This document shows positions 1-49,090 of a stretch of 49,090 bases of DNA, one piece after another. The notes beneath the pieces were generated by a model. The model saw nothing but the letters and a program-made list of their open reading frames with translations. It had not been told where the DNA came from and made no database searches. Within the stretch, counting starts at the first letter, position 1. Every line of letters begins with the position of its first letter. This DNA comes from Anaerolinea thermophila (GTDB taxonomy: Bacteria; Chloroflexota; Anaerolineae; Anaerolineales; Anaerolineaceae). The DNA lies in the NCBI RefSeq assembly GCF_020723905.1, contig NZ_DYHZ01000011.1:1-49090 (forward strand), read 5' to 3'. A program made the translations under genes and the position numbers.

Positions 1-26
1 CATATTACTCCGGGCTTGCTCTTTTT

Positions 27-173
27 TCAAATCCCACCAGCTTTGGGACAGTTACCAGATTTAGGACAGTTACAAGTAGTCTCTCCGACTCTTGTTCCAG
101 ACCTGCAGCAGCAGCAACAGGCCGCTGGGTTTAAGGATTGGTTGTTGCCGCCTGATACAGATACAGTTTTCCT
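27..173 (-). other. Cys-rich open frame with no start codon
   Basis: Directly downstream of the glycosyltransferase stop, and in the -1 frame relative to it, 48 codons stay open between two TGA stops. They read as an unusual Cys-rich tail: five consecutive Cys, then RSGTRVGETTCNCPKSGNCP and a short end. No ATG, GTG, TTG or CTG occurs in the frame, so it cannot start by itself. It may be the decayed end of a small metal-binding protein, or be reached by a frameshift from the upstream gene (or an indel in the sequence). It may also be chance, because CTG/TGC repeats drive the Cys run. Confidence 0.2.
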
Positions 174-1726
174 TCAAAATTCGACAGGTCAATTTTTTTG
201 TAACCCTTCGCCAGGGCAAATTCAACCAACGGCTGATCCAGTTTCCCCTCAAAACCGGTTAAAATTGCAGCAGGGGGAGCTTTTTCAAAAAGATCGTGAA
301 TTGTGGCAGGTGAAGTGCCGACAAAATAATTTCTTTGTTCGGCGTTCAGCAAATCGCCCACACGATATAAAAATGGCCCGCTTGCCAATTCGGGATAAAT
401 GGGAAGGCCGGCCTCTACTGCGAACAGAGGCGAAAGCGTGGCCACCTTACCGTTGGCCTGAAGTTGATTTTCCTGTAGCACTTCCCGCACTTTGATAGAA
501 ACGTCCCGTACGTGCAGTGGAGTCCAGTTATGCCTGTGCCTCAATTTTGAAATCGAATCAAGCAGCGATGAACCCTGAAACAGGAGGGAAGATAGCACCA
601 GGATGGTGAGTATCATTCGCCGAGAGAGAAATGTTTTGTCCAAATTTACAGCCCATAAATAAATGAATAGAATGAAAAGAAAACTGATGGGAACAGCATA
701 GTATTGATAAAAAGAAGGTGTTGGAGCGAGAGCGGAGATCAAGCCGGAAAGAAATAAGAATAACGCCAATACTCCTCCTGTTGAAAATTGCTTTGCTTGC
801 CGAAAATTGAGGATCGTTAGACCTGCCCCAAACAGGATGCCGAAAAGGAGCGTCAGATTTTCGGCTTTCAAAAAGGTTTCGCCGGCAAAAACGAACTTTG
901 AAGGCAACGACATGTTGTCTGTGTAGCCGGTCAAGATACGCCATTGAGTATTGATGGTGTGATAACCCAGGTTGTTGAACATAAACCCAGCCGGATCTTG
1001 CACAATAAACCCTGCCATTGGCAGAAATCCAATCAATAACCCGGCAAGGAAAGGTAAGAATTGGTGAGTAATACCTGCCAGAAATGATTCCTTACTGTAA
1101 AGGGGAAAAAGTATAATCACCGCCATAAAGGGGATAAGAATGGGGGCATAGGTCAACTTGACCCCGACGGCTAAGGCTGACATCAAACCGGTGATGGCCA
1201 TAAGCAACCATTTGCGTGTGGGATTGCGTTGAGCAATTTCAAAGGAATAAACCGCCAGAAATGAAAGAAAAACCGGAATAATGTAATTGGATGCCTCTCG
1301 AGCCGGGTGGACAATGCTCATGTTCAACAGGAAAAGCGCAGCCAAACCAATCGCTATGGTTGGTTCTCCCCAAGCATGACGGGCGATCAAAAATAGTACC
1401 GAGGCGGAAGATATCAAAGCCAAAAAACTGACCAGTTTTCCCCACAGTAAATAATAGGAGGTGATCCCCAGCAGCTGATACAATCCTCCATACAGGAGTG
1501 GCAGGTATGGCATTTGCAAGTACGCAAAATCTCTGTAAAGGACTTTATTTTGGGAAACCAGTACCCCGGCAGTGATGTACATGTGTTCATTATGGTCAAG
1601 GGATGTCATGATTTTTGCAAAGTCGCCCGCTATTGCGAACAAAATGGCAGCCGCAAAAAACCATATCATCCAATTCTTCCTGATGATAAAAAATAATCTG
1701 GAGCGGAAAATGGTTATAAAATCCAT
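131..1726 (-). CDS. GT-C type membrane glycosyltransferase (ArnT/PMT-like)
   Basis: The 531-residue polytopic protein has about a dozen hydrophobic spans, the first at residues 20-35. Right after span 1 comes the loop LDHNEHMY (D44, E47), followed by LYRDFAYLQMPYLPLLYG (63-80). This arrangement, an acidic catalytic loop after the first span and a G..yRD..y..P.lP segment, is typical of GT39/ArnT/PMT-like enzymes that move a sugar from a polyprenyl-phosphate donor outside the membrane. The acceptor cannot be read from sequence. The gene is clearly AT-richer than the genes from 2200 onward, which suggests transfer or a variable surface-sugar locus. The ATG start is at 1726; no strong ribosome site is visible. 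It ends near the left edge, so its operon partners are unseen. Confidence 0.75.
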   Translation of the reverse strand: MDFITIFRSRLFFIIRKNWMIWFFAAAILFAIAGDFAKIMTSLDHNEHMYITAGVLVSQNKVLYRDFAYLQMPYLPLLYGGLYQLLGITSYYLLWGKLVSFLALISSASVLFLIARHAWGEPTIAIGLAALFLLNMSIVHPAREASNYIIPVFLSFLAVYSFEIAQRNPTRKWLLMAITGLMSALAVGVKLTYAPILIPFMAVIILFPLYSKESFLAGITHQFLPFLAGLLIGFLPMAGFIVQDPAGFMFNNLGYHTINTQWRILTGYTDNMSLPSKFVFAGETFLKAENLTLLFGILFGAGLTILNFRQAKQFSTGGVLALFLFLSGLISALAPTPSFYQYYAVPISFLFILFIYLWAVNLDKTFLSRRMILTILVLSSLLFQGSSLLDSISKLRHRHNWTPLHVRDVSIKVREVLQENQLQANGKVATLSPLFAVEAGLPIYPELASGPFLYRVGDLLNAEQRNYFVGTSPATIHDLFEKAPPAAILTGFEGKLDQPLVEFALAKGYKKIDLSNFEGKLYLYQAATTNP

Positions 1727-1868
1727 GATAAATAGGAAAATTATGCAGGCAGTGTTTTTTTCGAAATTATAATTGCTACATCACGATAAGACCAGCTTTG
1801 CTTTTATAATTGGACAGTTTTGGCGATGGTAAACGCCTTCCGATATTCCCTCTGAGGTTTAGTTCCCC

Positions 1869-1980
1869 ATGACCCAACTCCTTCCGCCCGACTGGGAAAA
1901 CCCGCACCTGCAAGGCATCCGCCGCCTGCCCATGCACGCCAGCGGATTTCCCTTTTCCGATGAATTTTCGGCACGCACCC
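1869..1980 (+). pseudogene. GH2 beta-galactosidase, N-terminal remnant
   Basis: From the ATG at 1869 the frame reads MTQLLPPDWENPHLQGIRRL and then PMHASGFPFSDEFSA. The DWENP..(Q/T)G(I/L).RLP.HA pattern is the well-conserved N-terminus of glycoside hydrolase family 2 beta-galactosidases (compare the DWENP..TQLNRL region of E. coli LacZ). The similarity stops near codon 37 (about 1980). The frame then runs through antisense transposase sequence to a TAG at 2022-2024. A normal enzyme has about 1000 residues, so only the first ~4% remains. The rest of the gene is not in the window. This is a dead 5' fragment. Confidence 0.65.
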
Positions 1981-2090
1981 GCCAGACGATAGCGCAGCCC
2001 TTTGGGCTTACGGCTATCTTTTAGGGTTTGAAAATATGCATACAAACTGCCTGCATCGAAAACAAAACCCTGTTTTGTGGTAGACTCCAT
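1981..2090 (-). mobile_element. ISAs1-type transposase, N-terminal remnant
   Basis: On the minus strand, from the ATG at 2090, the protein begins MESTTKQGFVFDAGSLYAYF and continues QTLKDSRKPKGLRYRLA. The core F..L.D.RK..G.RY.LA is the conserved start of ISAs1/H-repeat family transposases, which are about 350-400 residues long and carry a later DDE catalytic core. Homology ends at residue 37, position ~1981, exactly where the antisense beta-galactosidase fragment begins. Beyond it the frame is nonsense. No catalytic residues remain and I could not identify terminal inverted repeats. The element is inactive, and a deletion or recombination joined it to the lacZ-like fragment. Confidence 0.6.
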
Positions 2091-2206
2091 CTTGACCTTC
2101 CTCTGTGTATGTTTTTTTGTTTGAGCAACAAAAGATTACACGAGAAAGGTCTTTTTTTCTACCCTTGGGGCTACTTTAAGAAAGCCCTGGTTTTTTTTAT
2201 CCTTCT
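2091..2206. other. AT-rich intergenic stretch with T-run hairpin
   Basis: The stretch contains no gene. A short inverted repeat (GGGCT near 2167 and AGCCC near 2184) is followed on the plus strand by eight T near 2189-2196 and so looks like a weak terminator. It would serve only plus-strand transcripts coming from the lacZ/IS scar. Confidence 0.25.
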
Positions 2207-3181
2207 TTAACCTCCCGTATCAGGCAGGTGTTCGTCTATGGTGCACCGATTGCCCCCTGCCCGCTTACTCTGGTACAGAAGGGCATCGGCGCGTTCCACC
2301 AGGCTCTCCAGGGTGTCATCCGGACGGGCAAGGGTGGCGCCAATGGAAATGGCAGTCTGGACGCGTTTTCCCTCCACCGTCAGGAAACTGTTTTCCACCA
2401 TGACGCGGATGCGCTCGGAAACTACCACCAATCCCTCCAGGGAAATTCCGGGAAGAAAAGCCAGAAACTCATCCCCGCCCCAGCGAAAGAGTGCATCCGT
2501 CCCGCGCAGAACACGGACGATGGTTTGCGCCGTCATCTTCAGTACCTGATCACCCACATTGTGACCGAGTTCGTCATTGACGCGTTTGAACGAATCCAGA
2601 TCCATCATCAGCACCCCAAAGGGTATTCGACTGATGCCGTACTCATACTGCCGCACCTGAAAGATCATCTCAGCGTAGCGACGGTTGCCAATGCGCAACA
2701 GCGGATCAAGCATACTTTCCTGTTTGAAGTATTCCAGTTCCCGGGCAAGGGTCAAATGCTGGGAGTGGTCGCTGAAGACCTCAATGGCGCCCATGATCCT
2801 GCCTTCTTCATCTCGTATGGGGGAAACGCGAATGTGCACTGGCAGCCGGTGACCATCGCGGTGATGCAGGAAGACCAGCGCTTCCCGGCGCTCGCCGTCT
2901 TGCAGGGTGGCGTGAAGAGGACAACCTGCTTTACACAGGGCTTTTCCGGAAAAATCCACATGTTCGAGAATGTTATCGGAACACCGCTTACCGCATACCT
3001 GCTCCGCCGGAAAACCGGTCAGTTCCTCAGCGGCGGTATTCCAGTACACGATGCGTTGCTGTAAGTTCACCACGTACACTCCGTCAAAGAGGTGATCCAG
3101 CCAGCGTTTATAAATGCCCTGCGCCTGTTCATCCCATGTTGCTTCCATTTCCAGTATTCCTTTTGAGAGATTTAAATCCAT
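2207..3181 (-). CDS. PAS-GGDEF diguanylate cyclase
   Basis: This is a cytoplasmic c-di-GMP synthase with one N-terminal sensor. Residues ~25-145 form a PAS domain with a four-Cys set (C63, C67, C83, C87 in CGKRC and CKAGCPL), a PAS subtype seen with GGDEF domains, possibly metal- or redox-sensing. Residues ~155-320 form the GGDEF domain with an intact WGGDEF active site (235-239). An RGTD product-inhibition I-site sits exactly five residues upstream, so an active, feedback-inhibited cyclase is expected. No membrane span is present. Start choice is open: GTG at 3202, ATG at 3181, or ATG at 3148, the last having the best ribosome site (AAAAGGA). The gene is monocistronic, next to a TetR gene on the same strand. 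Confidence 0.88.
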   Translation of the reverse strand: MDLNLSKGILEMEATWDEQAQGIYKRWLDHLFDGVYVVNLQQRIVYWNTAAEELTGFPAEQVCGKRCSDNILEHVDFSGKALCKAGCPLHATLQDGERREALVFLHHRDGHRLPVHIRVSPIRDEEGRIMGAIEVFSDHSQHLTLARELEYFKQESMLDPLLRIGNRRYAEMIFQVRQYEYGISRIPFGVLMMDLDSFKRVNDELGHNVGDQVLKMTAQTIVRVLRGTDALFRWGGDEFLAFLPGISLEGLVVVSERIRVMVENSFLTVEGKRVQTAISIGATLARPDDTLESLVERADALLYQSKRAGGNRCTIDEHLPDTGG

Positions 3182-3264
3182 ATTACCCTGGTTAAAGGCC
3201 ACAGGATCTTACAGATTCGCAAAATGACAGGATTGCAAGGGAGAAGGCAAACAGAAAAATCCGC

Positions 3265-3921
3265 TTACCGGGTCTCCAGGGCAGAGGGCGGCGGAGCGCC
3301 CCCCAGGGCTTCCCACACGCCGCGCATGGCAAGCCGACGGAACATGACCGCCATCTCGTCCGGCGGGTAGGGCATCCCGGCTTCCAGCCACCAGGTCAAC
3401 GTGCCCAGCAGACTGGCGGCAAAGTAACTGGCAACAACCTCCAGCGGAAGCGCCGTCCGGGCTCCCCTGAGGAACAATTCCATAAACTGGAGCGCATAGC
3501 CCGCGGTGAGTTCGCGCAGGCGGTTGGTGGCAATCAGCCCGCCCTCCCCGCGCATCATGGCGCGGTACAGGTCAGCATTTTCGGCGGCGTGCCGAAACAC
3601 CAGCAGGATGGGACGCATGGCATGATCCCCCATCTGGTCTTCCGAGAGCGCCTGCGGAAACAGGGCAACCATCTGCGCGGCAAGTTCATCGGCAATCTGG
3701 GTAATGCTTTCCAGAAAGAGGTGTTCCTTGTCGCGGTAATGCAGGTAAAAGGTGGTGCGCCCCACATCCGCGCGGGCGGTAATGTCCTCAACCGTGACGG
3801 CATCGTAGCCCTTTTCGAGGATGAGCGCCATCAGGGCTTCGCGCAACTGGCGGCGGGTGCGCGAGATGCGCCTGTCCTGACGCGGAAGAGCGCTTTGGGT
3901 TTCGGTCATCCCGTTGTGCAT
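3265..3921 (-). CDS. TetR/AcrR-family transcriptional regulator
   Basis: The protein has 218 residues with a classic TetR DNA-binding domain at ~20-65: TRRQLREALMALILEKGYDA, then TVEDITARADVGRTTFYLHY, the latter holding the recognition helix and the conserved TFYLHY.dKe signature. The remaining ~150 residues are the variable helical ligand-binding and dimerisation domain. The ATG at 3921 is used here, but the ATG at 3909 (MTETQS) is equally plausible. The gene diverges from the ABC efflux operon at 4029. The palindrome at 3989-4017, over that operon's promoter, is the obvious candidate operator, so local ligand-relieved repression of the operon is the likely role (inference). Confidence 0.9.
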   Translation of the reverse strand: MHNGMTETQSALPRQDRRISRTRRQLREALMALILEKGYDAVTVEDITARADVGRTTFYLHYRDKEHLFLESITQIADELAAQMVALFPQALSEDQMGDHAMRPILLVFRHAAENADLYRAMMRGEGGLIATNRLRELTAGYALQFMELFLRGARTALPLEVVASYFAASLLGTLTWWLEAGMPYPPDEMAVMFRRLAMRGVWEALGGAPPPSALETR

Positions 3922-3965
3922 CCTTTCATCTGTCTGTTCTTACCCGGCTTGTACACCCTCTTTCC

Positions 3966-3993
3966 TTGACAGCCCGGCTTTTGATTTTATAAT
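3966..3993 (+). promoter_or_regulatory. Consensus sigma-70-type promoter of the ABC efflux operon
   Basis: TTGACA at 3966-3971 and TATAAT at 3988-3993, with 16 bases between, are perfect matches to both consensus hexamers. Transcription should begin near 4000, about 30 bases before the first gene. Such a strong core promoter usually needs a repressor, which fits the overlapping palindrome. Confidence 0.8.
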
Positions 3994-4017
3994 CATAAAC
4001 ATTCTGTTCATTATTAT
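3989..4017. promoter_or_regulatory. Operator-like palindrome over -10/+1 (probable TetR site)
   Basis: A 29-base imperfect palindrome is centred at 4003. The pattern is ATAAT.AT.AACA, then five central bases, then TGTT.AT.ATTAT. It overlaps the -10 box and the start site of the promoter at 3966-3993 and lies in the divergent space between the TetR gene and the ABC operon. TGTTCAT occurs here (4005-4011) and again at 4024-4030, just over the first start codon, so a second weaker half-site may exist. Assignment to the adjacent TetR protein is inference from position and symmetry. Confidence 0.65.
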
Positions 4018-4028
4018 ACTCAGTGTTC

Positions 4029-4742
4029 ATGATGAATACCAGACCTATCCTCACGTTGAAGCAGGTGCGCAAGACTTACCTTTCCGGCAATCAGCCGCTG
4101 GAAGTGCTTAAAGGCATTGATCTGGAGGTAAACGCCGGAGAGTTCGTGCTCATTTACGGCAAATCGGGATCGGGCAAGACCACCCTCATCAACATGATTG
4201 CCGGGATTGACCCGCTCACCTCCGGCGAGGTGTGGTTTGACGGCGTCAACGTGCACCGTCTCAACGAAAATCAGCGCGCGCGCTGGCGCGGACGCAATGT
4301 GGGCATCGTCTATCAGTCTTTTTACCTCATGCCCACCCTCAGCCTGCTGCACAACGTCATGCTCCCCATGGATGTGTGCGGACTGTACCATCCGCGGCGC
4401 AGTCCTCAGCGGGCGCTGGAACTGCTGCGCATGGTGGAACTGGAAGAACACGCCCACAAACTGCCTTCTGCCATCTCCGGCGGACAGCAACAGCGGGTTG
4501 CCATTGCCCGCGCGCTGGCAAACGACCCGCCGCTCATCATTGCCGACGAACCCACCGGCAGGCTGGATTCCGTCACCGCCGCCACCATTCTGGAGATTTT
4601 CCTCAATCTGGCGCGGCAGGGCAAGACCATCCTGATGGTCACCCACGACCTGAGTTTAATGCCGCTGGCGTCGCGTTGTTTCCGTCTGGAAGGCGGACTG
4701 GTGCATGCCTGCCCCGTGGAAGAAAGGACACCTGTCCCATGA
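4029..4742 (+). CDS. ABC transporter ATPase, LolD/MacB type (first of two)
   Basis: This ~237-residue nucleotide-binding subunit is of the kind that powers FtsX/MacB-type (type VII) mechanotransmission transporters. Visible parts are Walker A GKSGSGKTT, Q-loop YQSFYLMP, signature ISGGQQQR, Walker B LIIADEPTGRLD and H-switch THD. The D-loop is RLD rather than the usual NLD. The start is probably ATG 4029 or 4032; an in-frame GTG at 4023 is less likely. No clear ribosome site precedes it. The stop overlaps the next ATPase start by four bases (ATGA), so the two ATPases are translationally coupled and probably form a heterodimer serving the FtsX permease at 5785. Confidence 0.9.
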   Translation: MMNTRPILTLKQVRKTYLSGNQPLEVLKGIDLEVNAGEFVLIYGKSGSGKTTLINMIAGIDPLTSGEVWFDGVNVHRLNENQRARWRGRNVGIVYQSFYLMPTLSLLHNVMLPMDVCGLYHPRRSPQRALELLRMVELEEHAHKLPSAISGGQQQRVAIARALANDPPLIIADEPTGRLDSVTAATILEIFLNLARQGKTILMVTHDLSLMPLASRCFRLEGGLVHACPVEERTPVP

Positions 4743-5788
4743 ACGCGGCTGACGCTCCCTACATTTCCCTGCAGGATGTGGTCAAGACCTTCCCCGCCCC
4801 GGGCGGAGAGGTGGCGGTGCTCAAACACATTCACCTCGATATTCAGCCCGGCGAGTACGTCAGCATTGTGGGCAAATCGGGAAGCGGCAAATCCACCCTG
4901 CTCAACATGATCACCGGCATTGACCATCCCACCTCAGGCACGGTGACGGTGGCAGGCACACAACCGCACCGCCTCTCGGAGAGTCAACTGGCGGCATGGC
5001 GAGGGGTGACCATCGGCATCGTCTTTCAGTTCTTCCAGTTACTGCCCATGCTCTCCCTGCTGGAAAATGTCATGCTTCCCATGGATTTCTGCAACCGTTA
5101 CCCCGCCGCCGAACGGGAGGGACGCGCCCGCGCCCTGCTGGAACAGGTGGGGCTGGGCGATATGGTGAACAAACTCCCGGGCGCGGTCTCCGGCGGACAA
5201 CAACAGGCGGCAGCCATTGCCCGCGCACTGGCAAACGACCCGCCGCTCATCGTTGCCGATGAACCCACCGGCAACCTCGATGAACGCACCGCTGAAGGCG
5301 TGCTGGCATTATTTGATGAACTGGTGGCGCGCGGCAAGACGGTGGTCATCGTCACCCACGACCCGGCGCTGGTCAGGCGCACGCAGCGCACCATCCTGCT
5401 CTCAGATGGCGAAATCATCCATCCGATGATCGCGCGCGCCTTCCCCCGTCTTTCCCATCCCCAGATGCTTCAGTTGACGCACCTTGCCCGCCCGCGCCCC
5501 CTCGTCCGGGGTGAAAGCCTCACCCTGCCCCCCTACGCCCCGGGTTTGCTGGTGCTGACGCAGGGCAAACTGGCGCTGTGGAAGCCCGCTCGCCGCGGTG
5601 AGACGCTGTGGATGGAACTGCACCCTGCGCAGGCACTCACCGCGCAGGAAATTGCCGCGCATCTCCCCCTGCGCCTGCAAGCCCTCGAAGACAGCGCCTG
5701 GCTGGAAATCCCCGCTGAGGCATGGGAATCCTGGCTGGCTCAAAGCGGTGCGCGCGCATCCCTTATCCCGACGGAGAAGCGAGTATGA
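4739..5788 (+). CDS. ABC transporter ATPase with C-terminal extension (second of two)
   Basis: The protein has 349 residues, ~120 more than the usual LolD-type ATPase. Residues 1-225 are a full nucleotide-binding domain with Walker A GKSGSGKSTL, signature VSGGQQQAAAIARAL, Walker B IVADEPTGNLD and THD. The arginine that normally follows the signature glutamines is alanine. Residues ~235-349 form an extra beta-rich segment with repeated short strands (LVLTQGKLALW, LWMELHPAQALTA), which recalls a worn cyclic-nucleotide-binding or cupin-like barrel; no cNMP phosphate-binding cassette is evident. The start ATG at 4739 overlaps the previous stop, and the end overlaps the permease start (ATGA at 5785-5788). 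The extension may be regulatory (inference). Confidence 0.88.
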   Translation: MNAADAPYISLQDVVKTFPAPGGEVAVLKHIHLDIQPGEYVSIVGKSGSGKSTLLNMITGIDHPTSGTVTVAGTQPHRLSESQLAAWRGVTIGIVFQFFQLLPMLSLLENVMLPMDFCNRYPAAEREGRARALLEQVGLGDMVNKLPGAVSGGQQQAAAIARALANDPPLIVADEPTGNLDERTAEGVLALFDELVARGKTVVIVTHDPALVRRTQRTILLSDGEIIHPMIARAFPRLSHPQMLQLTHLARPRPLVRGESLTLPPYAPGLLVLTQGKLALWKPARRGETLWMELHPAQALTAQEIAAHLPLRLQALEDSAWLEIPAEAWESWLAQSGARASLIPTEKRV

Positions 5789-8193
5789 TTCCCCCCCGCT
5801 GGCAGAAGATTCTCTCCGACTTCATCGGCAACCCCACCCGTTCGGTGCTGGTCATTCTCTCCATTGCGGTGGGGCTGTTCGCCATGGGCTCCATCAACAA
5901 CACCCGCCTGCAAGCCGCTCAGTTGATGGCAAACAATTATGCCGCCATCAACCCCGCCAACGTCATCCTGCAAACCTCTCCCCTGCAGGAAGTGGATCTG
6001 GAACCCCTGCGTCATATGGATGGCGTGGCACAGGCGGAAGGGGTGCGTACTGCCACCCTGCGCGTCCGCAACAACGAGGGAGACTGGGTGCGCCTGACCG
6101 TGATTGCCCCGCCCGATTACGCGGAGAAACACATCAATCAGGTGCTGGTGATGGAAGGCAGTTTTCCGCCCGCCGAGCGTACCTTTGCCATTGACCAGTA
6201 TAAGGCGAAGGAGTTAGCCATTTTCCCCGATGGCACTGTGGAAGTCCAGTTGTCCTCCGGCAGGATACGCCGCATCCCCGTGAGCGCCATTGTGCAGGAT
6301 CAGACCATTGGCGCCTCGCGCTCCGATGGCGGCTTCTTCCTCGCACCTGCGCAAGCCTTCACCACCTGGGAGACGCTGGAGTGGCTGGAAATTTCGCCTT
6401 TTATCAATCGGGTGTACGTCACCGCCAGTCGCGATGCCGACAACCTCGACTTCCTACGCCTGCTGGGACGGCAGGTTGCCGACGAACTGGAGCAAAACGG
6501 GCATGTGGTGGTCAGTTACGCCGTCAATGGACGCCACGACCATCCCAACAGCAACTACACCGAAGCCCTCTCCAGCATCCTCATCCTGCTCAGTCTGCTG
6601 GTGCTGTTCCTGAGCGGATTCCTCATCACCAACACCCTGCAAGCCCTGCTGGCACAGCAGGTTCAGCAAATCGGGGTGATGAAATCGGTCGGTGCTACCA
6701 GCGGGCAGATTGCCCTGCTGTACCTGAGCCTGATCGAACTGTACGGTTTGATTGCCTATGCCATCTCGCTGGCGCCCACCCGCTGGATGACCGGGGTGCT
6801 TCTCAACCTGCTCCACAGCGGCATCAACACCCCGATGGCAGAGCCGCAACTCCTGCCCGAAACGCGCCTGTGGATGGGCATTCTGGCGCTGGCAGTGCCC
6901 GCCATGGCGGGCGTCACCCCCATCCTGCACGCCGCCAGCATCAGCGTGCGGGAAGCCCTCAGCGGCATCTCGCCGCAAAGCGCGGCGCTCCGCGAGGGAC
7001 GGCTGATGCGCCGCCTGCAACAGATTCGCGGACTTTCGCGCCCCCTGCTCATCTCACTGCGCAACACCTTCCGTAAACGCCTGCGCCTGATTCTCACCCT
7101 CATCACCCTGACGCTGGGCGGAGCGATTTTCATCGCCACGTTGAACACGCGCGTTTCCCTGCAGAACTACATTGAGCGCCTGCGGTACTACTTCCTGGCA
7201 GATGTCAGCATCACCTTTCACCAGCCTTACCGCCTGAGCGAGGTGCGCAACGACCTGATGACCCTGCCCGATGTGGCGGCTGTGGAAGGCTGGAACGGCA
7301 CCAGCGCCGAAGTGCGCCTGCCCAACGGCACCGGCGAAAGCATCACCGTGATTGCGCCACCTGAGGGCAGTGAGATGGTGCGTCCCATTCTGCTCAGCGG
7401 GCGCTGGATTCAACCGGGCGACCGCTACGCCATTGCCGTCAGCGAGCGCTTCCTCGACCTGTTCCCCGACCTGAAGCCGGGAGACACCATCCGCCTGCGC
7501 ATTAACGACCGCGAGCGCGACTGGACAGTGGTGGGTATCTTCCAACTGGTGGGCAAGAGCGCAGGTTTCCTCACCTACGCCAACGGCGAAGCCCTCAGTA
7601 CGGAAATTCCCCTGGGTGGGCGCTTTACCAATGTGCGCGTGCTTTCCACCCATCCCAATCTGACGCTGGAAGAGCAAAAAGCCTTTGGCAGGCGGGTGGA
7701 ACAACTGCTGGAAGCGCGCGGGTACCGCGTGGATGAGGTGACTGCCGGCTTACAACTCAAGGAGATTTCCGCCAACGGTTTGAACATCCTCACCGCTGTG
7801 CTGTTGTTGATTTCAACCCTCATCGCCGCGGTGGGCAGTATCGGCTTAATGGGCACCATGAGCATGAACGTACTGGAACGCACCCGCGAAATTGGCGTCA
7901 TGCGCGCTATCGGCGCGGATGACCGCCATGTGCTGAACATCGTTCTGGGTGAGGGCATGCTCATCGGGTTGATCTCCTGGGTGTTGAGCGTGATTTCCGC
8001 CCTGCCCATCAGCAAAATCCTCGCCGATTCCATCAGTTACGCCCTGTTTGAAGCCCCATCCACGCTCACCTTTACTCCGATGAGTGTGGTGCTGTGGCTG
8101 GGCGTGGTTCTGGTGCTTTCGGTCATCGCCAGCGCCGTCCCCGCACGGTCGGCGGCGCGGCTGACCATTCGGGAAGTCCTTTCGTATGAATAA
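5785..8193 (+). CDS. FtsX/MacB-like ABC permease (fused two-half type)
   Basis: The permease has 802 residues in two similar halves. Each has an N-terminal span (RSVLVILSIAVGLFAMG near residue 20; LILTLITLTLGGAIFIA near 435), a large extracytoplasmic domain and a three-span FtsX bundle (about 270-395 and 670-800). The FtsX bundles show the usual E.G.MK/R..GA signature: IGVMKSVGAT in the first half, REIGVMRAIGADD in the second. So one chain carries 2 x 4 spans and can pair with the two upstream ATPases. The start ATG overlaps the ATPase stop. With the lipoprotein adaptor that follows, the operon resembles MacAB-like or lipid/peptide efflux machinery; the substrate is unknown. Confidence 0.9.
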   Translation: MIPPRWQKILSDFIGNPTRSVLVILSIAVGLFAMGSINNTRLQAAQLMANNYAAINPANVILQTSPLQEVDLEPLRHMDGVAQAEGVRTATLRVRNNEGDWVRLTVIAPPDYAEKHINQVLVMEGSFPPAERTFAIDQYKAKELAIFPDGTVEVQLSSGRIRRIPVSAIVQDQTIGASRSDGGFFLAPAQAFTTWETLEWLEISPFINRVYVTASRDADNLDFLRLLGRQVADELEQNGHVVVSYAVNGRHDHPNSNYTEALSSILILLSLLVLFLSGFLITNTLQALLAQQVQQIGVMKSVGATSGQIALLYLSLIELYGLIAYAISLAPTRWMTGVLLNLLHSGINTPMAEPQLLPETRLWMGILALAVPAMAGVTPILHAASISVREALSGISPQSAALREGRLMRRLQQIRGLSRPLLISLRNTFRKRLRLILTLITLTLGGAIFIATLNTRVSLQNYIERLRYYFLADVSITFHQPYRLSEVRNDLMTLPDVAAVEGWNGTSAEVRLPNGTGESITVIAPPEGSEMVRPILLSGRWIQPGDRYAIAVSERFLDLFPDLKPGDTIRLRINDRERDWTVVGIFQLVGKSAGFLTYANGEALSTEIPLGGRFTNVRVLSTHPNLTLEEQKAFGRRVEQLLEARGYRVDEVTAGLQLKEISANGLNILTAVLLLISTLIAAVGSIGLMGTMSMNVLERTREIGVMRAIGADDRHVLNIVLGEGMLIGLISWVLSVISALPISKILADSISYALFEAPSTLTFTPMSVVLWLGVVLVLSVIASAVPARSAARLTIREVLSYE

Positions 8194-8215
8194 CGCATCC
8201 CCAAGGAGGCTGTGT

Positions 8216-9382
8216 ATGTCGTGGAAAAAGAGCATTTTGAGCGCAGTGCTCATCCTGTATCTGGCAGGGTGCTCCGCCCTGCCGTGGACGCAAGCCACCC
8301 CGCAACCTACCCCCATCCCCACAGTGAAAGAAAATGGCGGTGTGGTGGCTGAAGCCAAACTGGCGCCCAATGACAGCGCCAGCGTATTCTTCCAGACCAG
8401 CGGCACGGTTGCCGAGGTGCTGGTCAAGGAGGGCGACACGGTCAGGAAAGGTGACGTACTGGCACGCCTGAGCGACGTGGAGCAAACCGAGGCAGCCCTG
8501 GCGGCGGCAAAAGCGGAAGAACTTGCCGCCCGGCAGGCACTGGATACCCTGAACGAGAAAGCCCGCCTGACCTCCGAACAGGCACACACCGCTTTGCTGG
8601 AAGCAGAACGTGCCTATCTGGATGCCTGGGAAGCCCTCGACAAAATTGACACCGATGACACTCAGGATCGCATTGACGATGCCAGAAAAGAAGTTGCCGA
8701 TCGGGAGAAAGAATTAAAGGATGCCAGAGAGGAACTGGACAAGTACCTCAACCTGAGCGAGGATAACGCCACCCGTAAAAATGCCCAGGACAAAGTGGAT
8801 GACGCTCAGCGCCGCTACGATGAAGCCGTGCGCAAGCGCGACCGCCTGATCAACGAACTGGAAAACGCCCGCGCCGCGTTTGCGCTGGCAAAGGAACGTC
8901 TTGAGGACGCCCGCCGCACCTACGAACAACGCACCGAAGGCAAACCCGACCCCGACGATCTGGCGCTGGCGCAAGCCCGCCTGACGGCGGCGCAGGCGCA
9001 GGTGCGCTCGGCGCAGGCGGCGCTGGATCGGCTGACCCTTCGCGCCCCCTTTGACGGCGTGGTGACCGAGGTACGCATCTCGGCAGGCGAGATGGTCTTC
9101 CCCAACACCACCGCGCTGGTGGTGGCAGATTTCTCCACCTGGTACGCCGAGACGGTGGATCTGAACGAAAAAGACGTGGTGAGGGTGAAGGTTGGGCAGA
9201 CGGTAGAGATTACCCCCGACGCCCTGCCTGAGGTGACGCTGAAGGGCGAGGTGGAACGCATTGCCCTCTACCCGCTGGAGCGCGGCGGCGATGTGGTGTA
9301 CCGTGTGCGCGTACGTTTGCTGGAGAGCGACGAACGCCTCCGCTGGGGTATGACGGTGGATGTGCGCTTCCCGGTAGAATAA
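8216..9382 (+). CDS. HlyD/MacA-type periplasmic adaptor lipoprotein
   Basis: The 388-residue membrane-fusion subunit starts at ATG 8216 with an excellent ribosome site (AAGGAGG at 8203-8209, six bases away); an in-frame ATG at 8186 overlapping the permease has none. The N-terminus MSWKKSILSAVLILYLAGC has a lipobox with lipidated Cys19. Residues ~55-95 and ~275-315 are the two lipoyl half-motifs (VLVKEGDTVRKGDVLARL; LRAPFDGVVTEVRISAGE). Between them lies a long Lys/Glu/Ala-rich coiled coil of ~170 residues. The C-terminal part is a beta-barrel. It is the last gene of the TetR-controlled ABC operon and is followed by a strong terminator. Because it is a lipoprotein it should sit on the outer face of the membrane, bridging the FtsX permease to its cargo. 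Confidence 0.9.
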   Translation: MSWKKSILSAVLILYLAGCSALPWTQATPQPTPIPTVKENGGVVAEAKLAPNDSASVFFQTSGTVAEVLVKEGDTVRKGDVLARLSDVEQTEAALAAAKAEELAARQALDTLNEKARLTSEQAHTALLEAERAYLDAWEALDKIDTDDTQDRIDDARKEVADREKELKDAREELDKYLNLSEDNATRKNAQDKVDDAQRRYDEAVRKRDRLINELENARAAFALAKERLEDARRTYEQRTEGKPDPDDLALAQARLTAAQAQVRSAQAALDRLTLRAPFDGVVTEVRISAGEMVFPNTTALVVADFSTWYAETVDLNEKDVVRVKVGQTVEITPDALPEVTLKGEVERIALYPLERGGDVVYRVRVRLLESDERLRWGMTVDVRFPVE

Positions 9383-9389
9383 AACAAAA

Positions 9390-9426
9390 AACTCCCGCAG
9401 TTCAAATCCCTGCGGGAGTTTTTTTT
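9390..9426. terminator. Bidirectional intrinsic terminator
   Basis: A perfect 11-base stem (AACTCCCGCAG at 9390-9400, CTGCGGGAGTT at 9410-9420) with a nine-base loop is flanked by an A-run upstream and a T-run downstream. It therefore terminates both the adaptor operon and the convergent glnS transcript. Confidence 0.92.
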
Positions 9427-11107
9427 ACTTCTTCAGCGACTGCTCGATCTTGCTCCAGGCGTCGCGCAGTTCCACGGTGAGGTTGAACACCGGCTTGCCG
9501 GGCGTGGAGTCGGGATCCACGCAGAAGTAGCCCTTGCGCTCAAACTGGTAGCGTGCGCCAACCGGCGCATTTGCCAGCGAAGGCTCAACCTTACAGCCGG
9601 TGATGATCTTCAGCGAGTCCGGGTTGAGGTAATCCAGGAAGGACTTGCCCTCTTCCACATCATCGGGAGTGGGATGGGTGAAGAGGCGGTCATACCAGCG
9701 CACCTCGGCATCCACCGCATGCGCCGCCGAGACCCAGTGAAGGGTACCCTGCACCTTGCGTCCATCGGGGGCGTAACCGCCGCGCGTGGCAGGGTCATAG
9801 GTGCAGTGCAGTTCTACCACATTTCCCTGTTCGTCTTTGACCACTTCCTCACACTTGATGAAGTAGCCGTAGCGCAGGCGCACCTCGCGCCCCGGCGCCA
9901 GACGGTAGTACTTGGGCGGTGGCACTTCGCGGAAATCCTCGCGCTCGATGTACAGTTCCCGTGAGAAGGGGATTTGCCGCGTGCCTGCCGAGGGATCTTC
10001 GGGATTGTTGACCGCTTCGAGGTACTCCACCTGCCCTTCGGGGTAGTTGGTGATAACCACCTTAAGCGGATCCAGCACACCCATTACCCGCAGGGCGGTC
10101 TTATTGAGGTTCTCACGCACGCAGTGTTCCAGAAGCGCCACATCCACCAGCGATTCGTTCTTGGACACGCCAATGCGGTCAATGAAATCCCGGATGGCTT
10201 CGGGCGGATAGCCGCGCCGCCGCATGCCGCGCAGGGTTGGCATGCGCGGATCGTCCCAGCCGCGCACCACGCCTTTTTCCACCATCTGTTTCAGGTAGCG
10301 CTTGCTCAAAATGGTGTAAGAGAGATTCAGGCGGGCAAACTCGATCTGTCGGGGGTGGAAAATGCCCAGCGCGTCGAGGAACCAGTCGTACAGCGGGCGG
10401 TGATCCTCGTAGGCAAGATCACACAGGGAATGGGTAATGCCCTCAATCGAGTCGCTCTGCCCGTGGGCAAAGTCGTACATGGGGTAAATGTGCCACCGGT
10501 CGCCAGTGCGGTGATGCGGGGTGTGCAGGATGCGGTACATCACCGGGTCGCGCAGGTTAATATTGCCCGACGCCATGTCAATCTTGGCGCGCAGGGTGCG
10601 CGAGCCCTCGGGGAATTCACCGTCGCGCATGCGGCGGAAGAGATCCAGGTTTTCCTCAACTGAGCGGTTGCGGTAAGGGCTTTCGCGCCCCGGCTCGGTG
10701 AGCGTACCGCGGTATTCGCGGATCTCTTCCGGGCTGAGGTCGTCCACGTACGCCAGCCCTTTCTTGATCAGTTCAACCGCCCACTCGTACAGTTGCTCAA
10801 AGTAATCTGAGGCATAGTACTCGCGGTCGCCCCAGTCAAAGCCGAGCCAGCGGATATCTTCTTTAATGGCTTCGACGTACTCGGTATCTTCCTTGGTGGG
10901 GTTGGTGTCGTCAAAGCGCAGGTTGCACTCACCGCCAAAGGCTTCTGCCATGCCGAAGTCAATGCAGATGGCTTTGGCGTGCCCGATGTGCAGGTAGCCA
11001 TTGGGTTCCGGGGGGAAGCGGGTGCGCACGTAGGTAAAGCGCCCGCTGCGTAAATCTTCTTCAATGGCTTCTTTGATAAAATGGCTGGGTGCCGGACTTT
11101 CTGTCAT
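9425..11107 (-). CDS. glnS: Glutaminyl-tRNA synthetase
   Basis: The class Ib aminoacyl-tRNA synthetase has 560 residues, the normal bacterial length. The Rossmann fold starts with [19 protein letters not shown] (HIGH at 40-43), followed by the GlnRS-type [11 protein letters not shown]. The KMSKS-equivalent is ILSKRYL near residue 265. The C-terminal part (~340-560) is the two-barrel anticodon-binding domain. GlnRS rather than GluRS is indicated by [15 protein letters not shown] and DDTNP. Its presence implies direct charging of tRNA-Gln. It lies 22 bases downstream of trpS on the same strand and is probably cotranscribed with trpS and the SelW-like gene. Confidence 0.96.
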
Positions 11108-11129
11108 GCTTTCACCCTCCCAAACGGAT

Positions 11130-12116
11130 TTATGGCAGTCCCACTGCCTCGCGCACCTTCACCATAGTCTGTTCAGCGATGACGCGGGCGCGGCTGGCGC
11201 CATCGTGCAGGATGTCCCAGATTTCATCGGGGTTTTGTGCCAGCGCGGCGCGTTTCTCGCGGAAGGGCGCCAGGGCAGTGTTGAGGTTGGCGGCAAAGCG
11301 TTTCTTGCAATCCACACAGCCAATGCCCGCGCGGCGGCACTCGGTGTTGATCATCTCCACCTCTTCCGGGCTGGAGAAGACCCTGTGCATGGAAAAGACG
11401 TTGCACACGTCGGGGTTGCCGGGGTCGGTGCGGCGCTGGCGAGCCGGGTCGGTCACCATGGTCATGACCACTTTGGTGGTCTCCTCGGGAGTGAGCGCCA
11501 GTTCGATGTGATTGTTGAGGCTCTTGCTCATCTTCTGCTGTCCATCGGTGCCCAGCACCTTGGGCACTTCGGTCAGTTTGATTTCCGGCTCTTTCAGCAC
11601 AGTGGTGTTGTAGCGGTAATGGAAGGAACGCACCGTCTCGCGGGCAAACTCAATGTGTGAAGCCTGGTCAATACCCACCGGCACGATGTCCGTCTCGTAC
11701 AGGACGATATCAGCGGTCATCAGCACCGGGTAAGATACCAGCCCCAGGTTGACATTATTGGGTTGCATGCGCACCTTCTCTTTGAAGGTGGGCAGATCGG
11801 TGAGTTTGCCCAGCGGAGAGACCATGGAGAGAATGAGGCTTAACTCAGTCACCTGCGGGACATGAGACTGGATGAAGACGATGCTCTCGCGCGGATCAAT
11901 GCCCGCCGCCAGCCAGTCCAGCGCCATCTCAAAAGTGTTTTGCTTGAGATCGCGGGTGGTCTCAAGCGTGGTGAGGGCATGTAAATCCACAATGCAGTAA
12001 ATGCAGTCGTAATCCTTCTGGAGCGCCACATAATTTTTAATCGCTCCCAGATAGTTGCCCAGATGCTGGCGTCCGGTTGGGCGCGCGCCCGAGAAAACAC
12101 GTCCTTTTTTGCTCAT
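11130..12116 (-). CDS. trpS: Tryptophanyl-tRNA synthetase
   Basis: The class Ic synthetase has 328 residues. The nucleotide-binding start is [18 protein letters not shown] (HxGN form of HIGH), and the KMSKS loop is [20 protein letters not shown] near residue 195. The substrate-pocket segment [12 protein letters not shown] is typical of bacterial TrpRS. A Cys-bearing insertion ([18 protein letters not shown]) in the C-terminal half resembles the CxxC cluster of TrpRS types that bind iron-sulfur or metal. The start ATG overlaps the stop of the upstream SelW-like gene (ATGA), so the two are translationally coupled. Confidence 0.95.
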
Positions 12117-12367
12117 ATCTGTCCTTTCTCCAAGAAGGTTCGAACCGCGGCTGACACCTCGCCGGGTTCGGCATGGCGACCGGTGGCTTTTTTAGAGTAC
12201 AGGAGCGTCCCGTTTACCTCAACCTCGAAACGTCCGCCATCCGAGGGGATGAGCGTCAGCCGTTCAATTTCGGGTTCGTAGGTCTTCAACAATTCTGCTG
12301 CCAGACCGACAGCGCGATCGGTATAGCGTCAGACAGCGCAGTAGGTGATGGTAATGTTCAACAACAT
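12113..12367 (-). CDS. SelW-like (Rdx/SelT-W-H family) selenoprotein, TGA read as Sec13
   Basis: This 84-residue protein is missed by standard translation because codon 13 is TGA (12331-12329). With Sec (U) there, the start reads MLLNITITYCAVURYTDRAV, giving the redox motif C10-A-V-U13 at the position where family members have CxxC or CxxU. The rest is classic for the family: LTLIPSDGGRFEVEVNG, then LLYSKKATGRHAEPGEV. Fifteen bases after the TGA begins a SECIS-like hairpin (12297-12313) with the apical loop GGUCU. The stop overlaps the trpS start by four bases (ATGA). The thioredoxin-like family is proposed to act in thiol redox reactions. Intact codons on both sides of the TGA argue against a pseudogene. 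selA, selB, selC and selD would have to lie outside the window. Confidence 0.85.
12297..12313 (-). promoter_or_regulatory. Bacterial SECIS-like hairpin
   Basis: In the mRNA, GCUGUC pairs with GGCAGC (six pairs, one G-U) around the loop GGUCU. The stem begins 15 bases after the UGA, within the window required by SelB. The loop matches the GGUCU in the E. coli fdhF SECIS as I remember it. The hairpin lies inside the coding sequence, as bacterial SECIS elements do. Confidence 0.75.
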
Positions 12368-12396
12368 GATGAAACCTCAGAGTTCAGATGTCGGGC

Positions 12397-12408
12397 ATAT
12401 TATAATAT
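12397..12408. promoter_or_regulatory. Symmetric AT element with TATAAT on both strands
   Basis: The 12-base palindrome ATATTATAATAT lies between the divergent SelW-like gene and the sugar transferase gene. It offers a -10 TATAAT in each direction (minus 12404-12399, plus 12401-12406). I see no convincing -35 on either side, so the promoter call is weak. Confidence 0.35.
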
Positions 12409-12458
12409 AGAAAAAGGCGGAATCTGCCGCCCGGTTTGACGACAGGATTTCCCAACCC

Positions 12459-13079
12459 ATGCCGCTTTTTCCACAGGGAGTGCCTCTTTCCAAACGCCTC
12501 TTCGACCTGATTGTGGCGTCGCTGGCGCTGATTGTGCTTTCTCCGCTTCTGCTTCTCACCGCGCTGGCGGTGCGGCTGGGACTGGGCAAGCCCGTGCTGT
12601 TTCGCCAGCCGCGCCCGGGTTACAGAGGACGCATTTTCACCCTCTACAAGTTCCGCACCATGCGGGAAGCCCATGCGCCCGACGGCACCCCCCTGCCGGA
12701 TGAACACCGCCTGACGGCGTTAGGGCGCTTTCTGCGCGCGACCAGTCTGGATGAACTGCCCGAACTGATCAACGTTCTGCGCGGCGAGATGAGTCTGGTG
12801 GGACCGCGCCCCCTGCTGGTGAAATACCTGCCGCTGTACACGCCCGAACAGATGCGCCGCCATGACGTCCTGCCGGGCATCACCGGCTGGGCGCAGATCA
12901 ACGGACGCAACGCCCTCACCTGGCAGGAAAAATTCCGTCTGGATGTGTGGTATGTGGATCACTGGTCGCTGTGGCTGGACGTGAAGATTCTTTTGCTCAC
13001 AGTGTGGAAGGTCCTGCGCCGCGAGGGCATCAACCAGCCCGGTCAAGTCACTGCCAGCGAATTTGACGGCACCAATTAA
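12459..13079 (+). CDS. Polyprenyl-phosphate sugar-phosphate transferase (PglC/WcaJ-like)
   Basis: The 206-residue monotopic phosphoglycosyl transferase starts lipid-linked glycan assembly by moving a sugar-1-phosphate from a UDP-sugar to undecaprenyl phosphate. Residues ~12-35 form the re-entrant membrane helix ([20 protein letters not shown]). They are followed by the family blocks [34 protein letters not shown] and [13 protein letters not shown]; the DE pair in DELPEL is catalytic in this family. The length matches the short PglC-like class rather than the ~460-residue WcaJ class. It stands alone here; the other surface-polysaccharide genes of the window are at 32907-36573. Confidence 0.92.
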
Positions 13080-13100
13080 CGGCAAAAAATCAGGTACAAT

Positions 13101-13420
13101 AGAATCACCCTGTATCTGATATAACCGGTGTGTTCCTGCCTGCACCCCCAGCCAGCCGGTCAATGTCGAATATCCCGATTTACCTGATGAGGTAAAGCCA
13201 GTGATTAAACGGGTAGTGTGGCAGAATTTTCCTTTTATGGTCCAGCACCCGCACCGGCTCTGTCGCTGGCGCTGGATACCCGATCCCCCGTAAATCTCGC
13301 CACAATCGTGCTTCTGGAGCGGTTTTGATTTCCCCCGCTACTGACGTTCCAACACCCACCCAGGATGGCTGAAAGGTTCTTACCGGTATCAGCCAGATTG
13401 AGCGAAGAGGAGGTTATGGT
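13101..13420 (+). ncRNA. Structured 5' leader of the B12-domain gene (candidate riboswitch-like RNA)
   Basis: Between the sugar transferase and the B12 gene lie ~340 bases without a gene. Four hairpins can be drawn: TTTACCT/AGGTAAA (13179-13196, GATG loop); CCAGC/GCTGG (13242-13275) inside CGGGTA/TACCCG (13210-13215 with 13277-13282); AGCGG/CCGCT (13318-13339); and TGGCTGA/TCAGCCA (13366-13395), just before the ribosome site AAGAGGAGG (13405-13413). CGGG at 13210-13213 could instead pair with CCCG at 13174-13177, giving two exclusive folds. TACAAT at 13095-13100 may be the -10 box. No canonical cobalamin B12 box is present, so the class is unknown. Confidence 0.45.
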
Positions 13421-15061
13421 ATGAAAACTGTTGTAGCCGCCGCACTGGGCGAATGCGTCCATGTTGCCGGAGTGATGAACTTTCTGCGTCTGGCGGAACT
13501 GGCAGGCTGGCGCACCGTCTTTCTCGGGCCCGCCGTGCCCATTGAAAAGGTCATTGAGGCAGCCCGCAAAGAAGGCGCCGATCTGGTCGGCGTCTCATAC
13601 CGGCTCACCCCGGAAACGGGAGAGATGTTACTGGCGCAGTTTGCCGAAGCCGCCGACGATCTGCACGCCGCCGGGGTGCGTTTTGCCTTTGCGGGTACCC
13701 CGCCGGTTGCCGAACGCGCCCGCAAACTGGGCTTCTTTGAGCGCATCTTTGACGGCAGTGAGACCCCCGATGCCGTGTTGACCTACCTGCGCGGCGAGGG
13801 CGGCGATCCGAACAACCAGCCCATCCCGCCGCAAACCACCGTGGAGCGCATCCGCTGGAAGGCACCCTACCCGCTCCTGCGCCACCACTTCGGCTTGCCC
13901 ACCATGGAAGACACCCTGCGCGGCATCGAGCAGATTGCCGAAGTGGGCGCGCTGGACGTGATCAGTCTGGGCGTGGATCAGGACGCACAGGAAAACTTCT
14001 TCAAACCCGAAAAGCAGGATCCCCGCCGCCGCGGTGCCGGCGGCGTGCCGGTGCGCACCCCTGACGATTACCGCGCCCTCTATCAGGCAAGCCGCCGCGG
14101 CAACTACCCGCTTCTGCGCACCTACTCCGGCACCGACGATTTCATCCGCCTGGCGGAGATGTACATGGAGACCATTCACAATGCCTGGTGCGCCATTCCG
14201 CTCTTCTGGTTCAATCAGATGGACGGACGTGGACCGTGGGATCTGGAAGGCTCCATTGTCGAGCATCAGGAAGTAATGGCATGGTACGGAGCGCGCAACA
14301 TCCCCGTGGAACTGAACGAGCCGCATCACTGGGGCATGCGCGATGCGCCCGATACCGTCTTTGTCGCCTCGGCGTACCTCTCGGCATATAATGCCCGCGC
14401 CTTTGGCGTACACGACTACATCGCTCAGTTAATGTTCAACAGCCCGCCGGGGCTTTCGGATGCCATGGATCTGGCGCGCATGCTGGCGGTGCTGGAAGCC
14501 ATCGAAACCCTTGCCAGCGAGGACTTCCGCATCTGGCGGCAAACCCGCACCGGCTTGCTCAGTTACCCGCTTGACCCGGCGGCTGCGCGCGGGCATCTGG
14601 CGGCAAGCATCTACCTGCAAATGGCAATCAAACCGCACATTGTGCATATCGTCGGGCATACTGAAGCGCATCATGCCGCCACGGCGGAGGATGTCATCGA
14701 AGCCAGCAAGATTGCCCGCAAAGCCATCGAGAATGCCATTGCCGGCGCGCCCGATATGAGCGCCGACCCGCGCGTGCAGGCGCGTAAGGAAGAACTGCTG
14801 GCAGATCTGGAAATTACTCTGGACGCCATCCGCGCGCTGGCGCCCGCAGGCGTGCCCGATCCGCTGGTGCATGCGCCCACCCTGGCAAAGGCAGTGGCAG
14901 TGGGCATTCTGGATGCGCCGCATCTGCGCAACAACCACTTTGCTCCCGGCAGGGTGAACACCCGCATCGTCGAGGGCAAATGCCTTGCCGTGGATGAGCA
15001 GGGCAAGCCCATCAGCGAACGGGAGCGCGTGGATCAGGCGCTGTCTGCTGTTCGTGAATAG
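13421..15061 (+). CDS. Single-chain B12-binding protein with mutase-like barrel
   Basis: The protein has 546 residues. Residues 1-125 resemble a cobalamin-binding Rossmann domain: GECVHVAGVMNFLRLAELAG sits where DxHxxG occurs, with His and Gly kept but Asp replaced by Cys; then come GADLVGVSYRLTPETG and FAGTPP. Residues ~150-450 look like a TIM-barrel catalytic domain reminiscent of the glutamate-mutase E/aminomutase group (NQMDGRGPWDLEGSIVEHQE, PVELNEPHHWGMR, QLMFNSPPGLSDAMDLARML). Known glutamate mutases keep the two parts on separate chains. The substrate is unknown. A strong ribosome site precedes the ATG, and a structured leader precedes that. The opine-dehydrogenase-like gene follows 72 bases later, suggesting a joint amino-acid pathway (inference). 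Confidence 0.6.
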   Translation: MKTVVAAALGECVHVAGVMNFLRLAELAGWRTVFLGPAVPIEKVIEAARKEGADLVGVSYRLTPETGEMLLAQFAEAADDLHAAGVRFAFAGTPPVAERARKLGFFERIFDGSETPDAVLTYLRGEGGDPNNQPIPPQTTVERIRWKAPYPLLRHHFGLPTMEDTLRGIEQIAEVGALDVISLGVDQDAQENFFKPEKQDPRRRGAGGVPVRTPDDYRALYQASRRGNYPLLRTYSGTDDFIRLAEMYMETIHNAWCAIPLFWFNQMDGRGPWDLEGSIVEHQEVMAWYGARNIPVELNEPHHWGMRDAPDTVFVASAYLSAYNARAFGVHDYIAQLMFNSPPGLSDAMDLARMLAVLEAIETLASEDFRIWRQTRTGLLSYPLDPAAARGHLAASIYLQMAIKPHIVHIVGHTEAHHAATAEDVIEASKIARKAIENAIAGAPDMSADPRVQARKEELLADLEITLDAIRALAPAGVPDPLVHAPTLAKAVAVGILDAPHLRNNHFAPGRVNTRIVEGKCLAVDEQGKPISERERVDQALSAVRE

Positions 15062-15133
15062 GATGTTTGTTCTCCGGAAAAATCCTTTTGCCCGTTCATT
15101 TTCATTGATTGTATTTCGTTCAGGGAGGCACAC

Positions 15134-16243
15134 ATGACCCAGACACTTTCGATTACTGTCATCGGCGCCGGACACGGGGGGAAAGCCATGGCAGCGCATT
15201 TAGCCCTGATGGGGCACCGCGTCAAACTGTATAACCGCACCGCAGAGCGCATCTACGCCATTCAACAACGCGGGGGCATTGATCTGGAAAGCCAGGAGTT
15301 CGGTCCACGGGGCTTTGGCAAACTGGAATGCGCCACCTCCAACATGGAGGAAGCCCTGAAAGGGTCACAACTCATCATGGTGGTGGTGCCGTCCTCGGCG
15401 CACGCCGATATTGCCCGCGCCGCCGCGCCTTATCTACAGGATGGACAGGTGGTCGTCCTGCACCCGGGTCGCACCTGCGGCGCCATTGAATTCACCATGG
15501 TGATGCGGCGCTCGGGGTGTCAGGCAGATGTCATTGTTGCTGAAGCGGAGACCTTCATCTACGCCTCGCGCTCCGACGGACCGGCGCAGGCGCGCATCTT
15601 CCGCATCAAAGAAGCCGTGCCGCTGGCGGCGCTCCCCGCCAGACGCACCCGCGAGGCGCTGGAACTGATCAATATCGTCTATCCGCAGTTCATAGATGGC
15701 GGCAACGTCCTGCAAACTGGCTTGAACAATATGGGAGCAATTTTCCACCCCGCCCTGACCCTGCTCAATGCCGGGTGGATTGAAGCCACGCACGGCGATT
15801 ACCAGTTCTACATTGACGGGGTGACGCCCTCGGTGGCGCGCGTCCTGGAAGCGCTCGATCGCGAACGCATTACCGTGGCGGCGTCGCTGGGTATCCGCGC
15901 CCGCAGCGCGCTGGAGTGGCTGAAAATGGCATATGATGCTGTAGGCAATGACCTGCGCGAAGCCATCCACAACCAGCCGGGCTACTACGGCATCAAAGCC
16001 CCCACCACGCTCAACCACCGCTACATCTTCGAGGATGTGCCCATGAGTCTGGTGCCAATTGCCTCACTGGGGATGCAGTACGGCGTCTCGGTGCGCGGCA
16101 TGGACAGCATCATCCGCCTGGCGTGCATCGTACACAACACCGACTACTGGCGGCGCGGCAGAACGGTGGAGAACCTGGGATTACGCGGTCTCTCGGTAGA
16201 GGAACTGACCCACTTCGTCATGGAGGGCGAACTGGCGGTATAA
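15134..16243 (+). CDS. NAD/NADP octopine/nopaline dehydrogenase-family protein
   Basis: The 369-residue protein has an N-terminal NAD(P)-binding Rossmann fold (TVIGAGHGGKAMAAHLALMG, residues ~8-27) and a C-terminal all-helical opine-dehydrogenase domain beginning around residue 190, with the family signature NNMGAIFHPALTLLNAGWIE. These enzymes reductively condense an amino acid with a 2-oxoacid, or run the reverse oxidation; the exact substrate cannot be read. The start ATG has a GGGAGG ribosome site. The gene follows the B12-domain gene in the same direction with no terminator between, so the two probably share a transcript and pathway. Confidence 0.85.
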   Translation: MTQTLSITVIGAGHGGKAMAAHLALMGHRVKLYNRTAERIYAIQQRGGIDLESQEFGPRGFGKLECATSNMEEALKGSQLIMVVVPSSAHADIARAAAPYLQDGQVVVLHPGRTCGAIEFTMVMRRSGCQADVIVAEAETFIYASRSDGPAQARIFRIKEAVPLAALPARRTREALELINIVYPQFIDGGNVLQTGLNNMGAIFHPALTLLNAGWIEATHGDYQFYIDGVTPSVARVLEALDRERITVAASLGIRARSALEWLKMAYDAVGNDLREAIHNQPGYYGIKAPTTLNHRYIFEDVPMSLVPIASLGMQYGVSVRGMDSIIRLACIVHNTDYWRRGRTVENLGLRGLSVEELTHFVMEGELAV

Positions 16244-16363
16244 CCGCGCTGTCTCCGTAGAGGGCTTCGAGGGACAGCACGGCAGGCTCACCATACACCA
16301 CTGACTGTTCCCTCTAAAAGGGCTTCTTTCAGAAAAAAAGGCTCCTTCTGCCCGGAATCAAAC

Positions 16364-16400
16364 AACCTCCCCGCCAGGCTTAACTGCTGTCGGGGAGGTT
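16364..16400. terminator. Inverted repeat, probable bidirectional terminator
   Basis: A perfect ten-base stem (AACCTCCCCG at 16364-16373, CGGGGAGGTT at 16391-16400) with a 17-base loop lies between the convergent opine-dehydrogenase-like and DUF2202 genes. T-tracts on both sides are poor. A second, looser repeat (TAGAGGG 16258-16264, CCCTCTA 16310-16316) lies upstream. Confidence 0.6.
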
Positions 16401-16452
16401 CTCATTCCTTCTACAGGAAGAAAGATGGCTCTTCAGGATCTTCCGGGAGGGA

Positions 16453-17226
16453 TTACGGGCGTCCGCCGCGATACCCCCTGCCGTTCCCCATATCAGACAT
16501 GCCATTTGTTGAGGCGCTGTTGAGAATGGCGTTCACAGTTTCGGCGCTCAGCACCTGCGGCTGATACACTTCGCCCGTCTGCTGCTGAAGCGTGGAGGTA
16601 AAGGCGCGCAGGTGATTTTCGGAACCTGCTTTGAGGTTCTCAAAGGCTAAGCGGATATCCGCCTGCTGAACTGTTGCCAGCGCCTGATCCAGATCCTGAA
16701 TATCCACTTCTTCAATTAACGCACCAACCTTGAGAGCATCACCCAGAGATTGGCTTCCCTGTTCGATCAGGGTGTCGTACAACTGCTGTAGATCAGCGTT
16801 GGTAAACACTCCGACTTCTGCAGAGGCGGGATCGGCAATGCCATAGCGATCCAGCAAGGATTTCACCATCTGGGTATGCGTCTGTTCACTGCTGGCAATG
16901 TTGTTGAACAGGGGAAGTTGCCAGAGGGAGTACAGCGTGATGTACACATCGTGCGCCAGTTTTTCTTCCTCACGCATGTACAGGAGCGCTTCCTGTTCTG
17001 CGGAGGTAAGCAGGCTATCAGAGACACCCGAGACGGTTGCTTTCGGGGTGACTGCGGGAACGTTTGCCGGAATCTCAACCGGCGTCTGAGAAGCCACCTC
17101 TTCTGCCTGTGAAACTTCTTCCACAGACTGCTGTACAACCGGCATGGCTGAAGCCGAAAGCACCGGGGCACACCCTGCAAGCATTGCCACCGAAAAGGTC
17201 AAAAGTACCCATATCTTCTTAAACAT
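16453..17226 (-). CDS. DUF2202 ferritin-like lipoprotein
   Basis: The 257-residue protein has a lipoprotein signal (MFKKIWVLLTFSVAMLAGC; lipidated Cys19). A Ser/Val/Pro/Thr-rich linker (~25-70) follows, then a DUF2202 domain (~75-220). That domain is ferritin-like: the helix YMREEEKLAHDVYITLYSLW and the helix SSEQTHTQMVKSLLDRYG carry the Glu/His residues that could bind a metal pair, and ENLKAGSENHLRAF repeats the pattern. The tail is Gly/Arg-rich. Function is unproven; oxygen, peroxide or iron handling outside the membrane is plausible. The ribosome site TTGGAGGAAACC precedes the ATG. A 22-base palindrome lies 29 bases upstream. Confidence 0.85.
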   Translation of the reverse strand: MFKKIWVLLTFSVAMLAGCAPVLSASAMPVVQQSVEEVSQAEEVASQTPVEIPANVPAVTPKATVSGVSDSLLTSAEQEALLYMREEEKLAHDVYITLYSLWQLPLFNNIASSEQTHTQMVKSLLDRYGIADPASAEVGVFTNADLQQLYDTLIEQGSQSLGDALKVGALIEEVDIQDLDQALATVQQADIRLAFENLKAGSENHLRAFTSTLQQQTGEVYQPQVLSAETVNAILNSASTNGMSDMGNGRGYRGGRP

Positions 17227-17254
17227 TGGTTTCCTCCAAAAAATTTTTCATCGT

Positions 17255-17276
17255 TGACCCTGGTTCTCAAGGGTCA
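17255..17276. promoter_or_regulatory. Palindrome upstream of the DUF2202 gene
   Basis: TGACCCT (17255-17261) and AGGGTCA (17270-17276) are perfect seven-base arms with an eight-base spacer, located 29-50 bases before the DUF2202 start. It could be a dimer-binding operator or a 5'-leader hairpin. No matching promoter boxes were clear. Confidence 0.4.
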
Positions 17277-17345
17277 TCTGCATTGAAGGATAACCCAGAG
17301 AAGTGAAGAGATGGAGAAGAGAATGTGTAGAAAATGTGAAAAAAA

Positions 17346-17371
17346 CAAGGATGCCCTTCGCGGGTCATCCT
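17346..17371 (-). terminator. Intrinsic terminator of amrS
   Basis: On the minus strand, AAGGATG and CATCCTT arms, with an inner GGG/CCC, close a five-base loop. The hairpin is followed by seven T, about 60 bases past the amrS stop. Confidence 0.85.
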
Positions 17372-17432
17372 TTGCCCTCGAGCGCTTTCCCGTCAGGAAA
17401 AGCGGCTCCGCAGAGAAAAGCACAACGGGGGG

Positions 17433-18545
17433 TTAGAAACGCACCGGTTTGGGGAAGCCCGGTCCGTGCAGACGGACGGCTTGCGGGCTGGTGTGCCAGC
17501 GCCCGGCGATGGGCGTACCGCAGTCGGGGCATTTGCCGTCGGCAGTGATGGCGTACTCCAGAATCACATACCCGCGGCGGCGAATCAACGCGCGCTGACA
17601 GTGCGGACAGTGCGTGTCTTCCAGACTACCCACCCTGCCGGGCAGGTTTCCGGCATACACATAGCGCAAGCCTGCTTCCTGTCCGATTTCTGCGGCGGTG
17701 CGGAGCATCTGCGCGGTAGTGGGCGGGGCATCCATTTTGTAATCGGGATGGTAGGCGGTGATGTGCCAGGGAATATCCGGCGATACTGAGACCAGAAAAC
17801 GCGCCGCATCCCAGAGTTCCTCAGTGCTGTCGTTGAAGCCCGGCACCAGCAGGGTCACCACCTCCACCCACAGATTGCGCTGATGCGCCATTTGAATGGT
17901 ATCCAGCACATGCTGAAGCACGCCGCCCAGTTTGCGGTAATTCTGATCGCGCATGCACTTCAAATCCACTTTGTAGGCATCCAGATAAGGGGCAAGGTAG
18001 TCCAGCGCTTCCGGGGTGGCGTTGCCGTTGGAAACGTAAGCGCACGCCAGTCCGGCTTGCTTTGCCAGTTTGAAGATACTCACCGACCACTCGGAAGTGA
18101 TGAGCGGCTCGTTATAAGAGGAAACAATCGAGGCACAGCGATGGGAGACGGCAATCTGCACCATCTGTTCAGGGGTGATTTCCTCGATGTAGCCAATGCT
18201 GGAGTCGGAGAGAGGATCGCGCAAAGCCTGAGAAGTGACCCAGTTCTGGCAGTAAGGGCAGTGAAAGTCACAACCCAGCATACCAAAGGTCAGGGCGTCG
18301 GTGCCGGGCAGGAAGTGCGAGAAGGGTTTCTTCTCAATGGGGTCCACCTGAAGCGCCGCCACATATCCCCAGGGTACGCGCAGTTCGCCTTCGCGGTTGA
18401 AACGCACCTGACAGATGCCGCGCCTGCCGGGTTTAATCAGACAGCGGTGAGCACACGCCACACAGCGCACCGCGCCGTCCGGCTCCGGCTGGTACAGTTC
18501 TCCCGGAGCGGTCAAACGGTCGAGAATATCGGCTAAAGCGGTCAT
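17433..18545 (-). CDS. amrS: AmmeMemoRadiSam system radical SAM enzyme
   Basis: The protein has 370 residues from the ATG at 18545. The radical-SAM cluster motif is CDFHCPYC (C92, C96, C99). An N-terminal four-Cys block (C28, C31, C35, C45) and a C-terminal zinc-ribbon-like pair (CPHC..., CPDCG) flank it. The blocks GYVAALQVDPIEKKPFSHFL and YVSNGNATPEALDYLAPYLD are diagnostic of AmrS (formerly PflA-like). The family is named for its link with AMMECR1 and Memo proteins and its reaction is uncertain; those partners are not nearby. A longer frame would begin at 18626, but the promoter at 18552-18580 would then lie inside it. The promoter places transcription start on the A of ATG 18545, so the mRNA should be leaderless. 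Confidence 0.9.
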   Translation of the reverse strand: MTALADILDRLTAPGELYQPEPDGAVRCVACAHRCLIKPGRRGICQVRFNREGELRVPWGYVAALQVDPIEKKPFSHFLPGTDALTFGMLGCDFHCPYCQNWVTSQALRDPLSDSSIGYIEEITPEQMVQIAVSHRCASIVSSYNEPLITSEWSVSIFKLAKQAGLACAYVSNGNATPEALDYLAPYLDAYKVDLKCMRDQNYRKLGGVLQHVLDTIQMAHQRNLWVEVVTLLVPGFNDSTEELWDAARFLVSVSPDIPWHITAYHPDYKMDAPPTTAQMLRTAAEIGQEAGLRYVYAGNLPGRVGSLEDTHCPHCQRALIRRRGYVILEYAITADGKCPDCGTPIAGRWHTSPQAVRLHGPGFPKPVRF

Positions 18546-18551
18546 AATTTT

Positions 18552-18580
18552 ATTGTATGGACAATAATGGCAAGAATCAA
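18552..18580 (-). promoter_or_regulatory. Promoter predicting a leaderless amrS mRNA
   Basis: On the minus strand, TTGATT (18580-18575), 17 bases, then TACAAT (18557-18552). Six bases separate the -10 box from the ATG at 18545, so the expected +1 falls on the start codon itself. No ribosome site is present, as expected for a leaderless transcript. Confidence 0.65.
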
Positions 18581-18649
18581 GATGAATTTGTCCCGTAATC
18601 CCCCGCGCGTGGAGAAAACATGGCATGATCGAGTCTATAATTGAAGGAG

Positions 18650-18668
18650 CAGAAGCCCGCCGCTTCTG
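18650..18668 (+). promoter_or_regulatory. 5'-leader hairpin upstream of the M23-like gene
   Basis: CAGAAGC (18650-18656) and GCTTCTG (18662-18668) form a seven-base stem with a CCGCC loop, shortly after a TATAAT at 18636-18641 that may be the gene's -10 box. No T-run follows, so it is a leader structure rather than a terminator. Confidence 0.35.
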
Positions 18669-18710
18669 GAAGGATGTTTTCGGGCATTTGAACGAGAAAG
18701 GAACCGTGCC

Positions 18711-19673
18711 ATGCCGTGGGATACCCCCGTCCCCGTTGTCGTCTGGGCGTTGATATGTATTCCGCCGGGCGTCCGGGCAATCCTCAAGCCACCAGCGGAT
18801 AAACTGTCCGCTTCTCTACTTGCCCTCGACACGCTGCTACTCAACCTGTACTTTGCCAGTACAGCCCCGTGGGCGGTGGTGAATTACTATCTGCGCGCTT
18901 TGCCCTTCCTGCTTGCCCTGGCGGTGATGGCGCGCGTGATTCTCGCCAGCCGTCGCCAGCCTCTCATCCCGCAGGAAAGACGGAGCCGGGCACTGATCAT
19001 GATCCTGCTGGTGCTGGTGGCGCCGCTCGCCTTTCTGAATGCCAGAGCCCTGCAATCTTACCGCTATCCCGAAAGCGCCGGTCCATCCATGGTCGCCCTC
19101 CCACCCCTGAAAGGTGGCTGGCATGTATTCATCAACGGCGGCAATGGGCTGGACGGATGGGGAATGAACAATGCCATCCGCGACTGGCTGGGCAGGCAAA
19201 CCGGCGGCAATCCCGCCGCGGCTTACGGCGTGGATCTGGTCAAACTCTCTGCCGGCGGTGCGATGAGCCGGGGTATCCTGCCGCGCGACCTGCACCGGTA
19301 CCACACCTATGACGAGCAGGTGTACAGCCCCTGTTTGGGTGAGGTAGTGGCTCTTGAGGACAGCATCGCCGACGTTCAGCCCTTTGGCGATTCCGGCTCG
19401 TCGGTGGGCAATTTCATCGTCCTGAGGTGCGCGCAGTTCTACGTGACGCTGGCAAATTTGCGCGCTCACTCCATCACCGTGCAGAAAGGGGAGATTGTCG
19501 CCGCGGGCGCACCGCTGGGACGGGTGGGCAACTCCATGGCGCACACCTTCCCACACCTGCACATGCACGTCACCACCGGCGGATACACCGGCACGGTTCA
19601 ACCCGCGCCCATCCTCTTCGAGACACTGTTCGCTTTTTCCCACCGCGCCCGTAACGATTTTTATGTGAGGTAA
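18711..19673 (+). CDS. Membrane-anchored M23-like peptidase domain protein (degenerate)
   Basis: The protein has 320 residues. There are about four N-terminal spans (residues ~5-25, 35-50, 58-78, 95-112), then an extracytoplasmic domain. The C-terminal half resembles M23/LytM endopeptidases: AAYGVDLVKL, YSPCLGEVVALEDSI, VTLANLRAHSITVQKGEIVA, GAPLGRVGNS and finally FPHLHMHV, the HxH zinc ligand pair. The first zinc ligand, the His of H.G.D, is missing (A-Y-G-V-D), so catalysis is doubtful; such domains can serve as scaffolds or activators. The URO-D-like gene starts four bases after its stop, so the two are probably cotranscribed. Confidence 0.7.
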   Translation: MPWDTPVPVVVWALICIPPGVRAILKPPADKLSASLLALDTLLLNLYFASTAPWAVVNYYLRALPFLLALAVMARVILASRRQPLIPQERRSRALIMILLVLVAPLAFLNARALQSYRYPESAGPSMVALPPLKGGWHVFINGGNGLDGWGMNNAIRDWLGRQTGGNPAAAYGVDLVKLSAGGAMSRGILPRDLHRYHTYDEQVYSPCLGEVVALEDSIADVQPFGDSGSSVGNFIVLRCAQFYVTLANLRAHSITVQKGEIVAAGAPLGRVGNSMAHTFPHLHMHVTTGGYTGTVQPAPILFETLFAFSHRARNDFYVR

Positions 19674-19676
19674 CCC

Positions 19677-20624
19677 ATGAACAAACGCGATGTCCTCTTC
19701 AGCCTGCTGGATGAGAATCAAACGCCCCCGTACATCCCTGCGGCGTTTTTCCTGCATTTTGACCCCGCCTTTCACCGCGGGGAAGCCGCCGTGCAGAAGC
19801 ATCTGGAATTTTTCCGCGCCACCGGCATGGATCTGGTCAAGATTCAGTACGAACACGTCTTCCCGCAGTTACCCTTCATCCAGCGCCCCGCCGACTGGGC
19901 AAAAATGCCCTTTTACGACCTCGACTTTTACGCCGAGCCTCTGGCAGTGGTCAAAGGCCTGGTGCAGGCGGCAAAGCCCGAAGCCGTGGTGGTGCTGACG
20001 CTGTACTCCCCCTTCATGTGCGCCGGGCACACCCTCGGCAGTGATCGCGCTCTCTCCCGTCACATCGAGGAAGACCCCGAGGCAGTGAAGAAAGGCTTGC
20101 ACATCATCACCGAAAGTCTGCTGGAGTTTGTGCGCGCCTGCGCCGCACTCGGGCTGGACGGATTTTACGCCTCCACGCAGGGCGGCGAAGCCGGGCGCTT
20201 CTCCCATCCGGCGCTGTTCGATGAGGTCATCCGTCCCTTCGACCGCCTGCTGATGGACGAGATCAACCGCCTGACCCCCTTCAACATCCTGCACATTTGC
20301 GACTACCACCTGCCCTACGAGCGGGTAGAGCCCTTTGTGGACTACCCCGGTCAGGTGGTCAGCCTGGGGATGGAACTGACCCACCGCACCCTCACCCCTG
20401 CCGAAGCCTGGGAGATCTTCCGGCGCCCCATTCTGGGAGGCATGAACCGCCACGGGGTGATTGCCCACGGCACGCCGGAGGAAATTCGCGCCGCGGTGAA
20501 AGCCGTATGTCAGAATGCCCCCGAACGCTTCATGCTGGGTGCGGACTGCACCGTACCCTCTGAAACGCCGTGGGAGAACCTGCGCATCGCCATTGAAACG
20601 GCTCACGCCTTCCGCCGCAGATAA
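19677..20624 (+). CDS. Uroporphyrinogen decarboxylase (URO-D)-family protein
   Basis: The 315-residue, single-domain TIM-barrel protein belongs to the URO-D superfamily (HemE, corrinoid methyltransferases). Visible blocks are MNKRDVLFSLLDENQTPPYI at the N-terminus, FRATGMDLVKIQYEHVFPQL, GLDGFYASTQGGEAGRFSHP and LGADCTVPSETPWENLRIAI at the C-terminus. The HemE signature RPVW.MRQAGRY is absent, so it is not the haem-pathway enzyme. Chloroflexota carry many such paralogues of unknown reaction. It is closely spaced with the M23-like gene before and comEC after (six bases). Confidence 0.82.
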   Translation: MNKRDVLFSLLDENQTPPYIPAAFFLHFDPAFHRGEAAVQKHLEFFRATGMDLVKIQYEHVFPQLPFIQRPADWAKMPFYDLDFYAEPLAVVKGLVQAAKPEAVVVLTLYSPFMCAGHTLGSDRALSRHIEEDPEAVKKGLHIITESLLEFVRACAALGLDGFYASTQGGEAGRFSHPALFDEVIRPFDRLLMDEINRLTPFNILHICDYHLPYERVEPFVDYPGQVVSLGMELTHRTLTPAEAWEIFRRPILGGMNRHGVIAHGTPEEIRAAVKAVCQNAPERFMLGADCTVPSETPWENLRIAIETAHAFRRR

Positions 20625-20630
20625 ACGTCC

Positions 20631-22877
20631 ATGCCCCTGCTGTGGCTCAGCCTTGCCTTCCTTCTGGGCATCCTGCTGGCAGATGGAACCCATGCAGGGA
20701 TAGTCTGGGGCTGGGCGGCGCTGGGAAGCGCCGCCGCGCTGAGCCTGCTGGGACTGGGCTTGCGGCGTGCGCCTGCGCTGAGGTTTGTCCTTAAACGACA
20801 GTCTTTTCTGCGGGTGGCGCCGCTGGTACTTGTCCTTGCTTTGCTGGCAGGGTTTGCCCGCTATGCGCTGGCACAAACGCCCCTCACCCCGCTCGACGCC
20901 GCCTTTTACAAAAACTCCGGCTCTCTGGAAATTGTCGGATGGGTTGCCAGAGCCCCCCAGCCCGACAGCCCTTCCAACCGCCTGTATCTGCGGGTAGAAC
21001 GGCTGAACCCACCCGGAGCCCCCCCGCAAACGGCGCGCGGGACGGTGCTGGTAGTTCTGCCCTCCGGACAGACATTCCGGTACGGCGACCGCCTGCGCCT
21101 GAACGGGGAACTGCGCTCCCCCGCCGACAGCGGCAGTTTCTCATACCGCCAATACCTGGCACGTCAGGGCGTGTATGCGGAGATCAACTACCCCCGTGTG
21201 ACCGTCCTGCCCGGCTGGAGCGGTTCGCCGCTCTTGCGCGCTCTGGATTCTCTGCGGCGGAGCGCTTACCACCTGATTCAACGCCTCTACCCCGCTCCGG
21301 AATCAGCCCTGATCAGCGGGATTTTGCTGGGCTGGGACGATGCTCTGCCCGCCGGGGTGCAGGATGCTTTCCGCGCTACCGGAACCAGCCACATCATCGC
21401 CATTTCGGGGTTTAACATGGCGGTGCTGGCGGGGGTGTTCTTCAGCCTGTTCCGGCGGATGTTCTCCGAATGGGGTGCTCTGCTGGCAGCGCTGATTGCC
21501 ATGGCGCTGTACACGCTACTGGTAGGCGCCGAAGCGCCGGTCACCCGCGCCGCGCTGATGAGTGCCCTGGCATTGATTGCCCACTCCATTCGCCGCTCCA
21601 CCGGTGGGTTGAACGCCCTGCTCTTTGCCACCGCAGGGATGAGCCTGTTCAACCCTCATCTGCTGTGGGACGTGGGTTTTCAACTGTCTTTTGCGGCAAC
21701 GCTGGGGTTACTGCTCTACGCCAGCCGCATGGAAGGCTGGGCAAGGCGCGCGGCGGCGCGTCTTCTGCCTGCCCGGCTGGCTCCGGCGGTGGCAGAGGCG
21801 CTGGGCGAGTATTTCCTCTTCACGCTGGCAGCACAGATTGCCACCCTGCCGGTCATCCTCAGTCATTTCGGCAGGCTTTCGCTGAGCGCCCTGCTGGCAA
21901 ACCCGCTGATTTTGCCCGCTCAGGCTCCGCTCCTGCTGTTCGGTGAGGCATCGGTCGCCCTGGGACTGATATGGGAACTGCCGGGTAAAGTGCTGGCATT
22001 TCCGGCATGGACGCTGGCTTCCTACACGCTCAACGGGGTAGCGCTGACAGCGCGCCTGCCGCTGGGCGAGTTTGCCGTGCCCGCTCCACCGCTGTGGGCG
22101 GTGTGCCTGTTTTACCTGTGGTTTGGCGCAGTTGCCCTGCGTCAGATGGGGGCGCCGCGCCTTGCCGCTTCTCTGCGTCCCGTCTGGATTCTGCTGGGAC
22201 TGTTCGGGGTTGCCGCCGTTCTGTGGCGGCAGGCACTGACAGGCGGGGACGGCAGACTGCATCTGTGGATGACCGTTCAGCAGGGCAATGCTCTGGTATT
22301 CCTCCAAACCCCGCAGGGCGAGGCGCTGTGGATCAACGGCTTGGGACAGGCACGCGAAACGCAAGCCTTTCTGGGGAGAGTGCTTCCGCCATTCACCCCG
22401 CCGCTGGCAGGGTGGATTCTGGCAAACCCCACTACCGGCGAGGTGCAGGGCGGGCTGGACGCGCTGGAGCGGTTTCCCGTTCGTCAGGTGGCACTGTGCG
22501 GGGGATTGCCTGCCGGGCGAACCGCCCGCACCCTGGAGTCCCGCCTGAGAGAGGCAGGTACGAGCCTGCAGATGTGGAGCGCTGGCACAACGCTCCGGCA
22601 GGGCACTTTCCGTCTGGAAGTGCTCCCCGCCACCCTCGAGGGCGCCTGCCTGCTGCGGATTCAACACGAACGGGTGAGCCTTGTGCTGACGGGGGAAATT
22701 TCCCCGGCGCAAATCTTCCACCCGGAAGACCTGCAAAACGATTTGATTGTGGTAAACTCGAATATGGTCGGGGAGTTGTGGCGGCAGGCGGGTTTCCAAG
22801 CCATCTCTGCCCCGCCGGACGGCTTTGTGCACCTGTCCAGCGATGGACGCACGGCGTATCTCGAGCGCTCCCCCTGA
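20631..22877 (+). CDS. comEC: ComEC/Rec2-family DNA-uptake channel protein
   Basis: The polytopic protein has 748 residues. N-terminal spans and an OB-like DUF4131 segment (~70-180) precede the Competence core (~220-510), which carries the typical FRATGTSHIIAISGFNMAVL, EAPVTRAALMSALALIAHSI and NPHLLWDVGFQLSFAATLGL. This core is the channel that passes single-stranded DNA into the cytoplasm in natural transformation. The C-terminal ~220 residues occupy the place of the metallo-beta-lactamase-like domain (LHLWMTVQQGNALVFLQTPQ instead of the usual VDVGQGDA). The HxHxDH metal motif is gone: ILANPTTGEVQGGLDALERF stands in its place. So this domain probably has no nuclease activity. No comEA or other competence gene is in the window. 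Confidence 0.9.
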   Translation: MPLLWLSLAFLLGILLADGTHAGIVWGWAALGSAAALSLLGLGLRRAPALRFVLKRQSFLRVAPLVLVLALLAGFARYALAQTPLTPLDAAFYKNSGSLEIVGWVARAPQPDSPSNRLYLRVERLNPPGAPPQTARGTVLVVLPSGQTFRYGDRLRLNGELRSPADSGSFSYRQYLARQGVYAEINYPRVTVLPGWSGSPLLRALDSLRRSAYHLIQRLYPAPESALISGILLGWDDALPAGVQDAFRATGTSHIIAISGFNMAVLAGVFFSLFRRMFSEWGALLAALIAMALYTLLVGAEAPVTRAALMSALALIAHSIRRSTGGLNALLFATAGMSLFNPHLLWDVGFQLSFAATLGLLLYASRMEGWARRAAARLLPARLAPAVAEALGEYFLFTLAAQIATLPVILSHFGRLSLSALLANPLILPAQAPLLLFGEASVALGLIWELPGKVLAFPAWTLASYTLNGVALTARLPLGEFAVPAPPLWAVCLFYLWFGAVALRQMGAPRLAASLRPVWILLGLFGVAAVLWRQALTGGDGRLHLWMTVQQGNALVFLQTPQGEALWINGLGQARETQAFLGRVLPPFTPPLAGWILANPTTGEVQGGLDALERFPVRQVALCGGLPAGRTARTLESRLREAGTSLQMWSAGTTLRQGTFRLEVLPATLEGACLLRIQHERVSLVLTGEISPAQIFHPEDLQNDLIVVNSNMVGELWRQAGFQAISAPPDGFVHLSSDGRTAYLERSP

Positions 22878-22902
22878 CAATTTCATCTTGAAGAGGAAGG
22901 CT

Positions 22903-23418
22903 ATGGGCAACATTCTGGAACACATCTATCAGCGTCGCAGTATTCGCAAGTACAAACCCGACCCGATTCCCCGTGAAACCCTGCTGGACCTCTTGCGCGC
23001 TGCCATGGCGGCGCCCTCGGCGGTGAACAAACAGCCCTGGGATTTCATCGTCGTCACACAGCCAGAGCGGCTGGCGGCGCTTCAGGACGTTCTGCCCTAC
23101 GGCAAATACCCCTGCCCGGCGGCGATTGTGGTGTGCGGCAGGCTCGACCTGGCTCAAACCGAACCAGACGGCTCCTACTGGGTGCAGGACTGTTCCGCCG
23201 CTACCGAGAATCTTCTGCTTGCCGCGGCAGGGCTGGGGCTGGGCACAGTGTGGGTGGGGGTGTATCCCATCCGTGCGCGGGTAGAAGCCGTTCAGAAGGT
23301 CATGAACATTCCTCCCTTTGCCGTACCGCTCAATGTGATTCTGGTGGGCTACCCGGATGAGGAAAAACCGCCCCAGACGCGCTTCCGCGAAGACCGCGTG
23401 CACTGGGAGACATGGTGA
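22903..23418 (+). CDS. Nitroreductase-family flavoprotein
   Basis: The 171-residue FMN-dependent oxidoreductase fold starts MGNILEHIYQRRSIRKYKPD, whose RRSIRKY block is the FMN-binding start of the family. Next come AAMAAPSAVNKQPWDFIVV and, in the C-terminal half, GLGLGTVWVGVYP. The protein is shorter than classical NfsB (~217). Substrate is unknown; such short members occur widely in anaerobes. The ATG at 22903 has the ribosome site AAGAGGAAGG; a longer in-frame start inside comEC is unlikely. Confidence 0.9.
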   Translation: MGNILEHIYQRRSIRKYKPDPIPRETLLDLLRAAMAAPSAVNKQPWDFIVVTQPERLAALQDVLPYGKYPCPAAIVVCGRLDLAQTEPDGSYWVQDCSAATENLLLAAAGLGLGTVWVGVYPIRARVEAVQKVMNIPPFAVPLNVILVGYPDEEKPPQTRFREDRVHWETW

Positions 23419-23424
23419 ATTTTG

Positions 23425-23433
23425 TGCTATACT
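23425..23433 (+). promoter_or_regulatory. Extended -10 promoter of the ABC exporter operon
   Basis: TGCTATACT is an extended -10 element (TGn plus a good -10 hexamer) starting just after the nitroreductase stop. No -35 is evident. It would give a ~150-base leader before the exporter gene. Confidence 0.5.
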
Positions 23434-23557
23434 TACCCCTGAAAGTTCGCCTTTCCCGTGCCGGTGGCGCCTTTACCTGCATTCGACCCTGCCCGGCAGT
23501 CCCGGCGGCGCGTGGTTAAACGCTCCCCTCTGCCCTGACATGTGATCCTCCCAATGG

Positions 23558-23579
23558 CTCCCGCCGGTTATGCCGGGAG
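23558..23579 (+). promoter_or_regulatory. Leader hairpin before the ABC exporter start
   Basis: CTCCCG (23558-23563) and CGGGAG (23574-23579) form a stem whose loop contains an in-frame ATG (23570). That ATG would be masked when folded, which favours the ATG at 23597, preceded by GGTGA at 23581-23585, as the working start. Confidence 0.4.
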
Positions 23580-23596
23580 TGGTGAGTCTTTGCGCC

Positions 23597-25393
23597 ATGA
23601 CCACACTTGAACTGCTCCGTGCTCAGTTAAAACGCGAACGCACCGGCGGAAGTCCGGGAGTGTTCTGGCGTTGCTACGGGTACCTGCGCCCTTACTGGTA
23701 TCTTTCGCTGGGCGCCTACCTGTGCATGCTGGGCATCACCCTGCTCAATCTGGTCACCCCGCAGTTGATTCGCACCATCATTGACCAGGGTATTCGCGCC
23801 GGGAACCTGCCCCTCCTGCGCTGGAGCGTGCTGGGTTTGCTGGGGCTTTCGCTGGTGCGGGGGGTGTTCACCTTTTTGCAGGGGCGCTGGAGCGAGACGG
23901 CTTCACAGAATGTTGCCGCCGACCTGCGCGCCGAAATCCAGAAAAAACTCACCGTCCTGTCCTTTTCCTACCACGACCGCAGTCAGGCAGGCGATATCCT
24001 CTCCCGCGCCATTCAGGATGTGGATCGCATCCGCTTTTTAACGGGCAGAGCCACCCTGCGCATCATTGACGCGGTGGTGATGATGCTGGGCACGGCAATC
24101 ATCCTGCTGTTCATGAACCCATCGCTGGCGCTGGTTGCCATTGCGGTCATGCCTCTGCTGGCATGGCGCGCCATTGATTTTGGCGTGCGCTACCGCCCTC
24201 TTTCGGCACAGATTCAAAAGCAGTTGTCGGTGCTGACCACGCGGGTGGAGCAAAACCTGCGCGGGGCGCGGGTGGTGAAAGCCTTTGCTCAGGAAGAGCG
24301 CGAAATTCAGGACTTTGAGCGGGAAAATGAGAAATGGTACGAACTCACCCGCCAGTCCTCACGGGTGCAGGCAACCGGCACATCCATGCTTCAGTTGATG
24401 GCAAATCTGGCTTCGGTGTTCATTCTGTGGTACGGCGGGAGTATGGTCATCCGCGGCGAACTGACTCTGGGCGCCCTGGTGGCGTTCACCACCTATCTGG
24501 GGCAGTTGCTCAACCCCATGCGCCTGCTGGGCATGTTCATCCCTGCCATTGCCATGGCAGGCGCGGCGGCAGAGCGCGTGTTCGAGATTCTGGATGCCAT
24601 CCCTGAGGTGCAGGAAACCCCCGGCGCGCCCGCCATGCCGCCCTTCCAGGGGTATGTACGCTTCGAAAAGGTCAGTTTTTCCTATGGCAAACGCCGCGAG
24701 GTGCTCAAAGATATCTCTCTGGAAGCCCGTCCCGGCGAAATTGTGGCGCTGGTGGGACCGACCGGCTCCGGCAAGTCCACCATCATTCATCTCATCCCAC
24801 GCTTTTACGACCCCACCGAGGGACAGATCACCATTGACGGGGTGGACATCCGCAGTGTCTCCCTGCGTTCCCTGCGCAGTCAAATCGGCATTGTCCTGCA
24901 GGAAACCACCCTGTTTGCCGCCACCATCCGCGAGAACATTGCCTTTGGGCGCGACGATGCCAGCGAAGAGGAGATTGTGGAAGCCGCTAAAGCCGCACAG
25001 GCGCACGAGTTCATCATGCAGATGCCGCGCGGTTACGATACGCTGGTAGGCGAACGCGGCATCACCCTCTCCGGCGGGCAGAAACAGCGCATTGCCATTG
25101 CCCGCGCCATTCTCACCAATCCGCGCCTGCTGGTTCTGGATGACGCCACTTCCAGCGTGGATTCGGAGACCGAACTCGCCATCCAGCAAGCCCTCGACCG
25201 GCTGATGCAGGGGCGCACCACCTTTGTGATTGCCCACCGGCTCAGCACGGTGATGCGCGCCGACCAGATTCTGGTGCTGGACAGGGGACGCATCGTGGCG
25301 CGCGGCAAACATGAGGAATTGCTGACGTCTTCGCCGTTGTACGCGGAAATCTACCGGCGGCAGTTGAAACCCACCCACGAAAGGAAGGCTTGA
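23597..25393 (+). CDS. ABC exporter half-transporter A (degenerate ATP site)
   Basis: The ~598-residue half-exporter has six spans (residues ~30-310) and a nucleotide-binding domain (~335-585). Walker A is GPTGSGKST, signature ITLSGGQKQR, Walker B LLVLDDATSSVD. The residue after the Walker B Asp is Asp instead of the catalytic Glu, which marks one non-hydrolysing site. The partner gene follows two bases later with the complementary arrangement, so the two form an asymmetric heterodimer like TM287/288 or BmrCD. Likely cargo is drugs or lipids, but it is unknown. Start ATG 23597 is chosen over 23570 because the latter lies in a leader hairpin loop. Confidence 0.9.
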   Translation: MTTLELLRAQLKRERTGGSPGVFWRCYGYLRPYWYLSLGAYLCMLGITLLNLVTPQLIRTIIDQGIRAGNLPLLRWSVLGLLGLSLVRGVFTFLQGRWSETASQNVAADLRAEIQKKLTVLSFSYHDRSQAGDILSRAIQDVDRIRFLTGRATLRIIDAVVMMLGTAIILLFMNPSLALVAIAVMPLLAWRAIDFGVRYRPLSAQIQKQLSVLTTRVEQNLRGARVVKAFAQEEREIQDFERENEKWYELTRQSSRVQATGTSMLQLMANLASVFILWYGGSMVIRGELTLGALVAFTTYLGQLLNPMRLLGMFIPAIAMAGAAAERVFEILDAIPEVQETPGAPAMPPFQGYVRFEKVSFSYGKRREVLKDISLEARPGEIVALVGPTGSGKSTIIHLIPRFYDPTEGQITIDGVDIRSVSLRSLRSQIGIVLQETTLFAATIRENIAFGRDDASEEEIVEAAKAAQAHEFIMQMPRGYDTLVGERGITLSGGQKQRIAIARAILTNPRLLVLDDATSSVDSETELAIQQALDRLMQGRTTFVIAHRLSTVMRADQILVLDRGRIVARGKHEELLTSSPLYAEIYRRQLKPTHERKA

Positions 25394-25395
25394 GC

Positions 25396-27225
25396 ATGGG
25401 ATTCGGCATCGGCGGCGGCACAGGCATGGGGATGGGTCCCGGCGCACTGCTGGACACCTTCGGCGCGGCGGGCGAACGCAAGGGCGAAGCCTTCAATCCC
25501 CGCGTGGTGGTGCGCCTGCTGGCATTCCTCAAGCCCTACTGGCGCATCCTGCTGGTAGCGTTCATCGCCATGCTGGGCGCTACCGGTTTGACCCTGTGGA
25601 TTCCCTACCTGCTCAAGATTGCCATTGACGTGCACATTGCCTCGGGAAACGCTCAGGGGCTGGGACAGGTGGCTCTGCTCACCGGCGCGGCGTATGTGGG
25701 ACTGTACATCACCTCAGCCGGACAGCAGTACCTGCTCTCCCGTGTGGGTCAGCGAGTGCTGGGTGACCTGCGCGCCCGCCTCTTCCGCCATTTGCAGGAA
25801 CTCTCGCTGAGTTACCACGACACCCACATCGTCGGGGTGACCGTCTCGCGGGTGATGAACGATGTGGCGGTAATCAACGAACTGCTTTCGCAGGGCTGGA
25901 TTGCCTTCTTCAGCGACCTGTTCATCCTGACCGGCATCATCGTCATCATGGTTTCGATGAACGCCCGCCTGGCACTGCTGGCATTTCTGGTTCTGCCGTT
26001 GATGGTGCTGGCAACGCGCTGGTTTGCCCGCGCGGCGCAGTCTGCCTTCCGCGAAACCCGCACGCGGGTGGCGGCAGTGGTGGGCAATCTGGCGGAAGAA
26101 ATCGCCGGCATGCGGGTGATTCAAGCCTTTGCCCGCGAGGAAGCCACCCAGGAACGCTTCCGCGAGGTCAATGTTGCCAACCGTGACGCCAACATCAGCG
26201 CCATGTCGCTCTCGTTCCTCTACATGCCCGCCATCGAGTTCCTCAGCACTCTGGCAACGGCGGTGGTGCTGTGGTTTGGCGGACAGATGGCGCTGGACGG
26301 GACGGTCACCGTGGGGTTGCTGGTGGCGTTCCTTTCTTACGTTTCGCGCTTCTTCCAGCCCATTCAGGAACTGGCGCGCCTGTACACCACCCTGCAAGCC
26401 GCCATGGCAGGTGGTGAGCAGGTGCTCCATCTGCTGGACACTCAGCCCGACGTGCGCGACGCTCCCGACGCCGTCGAAATGCCGCCCATCCGCGGCGAGA
26501 TCCTCTTTCAGGATGTCTCTTTCCGCTACCGTCCGGATACGCCCGAAGTCCTGCACCGCGTCAACCTGCACATCCAGCCCGGTCAGCGGGTGGCGCTGGT
26601 GGGACCGACCGGTGCGGGCAAGACCACCATTGCCAACCTGACGGCGCGCTTCTACGAGGTCACCGAAGGCGCCGTGTTGATTGACGGCATAGATGTGCGG
26701 CGGGTGCGGCAGGACAGTCTGCGCCGACAAATTGGCATTGTGCCGCAGGATTCGTTCCTCTTTGCCGGGACGATTGCCGAGAACATCCGCTTTGGCAAGC
26801 CCGATGCCAGCGATGCCGAGGTAGAACAGGCGGCGCGGCTGGCAAATGCCCACGAATTCATCCTCAACCTGCCCGAGGGCTACCAGACGCCGGTGCTGGA
26901 AAACGCCGCCAACCTCTCAGTGGGACAGCGCCAGTTGATTTGCATCGCCCGCGCCATTCTCACCAATCCGCGCATCCTCATTCTGGACGAAGCCACCGCC
27001 AACATTGACACCGTCAGCGAGGCGCTGATTCAGGAAGCGCTGGAGCGCCTGATGGAAGGGCGCACCGCGCTGATCATCGCTCACCGCCTGTCCACCATCC
27101 ACAACGCCGACCTGATTCTGGTGATTCAGGACGGGGAAATCGTCCAGCGCGGCACGCACGGCGAGTTGATTGCTCAGCCGGGTCTGTACCGCACACTGTA
27201 TGAGAAGCAATTCCGTCTGGGGTAA
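25396..27225 (+). CDS. ABC exporter half-transporter B (catalytic partner)
   Basis: The protein has 609 residues. An unusual Gly/Met-rich N-terminus (MGFGIGGGTGMGMGPGALLD) precedes six spans (~45-325) and a nucleotide-binding domain (~355-600). Walker A is GPTGAGKTT, Walker B ILILDEATANID with the catalytic Glu, and H-loop IAHRLST. The signature is LSVGQRQ rather than LSGGQ. Paired with half A (LSGGQ, DD), this gives one consensus and one degenerate ATP site. The start at 25396 has AAGGAAGG seven bases upstream; the in-frame TTG at 25390 is less likely. The stop of A lies just before the start, so the pair is coupled. No regulator gene is adjacent. Confidence 0.92.
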   Translation: MGFGIGGGTGMGMGPGALLDTFGAAGERKGEAFNPRVVVRLLAFLKPYWRILLVAFIAMLGATGLTLWIPYLLKIAIDVHIASGNAQGLGQVALLTGAAYVGLYITSAGQQYLLSRVGQRVLGDLRARLFRHLQELSLSYHDTHIVGVTVSRVMNDVAVINELLSQGWIAFFSDLFILTGIIVIMVSMNARLALLAFLVLPLMVLATRWFARAAQSAFRETRTRVAAVVGNLAEEIAGMRVIQAFAREEATQERFREVNVANRDANISAMSLSFLYMPAIEFLSTLATAVVLWFGGQMALDGTVTVGLLVAFLSYVSRFFQPIQELARLYTTLQAAMAGGEQVLHLLDTQPDVRDAPDAVEMPPIRGEILFQDVSFRYRPDTPEVLHRVNLHIQPGQRVALVGPTGAGKTTIANLTARFYEVTEGAVLIDGIDVRRVRQDSLRRQIGIVPQDSFLFAGTIAENIRFGKPDASDAEVEQAARLANAHEFILNLPEGYQTPVLENAANLSVGQRQLICIARAILTNPRILILDEATANIDTVSEALIQEALERLMEGRTALIIAHRLSTIHNADLILVIQDGEIVQRGTHGELIAQPGLYRTLYEKQFRLG

Positions 27226-27286
27226 ACCGCCGGGCGCCTCGCAGGATCAGCCTGCCGAGTCGTCCAGAGTGTGGAAAGAAGATTTT

Positions 27287-28117
27287 CTAGCGCCCTTCAC
27301 GGAAGACGACGCGCACTCCACCGCCACAGGCAGGAACGGAAAGGTCATTGAGCGTATCACTGACCGCACCCACCCGTAAGGTGTACACCACGCCCGCTTC
27401 CATCTGAAAATCGGCATAACCGGGGCTGATTTCCGGCGCCAGACCGGTATAGAACAGTGAAGTCTGGTTTTGTCCCCACACCACCTGCACCGGCACACCC
27501 GCCATGGGATTGCCGTCGCGGTCGAAGACCTCGATGACGAGCCGTCCGGCAGGCAGAGAACCATCGCATACGTCCTGACGGCTCTCGAGCACAAAGGGAG
27601 CATCCAGCGCACGCATGGGCGTTGCTGTGGGACGCGGGGTGAAGGTGGGCACGGGGGTGCGGGTGGGCAGTGGCGGCGTGGGGGTGAAGATCGCCTGTCC
27701 CACTTCCCGGGTGGTCTGGGCTTCCTCTCCCGGAGGAAGGGTGGGCGAGGGCTGAGGGGTGAAAGCGATGCCCTGCGGGTTGGTCAACGCCGCCGCCAGC
27801 AGAGCCAGCGCGCGGGCATCGGCAGGAGAGGCACCTTCGCCCACCAGTTGCTGGGCTTGCATTGCCAGCGAACGGGCGGGGTCTGCCTCACGCAGAAGCG
27901 CCAGCCGTTCCCGCGCCCGCTGAAGATTGCCATCGCTCTGGAACGCCTGTGCAATCAGCAGGCGGTACTCATTGCGGTAGGCTTCGCCCATGGCAGAGGG
28001 ATCAATGTCCACAAACTCCACCGGACTGATCACCAGCGAAATGAGCAGTCCCACCGCCAGTCCCAGAATCAAACCGGTAAACAGGTAAAGGTTGCCGCGG
28101 GATTCGTTGTCGTTCAT
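27287..28117 (-). CDS. Single-span protein with helical repeat, PT-rich linker and Ig-like end
   Basis: The 276-residue protein is not assigned to a named family. One N-terminal span (LYLFTGLILGLAVGLLISLV, 11-30) anchors an outward part. Residues ~45-120 are helical, with EYRLLIAQAFQSDGNLQRAR resembling the same region of the gene just upstream. Residues ~120-175 are a Pro/Thr linker with TPTPPLPTRTPVPTFTPRPT. Residues ~190-276 look like a beta-sandwich of bacterial Ig/CnaB type (LVIEVFDRDGNPMAGVPVQV ... VYTLRVG). Its start overlaps the upstream stop (ATGA), and it ends the hutU operon. A surface or envelope role is likely; nothing ties it to histidine breakdown. Confidence 0.7.
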   Translation of the reverse strand: MNDNESRGNLYLFTGLILGLAVGLLISLVISPVEFVDIDPSAMGEAYRNEYRLLIAQAFQSDGNLQRARERLALLREADPARSLAMQAQQLVGEGASPADARALALLAAALTNPQGIAFTPQPSPTLPPGEEAQTTREVGQAIFTPTPPLPTRTPVPTFTPRPTATPMRALDAPFVLESRQDVCDGSLPAGRLVIEVFDRDGNPMAGVPVQVVWGQNQTSLFYTGLAPEISPGYADFQMEAGVVYTLRVGAVSDTLNDLSVPACGGGVRVVFREGR

Positions 28118-28488
28118 GGCGCAGGTTCTCCCGTTGCGGCAGGGGTCTCCAGCGACTGCAGGGCGCGCGACAGATCGCTCATCACCTGCAGGTCGGCGGG
28201 GTCGTACTGCAAATCGCGGGCGGTGAGCAGCGCCTGGGCAACGGTGCGGGCAGGAGATGCCGGATCAAGCCGCGAGAGACGCTGTACCGCCTGCGCCAGA
28301 TTCTGGTCGCGCTGATACACCTGCGCCACCATGAGTACGTAATCGGCTTTGAAATCGGCGCGCAGGACCTGCGGGGTGAGTTGACCGGGGTCGGGCGTCT
28401 TGATAAGCCAGCCATACACCAGCCCCAGCCCGATTCCGGCGGCGATACTCAACAGGAAGAAGAGAAAGCGGACCGTGCGCATGGGCAT
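28114..28488 (-). CDS. Small single-span protein, paralogous to the next gene
   Basis: The protein has 124 residues: one span (FLFFLLSIAAGIGLGLVYGW, ~8-27), then a helical region with DYVLMVAQVYQRDQNLAQAV that matches EYRLLIAQAFQSDGNLQRAR of the downstream protein. The two are tandem duplicates, and the downstream copy gained a linker and an Ig-like domain. The ATG at 28488 overlaps the hutU TGA (TGATG), so translation is coupled to hutU. I do not recognise the family. Confidence 0.65.
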   Translation of the reverse strand: MPMRTVRFLFFLLSIAAGIGLGLVYGWLIKTPDPGQLTPQVLRADFKADYVLMVAQVYQRDQNLAQAVQRLSRLDPASPARTVAQALLTARDLQYDPADLQVMSDLSRALQSLETPAATGEPAP

Positions 28489-30140
28489 CACTTCAGCATG
28501 GGGATTTTAATGCCGTGCCGTCTGGCGGCGGCGATGGCTTCGGGGTAACCGGCATCGGCGTGGCGCACCACCCCCATTCCCGGGTCGGTGGTGAGGACGC
28601 GCTCCAGCCGTCTGGCGGCTTCGGGAGTGCCGTCGGCGACAATGACCATGCCGGCATGTTGACTGTAGCCAATGCCCACACCCCCGCCGTGATGGAAGGA
28701 GACCCACGTTGCCCCACCCACGGCATTGATGAGAGCGTTGAGGATGGGCCAGTCGCTGATGGCGTCACTGCCGTCGCGCATGCCTTCGGTCTCGCGGTTG
28801 GGCGATGCCACACTGCCCGCATCCAGATGATCGCGCCCGATGACGATGGGCGCTTTGAGAATGCCCTTTGCCACCATCTCGTTAAACTTCAACCCGGCAA
28901 GGGCGCGCTCGCCGTATCCCAGCCAGCAGATGCGCGCCGGTAAACCCTGGAAAGGCACTTTCTCGCGCGCCATCTTCAGCCAGCGGTGCAGATGTTCATC
29001 CTCAGGGAAGAGTTCCATGACGGCTTCATCGGTGCGGTAGATGTCCTCGGGGTCTCCGGAGAGGGCTACCCAGCGGAAGGGGCCCTTGCCTTCGCAGAAG
29101 AGCGGGCGGATGTAGGCAGGGACAAAGCCGGGGAAGGCAAAGGCGTCTCTGACGCCCTGATCGTAGGCGCGCTGACGCAGGTTGTTGCCGTAGTCGAACA
29201 CCTCACTACCGCGCTTCTGGAATTCCAGCATGGCTTGCACGTGCCGCGCCATGGACTGCAGCGAACGGCGTTCGTATTCCTGCGGGTCCCGACGGCGCAG
29301 ATCGGCGGCTTCTTCCACGCTCAAACCTGCGGGGATGTAGGAAAGCACATCATGTGCGGGGGTCTGATCGGTAACCACATCGGGCACCACCCCGCGGATG
29401 ACCAGTTCGGGGTACACTTCGGCGGCGTTGCCAATCAGCCCGATGGAGCGGGGCTGGTGGCGGGCTTTGGCTTCTTCCACCAGCGTCATGGCTTCCTCGA
29501 GGGTATCCACCACCACGTCCACATAACCAATTTCCTGACGGCGTCTGGCGCGGGCGGGGTCCACCTCGACAATCAAGCCCACGCCCTCGTTCATGGTGAT
29601 GGCAAGCGGCTGAGCGCCACCCATGCCGCCCAGTCCGGCGGTGAGGACGAATCTGCCACGCAGACTGCCCCAGCCGCGCTGGCGTGCCAGCGAGCCGAGG
29701 GTCTCATACGTACCCTGCAGGATGCCCTGCGTGCCGATGTAAATCCACGAACCGGCGGTCATCTGCCCGTACATGATCAGTCCCTTTGCCGCCAGTTGAT
29801 CGAAGTGTTCCTGAGTTGCCCAGTGCGGCACCAGATTGCTGTTGGCAATCAGCACCCGCGGAGCATCAGGGTGTGTTTTGAAGATGGCAACCGGCTTGCC
29901 CGACTGCACCAGCAGGGTCTCGTCGTTTTCCAGGTTGCGCAGGCTCTCAAGGATGGCGTCAAAGGCTTCCCATGAGCGGGCGGCCTGTCCCCGTCCCCCG
30001 TAAACGATGAGATCTTCGGGTTTTTCAGCAACCTCGGGGTCAAGGTTGTTTTGAATCATGCGGTAAGCGGCTTCAGTCAGCCAGGATTTACAGGATAACT
30101 GCGTCCCGCGTGGGGCACGAACGGTTCGAGGGGATGACAT
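28488..30140 (-). CDS. hutU: Urocanate hydratase
   Basis: The 550-residue cytosolic enzyme uses tightly bound NAD+ as electrophile to turn urocanate into imidazolonepropionate in histidine degradation. Conserved blocks include [57 protein letters not shown] (dinucleotide binding) and a C-terminal [20 protein letters not shown]. The start ATG 30140 has GGAGG five bases upstream and gives the standard length; the longer open frame runs backward through the tRNA-Ser gene and is not real. No other hut genes are in the window. Two small envelope genes are coupled downstream, an unusual operon. Confidence 0.96.
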
Positions 30141-30304
30141 GCACACCTCCATCTGGGATTGTGTTTTCATTATAACCGCAAACAGGAGAAGGGGACTACA
30201 GGTTGCGCTGTCTCGCACTTGCAAAGAGCGGGAGGGTCCTGTTCCCGCTTTGCAAAGAAATTGCCCCCAAACTCCCGCCAGTTTTCCTCTTCTCCCCTCA
30301 ATTT

Positions 30305-30313
30305 TGGTATAAT
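30305..30313 (+). promoter_or_regulatory. Promoter of tRNA-Ser
   Basis: TGGTATAAT is an extended -10 element (TGn plus perfect TATAAT) 14 bases before the mature tRNA 5' end. No clear -35 is present. Confidence 0.65.
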
Positions 30314-30327
30314 GGGGGTGCTCAAAC

Positions 30328-30419
<92 letters not shown>

Positions 30420-30520
30420 TTGGGGCGCCGTGCGCGCCCTTTTTTGTTTCCCCGGTCCCCGCAAACCCCGCTTCTCTTCACGAACGAACAGATTGTCCGA
30501 CCAAGATTCCCCGCTCCCCG

Positions 30521-30529
30521 TGCTATAAT
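30521..30529 (+). promoter_or_regulatory. Extended -10 promoter predicting a leaderless tsaE mRNA
   Basis: TGCTATAAT (TGn plus perfect -10) ends six bases before the ATG of tsaE (30536), so the expected +1 is the A of the start codon. There is no ribosome site. It drives a long run of overlapping genes (tsaE to the flippase). Confidence 0.65.
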
Positions 30530-30535
30530 TTGACC

Positions 30536-31030
30536 ATGCCGATTCTGGACGCGCACACCTTTGAATTCTTCAGCCGGAGCGCCGAGCAGACCCGCCGTCT
30601 GGGCGGGCGTCTGGGGAGGCTTTTAAATGTGGGCGACCTGGTTTGCCTTTCGGGCGACCTGGGCAGTGGCAAAACCACGCTGGTGCAGGGCATGGCGCAG
30701 GGATGGGGCTCACTCGACCCCGTCTCCAGCCCCACCTTCATCCTCGTCAACGAATACCGCCGTGCCGACGGCGCCTGCCTGTTTCATCTGGACGCCTACC
30801 GCCTGACTCACGTGGAAGAGGCGGAAGAACTGGACTTTGAGCGCATGCTGGAATGCGGCGCGCTGGTGATCGAGTGGCCCGAGCACATCCAAGCCGTCCT
30901 TCCGGCTGAGTGTCTGTGGATTTCACTGCGCTACGTGGAAGAGGAACAGCGGCATCTGCTCTTTCAGAGCCGCGGCGGGCGCTACGACAGCCTGCTGAAC
31001 GAATTTCGCCAGAAGGTGGTCAGGGTATGA
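30536..31030 (+). CDS. tsaE: tRNA threonylcarbamoyladenosine biosynthesis ATPase TsaE
   Basis: The 164-residue P-loop ATPase works with TsaB and TsaD in making t6A37 on ANN-decoding tRNAs. Walker A is GDLGSGKTT (40-48). The family blocks [19 protein letters not shown] and a late VIEWPEH are all present. The start at 30536 gives the normal family length; the longer open frame would run back into the tRNA. It overlaps tsaB by four bases (ATGA). Confidence 0.95.
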
Positions 31031-31701
31031 GCCTGTTGCTGGCAGTGGATACTTCAACCCAGTGGACCGGGCTGGCGCTCTACGACGGCGCGCGCGTGCT
31101 GGGCGAGATGACCTGGATGACCCGCGGACATCACACCGTGGAGACCGCCCCCGCCATCCAGCGCCTGCTGGAACAATCGGGGGCACGCATGGAGCAGATT
31201 GACTGCTTTGCCGCCGCACTGGGACCGGGCTCGTTCACCAGCCTGCGCATTGGGCTGGCGCTGGTCAAGGGCATGGCGCTTACCCTGCGTAAACCTGTCA
31301 TCGGCATTCCCACCCTGGACTTCCTCGCCGAAGCCCTGCCGGTGCAGGAATTTCCCCTTGCCGCGGTTCTGCAAGCCGGGCGCGGCAGGCTGGCACTGGT
31401 GTGGTACCGCGCCGTGAAGGGGCGCTGGAAGGCGCAGGGTGAGCCGCAAATCATCACTGCGGCGGCACTGGCGGAGCAGATTCAGGAACCCACCCTGGTG
31501 GCAGGCGAACTGACCCCCGAAGAACGCGAACTGCTTCAGCGCAAACGCGGCAATCTCCTGCTGGCTTCACCGGCGCTCTCCACCCGCCGCCCTTCGTTTC
31601 TGGCAGAACTTGCCTGGGAGCGCTTTCAGGCGGGCAGGGTAGATGACCCTGTCAGCCTGGCGCCCATTTACCTTCATGTGGGGGAGGTCATTCCGTCGTG
31701 A
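31027..31701 (+). CDS. tsaB: t6A synthesis scaffold protein TsaB
   Basis: The 224-residue ASKHA-fold protein is an inactive relative of TsaD and forms the TsaBD core for t6A tRNA modification. It begins [20 protein letters not shown], followed by the TsaB signature AAALGPGSFTSLRIGLALVK and GIPTLDFLAEALP. The C-terminal region is the usual variable half. Coupled to tsaE upstream (ATGA) and to rimI downstream (GTGA), it keeps the common bacterial order tsaE-tsaB-rimI. Confidence 0.95.
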   Translation: MSLLLAVDTSTQWTGLALYDGARVLGEMTWMTRGHHTVETAPAIQRLLEQSGARMEQIDCFAAALGPGSFTSLRIGLALVKGMALTLRKPVIGIPTLDFLAEALPVQEFPLAAVLQAGRGRLALVWYRAVKGRWKAQGEPQIITAAALAEQIQEPTLVAGELTPEERELLQRKRGNLLLASPALSTRRPSFLAELAWERFQAGRVDDPVSLAPIYLHVGEVIPS

Positions 31702-32249
31702 TTCCGGCGGAGATTTGCGTTCGTCCGATGCAGGTGGAGGACATCCCCGAGGTGCATGCCATTGACGTGCTCTCGTTCAGTCTGCCGTGGTCCGAGCGCA
31801 GTTACCGCTTTGAAGTGACCGAAAACACCGCCTCCTCGCCGTGGGTTGCCGAAGCGCACTTCACCGATGGCTCGCGCCGTATCGTCGGCATGATGGTCAA
31901 CTGGATCATCCTCGATGAAGTCCACATTGCCACCATTGCCGTGCATCCCGACTACCGGCGGATGGGCATTGCCCGCCTCCTGCTGGACAAAGGTCTGCGG
32001 GAGGCATTTGAACGGGGCGCGCGTATGGCGTTTCTGGAAGTGCGCCGCAGCAACACCGCCGCGCAAAAACTGTACGAATCCTTTGGCTTTCGGGTGGAAG
32101 GCGTCCGCCCGAAGTATTATCAGGACAATCAGGAAGATGCTTTGCTGATGACCCTGAACCCGCTGGATGAAACGACCCTGCAACACCTGGCGGATCCCTC
32201 AGAGCAAAATTCAACCGGAGGTGAGAGGTGCAACCCGATCAAATCCTGA
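31698..32249 (+). CDS. rimI: GNAT N-acetyltransferase, RimI type
   Basis: The 183-residue GNAT protein modifies the N-terminal alanine of ribosomal protein S18 in E. coli; here the target is inferred from family and context. It shows the start VRPMQVEDIPEVHAID, IATIAVHPDYRRMGIARLLL (the acetyl-CoA pyrophosphate loop R-R-M-G-I-A) and ARMAFLEVRRSNTAAQKLYE with Y-E-S-F-G-F. The start is GTG 31698, overlapping the tsaB stop (GTGA). The C-terminal ~20 residues overlap the UDG gene. Confidence 0.9.
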   Translation: MIPAEICVRPMQVEDIPEVHAIDVLSFSLPWSERSYRFEVTENTASSPWVAEAHFTDGSRRIVGMMVNWIILDEVHIATIAVHPDYRRMGIARLLLDKGLREAFERGARMAFLEVRRSNTAAQKLYESFGFRVEGVRPKYYQDNQEDALLMTLNPLDETTLQHLADPSEQNSTGGERCNPIKS

Positions 32250-32887
32250 GTACCATTGCCCGGCAGGTCAGCGAGTGCAAGCGCTGTCCCCTGCACTACT
32301 CGCGCAAGAAAGCCGTCCCCGGCGAAGGTCCCGCACAGGCAGAGATCATGATGATTGGCGAAGGACCCGGCTTTTACGAAAACGAGCAGGGACGTCCTTT
32401 TGTAGGCGCGGCGGGCAAATTTCTGGACGAATTGCTGGAAACATGCGGCATCGCCCGCAAGGATGTCTTCATCACCAACGTGGTCAAATGCCGTCCGCCG
32501 GGCAACCGCGACCCACAGCCCGAAGAACTGGAAGCCTGCAGCGACTACCTCGACCGGCAGATTGAAGCCATCAACCCCAGAGTCATCGTCACCCTGGGAC
32601 GCTTCTCCATGGCGAAATTTCTGCCGGGGGTGAAGATCAGCGAAGTGCACGGGCAATCTTTCTGGCGCAACGGTCGGCTGATTGTGCCCATGTACCACCC
32701 TGCCGCCGCCCTGCACCAGCCTTCGCTCAAAGCCAGCGTGGAGCGCGATTTTGCCCGCCTGAGCGAGTATGTGCAGACCGCCCGACAGCGCGGGCAGGCG
32801 GCAGAAAAGCCCGTTTTGGAAGAAAAAGAAGAAACAACCGGGGACTCCCCGGCGAAAGATCAACCCACCCAACTCTCATTATTCTAG
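32228..32887 (+). CDS. Family-4 uracil-DNA glycosylase (iron-sulfur) with clamp-binding tail
   Basis: The 219-residue enzyme removes uracil from DNA. Four Cys (C17, C20, C88, C104) match the [4Fe-4S] ligands of family 4. Motif A is GEGPGFYENEQGRPFVGAAG (45-64), and motif B near the C-terminal third is YHPAAALHQ. Family-4 enzymes are common in thermophiles. After residue ~185 comes a charged flexible tail ending QLSLF, a close match to the bacterial beta-clamp-binding pentapeptide (QL(S/D)LF), so recruitment to replication forks is likely. Translation starts at GTG 32228, overlapping rimI by 22 bases, with GGAGGTGA just upstream. Confidence 0.92.
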   Translation: MQPDQILSTIARQVSECKRCPLHYSRKKAVPGEGPAQAEIMMIGEGPGFYENEQGRPFVGAAGKFLDELLETCGIARKDVFITNVVKCRPPGNRDPQPEELEACSDYLDRQIEAINPRVIVTLGRFSMAKFLPGVKISEVHGQSFWRNGRLIVPMYHPAAALHQPSLKASVERDFARLSEYVQTARQRGQAAEKPVLEEKEETTGDSPAKDQPTQLSLF

Positions 32888-32906
32888 AAGGGGGATTTCC
32901 TTTTCC

Positions 32907-34223
32907 ATGAGCATTAAAGAGCAATTGATGGAGAAATTCCGCAACCGCACAGCCCGGGTCGCCGTGCTGGGGCTGGGCTATGTGGGACTGCCCCTGGCAA
33001 CCGTCTTTGCCGAAGCCGGCTTTCAGGTGATCGGCGTGGACCCCATCGCCGAAAAGGTGGAGAAAATCCGCCGCGGCGAAAGTTACGTGCTGGATGTGCC
33101 CTCCGAGACAGTCGCCGCGCTGGTTCAGGCAGGGAAACTGGACGCCACCACCGACTTTTCCGTCTGCCGCGATGCCGACGCGGTGAGCATCTGCGTGCCC
33201 ACCCCCCTGCGCAAGACCGGCGACCCCGACCTGTCGTACATCGTCTCCGCCACCGAGGGGCTGGCGCCCTACGTGCACCCCGGCATGGTGGTAGTGCTGG
33301 AATCGTCCACCTACCCCGGCACTACCCGGGAGATGGTCCTGCCGCGCCTGACAGGCGCCTCTCACCTGAAAGCGGGCGAGGACATCTTCATCGCCTTCTC
33401 TCCGGAACGGGTGGACCCCGGACGCAAGGACTGGACCACCAAGAACACCCCCAAGGTGGTAGGGGGCATCACCGAAAACTGCTCCGACGTTGCCGCGGCA
33501 TGGTACGCACAGGCGCTGGATACGGTGGTGCGCGTCTCCTCCACCGAGGTTGCCGAACTGGCAAAACTGCTGGAAAACACCTTCCGCATGATCAACATCG
33601 GGCTGGTCAACGAACTTGCCATCATGTGCGACCGGCTGGGCGTGGATGTGTGGGAAGTCATCGACGCCGCCGCCACCAAGCCCTTTGGCTTCATGAAGTT
33701 CACCCCCGGACCCGGTCTGGGCGGACACTGCATCCCCATTGACCCGCTGTACCTCTCGTGGAAGATGAAGGCGCTCAATTACAACGCGCGCTTCATCGAA
33801 CTGGCGTCGGAAATCAACACCAACATGCCGCGCTTTGCCGTGGGCAAGGTGCAGGATGCCCTCAACGACCGCGGCAAGCCGGTCAAAGGCAGTCGCATCC
33901 TCATTCTGGGGGTGGCGTACAAACCCGATATTGACGACATGCGCGAAAGCCCGGCGCTGGATGTCATCCACCTGCTCCAGCAAAAGGGCGCCGAGGTGCG
34001 CTACCACGACCCCTACATTCCCCACTTCCACCACGACGGCTGGGAGATGCACTCCGAGCCTGACCTGATGGAGGCGGTGCGCTGGGCGGATGCGGTGGTC
34101 ATCGTCACCAACCACAAGGTGTACGACTACCCCGCCATTCTGGAAGCGGCGCAGTTGATCGTGGACACGCGCAACGCGCTGGGCGCGGCGGGCAAGAACC
34201 ATCCCAGGGTGGTGAGGTTGTAA
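32907..34223 (+). CDS. UDP-N-acetyl-D-mannosamine/glucosamine dehydrogenase family
   Basis: The 438-residue member of the UDP-glucose/GDP-mannose dehydrogenase family oxidises a UDP-HexNAc C6 alcohol to a uronic acid with two NAD+. Residues ~15-45 are the Rossmann start VAVLGLGYVGLPLATVFAEA. The substrate and catalytic segment is TPGPGLGGHCIPIDPLYLSW, where the Cys in GGHC is the thiohemiacetal nucleophile. The second Rossmann-like domain begins with SRILILGVAYKPDIDDMRES. The GPGLGGHCIPIDP form favours the WbpA/WecC type over UDP-glucose dehydrogenase. The next gene starts at its TAA (TAATG). Confidence 0.92.
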   Translation: MSIKEQLMEKFRNRTARVAVLGLGYVGLPLATVFAEAGFQVIGVDPIAEKVEKIRRGESYVLDVPSETVAALVQAGKLDATTDFSVCRDADAVSICVPTPLRKTGDPDLSYIVSATEGLAPYVHPGMVVVLESSTYPGTTREMVLPRLTGASHLKAGEDIFIAFSPERVDPGRKDWTTKNTPKVVGGITENCSDVAAAWYAQALDTVVRVSSTEVAELAKLLENTFRMINIGLVNELAIMCDRLGVDVWEVIDAAATKPFGFMKFTPGPGLGGHCIPIDPLYLSWKMKALNYNARFIELASEINTNMPRFAVGKVQDALNDRGKPVKGSRILILGVAYKPDIDDMRESPALDVIHLLQQKGAEVRYHDPYIPHFHHDGWEMHSEPDLMEAVRWADAVVIVTNHKVYDYPAILEAAQLIVDTRNALGAAGKNHPRVVRL

Positions 34224-35200
34224 TGGCACGCTATCTGGTCACCGGCGCGGCGGGGTTCATCGCCGCCCGCGTGTGCGAAATGCTGCTGGAACAGGGCGAT
34301 GAGGTGATTGGGGTGGACAATCTCTGCACCGCCTACGATGTGCGCCTGAAGCACTACCGGCTCAACCGTCTGCTCCCCCACGAGAACTTTACCTTCCACG
34401 GCATGGACATCAGCGACCGCCGCGGCGTGGATGCGCTGGTGGGCGCCTGTGCGCCGCTGGACGGCATCATCAATCTGGCGGCGCGGGCGGGGGTGCGCGC
34501 TTCGGTGGAAGACCCGTGGGTGTTCGTGGAGACCAACGTCACCGGCACGCTCAATCTGCTGGAAGCGGCGCGCCGTCATGGGGTGAGCAAATTCATCCTG
34601 GCATCCACATCCAGCATTTACGGCGAAAACGCCCCCCTGCCCACCCCCGAAGACGCCCCCAGCGACCGTCCGCTCCAGCCCTATTCCGCCAGCAAGAAAG
34701 GCGCCGAAGCCATGTGTCACGCCTACCACTTCCTGTACGGGCTGGACGTGACCATCTTCCGCTATTTCACCGTGTACGGACCGGCAGGACGCCCCGACAT
34801 GGTCATGTTCCGCTTCACCCAGTGGATTGCCGAAGGGCGCCCCGTGCATCTCAACGGCGATGGCGAGCAGTCGCGCGGCTTTACCTACGTGGACGACATC
34901 GCCCGCGGCACCATTCTGGGCTTGAAGCCGCTGGGGTACGAGATCATCAATCTGGGCGGGCATGAGGTCATCACCATCAACCAGATGATTGCCCGACTGG
35001 AGCAGTACATCGGGCGAAAGGCGCAAGTGGTGCATCACCCGGCACACCGCGCCGATATGCTTGCCAATCAAGCCGATGTGAGCAAAGCCCGCGCCCTGCT
35101 GGGCTGGGAGCCGCAGGTGGGGCTGGATGAGGGTATGCGCCGTCTGGTGGACTGGTACATGGCGGAGCGTTCGTGGGCGAAGGACATTCTCACCGATTGA
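34223..35200 (+). CDS. NAD-dependent nucleotide-sugar epimerase (SDR, GalE/UGAe-like)
   Basis: The 325-residue extended SDR has GAAGFIAARVCEMLLEQG (the GxxGxxx nucleotide motif, last G replaced by A), VDNLCTAYD, the catalytic S/T, Y and K (STSSIYG and YSASKKGAE) and FRYFTVYGPAGRPDM. The closest group by motif is UDP-glucuronate 4-epimerases and related enzymes. It converts the product of the preceding dehydrogenase to another sugar (inference). The start overlaps the upstream stop, and the flippase start lies inside its 3' end. Confidence 0.9.
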   Translation: MARYLVTGAAGFIAARVCEMLLEQGDEVIGVDNLCTAYDVRLKHYRLNRLLPHENFTFHGMDISDRRGVDALVGACAPLDGIINLAARAGVRASVEDPWVFVETNVTGTLNLLEAARRHGVSKFILASTSSIYGENAPLPTPEDAPSDRPLQPYSASKKGAEAMCHAYHFLYGLDVTIFRYFTVYGPAGRPDMVMFRFTQWIAEGRPVHLNGDGEQSRGFTYVDDIARGTILGLKPLGYEIINLGGHEVITINQMIARLEQYIGRKAQVVHHPAHRADMLANQADVSKARALLGWEPQVGLDEGMRRLVDWYMAERSWAKDILTD

Positions 35201-36573
35201 TCGCCCGCCTGTGGGAGCGGGCGCGCGCCTTTACCGAAGATCGCCTGCTCCGGCGGGTGGTGCGCAACTCGGCGTATCTGTTCATCAGCAACGTCATTGC
35301 CGCGGTGCTGGGCATCGTCACCGCCAACCTGCTGGGCGCCAGCGTATTCGGCACGCTGGGCATCCTCACCGGCTTTGTCACCGACATCAACCGCCTGTTT
35401 TCCTTCCGCATGAACGATGTGGTGGTGCGCTACATGGGCGAGGCGCTGGCACAGCACGACAAAGCCCGCGCCTCTGCCGTGGTCAAAGCCGCCGCGCTGG
35501 TCGAGGGGGCAGCCTCGGTGTTTGCCTTCCTCGCGCTGGTCCTGCTGGCGCCCATCGGGGCGCGCTACTTTGCCAAAGATGCCAGCCTCACGCCGCTTTT
35601 CCTCCTCTATGGCGGCTCCATCCTCGCCAATGTGGTTAACGAGACTTCTACCGGCGTCCTGCAGGTGACGGGGCATTTCCGCAGTCAAGCGCTCATCAAT
35701 CTGGCGCAGAGCGTGCTGGTGGCGGGCATCATCGTCCATGCCGCGCTGACCGGCGGCGGATTGATGGAGGTGCTGTGGGCGTACCTGCTCGGCAAAGTCA
35801 TCCTGGGGCTGGGTCCGGTGGCGGTGGCGCTGTACTGGGCAAAGCGGGTGCTGGGCGCGGGATGGTGGCGGGCGTCCTTTGCCCTTCTGCCGCCGTGGAA
35901 GGAACTTCTGCGCTTTGGCATCAGCACCAACTTCAGCGGAACGATCAACCTGATTGCCCGCGACAGCGAGGTTCCGCTGGTGGGCTTCTTCTTTGGTCCG
36001 CAGATTGCCGGGTACTACAAAATTGCCCTGCAGGTGATCAACCTGCTGATCATGCCCATCAATCCCTTCATCGGCACCACCTACCCGGAAATCACCCGCG
36101 CCTGGGCGGGGCGGGAGTGGACGCGCCTGAAAAATCTCCTGCGCCGCGTCAGCATGATCGCCGGGGGCTGGAGCGTGCTTGCCGGGGTGGGGCTGGGACT
36201 GTTTGGCGAAGCCGTGCTGTTCAGTCCCATTCCCCTGTTCGGGCGCACCTTTCAACTGTACAAAGCCGAGTACCTGCCCGCCATGCCCGTGCTGATGATT
36301 CTGCTGGTGGGCTACGGGGTTGCCAACACCTTTTTCTGGAGCCGCCTGCTCCTGCTCTCGCAGGGCAAAGCAGACCACGCCCTGCGCATCAGTTTCTGGG
36401 CAATGCTGGGAAAACTGGCGCTGGCGGTACTCTTCCTGCCCGGCGCGGGGTATCTGATGGAAGCGGTGTTCCTCTCGGGGTACTTCATCCTCTCCACCGG
36501 CTGGATGGTGGCGCTGGGATTGACCCACCTGAAGATTGCCGCCGCACAGGGGGAATCCCCCCAGACGGGATAA
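35173..36573 (+). CDS. Wzx-type polysaccharide flippase
   Basis: The 466-residue MOP/PST-superfamily transporter has ~12-14 spans. It begins with the typical LLRRVVRNSAYLFISNVIAA and TANLLGASVFGTLGILTGFV. It should flip lipid-linked oligosaccharide units across the membrane, ending the operon of nucleotide-sugar enzymes. Start choice is between GTG 35173 (GGAG five bases upstream) and TTG 35197, whose last two bases overlap the epimerase TGA; GTG is preferred. No glycosyltransferases lie in this cluster, so they must be elsewhere. Confidence 0.9.
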   Translation: MGEGHSHRLIARLWERARAFTEDRLLRRVVRNSAYLFISNVIAAVLGIVTANLLGASVFGTLGILTGFVTDINRLFSFRMNDVVVRYMGEALAQHDKARASAVVKAAALVEGAASVFAFLALVLLAPIGARYFAKDASLTPLFLLYGGSILANVVNETSTGVLQVTGHFRSQALINLAQSVLVAGIIVHAALTGGGLMEVLWAYLLGKVILGLGPVAVALYWAKRVLGAGWWRASFALLPPWKELLRFGISTNFSGTINLIARDSEVPLVGFFFGPQIAGYYKIALQVINLLIMPINPFIGTTYPEITRAWAGREWTRLKNLLRRVSMIAGGWSVLAGVGLGLFGEAVLFSPIPLFGRTFQLYKAEYLPAMPVLMILLVGYGVANTFFWSRLLLLSQGKADHALRISFWAMLGKLALAVLFLPGAGYLMEAVFLSGYFILSTGWMVALGLTHLKIAAAQGESPQTG

Positions 36574-36646
36574 ATCCCTGCCAGACCACGCTCTTCACAA
36601 AACCCGCCTGCCTTCCACAAGACAAGCACAAACCTTATACAAATCT

Positions 36647-36675
36647 TTTACATCCTTTCGGGTTTGCTGGATAAT
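36647..36675 (+). promoter_or_regulatory. Heliorhodopsin promoter
   Basis: TTTACA (36647-36652), 17 bases, GATAAT (36670-36675): five of six matches in each hexamer at optimal spacing. Transcription should start near 36682, ~60 bases before the heliorhodopsin ATG, making that gene independent of the flippase operon. Confidence 0.7.
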
Positions 36676-36683
36676 TCATCTAA

Positions 36684-36705
36684 CCATACGCATTCTTCTG
36701 TATGG
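36684..36705. promoter_or_regulatory. Inverted repeat at the heliorhodopsin transcription start
   Basis: CCATAC (36684-36689) and GTATGG (36700-36705) are perfect six-base arms separated by ten bases, placed immediately after the predicted +1. It could be an operator or a 5'-leader hairpin. Confidence 0.45.
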
Positions 36706-36742
36706 AATCATTCAACAAACAGGGAAGGAAACGACTATTTTT

Positions 36743-37537
36743 ATGGAAACCTCATCCACTGCAACGGCGGTTAAACCCGTCACCTTTGCCGGACTGCGCC
36801 GCTTCAACCTGATCATGGGCTTTCTGCACCTCATTCAGGGCATCTTCATGTGGGTGGTCAGCAACGACCGCACCTACCCCATCTTCACCAACTACCTCAC
36901 CTTTGATCAGACCACCTTTTCGCTCAAACCCAACCCGCAGTTGCTCTACGAACTGCCCTTTGGTCCCGCCGTGGCGCTCTTCCTGCTGATTTCGGCGGTA
37001 GCGCACTTCTACCTCTCTACTTTTGGCTACAACCGCTACGTGGAAAACCTCAAGAAGGGTAAAAACCCCATCCGCTTCTACGAGTATGCGCTCAGTTCCT
37101 CGCTGATGGTGGTGCTGATCGGCATGCTGGTGGGCATCTGGGATCTGGGCACGCTGATCGTCATGTTCGGCATCAATGCCATGATGAACCTGTTCGGCAT
37201 CCTGATGGAAGAGCACAATCAGTACACCGCCAAAACCGACTGGACGGCGTTCATCTACGGCAGTCTGGCGGGCATTGTGCCGTGGATCGTCATCTTCCTG
37301 TACTTTGTCGGCGCGGTCAACTCGGGCGATGCCAAACCCCCGGCATTCGTCTATGCCATCGTCCCCACGCTGTTCGTCATGTTCAACATCTTTGCCGTCA
37401 ACATGGTGTTGCAGTACAAAAAAGTGGGCAGGTGGCGCGATTACCTCTTCGGCGAGCGCGTGTACATCGTCCTCAGCCTGGTTGCCAAGACCGTGCTGGC
37501 ATGGCTGATCTGGTTCGGCACGCTGGCGCCGGTATAA
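36743..37537 (+). CDS. Heliorhodopsin
   Basis: The 264-residue seven-span retinal protein of the heliorhodopsin family differs from type-1 pumps in its inverted topology (N-terminus inside). Span 7 is GERVYIVLSLVAKTVLAW, with the retinal Schiff-base Lys249. The counterion region is IRFYEYALSSSLMVVLIG, with Arg111 and Glu114 in the positions of R104/E107 of the type protein 48C12. The two family histidines are present (H29 in FLHLIQG, H88 in AVAHFYLS), as is the block GSLAGIVPWI. No pump is expected; proposed roles are light sensing or regulating a partner. The ATG at 36743 lies ~60 bases after its own promoter. No retinal-forming (blh/brp) gene is in the window. Confidence 0.95.
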   Translation: METSSTATAVKPVTFAGLRRFNLIMGFLHLIQGIFMWVVSNDRTYPIFTNYLTFDQTTFSLKPNPQLLYELPFGPAVALFLLISAVAHFYLSTFGYNRYVENLKKGKNPIRFYEYALSSSLMVVLIGMLVGIWDLGTLIVMFGINAMMNLFGILMEEHNQYTAKTDWTAFIYGSLAGIVPWIVIFLYFVGAVNSGDAKPPAFVYAIVPTLFVMFNIFAVNMVLQYKKVGRWRDYLFGERVYIVLSLVAKTVLAWLIWFGTLAPV

Positions 37538-37594
37538 GAGCAATCGACTCCTGCGGCGCAGCCCTCAGCGGGCAACGCCTTCTCCCAAAACCTT

Positions 37595-37621
37595 AACCCC
37601 TCGCCGAGTCGGCGAGGGGTT
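37595..37621. terminator. Hairpin terminator after heliorhodopsin
   Basis: AACCCCTCGCC (37595-37605) and GGCGAGGGGTT (37611-37621) form a perfect 11-base stem with a GAGTC loop, between the heliorhodopsin gene and the convergent membrane-protein gene. The T-content is modest on either side. Confidence 0.75.
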
Positions 37622-37686
37622 GATTCATTCTTTTCCATTCCCGGTGGGGATGCCCGCCCCTTCGGGAGCGCCGGAGCAATCCCCCA

Positions 37687-38325
37687 TCACGGGGTTGAGG
37701 CTTGGGGTATAGCCTGCCAGCGGTCGAACAACAACCACAACGCCAGCAGGGAAACAACGCCGGGCGGCAACGCGATCAGCAGCAGTTCCAGCACGCTGGT
37801 AAAACTCCGCCCGGTGAAAATGGGCAACAGCGCCCACCCCACCATGCTGAAGAGGATCCACACCCAGGAGCGATCCACCCAGCGCCGCAGCACCAGCCAC
37901 TGTGCCACTCCAATGCACAACCCCAACGTGGAGAAGATCAGCATGCGAGAAAGCAGGGTATCGGCGGGGATGCCTCCTTGCGGGAAGAACACCTCCGCCA
38001 CCCCCCGCAGGAAGATGAAAGCCACAATCCATCCCACAGGAGTGACCAGCACCCACATGCCCGTTCGGGGTCGCACCTCGCGGAGGATCAGCGCCTGCAT
38101 TGCGCCCTGAAGCAGTCCGATCAGCGGGAAGAAGATCCATGAGAAGAGATAATCCTCGGTGATGTGGCGCACCCCGTTGACATAAATATAATCACCGATC
38201 ACCGCCTGCGCCAGCAAAAGCAGCCCCCAACTGACGATCCATCCCAGCAAAATGCTGGCAAGTCCACTCACCAGCCAGAGCAGGTAAAACCCGCCGCCGG
38301 GTACAGAATCACGCTTGACATTCAT
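37687..38325 (-). CDS. Six-span membrane protein of unknown function
   Basis: The 212-residue, strongly hydrophobic protein has about six spans (residues ~13-40, 60-80, 90-110, 128-148, 153-172, 178-200). It contains REVRPRTGMWVLVTPVGWIV between spans and no catalytic motif I recognise. It faces the heliorhodopsin gene across a shared terminator. Adjacency alone does not support a functional link. Confidence 0.65.
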   Translation of the reverse strand: MNVKRDSVPGGGFYLLWLVSGLASILLGWIVSWGLLLLAQAVIGDYIYVNGVRHITEDYLFSWIFFPLIGLLQGAMQALILREVRPRTGMWVLVTPVGWIVAFIFLRGVAEVFFPQGGIPADTLLSRMLIFSTLGLCIGVAQWLVLRRWVDRSWVWILFSMVGWALLPIFTGRSFTSVLELLLIALPPGVVSLLALWLLFDRWQAIPQASTP

Positions 38326-38367
38326 ACCATCCTCCTGAAACCTCCCAGAGGAGTATCCGAATGGGGT

Positions 38368-38811
38368 TTACTGGCGTTTAAGCATGTCCAGCAGAATGCC
38401 CTCGAACTCGTCGCACTCCGAGATGAGCGACACCACCACGTCGCGGAAGTAGGGGATGTCCATCAACTGGATTTCGGCATTGTGCATGCAGGAATAAATG
38501 TAGCGCCCGCCGATTTCTTCAATGCACCAGAAACCGATTTTCTTCTGAGAACTGCGCCGCATCAGCACCGTGGACAGAAAGTGCGGGATGTCCTCTTCGC
38601 GGTCGAACTGCGCCATGCTGGGCACGGAAAACTCCAGCGTCTTATCATAGCGCAAAATCCACAGCACCTGCTCACGCCCCGAGTCCATGGTGAACTTCAG
38701 CATGGCGTGCCGATCATCCACCTCGGCAACCTTCCAGCCAATCTGCTGACAGTAGCGGGTGACGGTGTTCTTAAAATTCACCCCTGAAAATAAATCTTCA
38801 AAACTGGACAT
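38368..38811 (-). CDS. Small YbjN/secretion-chaperone-like protein
   Basis: The 147-residue soluble protein alternates helix, strands and helix: FKNTVTRYCQQIGWKVAEVD, KFTMDSGREQVLWILRY, LEFSVPS and a C-terminal VVVSLISECDEFEGILLDML. This is reminiscent of the YbjN / type-III-secretion-chaperone fold, but the match is by pattern only. A TATAAT (38885-38880, minus) is followed by a ~70-base pyrimidine-rich leader. The upstream neighbour on the same strand is a GGDEF gene. Confidence 0.6.
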   Translation of the reverse strand: MSSFEDLFSGVNFKNTVTRYCQQIGWKVAEVDDRHAMLKFTMDSGREQVLWILRYDKTLEFSVPSMAQFDREEDIPHFLSTVLMRRSSQKKIGFWCIEEIGGRYIYSCMHNAEIQLMDIPYFRDVVVSLISECDEFEGILLDMLKRQ

Positions 38812-38926
38812 GGAAACTCCACTGGGGAAAAGAGAAAAAAAGGGGAAAAGAACAGCCGCAAAAGGGCTTGACTTCTTTTATTATACGCTCAAACGGCGGG
38901 AAAGAAACGTTTCAGTTGTGTTGTGC

Positions 38927-40687
38927 TCACACCGAAACGCAGTTGCGCCCCTTGCTCTTGGCGCGGTAGAGGGCTTCATCGGCGGCATTGAGCAGATGTT
39001 CCACGCGGGTCATGTTCGGGGTGCGCTCCGCCACCCCCACGCTGATGGTGATGGACATGGCTTCATCCCTGTCGGGAAAACGCAGGCTTTCCACCGAACG
39101 ACACAGCCGCTGGGCAGTTGCCAGCGCCCCTTCCAGATTGGTTTCGGGAAGCAAAACCACAAATTCCTCGCCGCCAAACCGCCCCACCCAGTCCGCCTGA
39201 CGCACCTGAGCCATGCACGCCTGCACCACGGCTTTGAGCGCGTCATCTCCTGCCAGATGACCGAATCGGTCGTTGACGCCCTTGAAGTGATCCACATCCA
39301 GCATGATCAGGCTGAGCGGACTTCGGTAGCGTTCGGCGCGGAGCATTTCCCGCTGAGCCACATCGTAGAAACTGCGGCGGTTGAGCGCCCCCGTGAGCGC
39401 ATCCAGACGCGCCAGACGCTGAATTTCGCTGAAGAGGGTGGCGTTTTGAATGGCAATTGCCGCCGATTGGGCAAACATCTCGATCAGGCGCAAATCGTCG
39501 GTGGTAAAGCGACGTTCGTGCGGGTTGGCGCCCACCATCACCACACCCAGCAGTTCGTGCTTGTGGAGCAGAGGAACGGCAATCCGAGTGCGCGGAGCAG
39601 GTTCCGGGCTGGATGAGGCATCCCAGAGCGAAACATCCTCGATCAGCAGTGTCTTTTTCGACTGAGCGGCTTTTCCGATGATGCCCTGCCCCAGCGGAAT
39701 GACCCCGTACTGGCGGTGCTCGTTGGGAAACGCCGCAACCACCCGCAAAGAGCGATTGGCGGGATCGTACAGCGCCACCTCCCCTTCCAATGCCCCCAGC
39801 AAACGCGTGACGCGCTCCACAATGGCTTCCAGCAGACGCTGCAAATCCAGTTCGGTGGTCATATCCACCATGGTGGCGTTGATGGCTTCCAGTTCACGGA
39901 TGCGCTGCTGACGGTCGTTTTCCGCACGGCGACGCTGAGTCACATCACGCAGCACAAACATCATCTGCTGAGGGGCGCCCTGTTCATCTCTTAAGACACT
40001 GCCATGCACCTCAAAGAAAAACAGGGAGCCATCCACACGCACCCCACGGTATTCCTGCATGGCGGGGTTTCCCCCTGCCAGAATGGTTTGCACCCCCTGC
40101 AGTGCGCGCTCGCGGTCTTCGGGCACGATGAAGGTCAGCAGAGACTTGCCCAGCGCGTAGTGCGGGTCGGGGTAGCCAAACATCTTTACCGCAACCGACG
40201 AAGCAAACAGGATCACGCCGTTCAAATCGGTGATGGCGATGGTATCGGGCGAGCCGTTCAGCACGGAGCGGTACCAGTCCTCCGGGTGAAGAGAGGTAGA
40301 TGGGAGATCGCGCGCCGAAAGCGGTACGATCACCATCAACGCGCCGCTGATCTTCCCCGCACCGTCTTTCAGCGGGGTGGCAGTGACTTCCACCACAAAG
40401 ACTCTGCCGCCCTGGGACTGGTAGCGTTTGAGCAGGGAAAAGTGCAGGATTTCGCCGCTGAACAACTGACGGAATAACGCCAGCGAGTTCTCCAAATCGC
40501 CTGCCACGGTCATCTCCCCCTCAGAACGCTCAAGCATTTCCGAAGGAGAAAGCCCCATTAAGTGGGCAAAGCGGTCGTTAACGAACAGAAAGCGCAGGTC
40601 GGGGTTGAGAATGGCAACTCCCACGCGCGGGTTATAAAACACAGCCGAGAGCGAATTGCTCTCCAGAAACGGGTCGGTAAAGTCCAT
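38927..40687 (-). CDS. PAS-PAS-GAF-GGDEF diguanylate cyclase
   Basis: The 586-residue cytoplasmic protein has PAS 1 at ~15-125, PAS 2 at ~140-260 (the block around GSPDTIAITDLNGVILFASS), GAF at ~285-420 and GGDEF at ~425-586. The active site is RFGGEEF, with an RQAD I-site exactly five residues before it, so an active, feedback-inhibited cyclase is expected. The start ATG is at 40687 with no ribosome site; the preceding bases are the U-run of an intrinsic terminator (40688-40714). Expression may therefore depend on readthrough, or a later start may be used. Ligand unknown. Confidence 0.88.
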   Translation of the reverse strand: MDFTDPFLESNSLSAVFYNPRVGVAILNPDLRFLFVNDRFAHLMGLSPSEMLERSEGEMTVAGDLENSLALFRQLFSGEILHFSLLKRYQSQGGRVFVVEVTATPLKDGAGKISGALMVIVPLSARDLPSTSLHPEDWYRSVLNGSPDTIAITDLNGVILFASSVAVKMFGYPDPHYALGKSLLTFIVPEDRERALQGVQTILAGGNPAMQEYRGVRVDGSLFFFEVHGSVLRDEQGAPQQMMFVLRDVTQRRRAENDRQQRIRELEAINATMVDMTTELDLQRLLEAIVERVTRLLGALEGEVALYDPANRSLRVVAAFPNEHRQYGVIPLGQGIIGKAAQSKKTLLIEDVSLWDASSSPEPAPRTRIAVPLLHKHELLGVVMVGANPHERRFTTDDLRLIEMFAQSAAIAIQNATLFSEIQRLARLDALTGALNRRSFYDVAQREMLRAERYRSPLSLIMLDVDHFKGVNDRFGHLAGDDALKAVVQACMAQVRQADWVGRFGGEEFVVLLPETNLEGALATAQRLCRSVESLRFPDRDEAMSITISVGVAERTPNMTRVEHLLNAADEALYRAKSKGRNCVSV

Positions 40688-40714
40688 AAAAAGAAAAAAG
40701 CCCTCTCAAAGGGC
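40688..40714 (-). terminator. Intrinsic terminator/attenuator ending at the GGDEF start codon
   Basis: On the minus strand, GCCCT-TTGAG-AGGGC (40714-40700) is followed by TTTTTTCTTTTT (40699-40688) and then directly by ATG 40687. It lies 50 bases after the recF stop. It is a recF terminator and also the only leader of the next gene. TGCTAGAAT (minus, ~40746-40738) could be an extended -10 for a transcript that must pass this hairpin. Confidence 0.7.
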
Positions 40715-40763
40715 ATTCCCTCAGAAAGTGATGGATTGATTCTAGCACAATCGACTCAAACCA

Positions 40764-41987
40764 TCAGGGAGAGGTAGAAGGTTGCTCTGCCTGCACCACC
40801 CCCTGCGAGACATGCCAGAGGGTACAGCGGGAGAGGAACGAAGGGGCAAACAGTTTTAAATCGGTGGTGGTGAGCACCGATTGTTCAAAATCGTCCAGCG
40901 TACTCAGGAGGTCGGCGCGGCGGCGGTCGTCCAGTTCTGCCAGAATCTCATCCAGCAGAAGGATGGGGAACTCGCCAGTGCGCTCTTTCATCCAGCGGGC
41001 TTCCGCCATCTTCAGCGAGAGCAGGGCAGTGCGCAGTTGCCCGCGCGAACCGAAATCGCCCAGATCCACGTTGTTGGAGAGGAAGCGCAGTTCATCCCGA
41101 TGGGGACCGATGGTGGTGACGCCGCGGGCAATTTCCTCAGAGCGCAGGTCGGCAAGGCGCCGCAGGAAGCCCTCGCGCAGGTCGGCAAGGCTGAAGCCGC
41201 TACGATCCATGGGGGTGAGGATGGGCAGGGCATATTGCCCTTCGGGGCGCGGCAGGGGGTCATAAGCAGGCTGATAGACAAACTGCAGGACTTCCATCCC
41301 GCCAGTCAGGCGGTTGTGGATGCGCGCGGCAAGGCGCTCCAGTTCGGCAATCGCCGCGATGCGGGCATGCAGAATGAAAGCGCCCTTCTCCGCCAGCAGG
41401 GTATCCCAGTAGGATAATTGAGCGGGGTCGCCGTTGCGTTCCTGAAGCAGTTTAAGCAGGGCGTTGCGCTGTTCCAGCGCGCGGGCGTAATCGGTGAGCG
41501 CCTGAGCGTAGCCCGGCACGGCTTGCGCCAGCGCAAGGTTGAGATAGCGGCGGCGCTCTTCGGGGGCACCGTCGAGGATGCGGGTCATATCGGGCAGGAA
41601 CATCACCGCCATAAGGGTGCCGGTGGCTTCCTGCGCGGTGCGCTTCACTCCGTCGAGCAAAATCTCTTTGCGGAAGCGCGAGGGGGGAAAGCCGCCGTTG
41701 GCTTCCAGAATCAGGCGCACTTCCAGACGATGAGCGCGCCCTTCGCGCTCAAAATCGCCCACAATCCGCGCCACCGCCAGCGGTTCGCGCGCCGCCGCAA
41801 ACGAGACGATTTGCCGGTCTGCCGAGGCATGGAGCGAGGTGAAAGTCGCCAGATAGTAAATGGCTTCCAGCAAACTGGTTTTGCCCTGCGCATTCTCGCC
41901 CACCAGCAATAATGTCCGCCTGGGGAAATCCATATCCAGGCGGGCAAACAGGCGAAAATGAGTCAGCGAGAGATGGGTCAGGTGCAT
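40764..41987 (-). CDS. recF: DNA replication and repair protein RecF
   Basis: The 407-residue SMC-like ATPase loads RecA at gaps together with RecO and RecR. It begins MHLTHLSLTHFRLFARLDMD with Walker A GENAQGKTS (30-38). The RecF blocks MFLPDMTRILDGAPEERRRY, TTIGPHRDELRF and Walker B FPILLLDEILAELDDRRR follow. Length is slightly above the usual ~370. The start at 41987 lies ten bases after the def stop, so def-recF are probably one transcript. dnaA, dnaN and gyrB, the usual neighbours, are absent. Confidence 0.95.
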   Translation of the reverse strand: MHLTHLSLTHFRLFARLDMDFPRRTLLLVGENAQGKTSLLEAIYYLATFTSLHASADRQIVSFAAAREPLAVARIVGDFEREGRAHRLEVRLILEANGGFPPSRFRKEILLDGVKRTAQEATGTLMAVMFLPDMTRILDGAPEERRRYLNLALAQAVPGYAQALTDYARALEQRNALLKLLQERNGDPAQLSYWDTLLAEKGAFILHARIAAIAELERLAARIHNRLTGGMEVLQFVYQPAYDPLPRPEGQYALPILTPMDRSGFSLADLREGFLRRLADLRSEEIARGVTTIGPHRDELRFLSNNVDLGDFGSRGQLRTALLSLKMAEARWMKERTGEFPILLLDEILAELDDRRRADLLSTLDDFEQSVLTTTDLKLFAPSFLSRCTLWHVSQGVVQAEQPSTSP

Positions 41988-41997
41988 GGGCGCATGC

Positions 41998-42513
41998 CTA
42001 CACGTTATCTTCGACTTCCTCTTCTTCCTTGGGCACCCACACGGTGGTGGCACGGTCGGTGTAAAGCACGCCGTCGAGGTGGTCAATTTCGTGCTGGAAG
42101 ATGCGCGCCACCCAGCCCGAAAGTTTGTACTTGACCGGCTTCCCGTAGCGGTTCAAGCCCTTCACCACCACGCGCTCGTGACGCTCCACTTCGCCGATCA
42201 GGCGGGGAATGGAGAGACAGCCTTCCACACCCGTCACCATCTCCGGCGAGGCTTCCACAATCTCGGGATTGATGACCACATACAGTTTCTTGGGGACGTT
42301 CTCGTCCTCTTCTTCGCCCTCGCCGTATTCCACCACAATCAGGCGTTGCGAGATGCCCACCTGCGGCGCCGCCAGACCCACGCCGGGGGCGGCGCGCATG
42401 GTTTCGATCATGTCGTCAATCAGCACCTGTAAGTCTTTGTCGAATGTGGTGATCTTTTTCGCTTTACGCCGCAGTACCGGATCGGGCACTGTGACAATCG
42501 TTCGTACAGCCAT
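41998..42513 (-). CDS. def: Peptide deformylase
   Basis: The 171-residue metallo-hydrolase removes the N-formyl group from nascent proteins. All three family motifs are intact: GVGLAAPQ (44-51), EGCLS and FQHEIDHLDG, giving the Cys and two His metal ligands plus the catalytic Glu. An acidic insertion (EYGEGEEEDENVPKK, ~62-76) and an acidic tail are unusual additions. It diverges from the P450 gene across a 160-base control region. Confidence 0.96.
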   Translation of the reverse strand: MAVRTIVTVPDPVLRRKAKKITTFDKDLQVLIDDMIETMRAAPGVGLAAPQVGISQRLIVVEYGEGEEEDENVPKKLYVVINPEIVEASPEMVTGVEGCLSIPRLIGEVERHERVVVKGLNRYGKPVKYKLSGWVARIFQHEIDHLDGVLYTDRATTVWVPKEEEEVEDNV

Positions 42514-42604
42514 ACATCATACCTGCCTTTAAAAATTCGTTGAGGGTATTTTACCCCGAAAGCGTCGGAAATTCCACTGCCCGCCGCAAACCCTGCACAT
42601 CCAC

Positions 42605-42633
42605 TGGACAGGGCAGGGAAACTCCTGTAAGAT
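42605..42633 (+). promoter_or_regulatory. Promoter of the cytochrome P450 gene
   Basis: TGGACA (42605-42610), 17 bases, TAAGAT (42628-42633). The predicted start site (~42640) falls at the left edge of the palindrome described next. Confidence 0.5.
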
Positions 42634-42638
42634 TTAAA

Positions 42639-42660
42639 AAACAAACCGGTCGGTATCTTT
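42639..42660. promoter_or_regulatory. Operator-like palindrome at the P450 transcription start
   Basis: A 22-base imperfect palindrome has the pattern AAA.A.ACCG..CGGT.T.TTT, centred between 42649 and 42650, overlapping the predicted +1 and leader. ACCG..CGGT cores within AT-rich flanks are common for TetR-family regulators. No regulator gene is adjacent. The motif differs from the palindrome at 3989-4017, so a different protein is implied. Confidence 0.6.
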
Positions 42661-42672
42661 TCTGGAGGATCT

Positions 42673-43851
42673 ATGAATACATTCGAAACGCTCACCAACC
42701 GCTGGTACATCCCCGCCCGCACCCTGCCGGTGTACCGCGATTCGGACGGCGTGTGGCACATCACCGGCTACCCCGAGGCGCGCGCCGTTTTGCAGGGCGC
42801 GGTGCGGCAGGCGGGCTTTAAAGCCGAAACCTTCGAGCGCATCCCCCCGCAGTTCCGCATTGAAAAGCCCGTCCTGTTTCAGGAAGGCGAACCCCACCGC
42901 GAACAGCGCCGGTTGACGGCAAAGTTCTTCTCCCCCGCCACCGTGCGCCAGCGCTACATCCCGTTGATGGAGCGCACCGCAGACGCCATTCTGGCTGAAT
43001 TTCAGCAGAAACGCCGCGGCGATCTCAACCAGATGGCAGGGATGATGGCAACCAGCGTGGTTGCCGAAGTCGTCGGGCTGACCGAAAGCCCTCTGCCCGG
43101 CATGACCCGCCGCCTCGACCGCATTCTGCACGCCAATCTGGACATCGGGCTGGACCTGCGCCATCTGCCCGCCTACCTGAACGTGCAATGGCTGGTGCTT
43201 TCCTTTTACCTGCGCGATGTGCGCCCTGCCATCCGCGTTCGCCGCGCGCAACCCCGCGAAGACCTCATCTCCCACCTCATCGCGCAGGGCAGACGTGACC
43301 GCGAAATCCTCGTGGAGTGCATCACCTACGGCGCGGCGGGCATGGTCACCACGCAGGAATTCCTGTGTGTCGCCGCCTATCACTTCCTGCGTCACCCGGA
43401 TTTGAAAGAAGCCTTCCTGCAGGGCGATTCCGAACGCCGCCGCGCCATGCTGGAAGAGATTTTGCGCCTCGAGCCGGTGGTCGGGCACCTCTACCGCCGC
43501 GCCGAGCAGGATCTGGAAATCCTCAGCGAGGGGCAGACGGTGGTCATCCCCGCCGGTGCGCTGATTGACCTGCACATCATGGAAATCAACCGCGATGCCC
43601 GCGCTCTGGGCGCCGAGCCGCTGGCGTATAACCCCGAACGCGAGACCGAACGGGGGGTGTCCATCTCGGGGATGAGTTTTGGCTTCGGCGCGCACCGCTG
43701 TGCCGGCGAACATCTGGCGCTGACCGAATCCGAGGTGTTCCTCAGCCGCTTCCTCGCCCTGCCCGGCGTGCACATCGAGCGCGAACCCTCGCTGGGACGC
43801 AACGAGACCATCGAAGGGTACGAACTGCGCCGCTTCATCGTTGCCCTGTAA
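42673..43851 (+). CDS. Cytochrome P450 (bacterial CYP)
   Basis: The protein has 392 residues, soluble, with no membrane anchor. The heme-thiolate motif is FGFGAHRCAGEHLALTE (Cys343), the K-helix ExxR is E262-x-x-R265, and the I-helix A-G-x-x-T oxygen-activation motif is AAGMVTT (G223, T226/T227). So an active monooxygenase or peroxygenase is possible. Ferredoxin or reductase partners are not in the window and the substrate is unknown. A ribosome site TGGAGGATCT precedes the ATG, and a promoter with an operator lies just upstream. A P450 in what looks like an anaerobic lineage is notable. Confidence 0.93.
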   Translation: MNTFETLTNRWYIPARTLPVYRDSDGVWHITGYPEARAVLQGAVRQAGFKAETFERIPPQFRIEKPVLFQEGEPHREQRRLTAKFFSPATVRQRYIPLMERTADAILAEFQQKRRGDLNQMAGMMATSVVAEVVGLTESPLPGMTRRLDRILHANLDIGLDLRHLPAYLNVQWLVLSFYLRDVRPAIRVRRAQPREDLISHLIAQGRRDREILVECITYGAAGMVTTQEFLCVAAYHFLRHPDLKEAFLQGDSERRRAMLEEILRLEPVVGHLYRRAEQDLEILSEGQTVVIPAGALIDLHIMEINRDARALGAEPLAYNPERETERGVSISGMSFGFGAHRCAGEHLALTESEVFLSRFLALPGVHIEREPSLGRNETIEGYELRRFIVAL

Positions 43852-43860
43852 ACGAAAAAA

Positions 43861-43887
43861 GCCGCAGGGAGAAATTCTCCCTGCGGC
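43861..43887 (-). terminator. Intrinsic terminator of the CBS-ACT transcript
   Basis: GCCGCAGGGAG (43861-43871) and CTCCCTGCGGC (43877-43887) form an 11-base perfect stem extendable by an A-T pair. On the minus strand it is followed by TTTTTT, so it ends the minus-strand transcript; the convergent P450 transcript meets the same hairpin without a T-run. Confidence 0.85.
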
Positions 43888-43909
43888 AAAGGTTGCTCCG
43901 TAAACCCTT

Positions 43910-44566
43910 CTAGACCGTGCCTTTTTCCTCGCGGATGTCGATCACCTTCTCCACCAGCGGTTCAAGCGCCGACTTCAACGCATCCAGCGAAACACCGGTC
44001 ACCTTGAGGGTGAGGGTGCGGGTCTCGCTGGTTTCGCCCAGCACCGCGCCCATGCCCTGAATGTTGCCGCCCAACTGATAAATGGCGCCGGTGATTTCGT
44101 GCAGTTTGCCGGGGGTATCGGGCACTTCGACGGTCACCCGCACGCCAGCCGTGCGCGCTCCGAGCATCTCGAGGAAGATTTTGAACAAATCGGTTTCGGT
44201 GATGATGCCCACCAGACGGTTGTCGCGCAGGACGGGCAGACCGCCGATTTTGTTGTCTGCCATGATGCGCGCGGCTTCTTCCACAGTGGTGTCCTCGCTG
44301 ACGGTAATGGGGTTTCGGGTCATCACCCGCTCCACGGTGATGCGCGAGAGCAGGTAATTGATTTCCCAAACGCTCAGCGTTGTGGCTTCCGAGGGCGAGG
44401 CGTTCATTAAATCGCTGTCGGTGACGATGCCGATGAGTTTGCCGCGTTTATCCACCACCGGATAGCGGCGCACCTTGTCGTTGCGCATGCGCGCCAGCGC
44501 TTCCTGCACCGGCACATCCGGGGTGATGGTCAGGACGGGGTGAGACATGCGTTCTTTTACCAGCAT
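43910..44566 (-). CDS. Tandem CBS domains plus ACT domain protein (AcuB-like)
   Basis: The 218-residue protein has CBS 1 (~7-60: VQEALARMRNDKVRRYPVVD, GKLIGIVTDSDLM), CBS 2 (~75-135: TVEEAARIMADNKIGGLPVL, LVGIITETDLFKIF) and a C-terminal ACT domain (~140-215: VRVTVEVPDTPGKLHEITGA). CBS pairs bind adenine nucleotides and ACT domains bind amino acids, so an energy- or amino-acid-sensing regulator is likely; AcuB-type proteins share this layout. The partner is unknown. The ribosome site AAGGAGG sits before the ATG. TATAAT and TACAAT boxes lie in the 80-base space before it. Confidence 0.92.
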   Translation of the reverse strand: MLVKERMSHPVLTITPDVPVQEALARMRNDKVRRYPVVDKRGKLIGIVTDSDLMNASPSEATTLSVWEINYLLSRITVERVMTRNPITVSEDTTVEEAARIMADNKIGGLPVLRDNRLVGIITETDLFKIFLEMLGARTAGVRVTVEVPDTPGKLHEITGAIYQLGGNIQGMGAVLGETSETRTLTLKVTGVSLDALKSALEPLVEKVIDIREEKGTV

Positions 44567-44647
44567 GGGGAAGATCCTCCTTGCCCTTTTGGGCGGGGTA
44601 AAAAATGTACTTTTATTGTACCTGAATTATACAGGACTGTGGCGCCT

Positions 44648-45571
44648 TCATCTACACACCGTTTCCAGCCAGTGCGCCGCGAAAGCCTCGCCATCCACGC
44701 CTACCGCCACGCGAAAGACCTTCCCGTGCGGGTCTTCGTGCAGCCGCACCCAGCCCTGCTCCATCTCCACCCGCAGGCGCAGGTCGGCAAAGGTCAGTCC
44801 CGACCAGCCCAGCGCGGCGGCGCACGCCAACGGATCGTGCTGGAAGTTGATGAAATCGGCGGGCAAAGCGGGACAGTCGGGCTGGTAGCGCTCTGCCAGT
44901 TGCTCGGCGTGGGCAAACACGCGCGCCTGATGGGCAAGACACTCTCCCAGCGCGCCCGCCCGTTCCAGCGCGGGCAGGTGCGTAAAACGCAGGGCTGTCT
45001 CCGCCGTCACCGCCAGCGGGACAAGGGTGGGATTTGCCCGCTCGAACACCACCCGCGCCGATACCGAATCCACCTGTGCGTTCCAGTCGGCGGTAAAGTC
45101 CCACGCCGGGAAGCCCGCCCGCGGGGGAAACACGAATCCGCCCATCAATGTGAGGCGTGCGGTTGCCAGAATGCCCGGCTGGCGCTCTTCCAGCATTGCC
45201 AGATGGGTGTAGGCGCCAATGGCAACAATCTGCGCCCCCTGACGGATGCTGGCTTCCAGCAGGTCAAGCGCTTGTTCCAGAGGCGTGGGAGAGGGGGAAA
45301 TCGCTCGGCGCCAGTAGTCCTGTTCATTGGGCAGAGGCTGTTCAAAGCGGAAGCCCTGCCAGCCCGCTTCCACCCCCGCCGCCACGGGGATGTCTTCCCT
45401 GCCTGCCAGATGCAGGACATGCCGCACATATCCCGCCCGCCTGCCACCGTGTTCCGCCACGGTGGTCACGCCGATCAACTCGGCGTCGGGATGCCTGAGG
45501 CAATACGCCAGCGCGCACAGGTCATCGATGTCGCCGCCGATGTCGGTATCCAGATGGATTTTCTGCTTCAT
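44648..45571 (-). CDS. Inosine-uridine preferring nucleoside hydrolase family
   Basis: The 307-residue enzyme hydrolyses ribonucleosides to ribose and base for salvage. The N-terminal Ca2+-binding cluster DTDIGGDIDD (8-17) is the family hallmark. ALAYCLRHPDAELIGVTTVA and the mid-protein IVAIGAYTHLAML fit the fold. LMGGFVFPPRAGFPAWDFTADWNAQVD corresponds to the MGG....G.....EwN...D substrate block, with the usual Glu of the E-x-N part replaced by Asp (ADWNAQVD). Base preference cannot be assigned. It is coupled to the VOC gene upstream (ATGA at 45571-45568). Confidence 0.9.
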   Translation of the reverse strand: MKQKIHLDTDIGGDIDDLCALAYCLRHPDAELIGVTTVAEHGGRRAGYVRHVLHLAGREDIPVAAGVEAGWQGFRFEQPLPNEQDYWRRAISPSPTPLEQALDLLEASIRQGAQIVAIGAYTHLAMLEERQPGILATARLTLMGGFVFPPRAGFPAWDFTADWNAQVDSVSARVVFERANPTLVPLAVTAETALRFTHLPALERAGALGECLAHQARVFAHAEQLAERYQPDCPALPADFINFQHDPLACAAALGWSGLTFADLRLRVEMEQGWVRLHEDPHGKVFRVAVGVDGEAFAAHWLETVCR

Positions 45572-45975
45572 TCCGATGAATTCCCCTCTTCAGCAGGTTG
45601 AATCAAATCCCAGCGGTTGCCGTACAGGTCTTCAAAGACGGCAACCGTACCATACGGCTCATGACGCGGCTCCTCCACAAAATGCACCCCGCGCGCCTGC
45701 ATGGCGCGGTAATCGCGCCAGAAGTCATCGGTGTGCAGGAAGAGGAACACCCGTCCGCCCCCCTGTTTGCCGATGAAGGCTTGCTGTTCGGGGGTGGCGG
45801 CGCGCGCCAGCAACAGGCAGGTCTGCCCGCCGGGCGGACACACCCGCACCCAGCGCTTTTCGGGGGTCAAGGGGGTATCCTCCACCAGAACAAAGCCCAT
45901 CTTCTCCGTAAAGAAGGCGATGGCTTCGTCGTAGTCGCGCACCAGCAAAGCCAGATGAGCCAGATGTTGGGGCAT
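45568..45975 (-). CDS. VOC (glyoxalase/bleomycin resistance) family protein
   Basis: The 135-residue protein has two beta-alpha-beta-beta-beta modules. The first starts QHLAHLALLVRDYDEAIAFF with FTEKMGFVLVEDTPL; the second contains FLHTDDFWRDYRAMQARGV. It ends with GTVAVFEDLYGNRWDLIQP, in which VFEDLYGNRWDL is the classic C-terminal VOC block with the metal-ligand Glu. The first-module His (HLALLV) is also present, so metal binding is possible. Substrate unknown. Start ATG 45975 (GGAG eight bases upstream) is preferred over an in-frame TTG at 45993. Confidence 0.88.
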   Translation of the reverse strand: MPQHLAHLALLVRDYDEAIAFFTEKMGFVLVEDTPLTPEKRWVRVCPPGGQTCLLLARAATPEQQAFIGKQGGGRVFLFLHTDDFWRDYRAMQARGVHFVEEPRHEPYGTVAVFEDLYGNRWDLIQPAEEGNSSE

Positions 45976-45994
45976 GGCTGTGCTCCGGTTCAAT

Positions 45995-47923
45995 CTAATC
46001 GCCGTACAGACTGCTCACAAACAGGGTGATGAGCACAACCAGCATCTGCGCGGCAAACAACCCACCCAGCACGTAGCCCGCCACCGCCCATGGACTGACA
46101 GAGACGCCCGCGCGCGGGGCTTCTTCGCCCTCTGCCAGCGAGAGGATGGCATTGACCACCTGACGGACACGCTCCCGCAGGTCACCCGGCAGAGACGCCC
46201 CCCATGTCCAACCTGAGGGCAGGGTGGGCAACAGCAGGCGCTTTCCGCGGTAGCCTTCCATCCACAGGCGCAGGGCAGGCGGCGGTTCCAGCGCCAGCCC
46301 GGCGGGCAGAACCAGCAAACGCGCCTGCAGGTACTCATCCGAAGGCACGCCGTTAGCCAGAGAATGCACCACCACCGGCAAACGCGGCGCCTGCTGATGA
46401 AGGGCGGCAATCACCTGTTCTGCCAGCACGGTTTCCCCATCCACGATGAAGAGGGTGAGGAAGCCCGCGTGCATCTTGCCCAGCGCCTGCGATGCGGCGC
46501 GGCTATCGGCGCGCAGAACGGCAAGATGATACGCCAGCAGAGCAGCGAACACCCCCAGCATGCCCACCCGCATGAGCGCCAGAAGCGCCAGATCGTCCAC
46601 GGGTTGACCCAGCAGGTGGGTGATGAGGTTGTAAATCAGATTTCCGCCCGCCAGCATGATCAGCACCACTAGCGCGAAGATGAACACGTACAGGTAGGTG
46701 CGGCGGATGACCGAACGGCGGGCGCGGTCACCGCGCTCATCCAGCAGGAAGGCTTCGCCCTGCAGATCGTTCCACGGAGTGAGCCACAGCGGCAAGCCGA
46801 TGATCAGCCCTGCCAGACTGGACGCCAGACGGTCGGCGCCCGTCAGCAGGAGATCGCCCTGTAACAGGCGCGAGAACAGGTCAGTGATGAGGCTGACCAG
46901 CCCCAGCAGGGTCACCGCCAGCCCCAGCGCAGAGAGCAAGGAGCGGTAGAAGCGCTGCAAGCCCTCGCGCAGCGGTTGGAGCGGGATGCGGGTCATCTCG
47001 GTATTGAGGCGGTTGCCGTAGTACGCCCACATCACCGCCAGCGGCACGAGCAGAGCCAGAGCGCTGCCCTCGTCTGCCATGAAGCCCGCCAGCGTCTGAG
47101 GATGCCCCAGCATCCACGCCAGCAGGGCAGAGAGCACCCGGCTTCCCGCCACCAGTGTGCCGGTCACCCCCGCAAAGGTGATGAGGTAGAGCATGACCAG
47201 CCGCAGGATGGAATCGCGCTCGCGCGGGTCATCCAGCGTGCCGTCAATCTGCCAGAGGAAGTACAGCCAGATCGGCGCTCCCACCAGCGCCAGCGCCACA
47301 CTGTTCGCCAGCAGATAGCCCCCGATCAGCGCATCCCCTTCCAGCAGGGAGAGCAGGTAGCGCACCAGTCCCTGCACTGCCAGCACGGTGATGATCAGCC
47401 CCAGCACCATCCACAGATACCGGTAGAAGCGCCGCGCATCGGGCAGAAAACTTTCGGCAGGCGCCTCTCGCATTTCGGCAAACAGCAGGCGGGCAAAGAA
47501 GACAAAGGCAACCCCGTTGATGACCAGCGCCACCAGATTGTCCACATCCGACTGGGAAGCCCCAAACCACACCCCCTGCGGCGAAAGTCCCATGAACTGC
47601 GCCGTCCAGCGGTTGAGCAGCGCCAGCAGGGCGTAGAGAATCGGCAGAAGCGTCCAGAACAGGAAAACATACAGGAATACCGCGCGGATGCGGCTGTAGC
47701 GTTCCTCGGGGTCACGGCGGGCATCGCGCTGCAGGGTCAGCCAGTGGAGCAGGAAGACGGGCAAGCCCACCAGCGTCATGGCAATGCCCGTGGCGGTGAG
47801 GGCGGCTTCGCCCAGCCATCCGCCTTCCAGCAAAGTGCGCAACAGGCTGACACTCCCCCAGATGAGGGCGTGCGCCCCTACCAGCGCCAGCGTGTAGAAG
47901 TATAAACGGCGAACGGTACGCAT
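45995..47923 (-). CDS. Polytopic membrane protein with three repeated units (DUF5671-like)
   Basis: The 642-residue protein has ~14 spans. Three units of ~130-150 residues repeat the same plan: an opening VRRLYFYTLALVGAHALIW (residue ~4), RRFYRYLWMVLGLIITVLAV (~165) or LQRFYRSLLSALGLAVTLLG (~325); a GxPxWL/F block (VGLPVFLLHW, VGAPIWLYFL, IGLPLWLTPW); an acidic/Arg loop; then RAVFLYVFLFWTLL, RLVMLYLITFAGVT or RRTYLYVFIFALVV. The layout resembles DUF5671 units; the name is by resemblance. Residues ~480-610 are a soluble domain, and one last span ends the chain. Function unknown. It lies twelve bases after the upstream small gene. Confidence 0.7.
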   Translation of the reverse strand: MRTVRRLYFYTLALVGAHALIWGSVSLLRTLLEGGWLGEAALTATGIAMTLVGLPVFLLHWLTLQRDARRDPEERYSRIRAVFLYVFLFWTLLPILYALLALLNRWTAQFMGLSPQGVWFGASQSDVDNLVALVINGVAFVFFARLLFAEMREAPAESFLPDARRFYRYLWMVLGLIITVLAVQGLVRYLLSLLEGDALIGGYLLANSVALALVGAPIWLYFLWQIDGTLDDPRERDSILRLVMLYLITFAGVTGTLVAGSRVLSALLAWMLGHPQTLAGFMADEGSALALLVPLAVMWAYYGNRLNTEMTRIPLQPLREGLQRFYRSLLSALGLAVTLLGLVSLITDLFSRLLQGDLLLTGADRLASSLAGLIIGLPLWLTPWNDLQGEAFLLDERGDRARRSVIRRTYLYVFIFALVVLIMLAGGNLIYNLITHLLGQPVDDLALLALMRVGMLGVFAALLAYHLAVLRADSRAASQALGKMHAGFLTLFIVDGETVLAEQVIAALHQQAPRLPVVVHSLANGVPSDEYLQARLLVLPAGLALEPPPALRLWMEGYRGKRLLLPTLPSGWTWGASLPGDLRERVRQVVNAILSLAEGEEAPRAGVSVSPWAVAGYVLGGLFAAQMLVVLITLFVSSLYGD

Positions 47924-47935
47924 GGCGTCCCCCTC

Positions 47936-48424
47936 TCAGGGCGTGACGGGCTTGACCGGCTCGGGCGCATACCACTCATACGCCCAGTAAGGATAAGGGG
48001 CGGACGAAATCTTCCACGCCCCACCCTGCCGCACCAGCGTGGCGGTTTGCGTCTCACGGAAAGGCGTGTTGAAGGGCTGATTCTGTCCCCGCACCAGTTG
48101 TACGGTCACCGTGGCTTCATCGCCCTGCAGGGATTCTTCCACAATGCGCACAGCCGTGGTGCTCAATTCGCGGTACAGGTAACTCTCCAGAGGAGCGCGG
48201 AACGCGGCGAGGGTGGGCTTGTTGTCCTGATTCGCCAGATAGGTATAGGCGCGCTCAACATCGCGTTTCTGCAGGGCAATGATGTAGTTGCGCAGTACCC
48301 CCGAAGGAGTATCCTCCGCGCCGTAGGTTAAATCCACACGCCGAAGGAAGTACAGAGACAGGGAGAGCAGCATTAAAATGCCAATTCCCGCCAGAATGGC
48401 GGTGAGGAAACGATCCTGACGCAT
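47936..48424 (-). CDS. Single-span protein with NTF2/lumazine-like outer domain
   Basis: The 162-residue protein has an N-terminal span (FLTAILAGIGILMLLSLSLY, ~6-25) and an outward domain with the NTF2-like pattern: SGVLRNYIIALQKRDVERAY, then strand-rich ATVTVQLVRGQ, TQTATLVRQGGAWKISSAPY. Such DUF4878/NTF2-like domains often sit in the envelope; the ligand is unknown. It is probably cotranscribed with the triple-repeat protein downstream. Confidence 0.7.
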   Translation of the reverse strand: MRQDRFLTAILAGIGILMLLSLSLYFLRRVDLTYGAEDTPSGVLRNYIIALQKRDVERAYTYLANQDNKPTLAAFRAPLESYLYRELSTTAVRIVEESLQGDEATVTVQLVRGQNQPFNTPFRETQTATLVRQGGAWKISSAPYPYWAYEWYAPEPVKPVTP

Positions 48425-48430
48425 AAAAAA

Positions 48431-48649
48431 TTACCTCCGCATGGAAACCTGCCGGGAGGAGAGAAAACATCCCGGCGCAAGAAGGAGTGCCAGAAACGGT
48501 CCGGCAACCGGAAGGAAAATTGCCAGCAACCCCAGGAAGAGATGCGCCTCCCAGCGCAGGGCGCGGCGGCGCAAAAACTCCAGCGCCAGCAGAGCCATCA
48601 TGGTCATGCCGGTAATCAAAACCAGAATCAGCAGGTTGCGCGCATCCAT
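48431..48649 (-). CDS. Small two-span membrane protein
   Basis: The 72-residue protein is read from ATG 48649, which has an AGGAGG ribosome site eight bases upstream; a longer open frame to 48772 has none. Two hydrophobic helices (NLLILVLITGMTMMALLALE and HLFLGLLAIFLPVAGPFLAL) flank a basic turn, FLRRRALRWEA. It lies six bases before the next gene of the operon. Family not recognised. Confidence 0.55.
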   Translation of the reverse strand: MDARNLLILVLITGMTMMALLALEFLRRRALRWEAHLFLGLLAIFLPVAGPFLALLLAPGCFLSSRQVSMRR

Positions 48650-48734
48650 CCCGTTTTCCTCCTGAACCCAAACAACTCGGATTGCTTCCATTCTACGAGA
48701 TTCTGGCAGAATTACAAGTGAGAAGGCGCGCAGA

Positions 48735-49090
48735 TCAAAAGCACCTGCTGGCGTACTCATTTGCACCGGCATCCGGGTGTGAAGCCTGTTGCCAGCGGAA
48801 AATATAAGGCATACTTCCGTTGGGGTTTGCCATGGGCAATTTTAGCGGCGGAATCTTGGGTAACCACACATATGCGTTCCCGTCATAGGGGACAAGCGAA
48901 ATGGTAAAGGTAATATTGCGCATATCCCCGGGTTGCGGATTAGAGGGCGTGCCCTTACCGGCGAAGTTGACCGTATCGCTACCGGAGGCGGTGCCCATAC
49001 AGGAATTACGGATGGCCGTATCATAATTCACCAGCGTCACCGGGTAAGGTTCGACATCAATGCAGAAACCGGGGAAAGCGACACGGGCAG
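48735..49090 (-). CDS. C-terminal part of a protein cut by the right edge
   Basis: The frame is open through the right edge (the internal GTG at 49040 is not needed), so the 5' part lies beyond the window. The visible ~118 residues start ARVAFPGFCIDVEPYPVTLV and end GANEYASRCF. They are beta-rich with three Cys (GFC, NSC, SRC), and FTISLVPYDGNAYVWLPKIP suggests an extracytoplasmic fold. I do not recognise the family. Confidence 0.6.
   Translation of the reverse strand, partial: ARVAFPGFCIDVEPYPVTLVNYDTAIRNSCMGTASGSDTVNFAGKGTPSNPQPGDMRNITFTISLVPYDGNAYVWLPKIPPLKLPMANPNGSMPYIFRWQQASHPDAGANEYASRCF

Follow-up and report, generated by a model that had tools for sequence, protein, structure and literature searches.

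Judged from its sequence, the 49,090-nucleotide stretch of DNA analysed here (the window) almost certainly contains a genuine, functional selenoprotein gene, SelW-like and of the Rdx family, belonging to an Anaerolinea-type bacterium of the phylum Chloroflexota. The gene, termed selW here, runs from 12367 to 12113 on the minus strand and comprises 84 codons and a TGA stop when an internal, in-frame TGA is translated as selenocysteine (Sec). That internal TGA, at 12329-12331 (minus strand), would encode residue 13 of a readthrough product of the form MLLNITITYCAVURYTDRAVG...IPSDGGRFEVEVNGTLLYSKKATGRHAEPGEV...EKGQI. It closes a redox motif, C-A-V-U (residues 10-13; 12329-12340, minus strand), whose outer columns, 10 and 13, are invariant across the 18 rows of our alignment (U shown as C). 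The original prediction had described an 84-codon frame at 12113-12367 with CAV-TGA at the redox motif and a stop overlapping the start codon of trpS. Its coordinates are correct when read on the minus strand, where the frame and its CAV-TGA were found; a plus-strand translation of the same coordinates is not the protein and was rejected. The overlap was borne out as well, with the selW stop at 12113-12115 and the trpS ATG at 12114-12116. A candidate ribosome-binding site, GAGG, can be read at 12375-12378 on the minus strand, 7 nt 5′ of the selW ATG.

Profile searches place the product in the family that had been predicted. The Pfam Rdx profile (PF10262) spans the TGA, matching residues 4-76 with an E value of 5e-22 (78.3 bits; cut-off 22.6), and TIGR02174 (CXXU_selWTH) also exceeds its cut-off of 34.2, scoring 56.9 bits (E 1.9e-15). 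Because of these two matches, the frame is beyond what chance would produce. The product scored 80.3 bits against the equivalog NF041051 (SelTWH_Campy), below its cut-off of 88. Seven PDB sequences matched, the best being 2fa8, a SelW-related protein of Agrobacterium (E 6.8e-13). No match to a sigma-70 promoter was found at 12100-12480. Upstream of selW, at 12415-12432 on the minus strand, lies a terminator-like hairpin with a T run (one found, 0.3 expected).

The predicted structure is consistent with this assignment. An AlphaFold2 model, made from the 18-row alignment with Sec modelled as Cys, reached a pLDDT of 92.4 and a pTM of 0.81. It has a strand at residues 3-10, then a loop with C10 and U13 nearby, then a helix at residues 16-33, so that the CxxU motif (C10-A-V-U13) follows the first strand. 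When PDB entries were ranked by fold, ranks 1-21 were all chains of 2oka, 2fa8, 2obk, 3dex, 2p0g and 2ojl, six bacterial Rdx-family entries that also match the selW product by sequence. Mouse SelW and MIEN1 ranked 22 and 23, followed by thioredoxins at E >= 0.01. The six bacterial entries resemble the model closely (TM to query 0.82-0.90, identity 31-39%), and two of them, 2fa8 and 2p0g, carry Cys at the position of the UGA in the two alignments shown. Mouse selenoprotein W (2npb) shares the fold (TM to query 0.68) but is distant in sequence (22% identity). The product is thus predicted to have a SelW-type, thioredoxin-like fold. Mouse selenoprotein W also carries a CXXU motif. Eukaryotic SECIS elements are located in the 3′ UTR, whereas the hairpin described below lies within the coding sequence.

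The in-frame TGA recurs in relatives. A selW match was found in 52 of the 147 genomes of the family, and all 52 loci were read. Codon 13 is TGA in 45 of these (Sec genes) and TGC in the remaining seven (Cys genes), and the frame past codon 13 is open to near its usual end in every one; it is conserved, not broken, after the TGA. Selection appears to act on this downstream part: over the 61 codons past the TGA, dS fell below 1.2 in 64 of 820 gene pairs, and among these dN/dS had a median of 0.30 and did not exceed 0.44. The pairs are non-independent and come from 41 Sec genes, with the divergent L059, L061, L062 and L063 left out. The Cys genes are confined to two genera, g29 and g36, and g29 also has one Sec gene. 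Genus g29 therefore mixes the two forms, with a Sec gene at L062 (genome G106) and Cys genes at L064, L065 and L068 (G105, G107 and G104), and it is a place to date a switch between Sec and Cys. Beyond the family, profile counts that take Sec and Cys forms together gave a selW match in 178 of the 396 genomes drawn from the class and in 137 of the 301 drawn from the phylum. Counting both forms, the SelW family is thus widespread across the phylum. A named scan took in the best 80 of 166 relatives, 66 of these 80 lying outside the family set, and found TGA at all 80 loci; since the scan was ranked by likeness to Sec-type sequences, this count is no measure of the Sec/Cys ratio.

Bacterial selenoprotein genes are expected to carry a hairpin shortly past the UGA, and the window has one, a feature absent from the original prediction. 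A bacterial SECIS-type hairpin (bSECIS) is found at 12297-12313 on the minus strand, 21 nt past the UGA, with a 6-bp stem (GCUGUC/GGCAGC) and a 5-nt loop, GGUCU (12303-12307). The bSECIS model in the available parts of PMC13188914 has a loop of 3-9 nt, a stem of 4-16 bp, a spacing of 16-37 nt, a G among the first two loop positions and an energy of -7.5 kcal/mol or better. The window hairpin fits the geometry of this model with its 5-nt loop, 6 bp, GG then U, and 21 nt. Against the energy limit of -7.5 given in those parts of PMC13188914, the bare hairpin falls just short at -7.4 kcal/mol (z -3.36); when 6 nt are added at either end, it reaches -9.0 kcal/mol, but with a z-score of only -1.22. 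A 52-nt piece of the window RNA favours a competing structure, at -14.5 kcal/mol.

Comparison across the family shows that this hairpin is maintained in Sec genes. In the family it occupies bases 16-32 past the UGA, again as a 6-bp stem and 5-nt loop, and of the 45 Sec genes 33 form all six stem pairs, 11 form five and one forms four. The pair that links two third codon positions forms in 43 of the 45 genes against 29.2 expected from shuffling, and none of 20,000 shuffles was as good, in a test that takes no account of sequence relatedness. This pair is made in different ways (T-A in 19, C-G in 19, G-C in two, T-G in two, A-T in one) and fails in two. All 45 Sec genes have G at loop position 2, and 43 have U at position 3. 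The seven Cys genes all have A at position 2, and none of them retains all six pairs. The hairpin thus covaries at a synonymous pair of sites and has decayed in the genes with a Cys codon. We also searched for the best bare hairpin by the rules in the available parts of PMC13188914, with a self-chosen limit of -5 kcal/mol. Such a hairpin was found in 41 of the 45 Sec genes, compared with a mean of 15.5 and a maximum of 20 in 60 synonymous resamplings; one of the seven Cys genes passed as well.

Outside the family, the same stem is less regularly present. Among the 66 new loci of the named scan (best 80 of 166), five or six of the family's pairs form in 28, and the notion that a single six-pair SECIS serves all loci was rejected on this count. 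Pairing between the two third codon positions is seen in 42 of these 66 loci (best 80 of 166) against 37.7 expected from shuffling, with 21 of 20,000 shuffles as good. The rule-based search nevertheless found a hairpin in 61 of the 66 (best 80 of 166), compared with a mean of 25.7 and a maximum of 34 in 60 synonymous resamplings. In 34 of the 66 loci (best 80 of 166), GCCGTG replaces the 5′ arm of the family stem; the best hairpin of those 34 is approximately CCGGGC-CGUGA-GCCUGG, with its loop 17-18 nt past the UGA. Examples among loci L075-L154 are L077, L094, L115 and L138, while the hairpin of L143 is weaker than the -5 limit. From sequence, it appears that one orthologous gene carries its SECIS in either of two registers. 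Two apparent bSECIS registers in what looks like a single orthologue would amount to nature's own test of which hairpins SelB accepts.

The genome also encodes the apparatus needed to use such a signal. The assembly (3.29 Mb, 13 contigs, 99.96% complete; the window is contig C7) has a tRNA-Sec gene on contig C10 (68.7 bits), which ARAGORN calls as tRNA-SeC with anticodon TCA. It also has selB on C5 (339 bits; cut-off 242), selD on C5 (366 bits; cut-off 125) and selA on C6 (549 bits; cut-off 268). The complete Sec machinery (selA, selB, tRNA-Sec and selD) is thus present. Of the two findings named as refuting the original prediction, a complete genome devoid of Sec machinery and a broken frame past the TGA in related strains, neither was obtained. 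The original prediction had proposed that this organism decodes UGA as selenocysteine; the machinery, the conserved TGA/TGC codon, the open frame and the SECIS-type hairpin all support that proposal at the level of sequence. We envisage that ribosomes would initiate at 12367 and arrive at the UGA at 12329-12331, where SelB, on the hairpin at 12297-12313, would bring a Sec-tRNA that SelA had formed from selenophosphate supplied by SelD. Translation would then proceed to the second UGA, which would act as the stop and at which trpS starts in another frame. The product would be an 84-residue thioredoxin-like protein in which C10 and U13 could cycle between thiol-selenol and selenenylsulfide forms. 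Its role is probably that of a thiol-dependent reductant or redox adaptor, linked to glutathione or thioredoxin.

The gene that follows selW is trpS, encoding tryptophanyl-tRNA synthetase (11130-12116, minus strand; tRNA-synt_1b (W and Y), 3.1e-66), whose start overlaps the selW stop as ATGA. It would be translated from the overlapping ATG, and we infer that selW and trpS probably share one message. In the family, trpS lies downstream of selW in 50 of 52 genomes (43 of 45 with a Sec gene and all seven with a Cys gene); the two Sec genes after which no trpS was seen are L061 and L063. An overlap between selW and trpS occurs at 29 of the 45 Sec loci, by ATGA in 21, by one base in seven and by eight bases in one. 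At the named-scan loci, a pattern-based search identified trpS in 65 of 80 (best 80 of 166). Most relatives overlap or nearly touch, while a locus of the same genus as the window (L018, genome G004) has a 120-base gap between the selW stop and trpS. In the window, a glutaminyl/glutamyl-type tRNA synthetase gene (9425-11107, minus strand) comes after trpS, which puts two synthetase genes in a row behind selW.

As selW overlaps trpS, readthrough might couple selenium supply to the synthesis of tryptophanyl-tRNA synthetase. It is conceivable that the gene encodes a Sec protein and also regulates, with selenium setting the passage of codon 13 and hence translation from the overlapping trpS start. 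The close linkage to trpS in the family (50 of 52) and the frequent overlap (29 of 45 Sec genes) would suit such a regulator. However, trpS also follows all seven Cys genes, and overlapping genes are commonplace in operons. We consider a regulatory role of this kind improbable.

A second alternative keeps the frame open and dispenses with selenium. UGA might be read as some other residue, through general reassignment or near-cognate readthrough, and a reassigned UGA would likewise leave the frame open. Yet UGA terminates 28 of the 45 Sec genes, that of the window included. Moreover, where the UGA is missing, in seven relatives of the family, a Cys codon stands in its place and the G of the hairpin loop has been lost as well, and genes for tRNA-Sec, SelA, SelB and SelD are present. 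Insertion of a residue other than Sec is thus very improbable. Least credible of all, to the point of being negligible, is that the TGA is an ordinary stop in a pseudogene or a sequencing error: many pseudogenes do look like a lone in-frame stop, but the codon recurs in 45 of the 52 genes read in the family and at all 80 loci of the named scan (best 80 of 166), dN/dS is low past it, the hairpin covaries and the Sec machinery is present. For codon 13 of selW, both a pseudogene and a general reassignment of UGA were rejected on this evidence, and decoding as Sec is the reading we retain.

SelW-like CXXU selenoproteins and the mechanism of Sec insertion are already known in bacteria, and selW adds one more example. 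According to the available portions of PMC1088965, 48 SelW-like CXXU genes are present in the Sargasso Sea set; the function of SelW is described there as unclear, its CXXU motif as suggestive of redox activity, and an interaction with glutathione as found. In the accessible part of PMC1794560, SelW-like proteins (10 genes) are among 25 bacterial selenoprotein families. As far as these portions of the two papers extend, the proteins they describe share with the product of selW a family profile, the CXXU motif and a SECIS-type hairpin past the UGA. In contrast, a host in the Anaerolineaceae or Chloroflexota and a position directly 5′ of trpS are not described for SelW-like selenoproteins in those same portions. 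A search of titles and abstracts, beyond whose scope most subscription journals lay, returned no publication that treats selW of Chloroflexota or Anaerolineae, and the words Chloroflex, SelW and Anaerolin are absent from the available parts of PMC12013277, PMC13188914 and PMC5029168. Our analysis adds the linkage of selW and trpS in the Anaerolineaceae and other Chloroflexota, an apparent second register of the SECIS among relatives, and a protein that may be a client of the Sec machinery.

The question of clients arises from earlier work. In the available part of PMC4959059, Anaerolinea thermophila is given a Sec elongation factor and no dehydrogenase annotated as containing Sec. We searched the present genome for three client families (formate dehydrogenase alpha, FlpD and HesB-type proteins). 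The formate dehydrogenase alpha matches had no in-frame stop, and neither FlpD (PF02662) nor HesB-type proteins (PF01521) gave a match in this genome. The selD gene of the same genome (L046; contig C5, 63188-64123, minus strand) itself contains an in-frame TGA, with a readthrough of ...LSSCAGUASK... and a CAG-U motif. Its UGA is followed on the 3′ side by a bSECIS-like hairpin (6-bp GGCGCA-CGUGU-UGCGCC), the loop of which starts 32 nt past the UGA as counted by eye. SelW and SelD are therefore plausible clients of the Anaerolinea Sec machinery, and selW provides a candidate client for an apparatus that had seemed unemployed. In the family, selB exceeds its cut-off in 40 of the 45 genomes with a Sec-type SelW compared with 69 of the 102 other genomes (Fisher p 0.007), so selB and Sec-SelW co-occur only moderately. 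The five of the 45 without a selB match over the cut-off are 77-92% complete. A fuller scheme would hold that Anaerolinea-type Chloroflexota keep the Sec machinery mainly for SelW and SelD, that readthrough couples selenium to TrpS synthesis and that the bSECIS may stand in either register; we regard this scheme as a whole as improbable.

The position of selD varies among these genomes. It lies within 8 kb (<=8 kb) of selW on one contig in 13 of the 45 family genomes with Sec-SelW (for example G131:C70, G137:C16, G123:C29 and G068:C1), while in the genome of the window selW is on C7 and selD on C5. In 17 family genomes (G084, G117, G119, G109 and G023 among them), the SelD match sits within a far longer, TGA-free frame of 735-796 codons. 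This is perhaps a fusion protein, and several of these genomes also have a TGA-containing selD.
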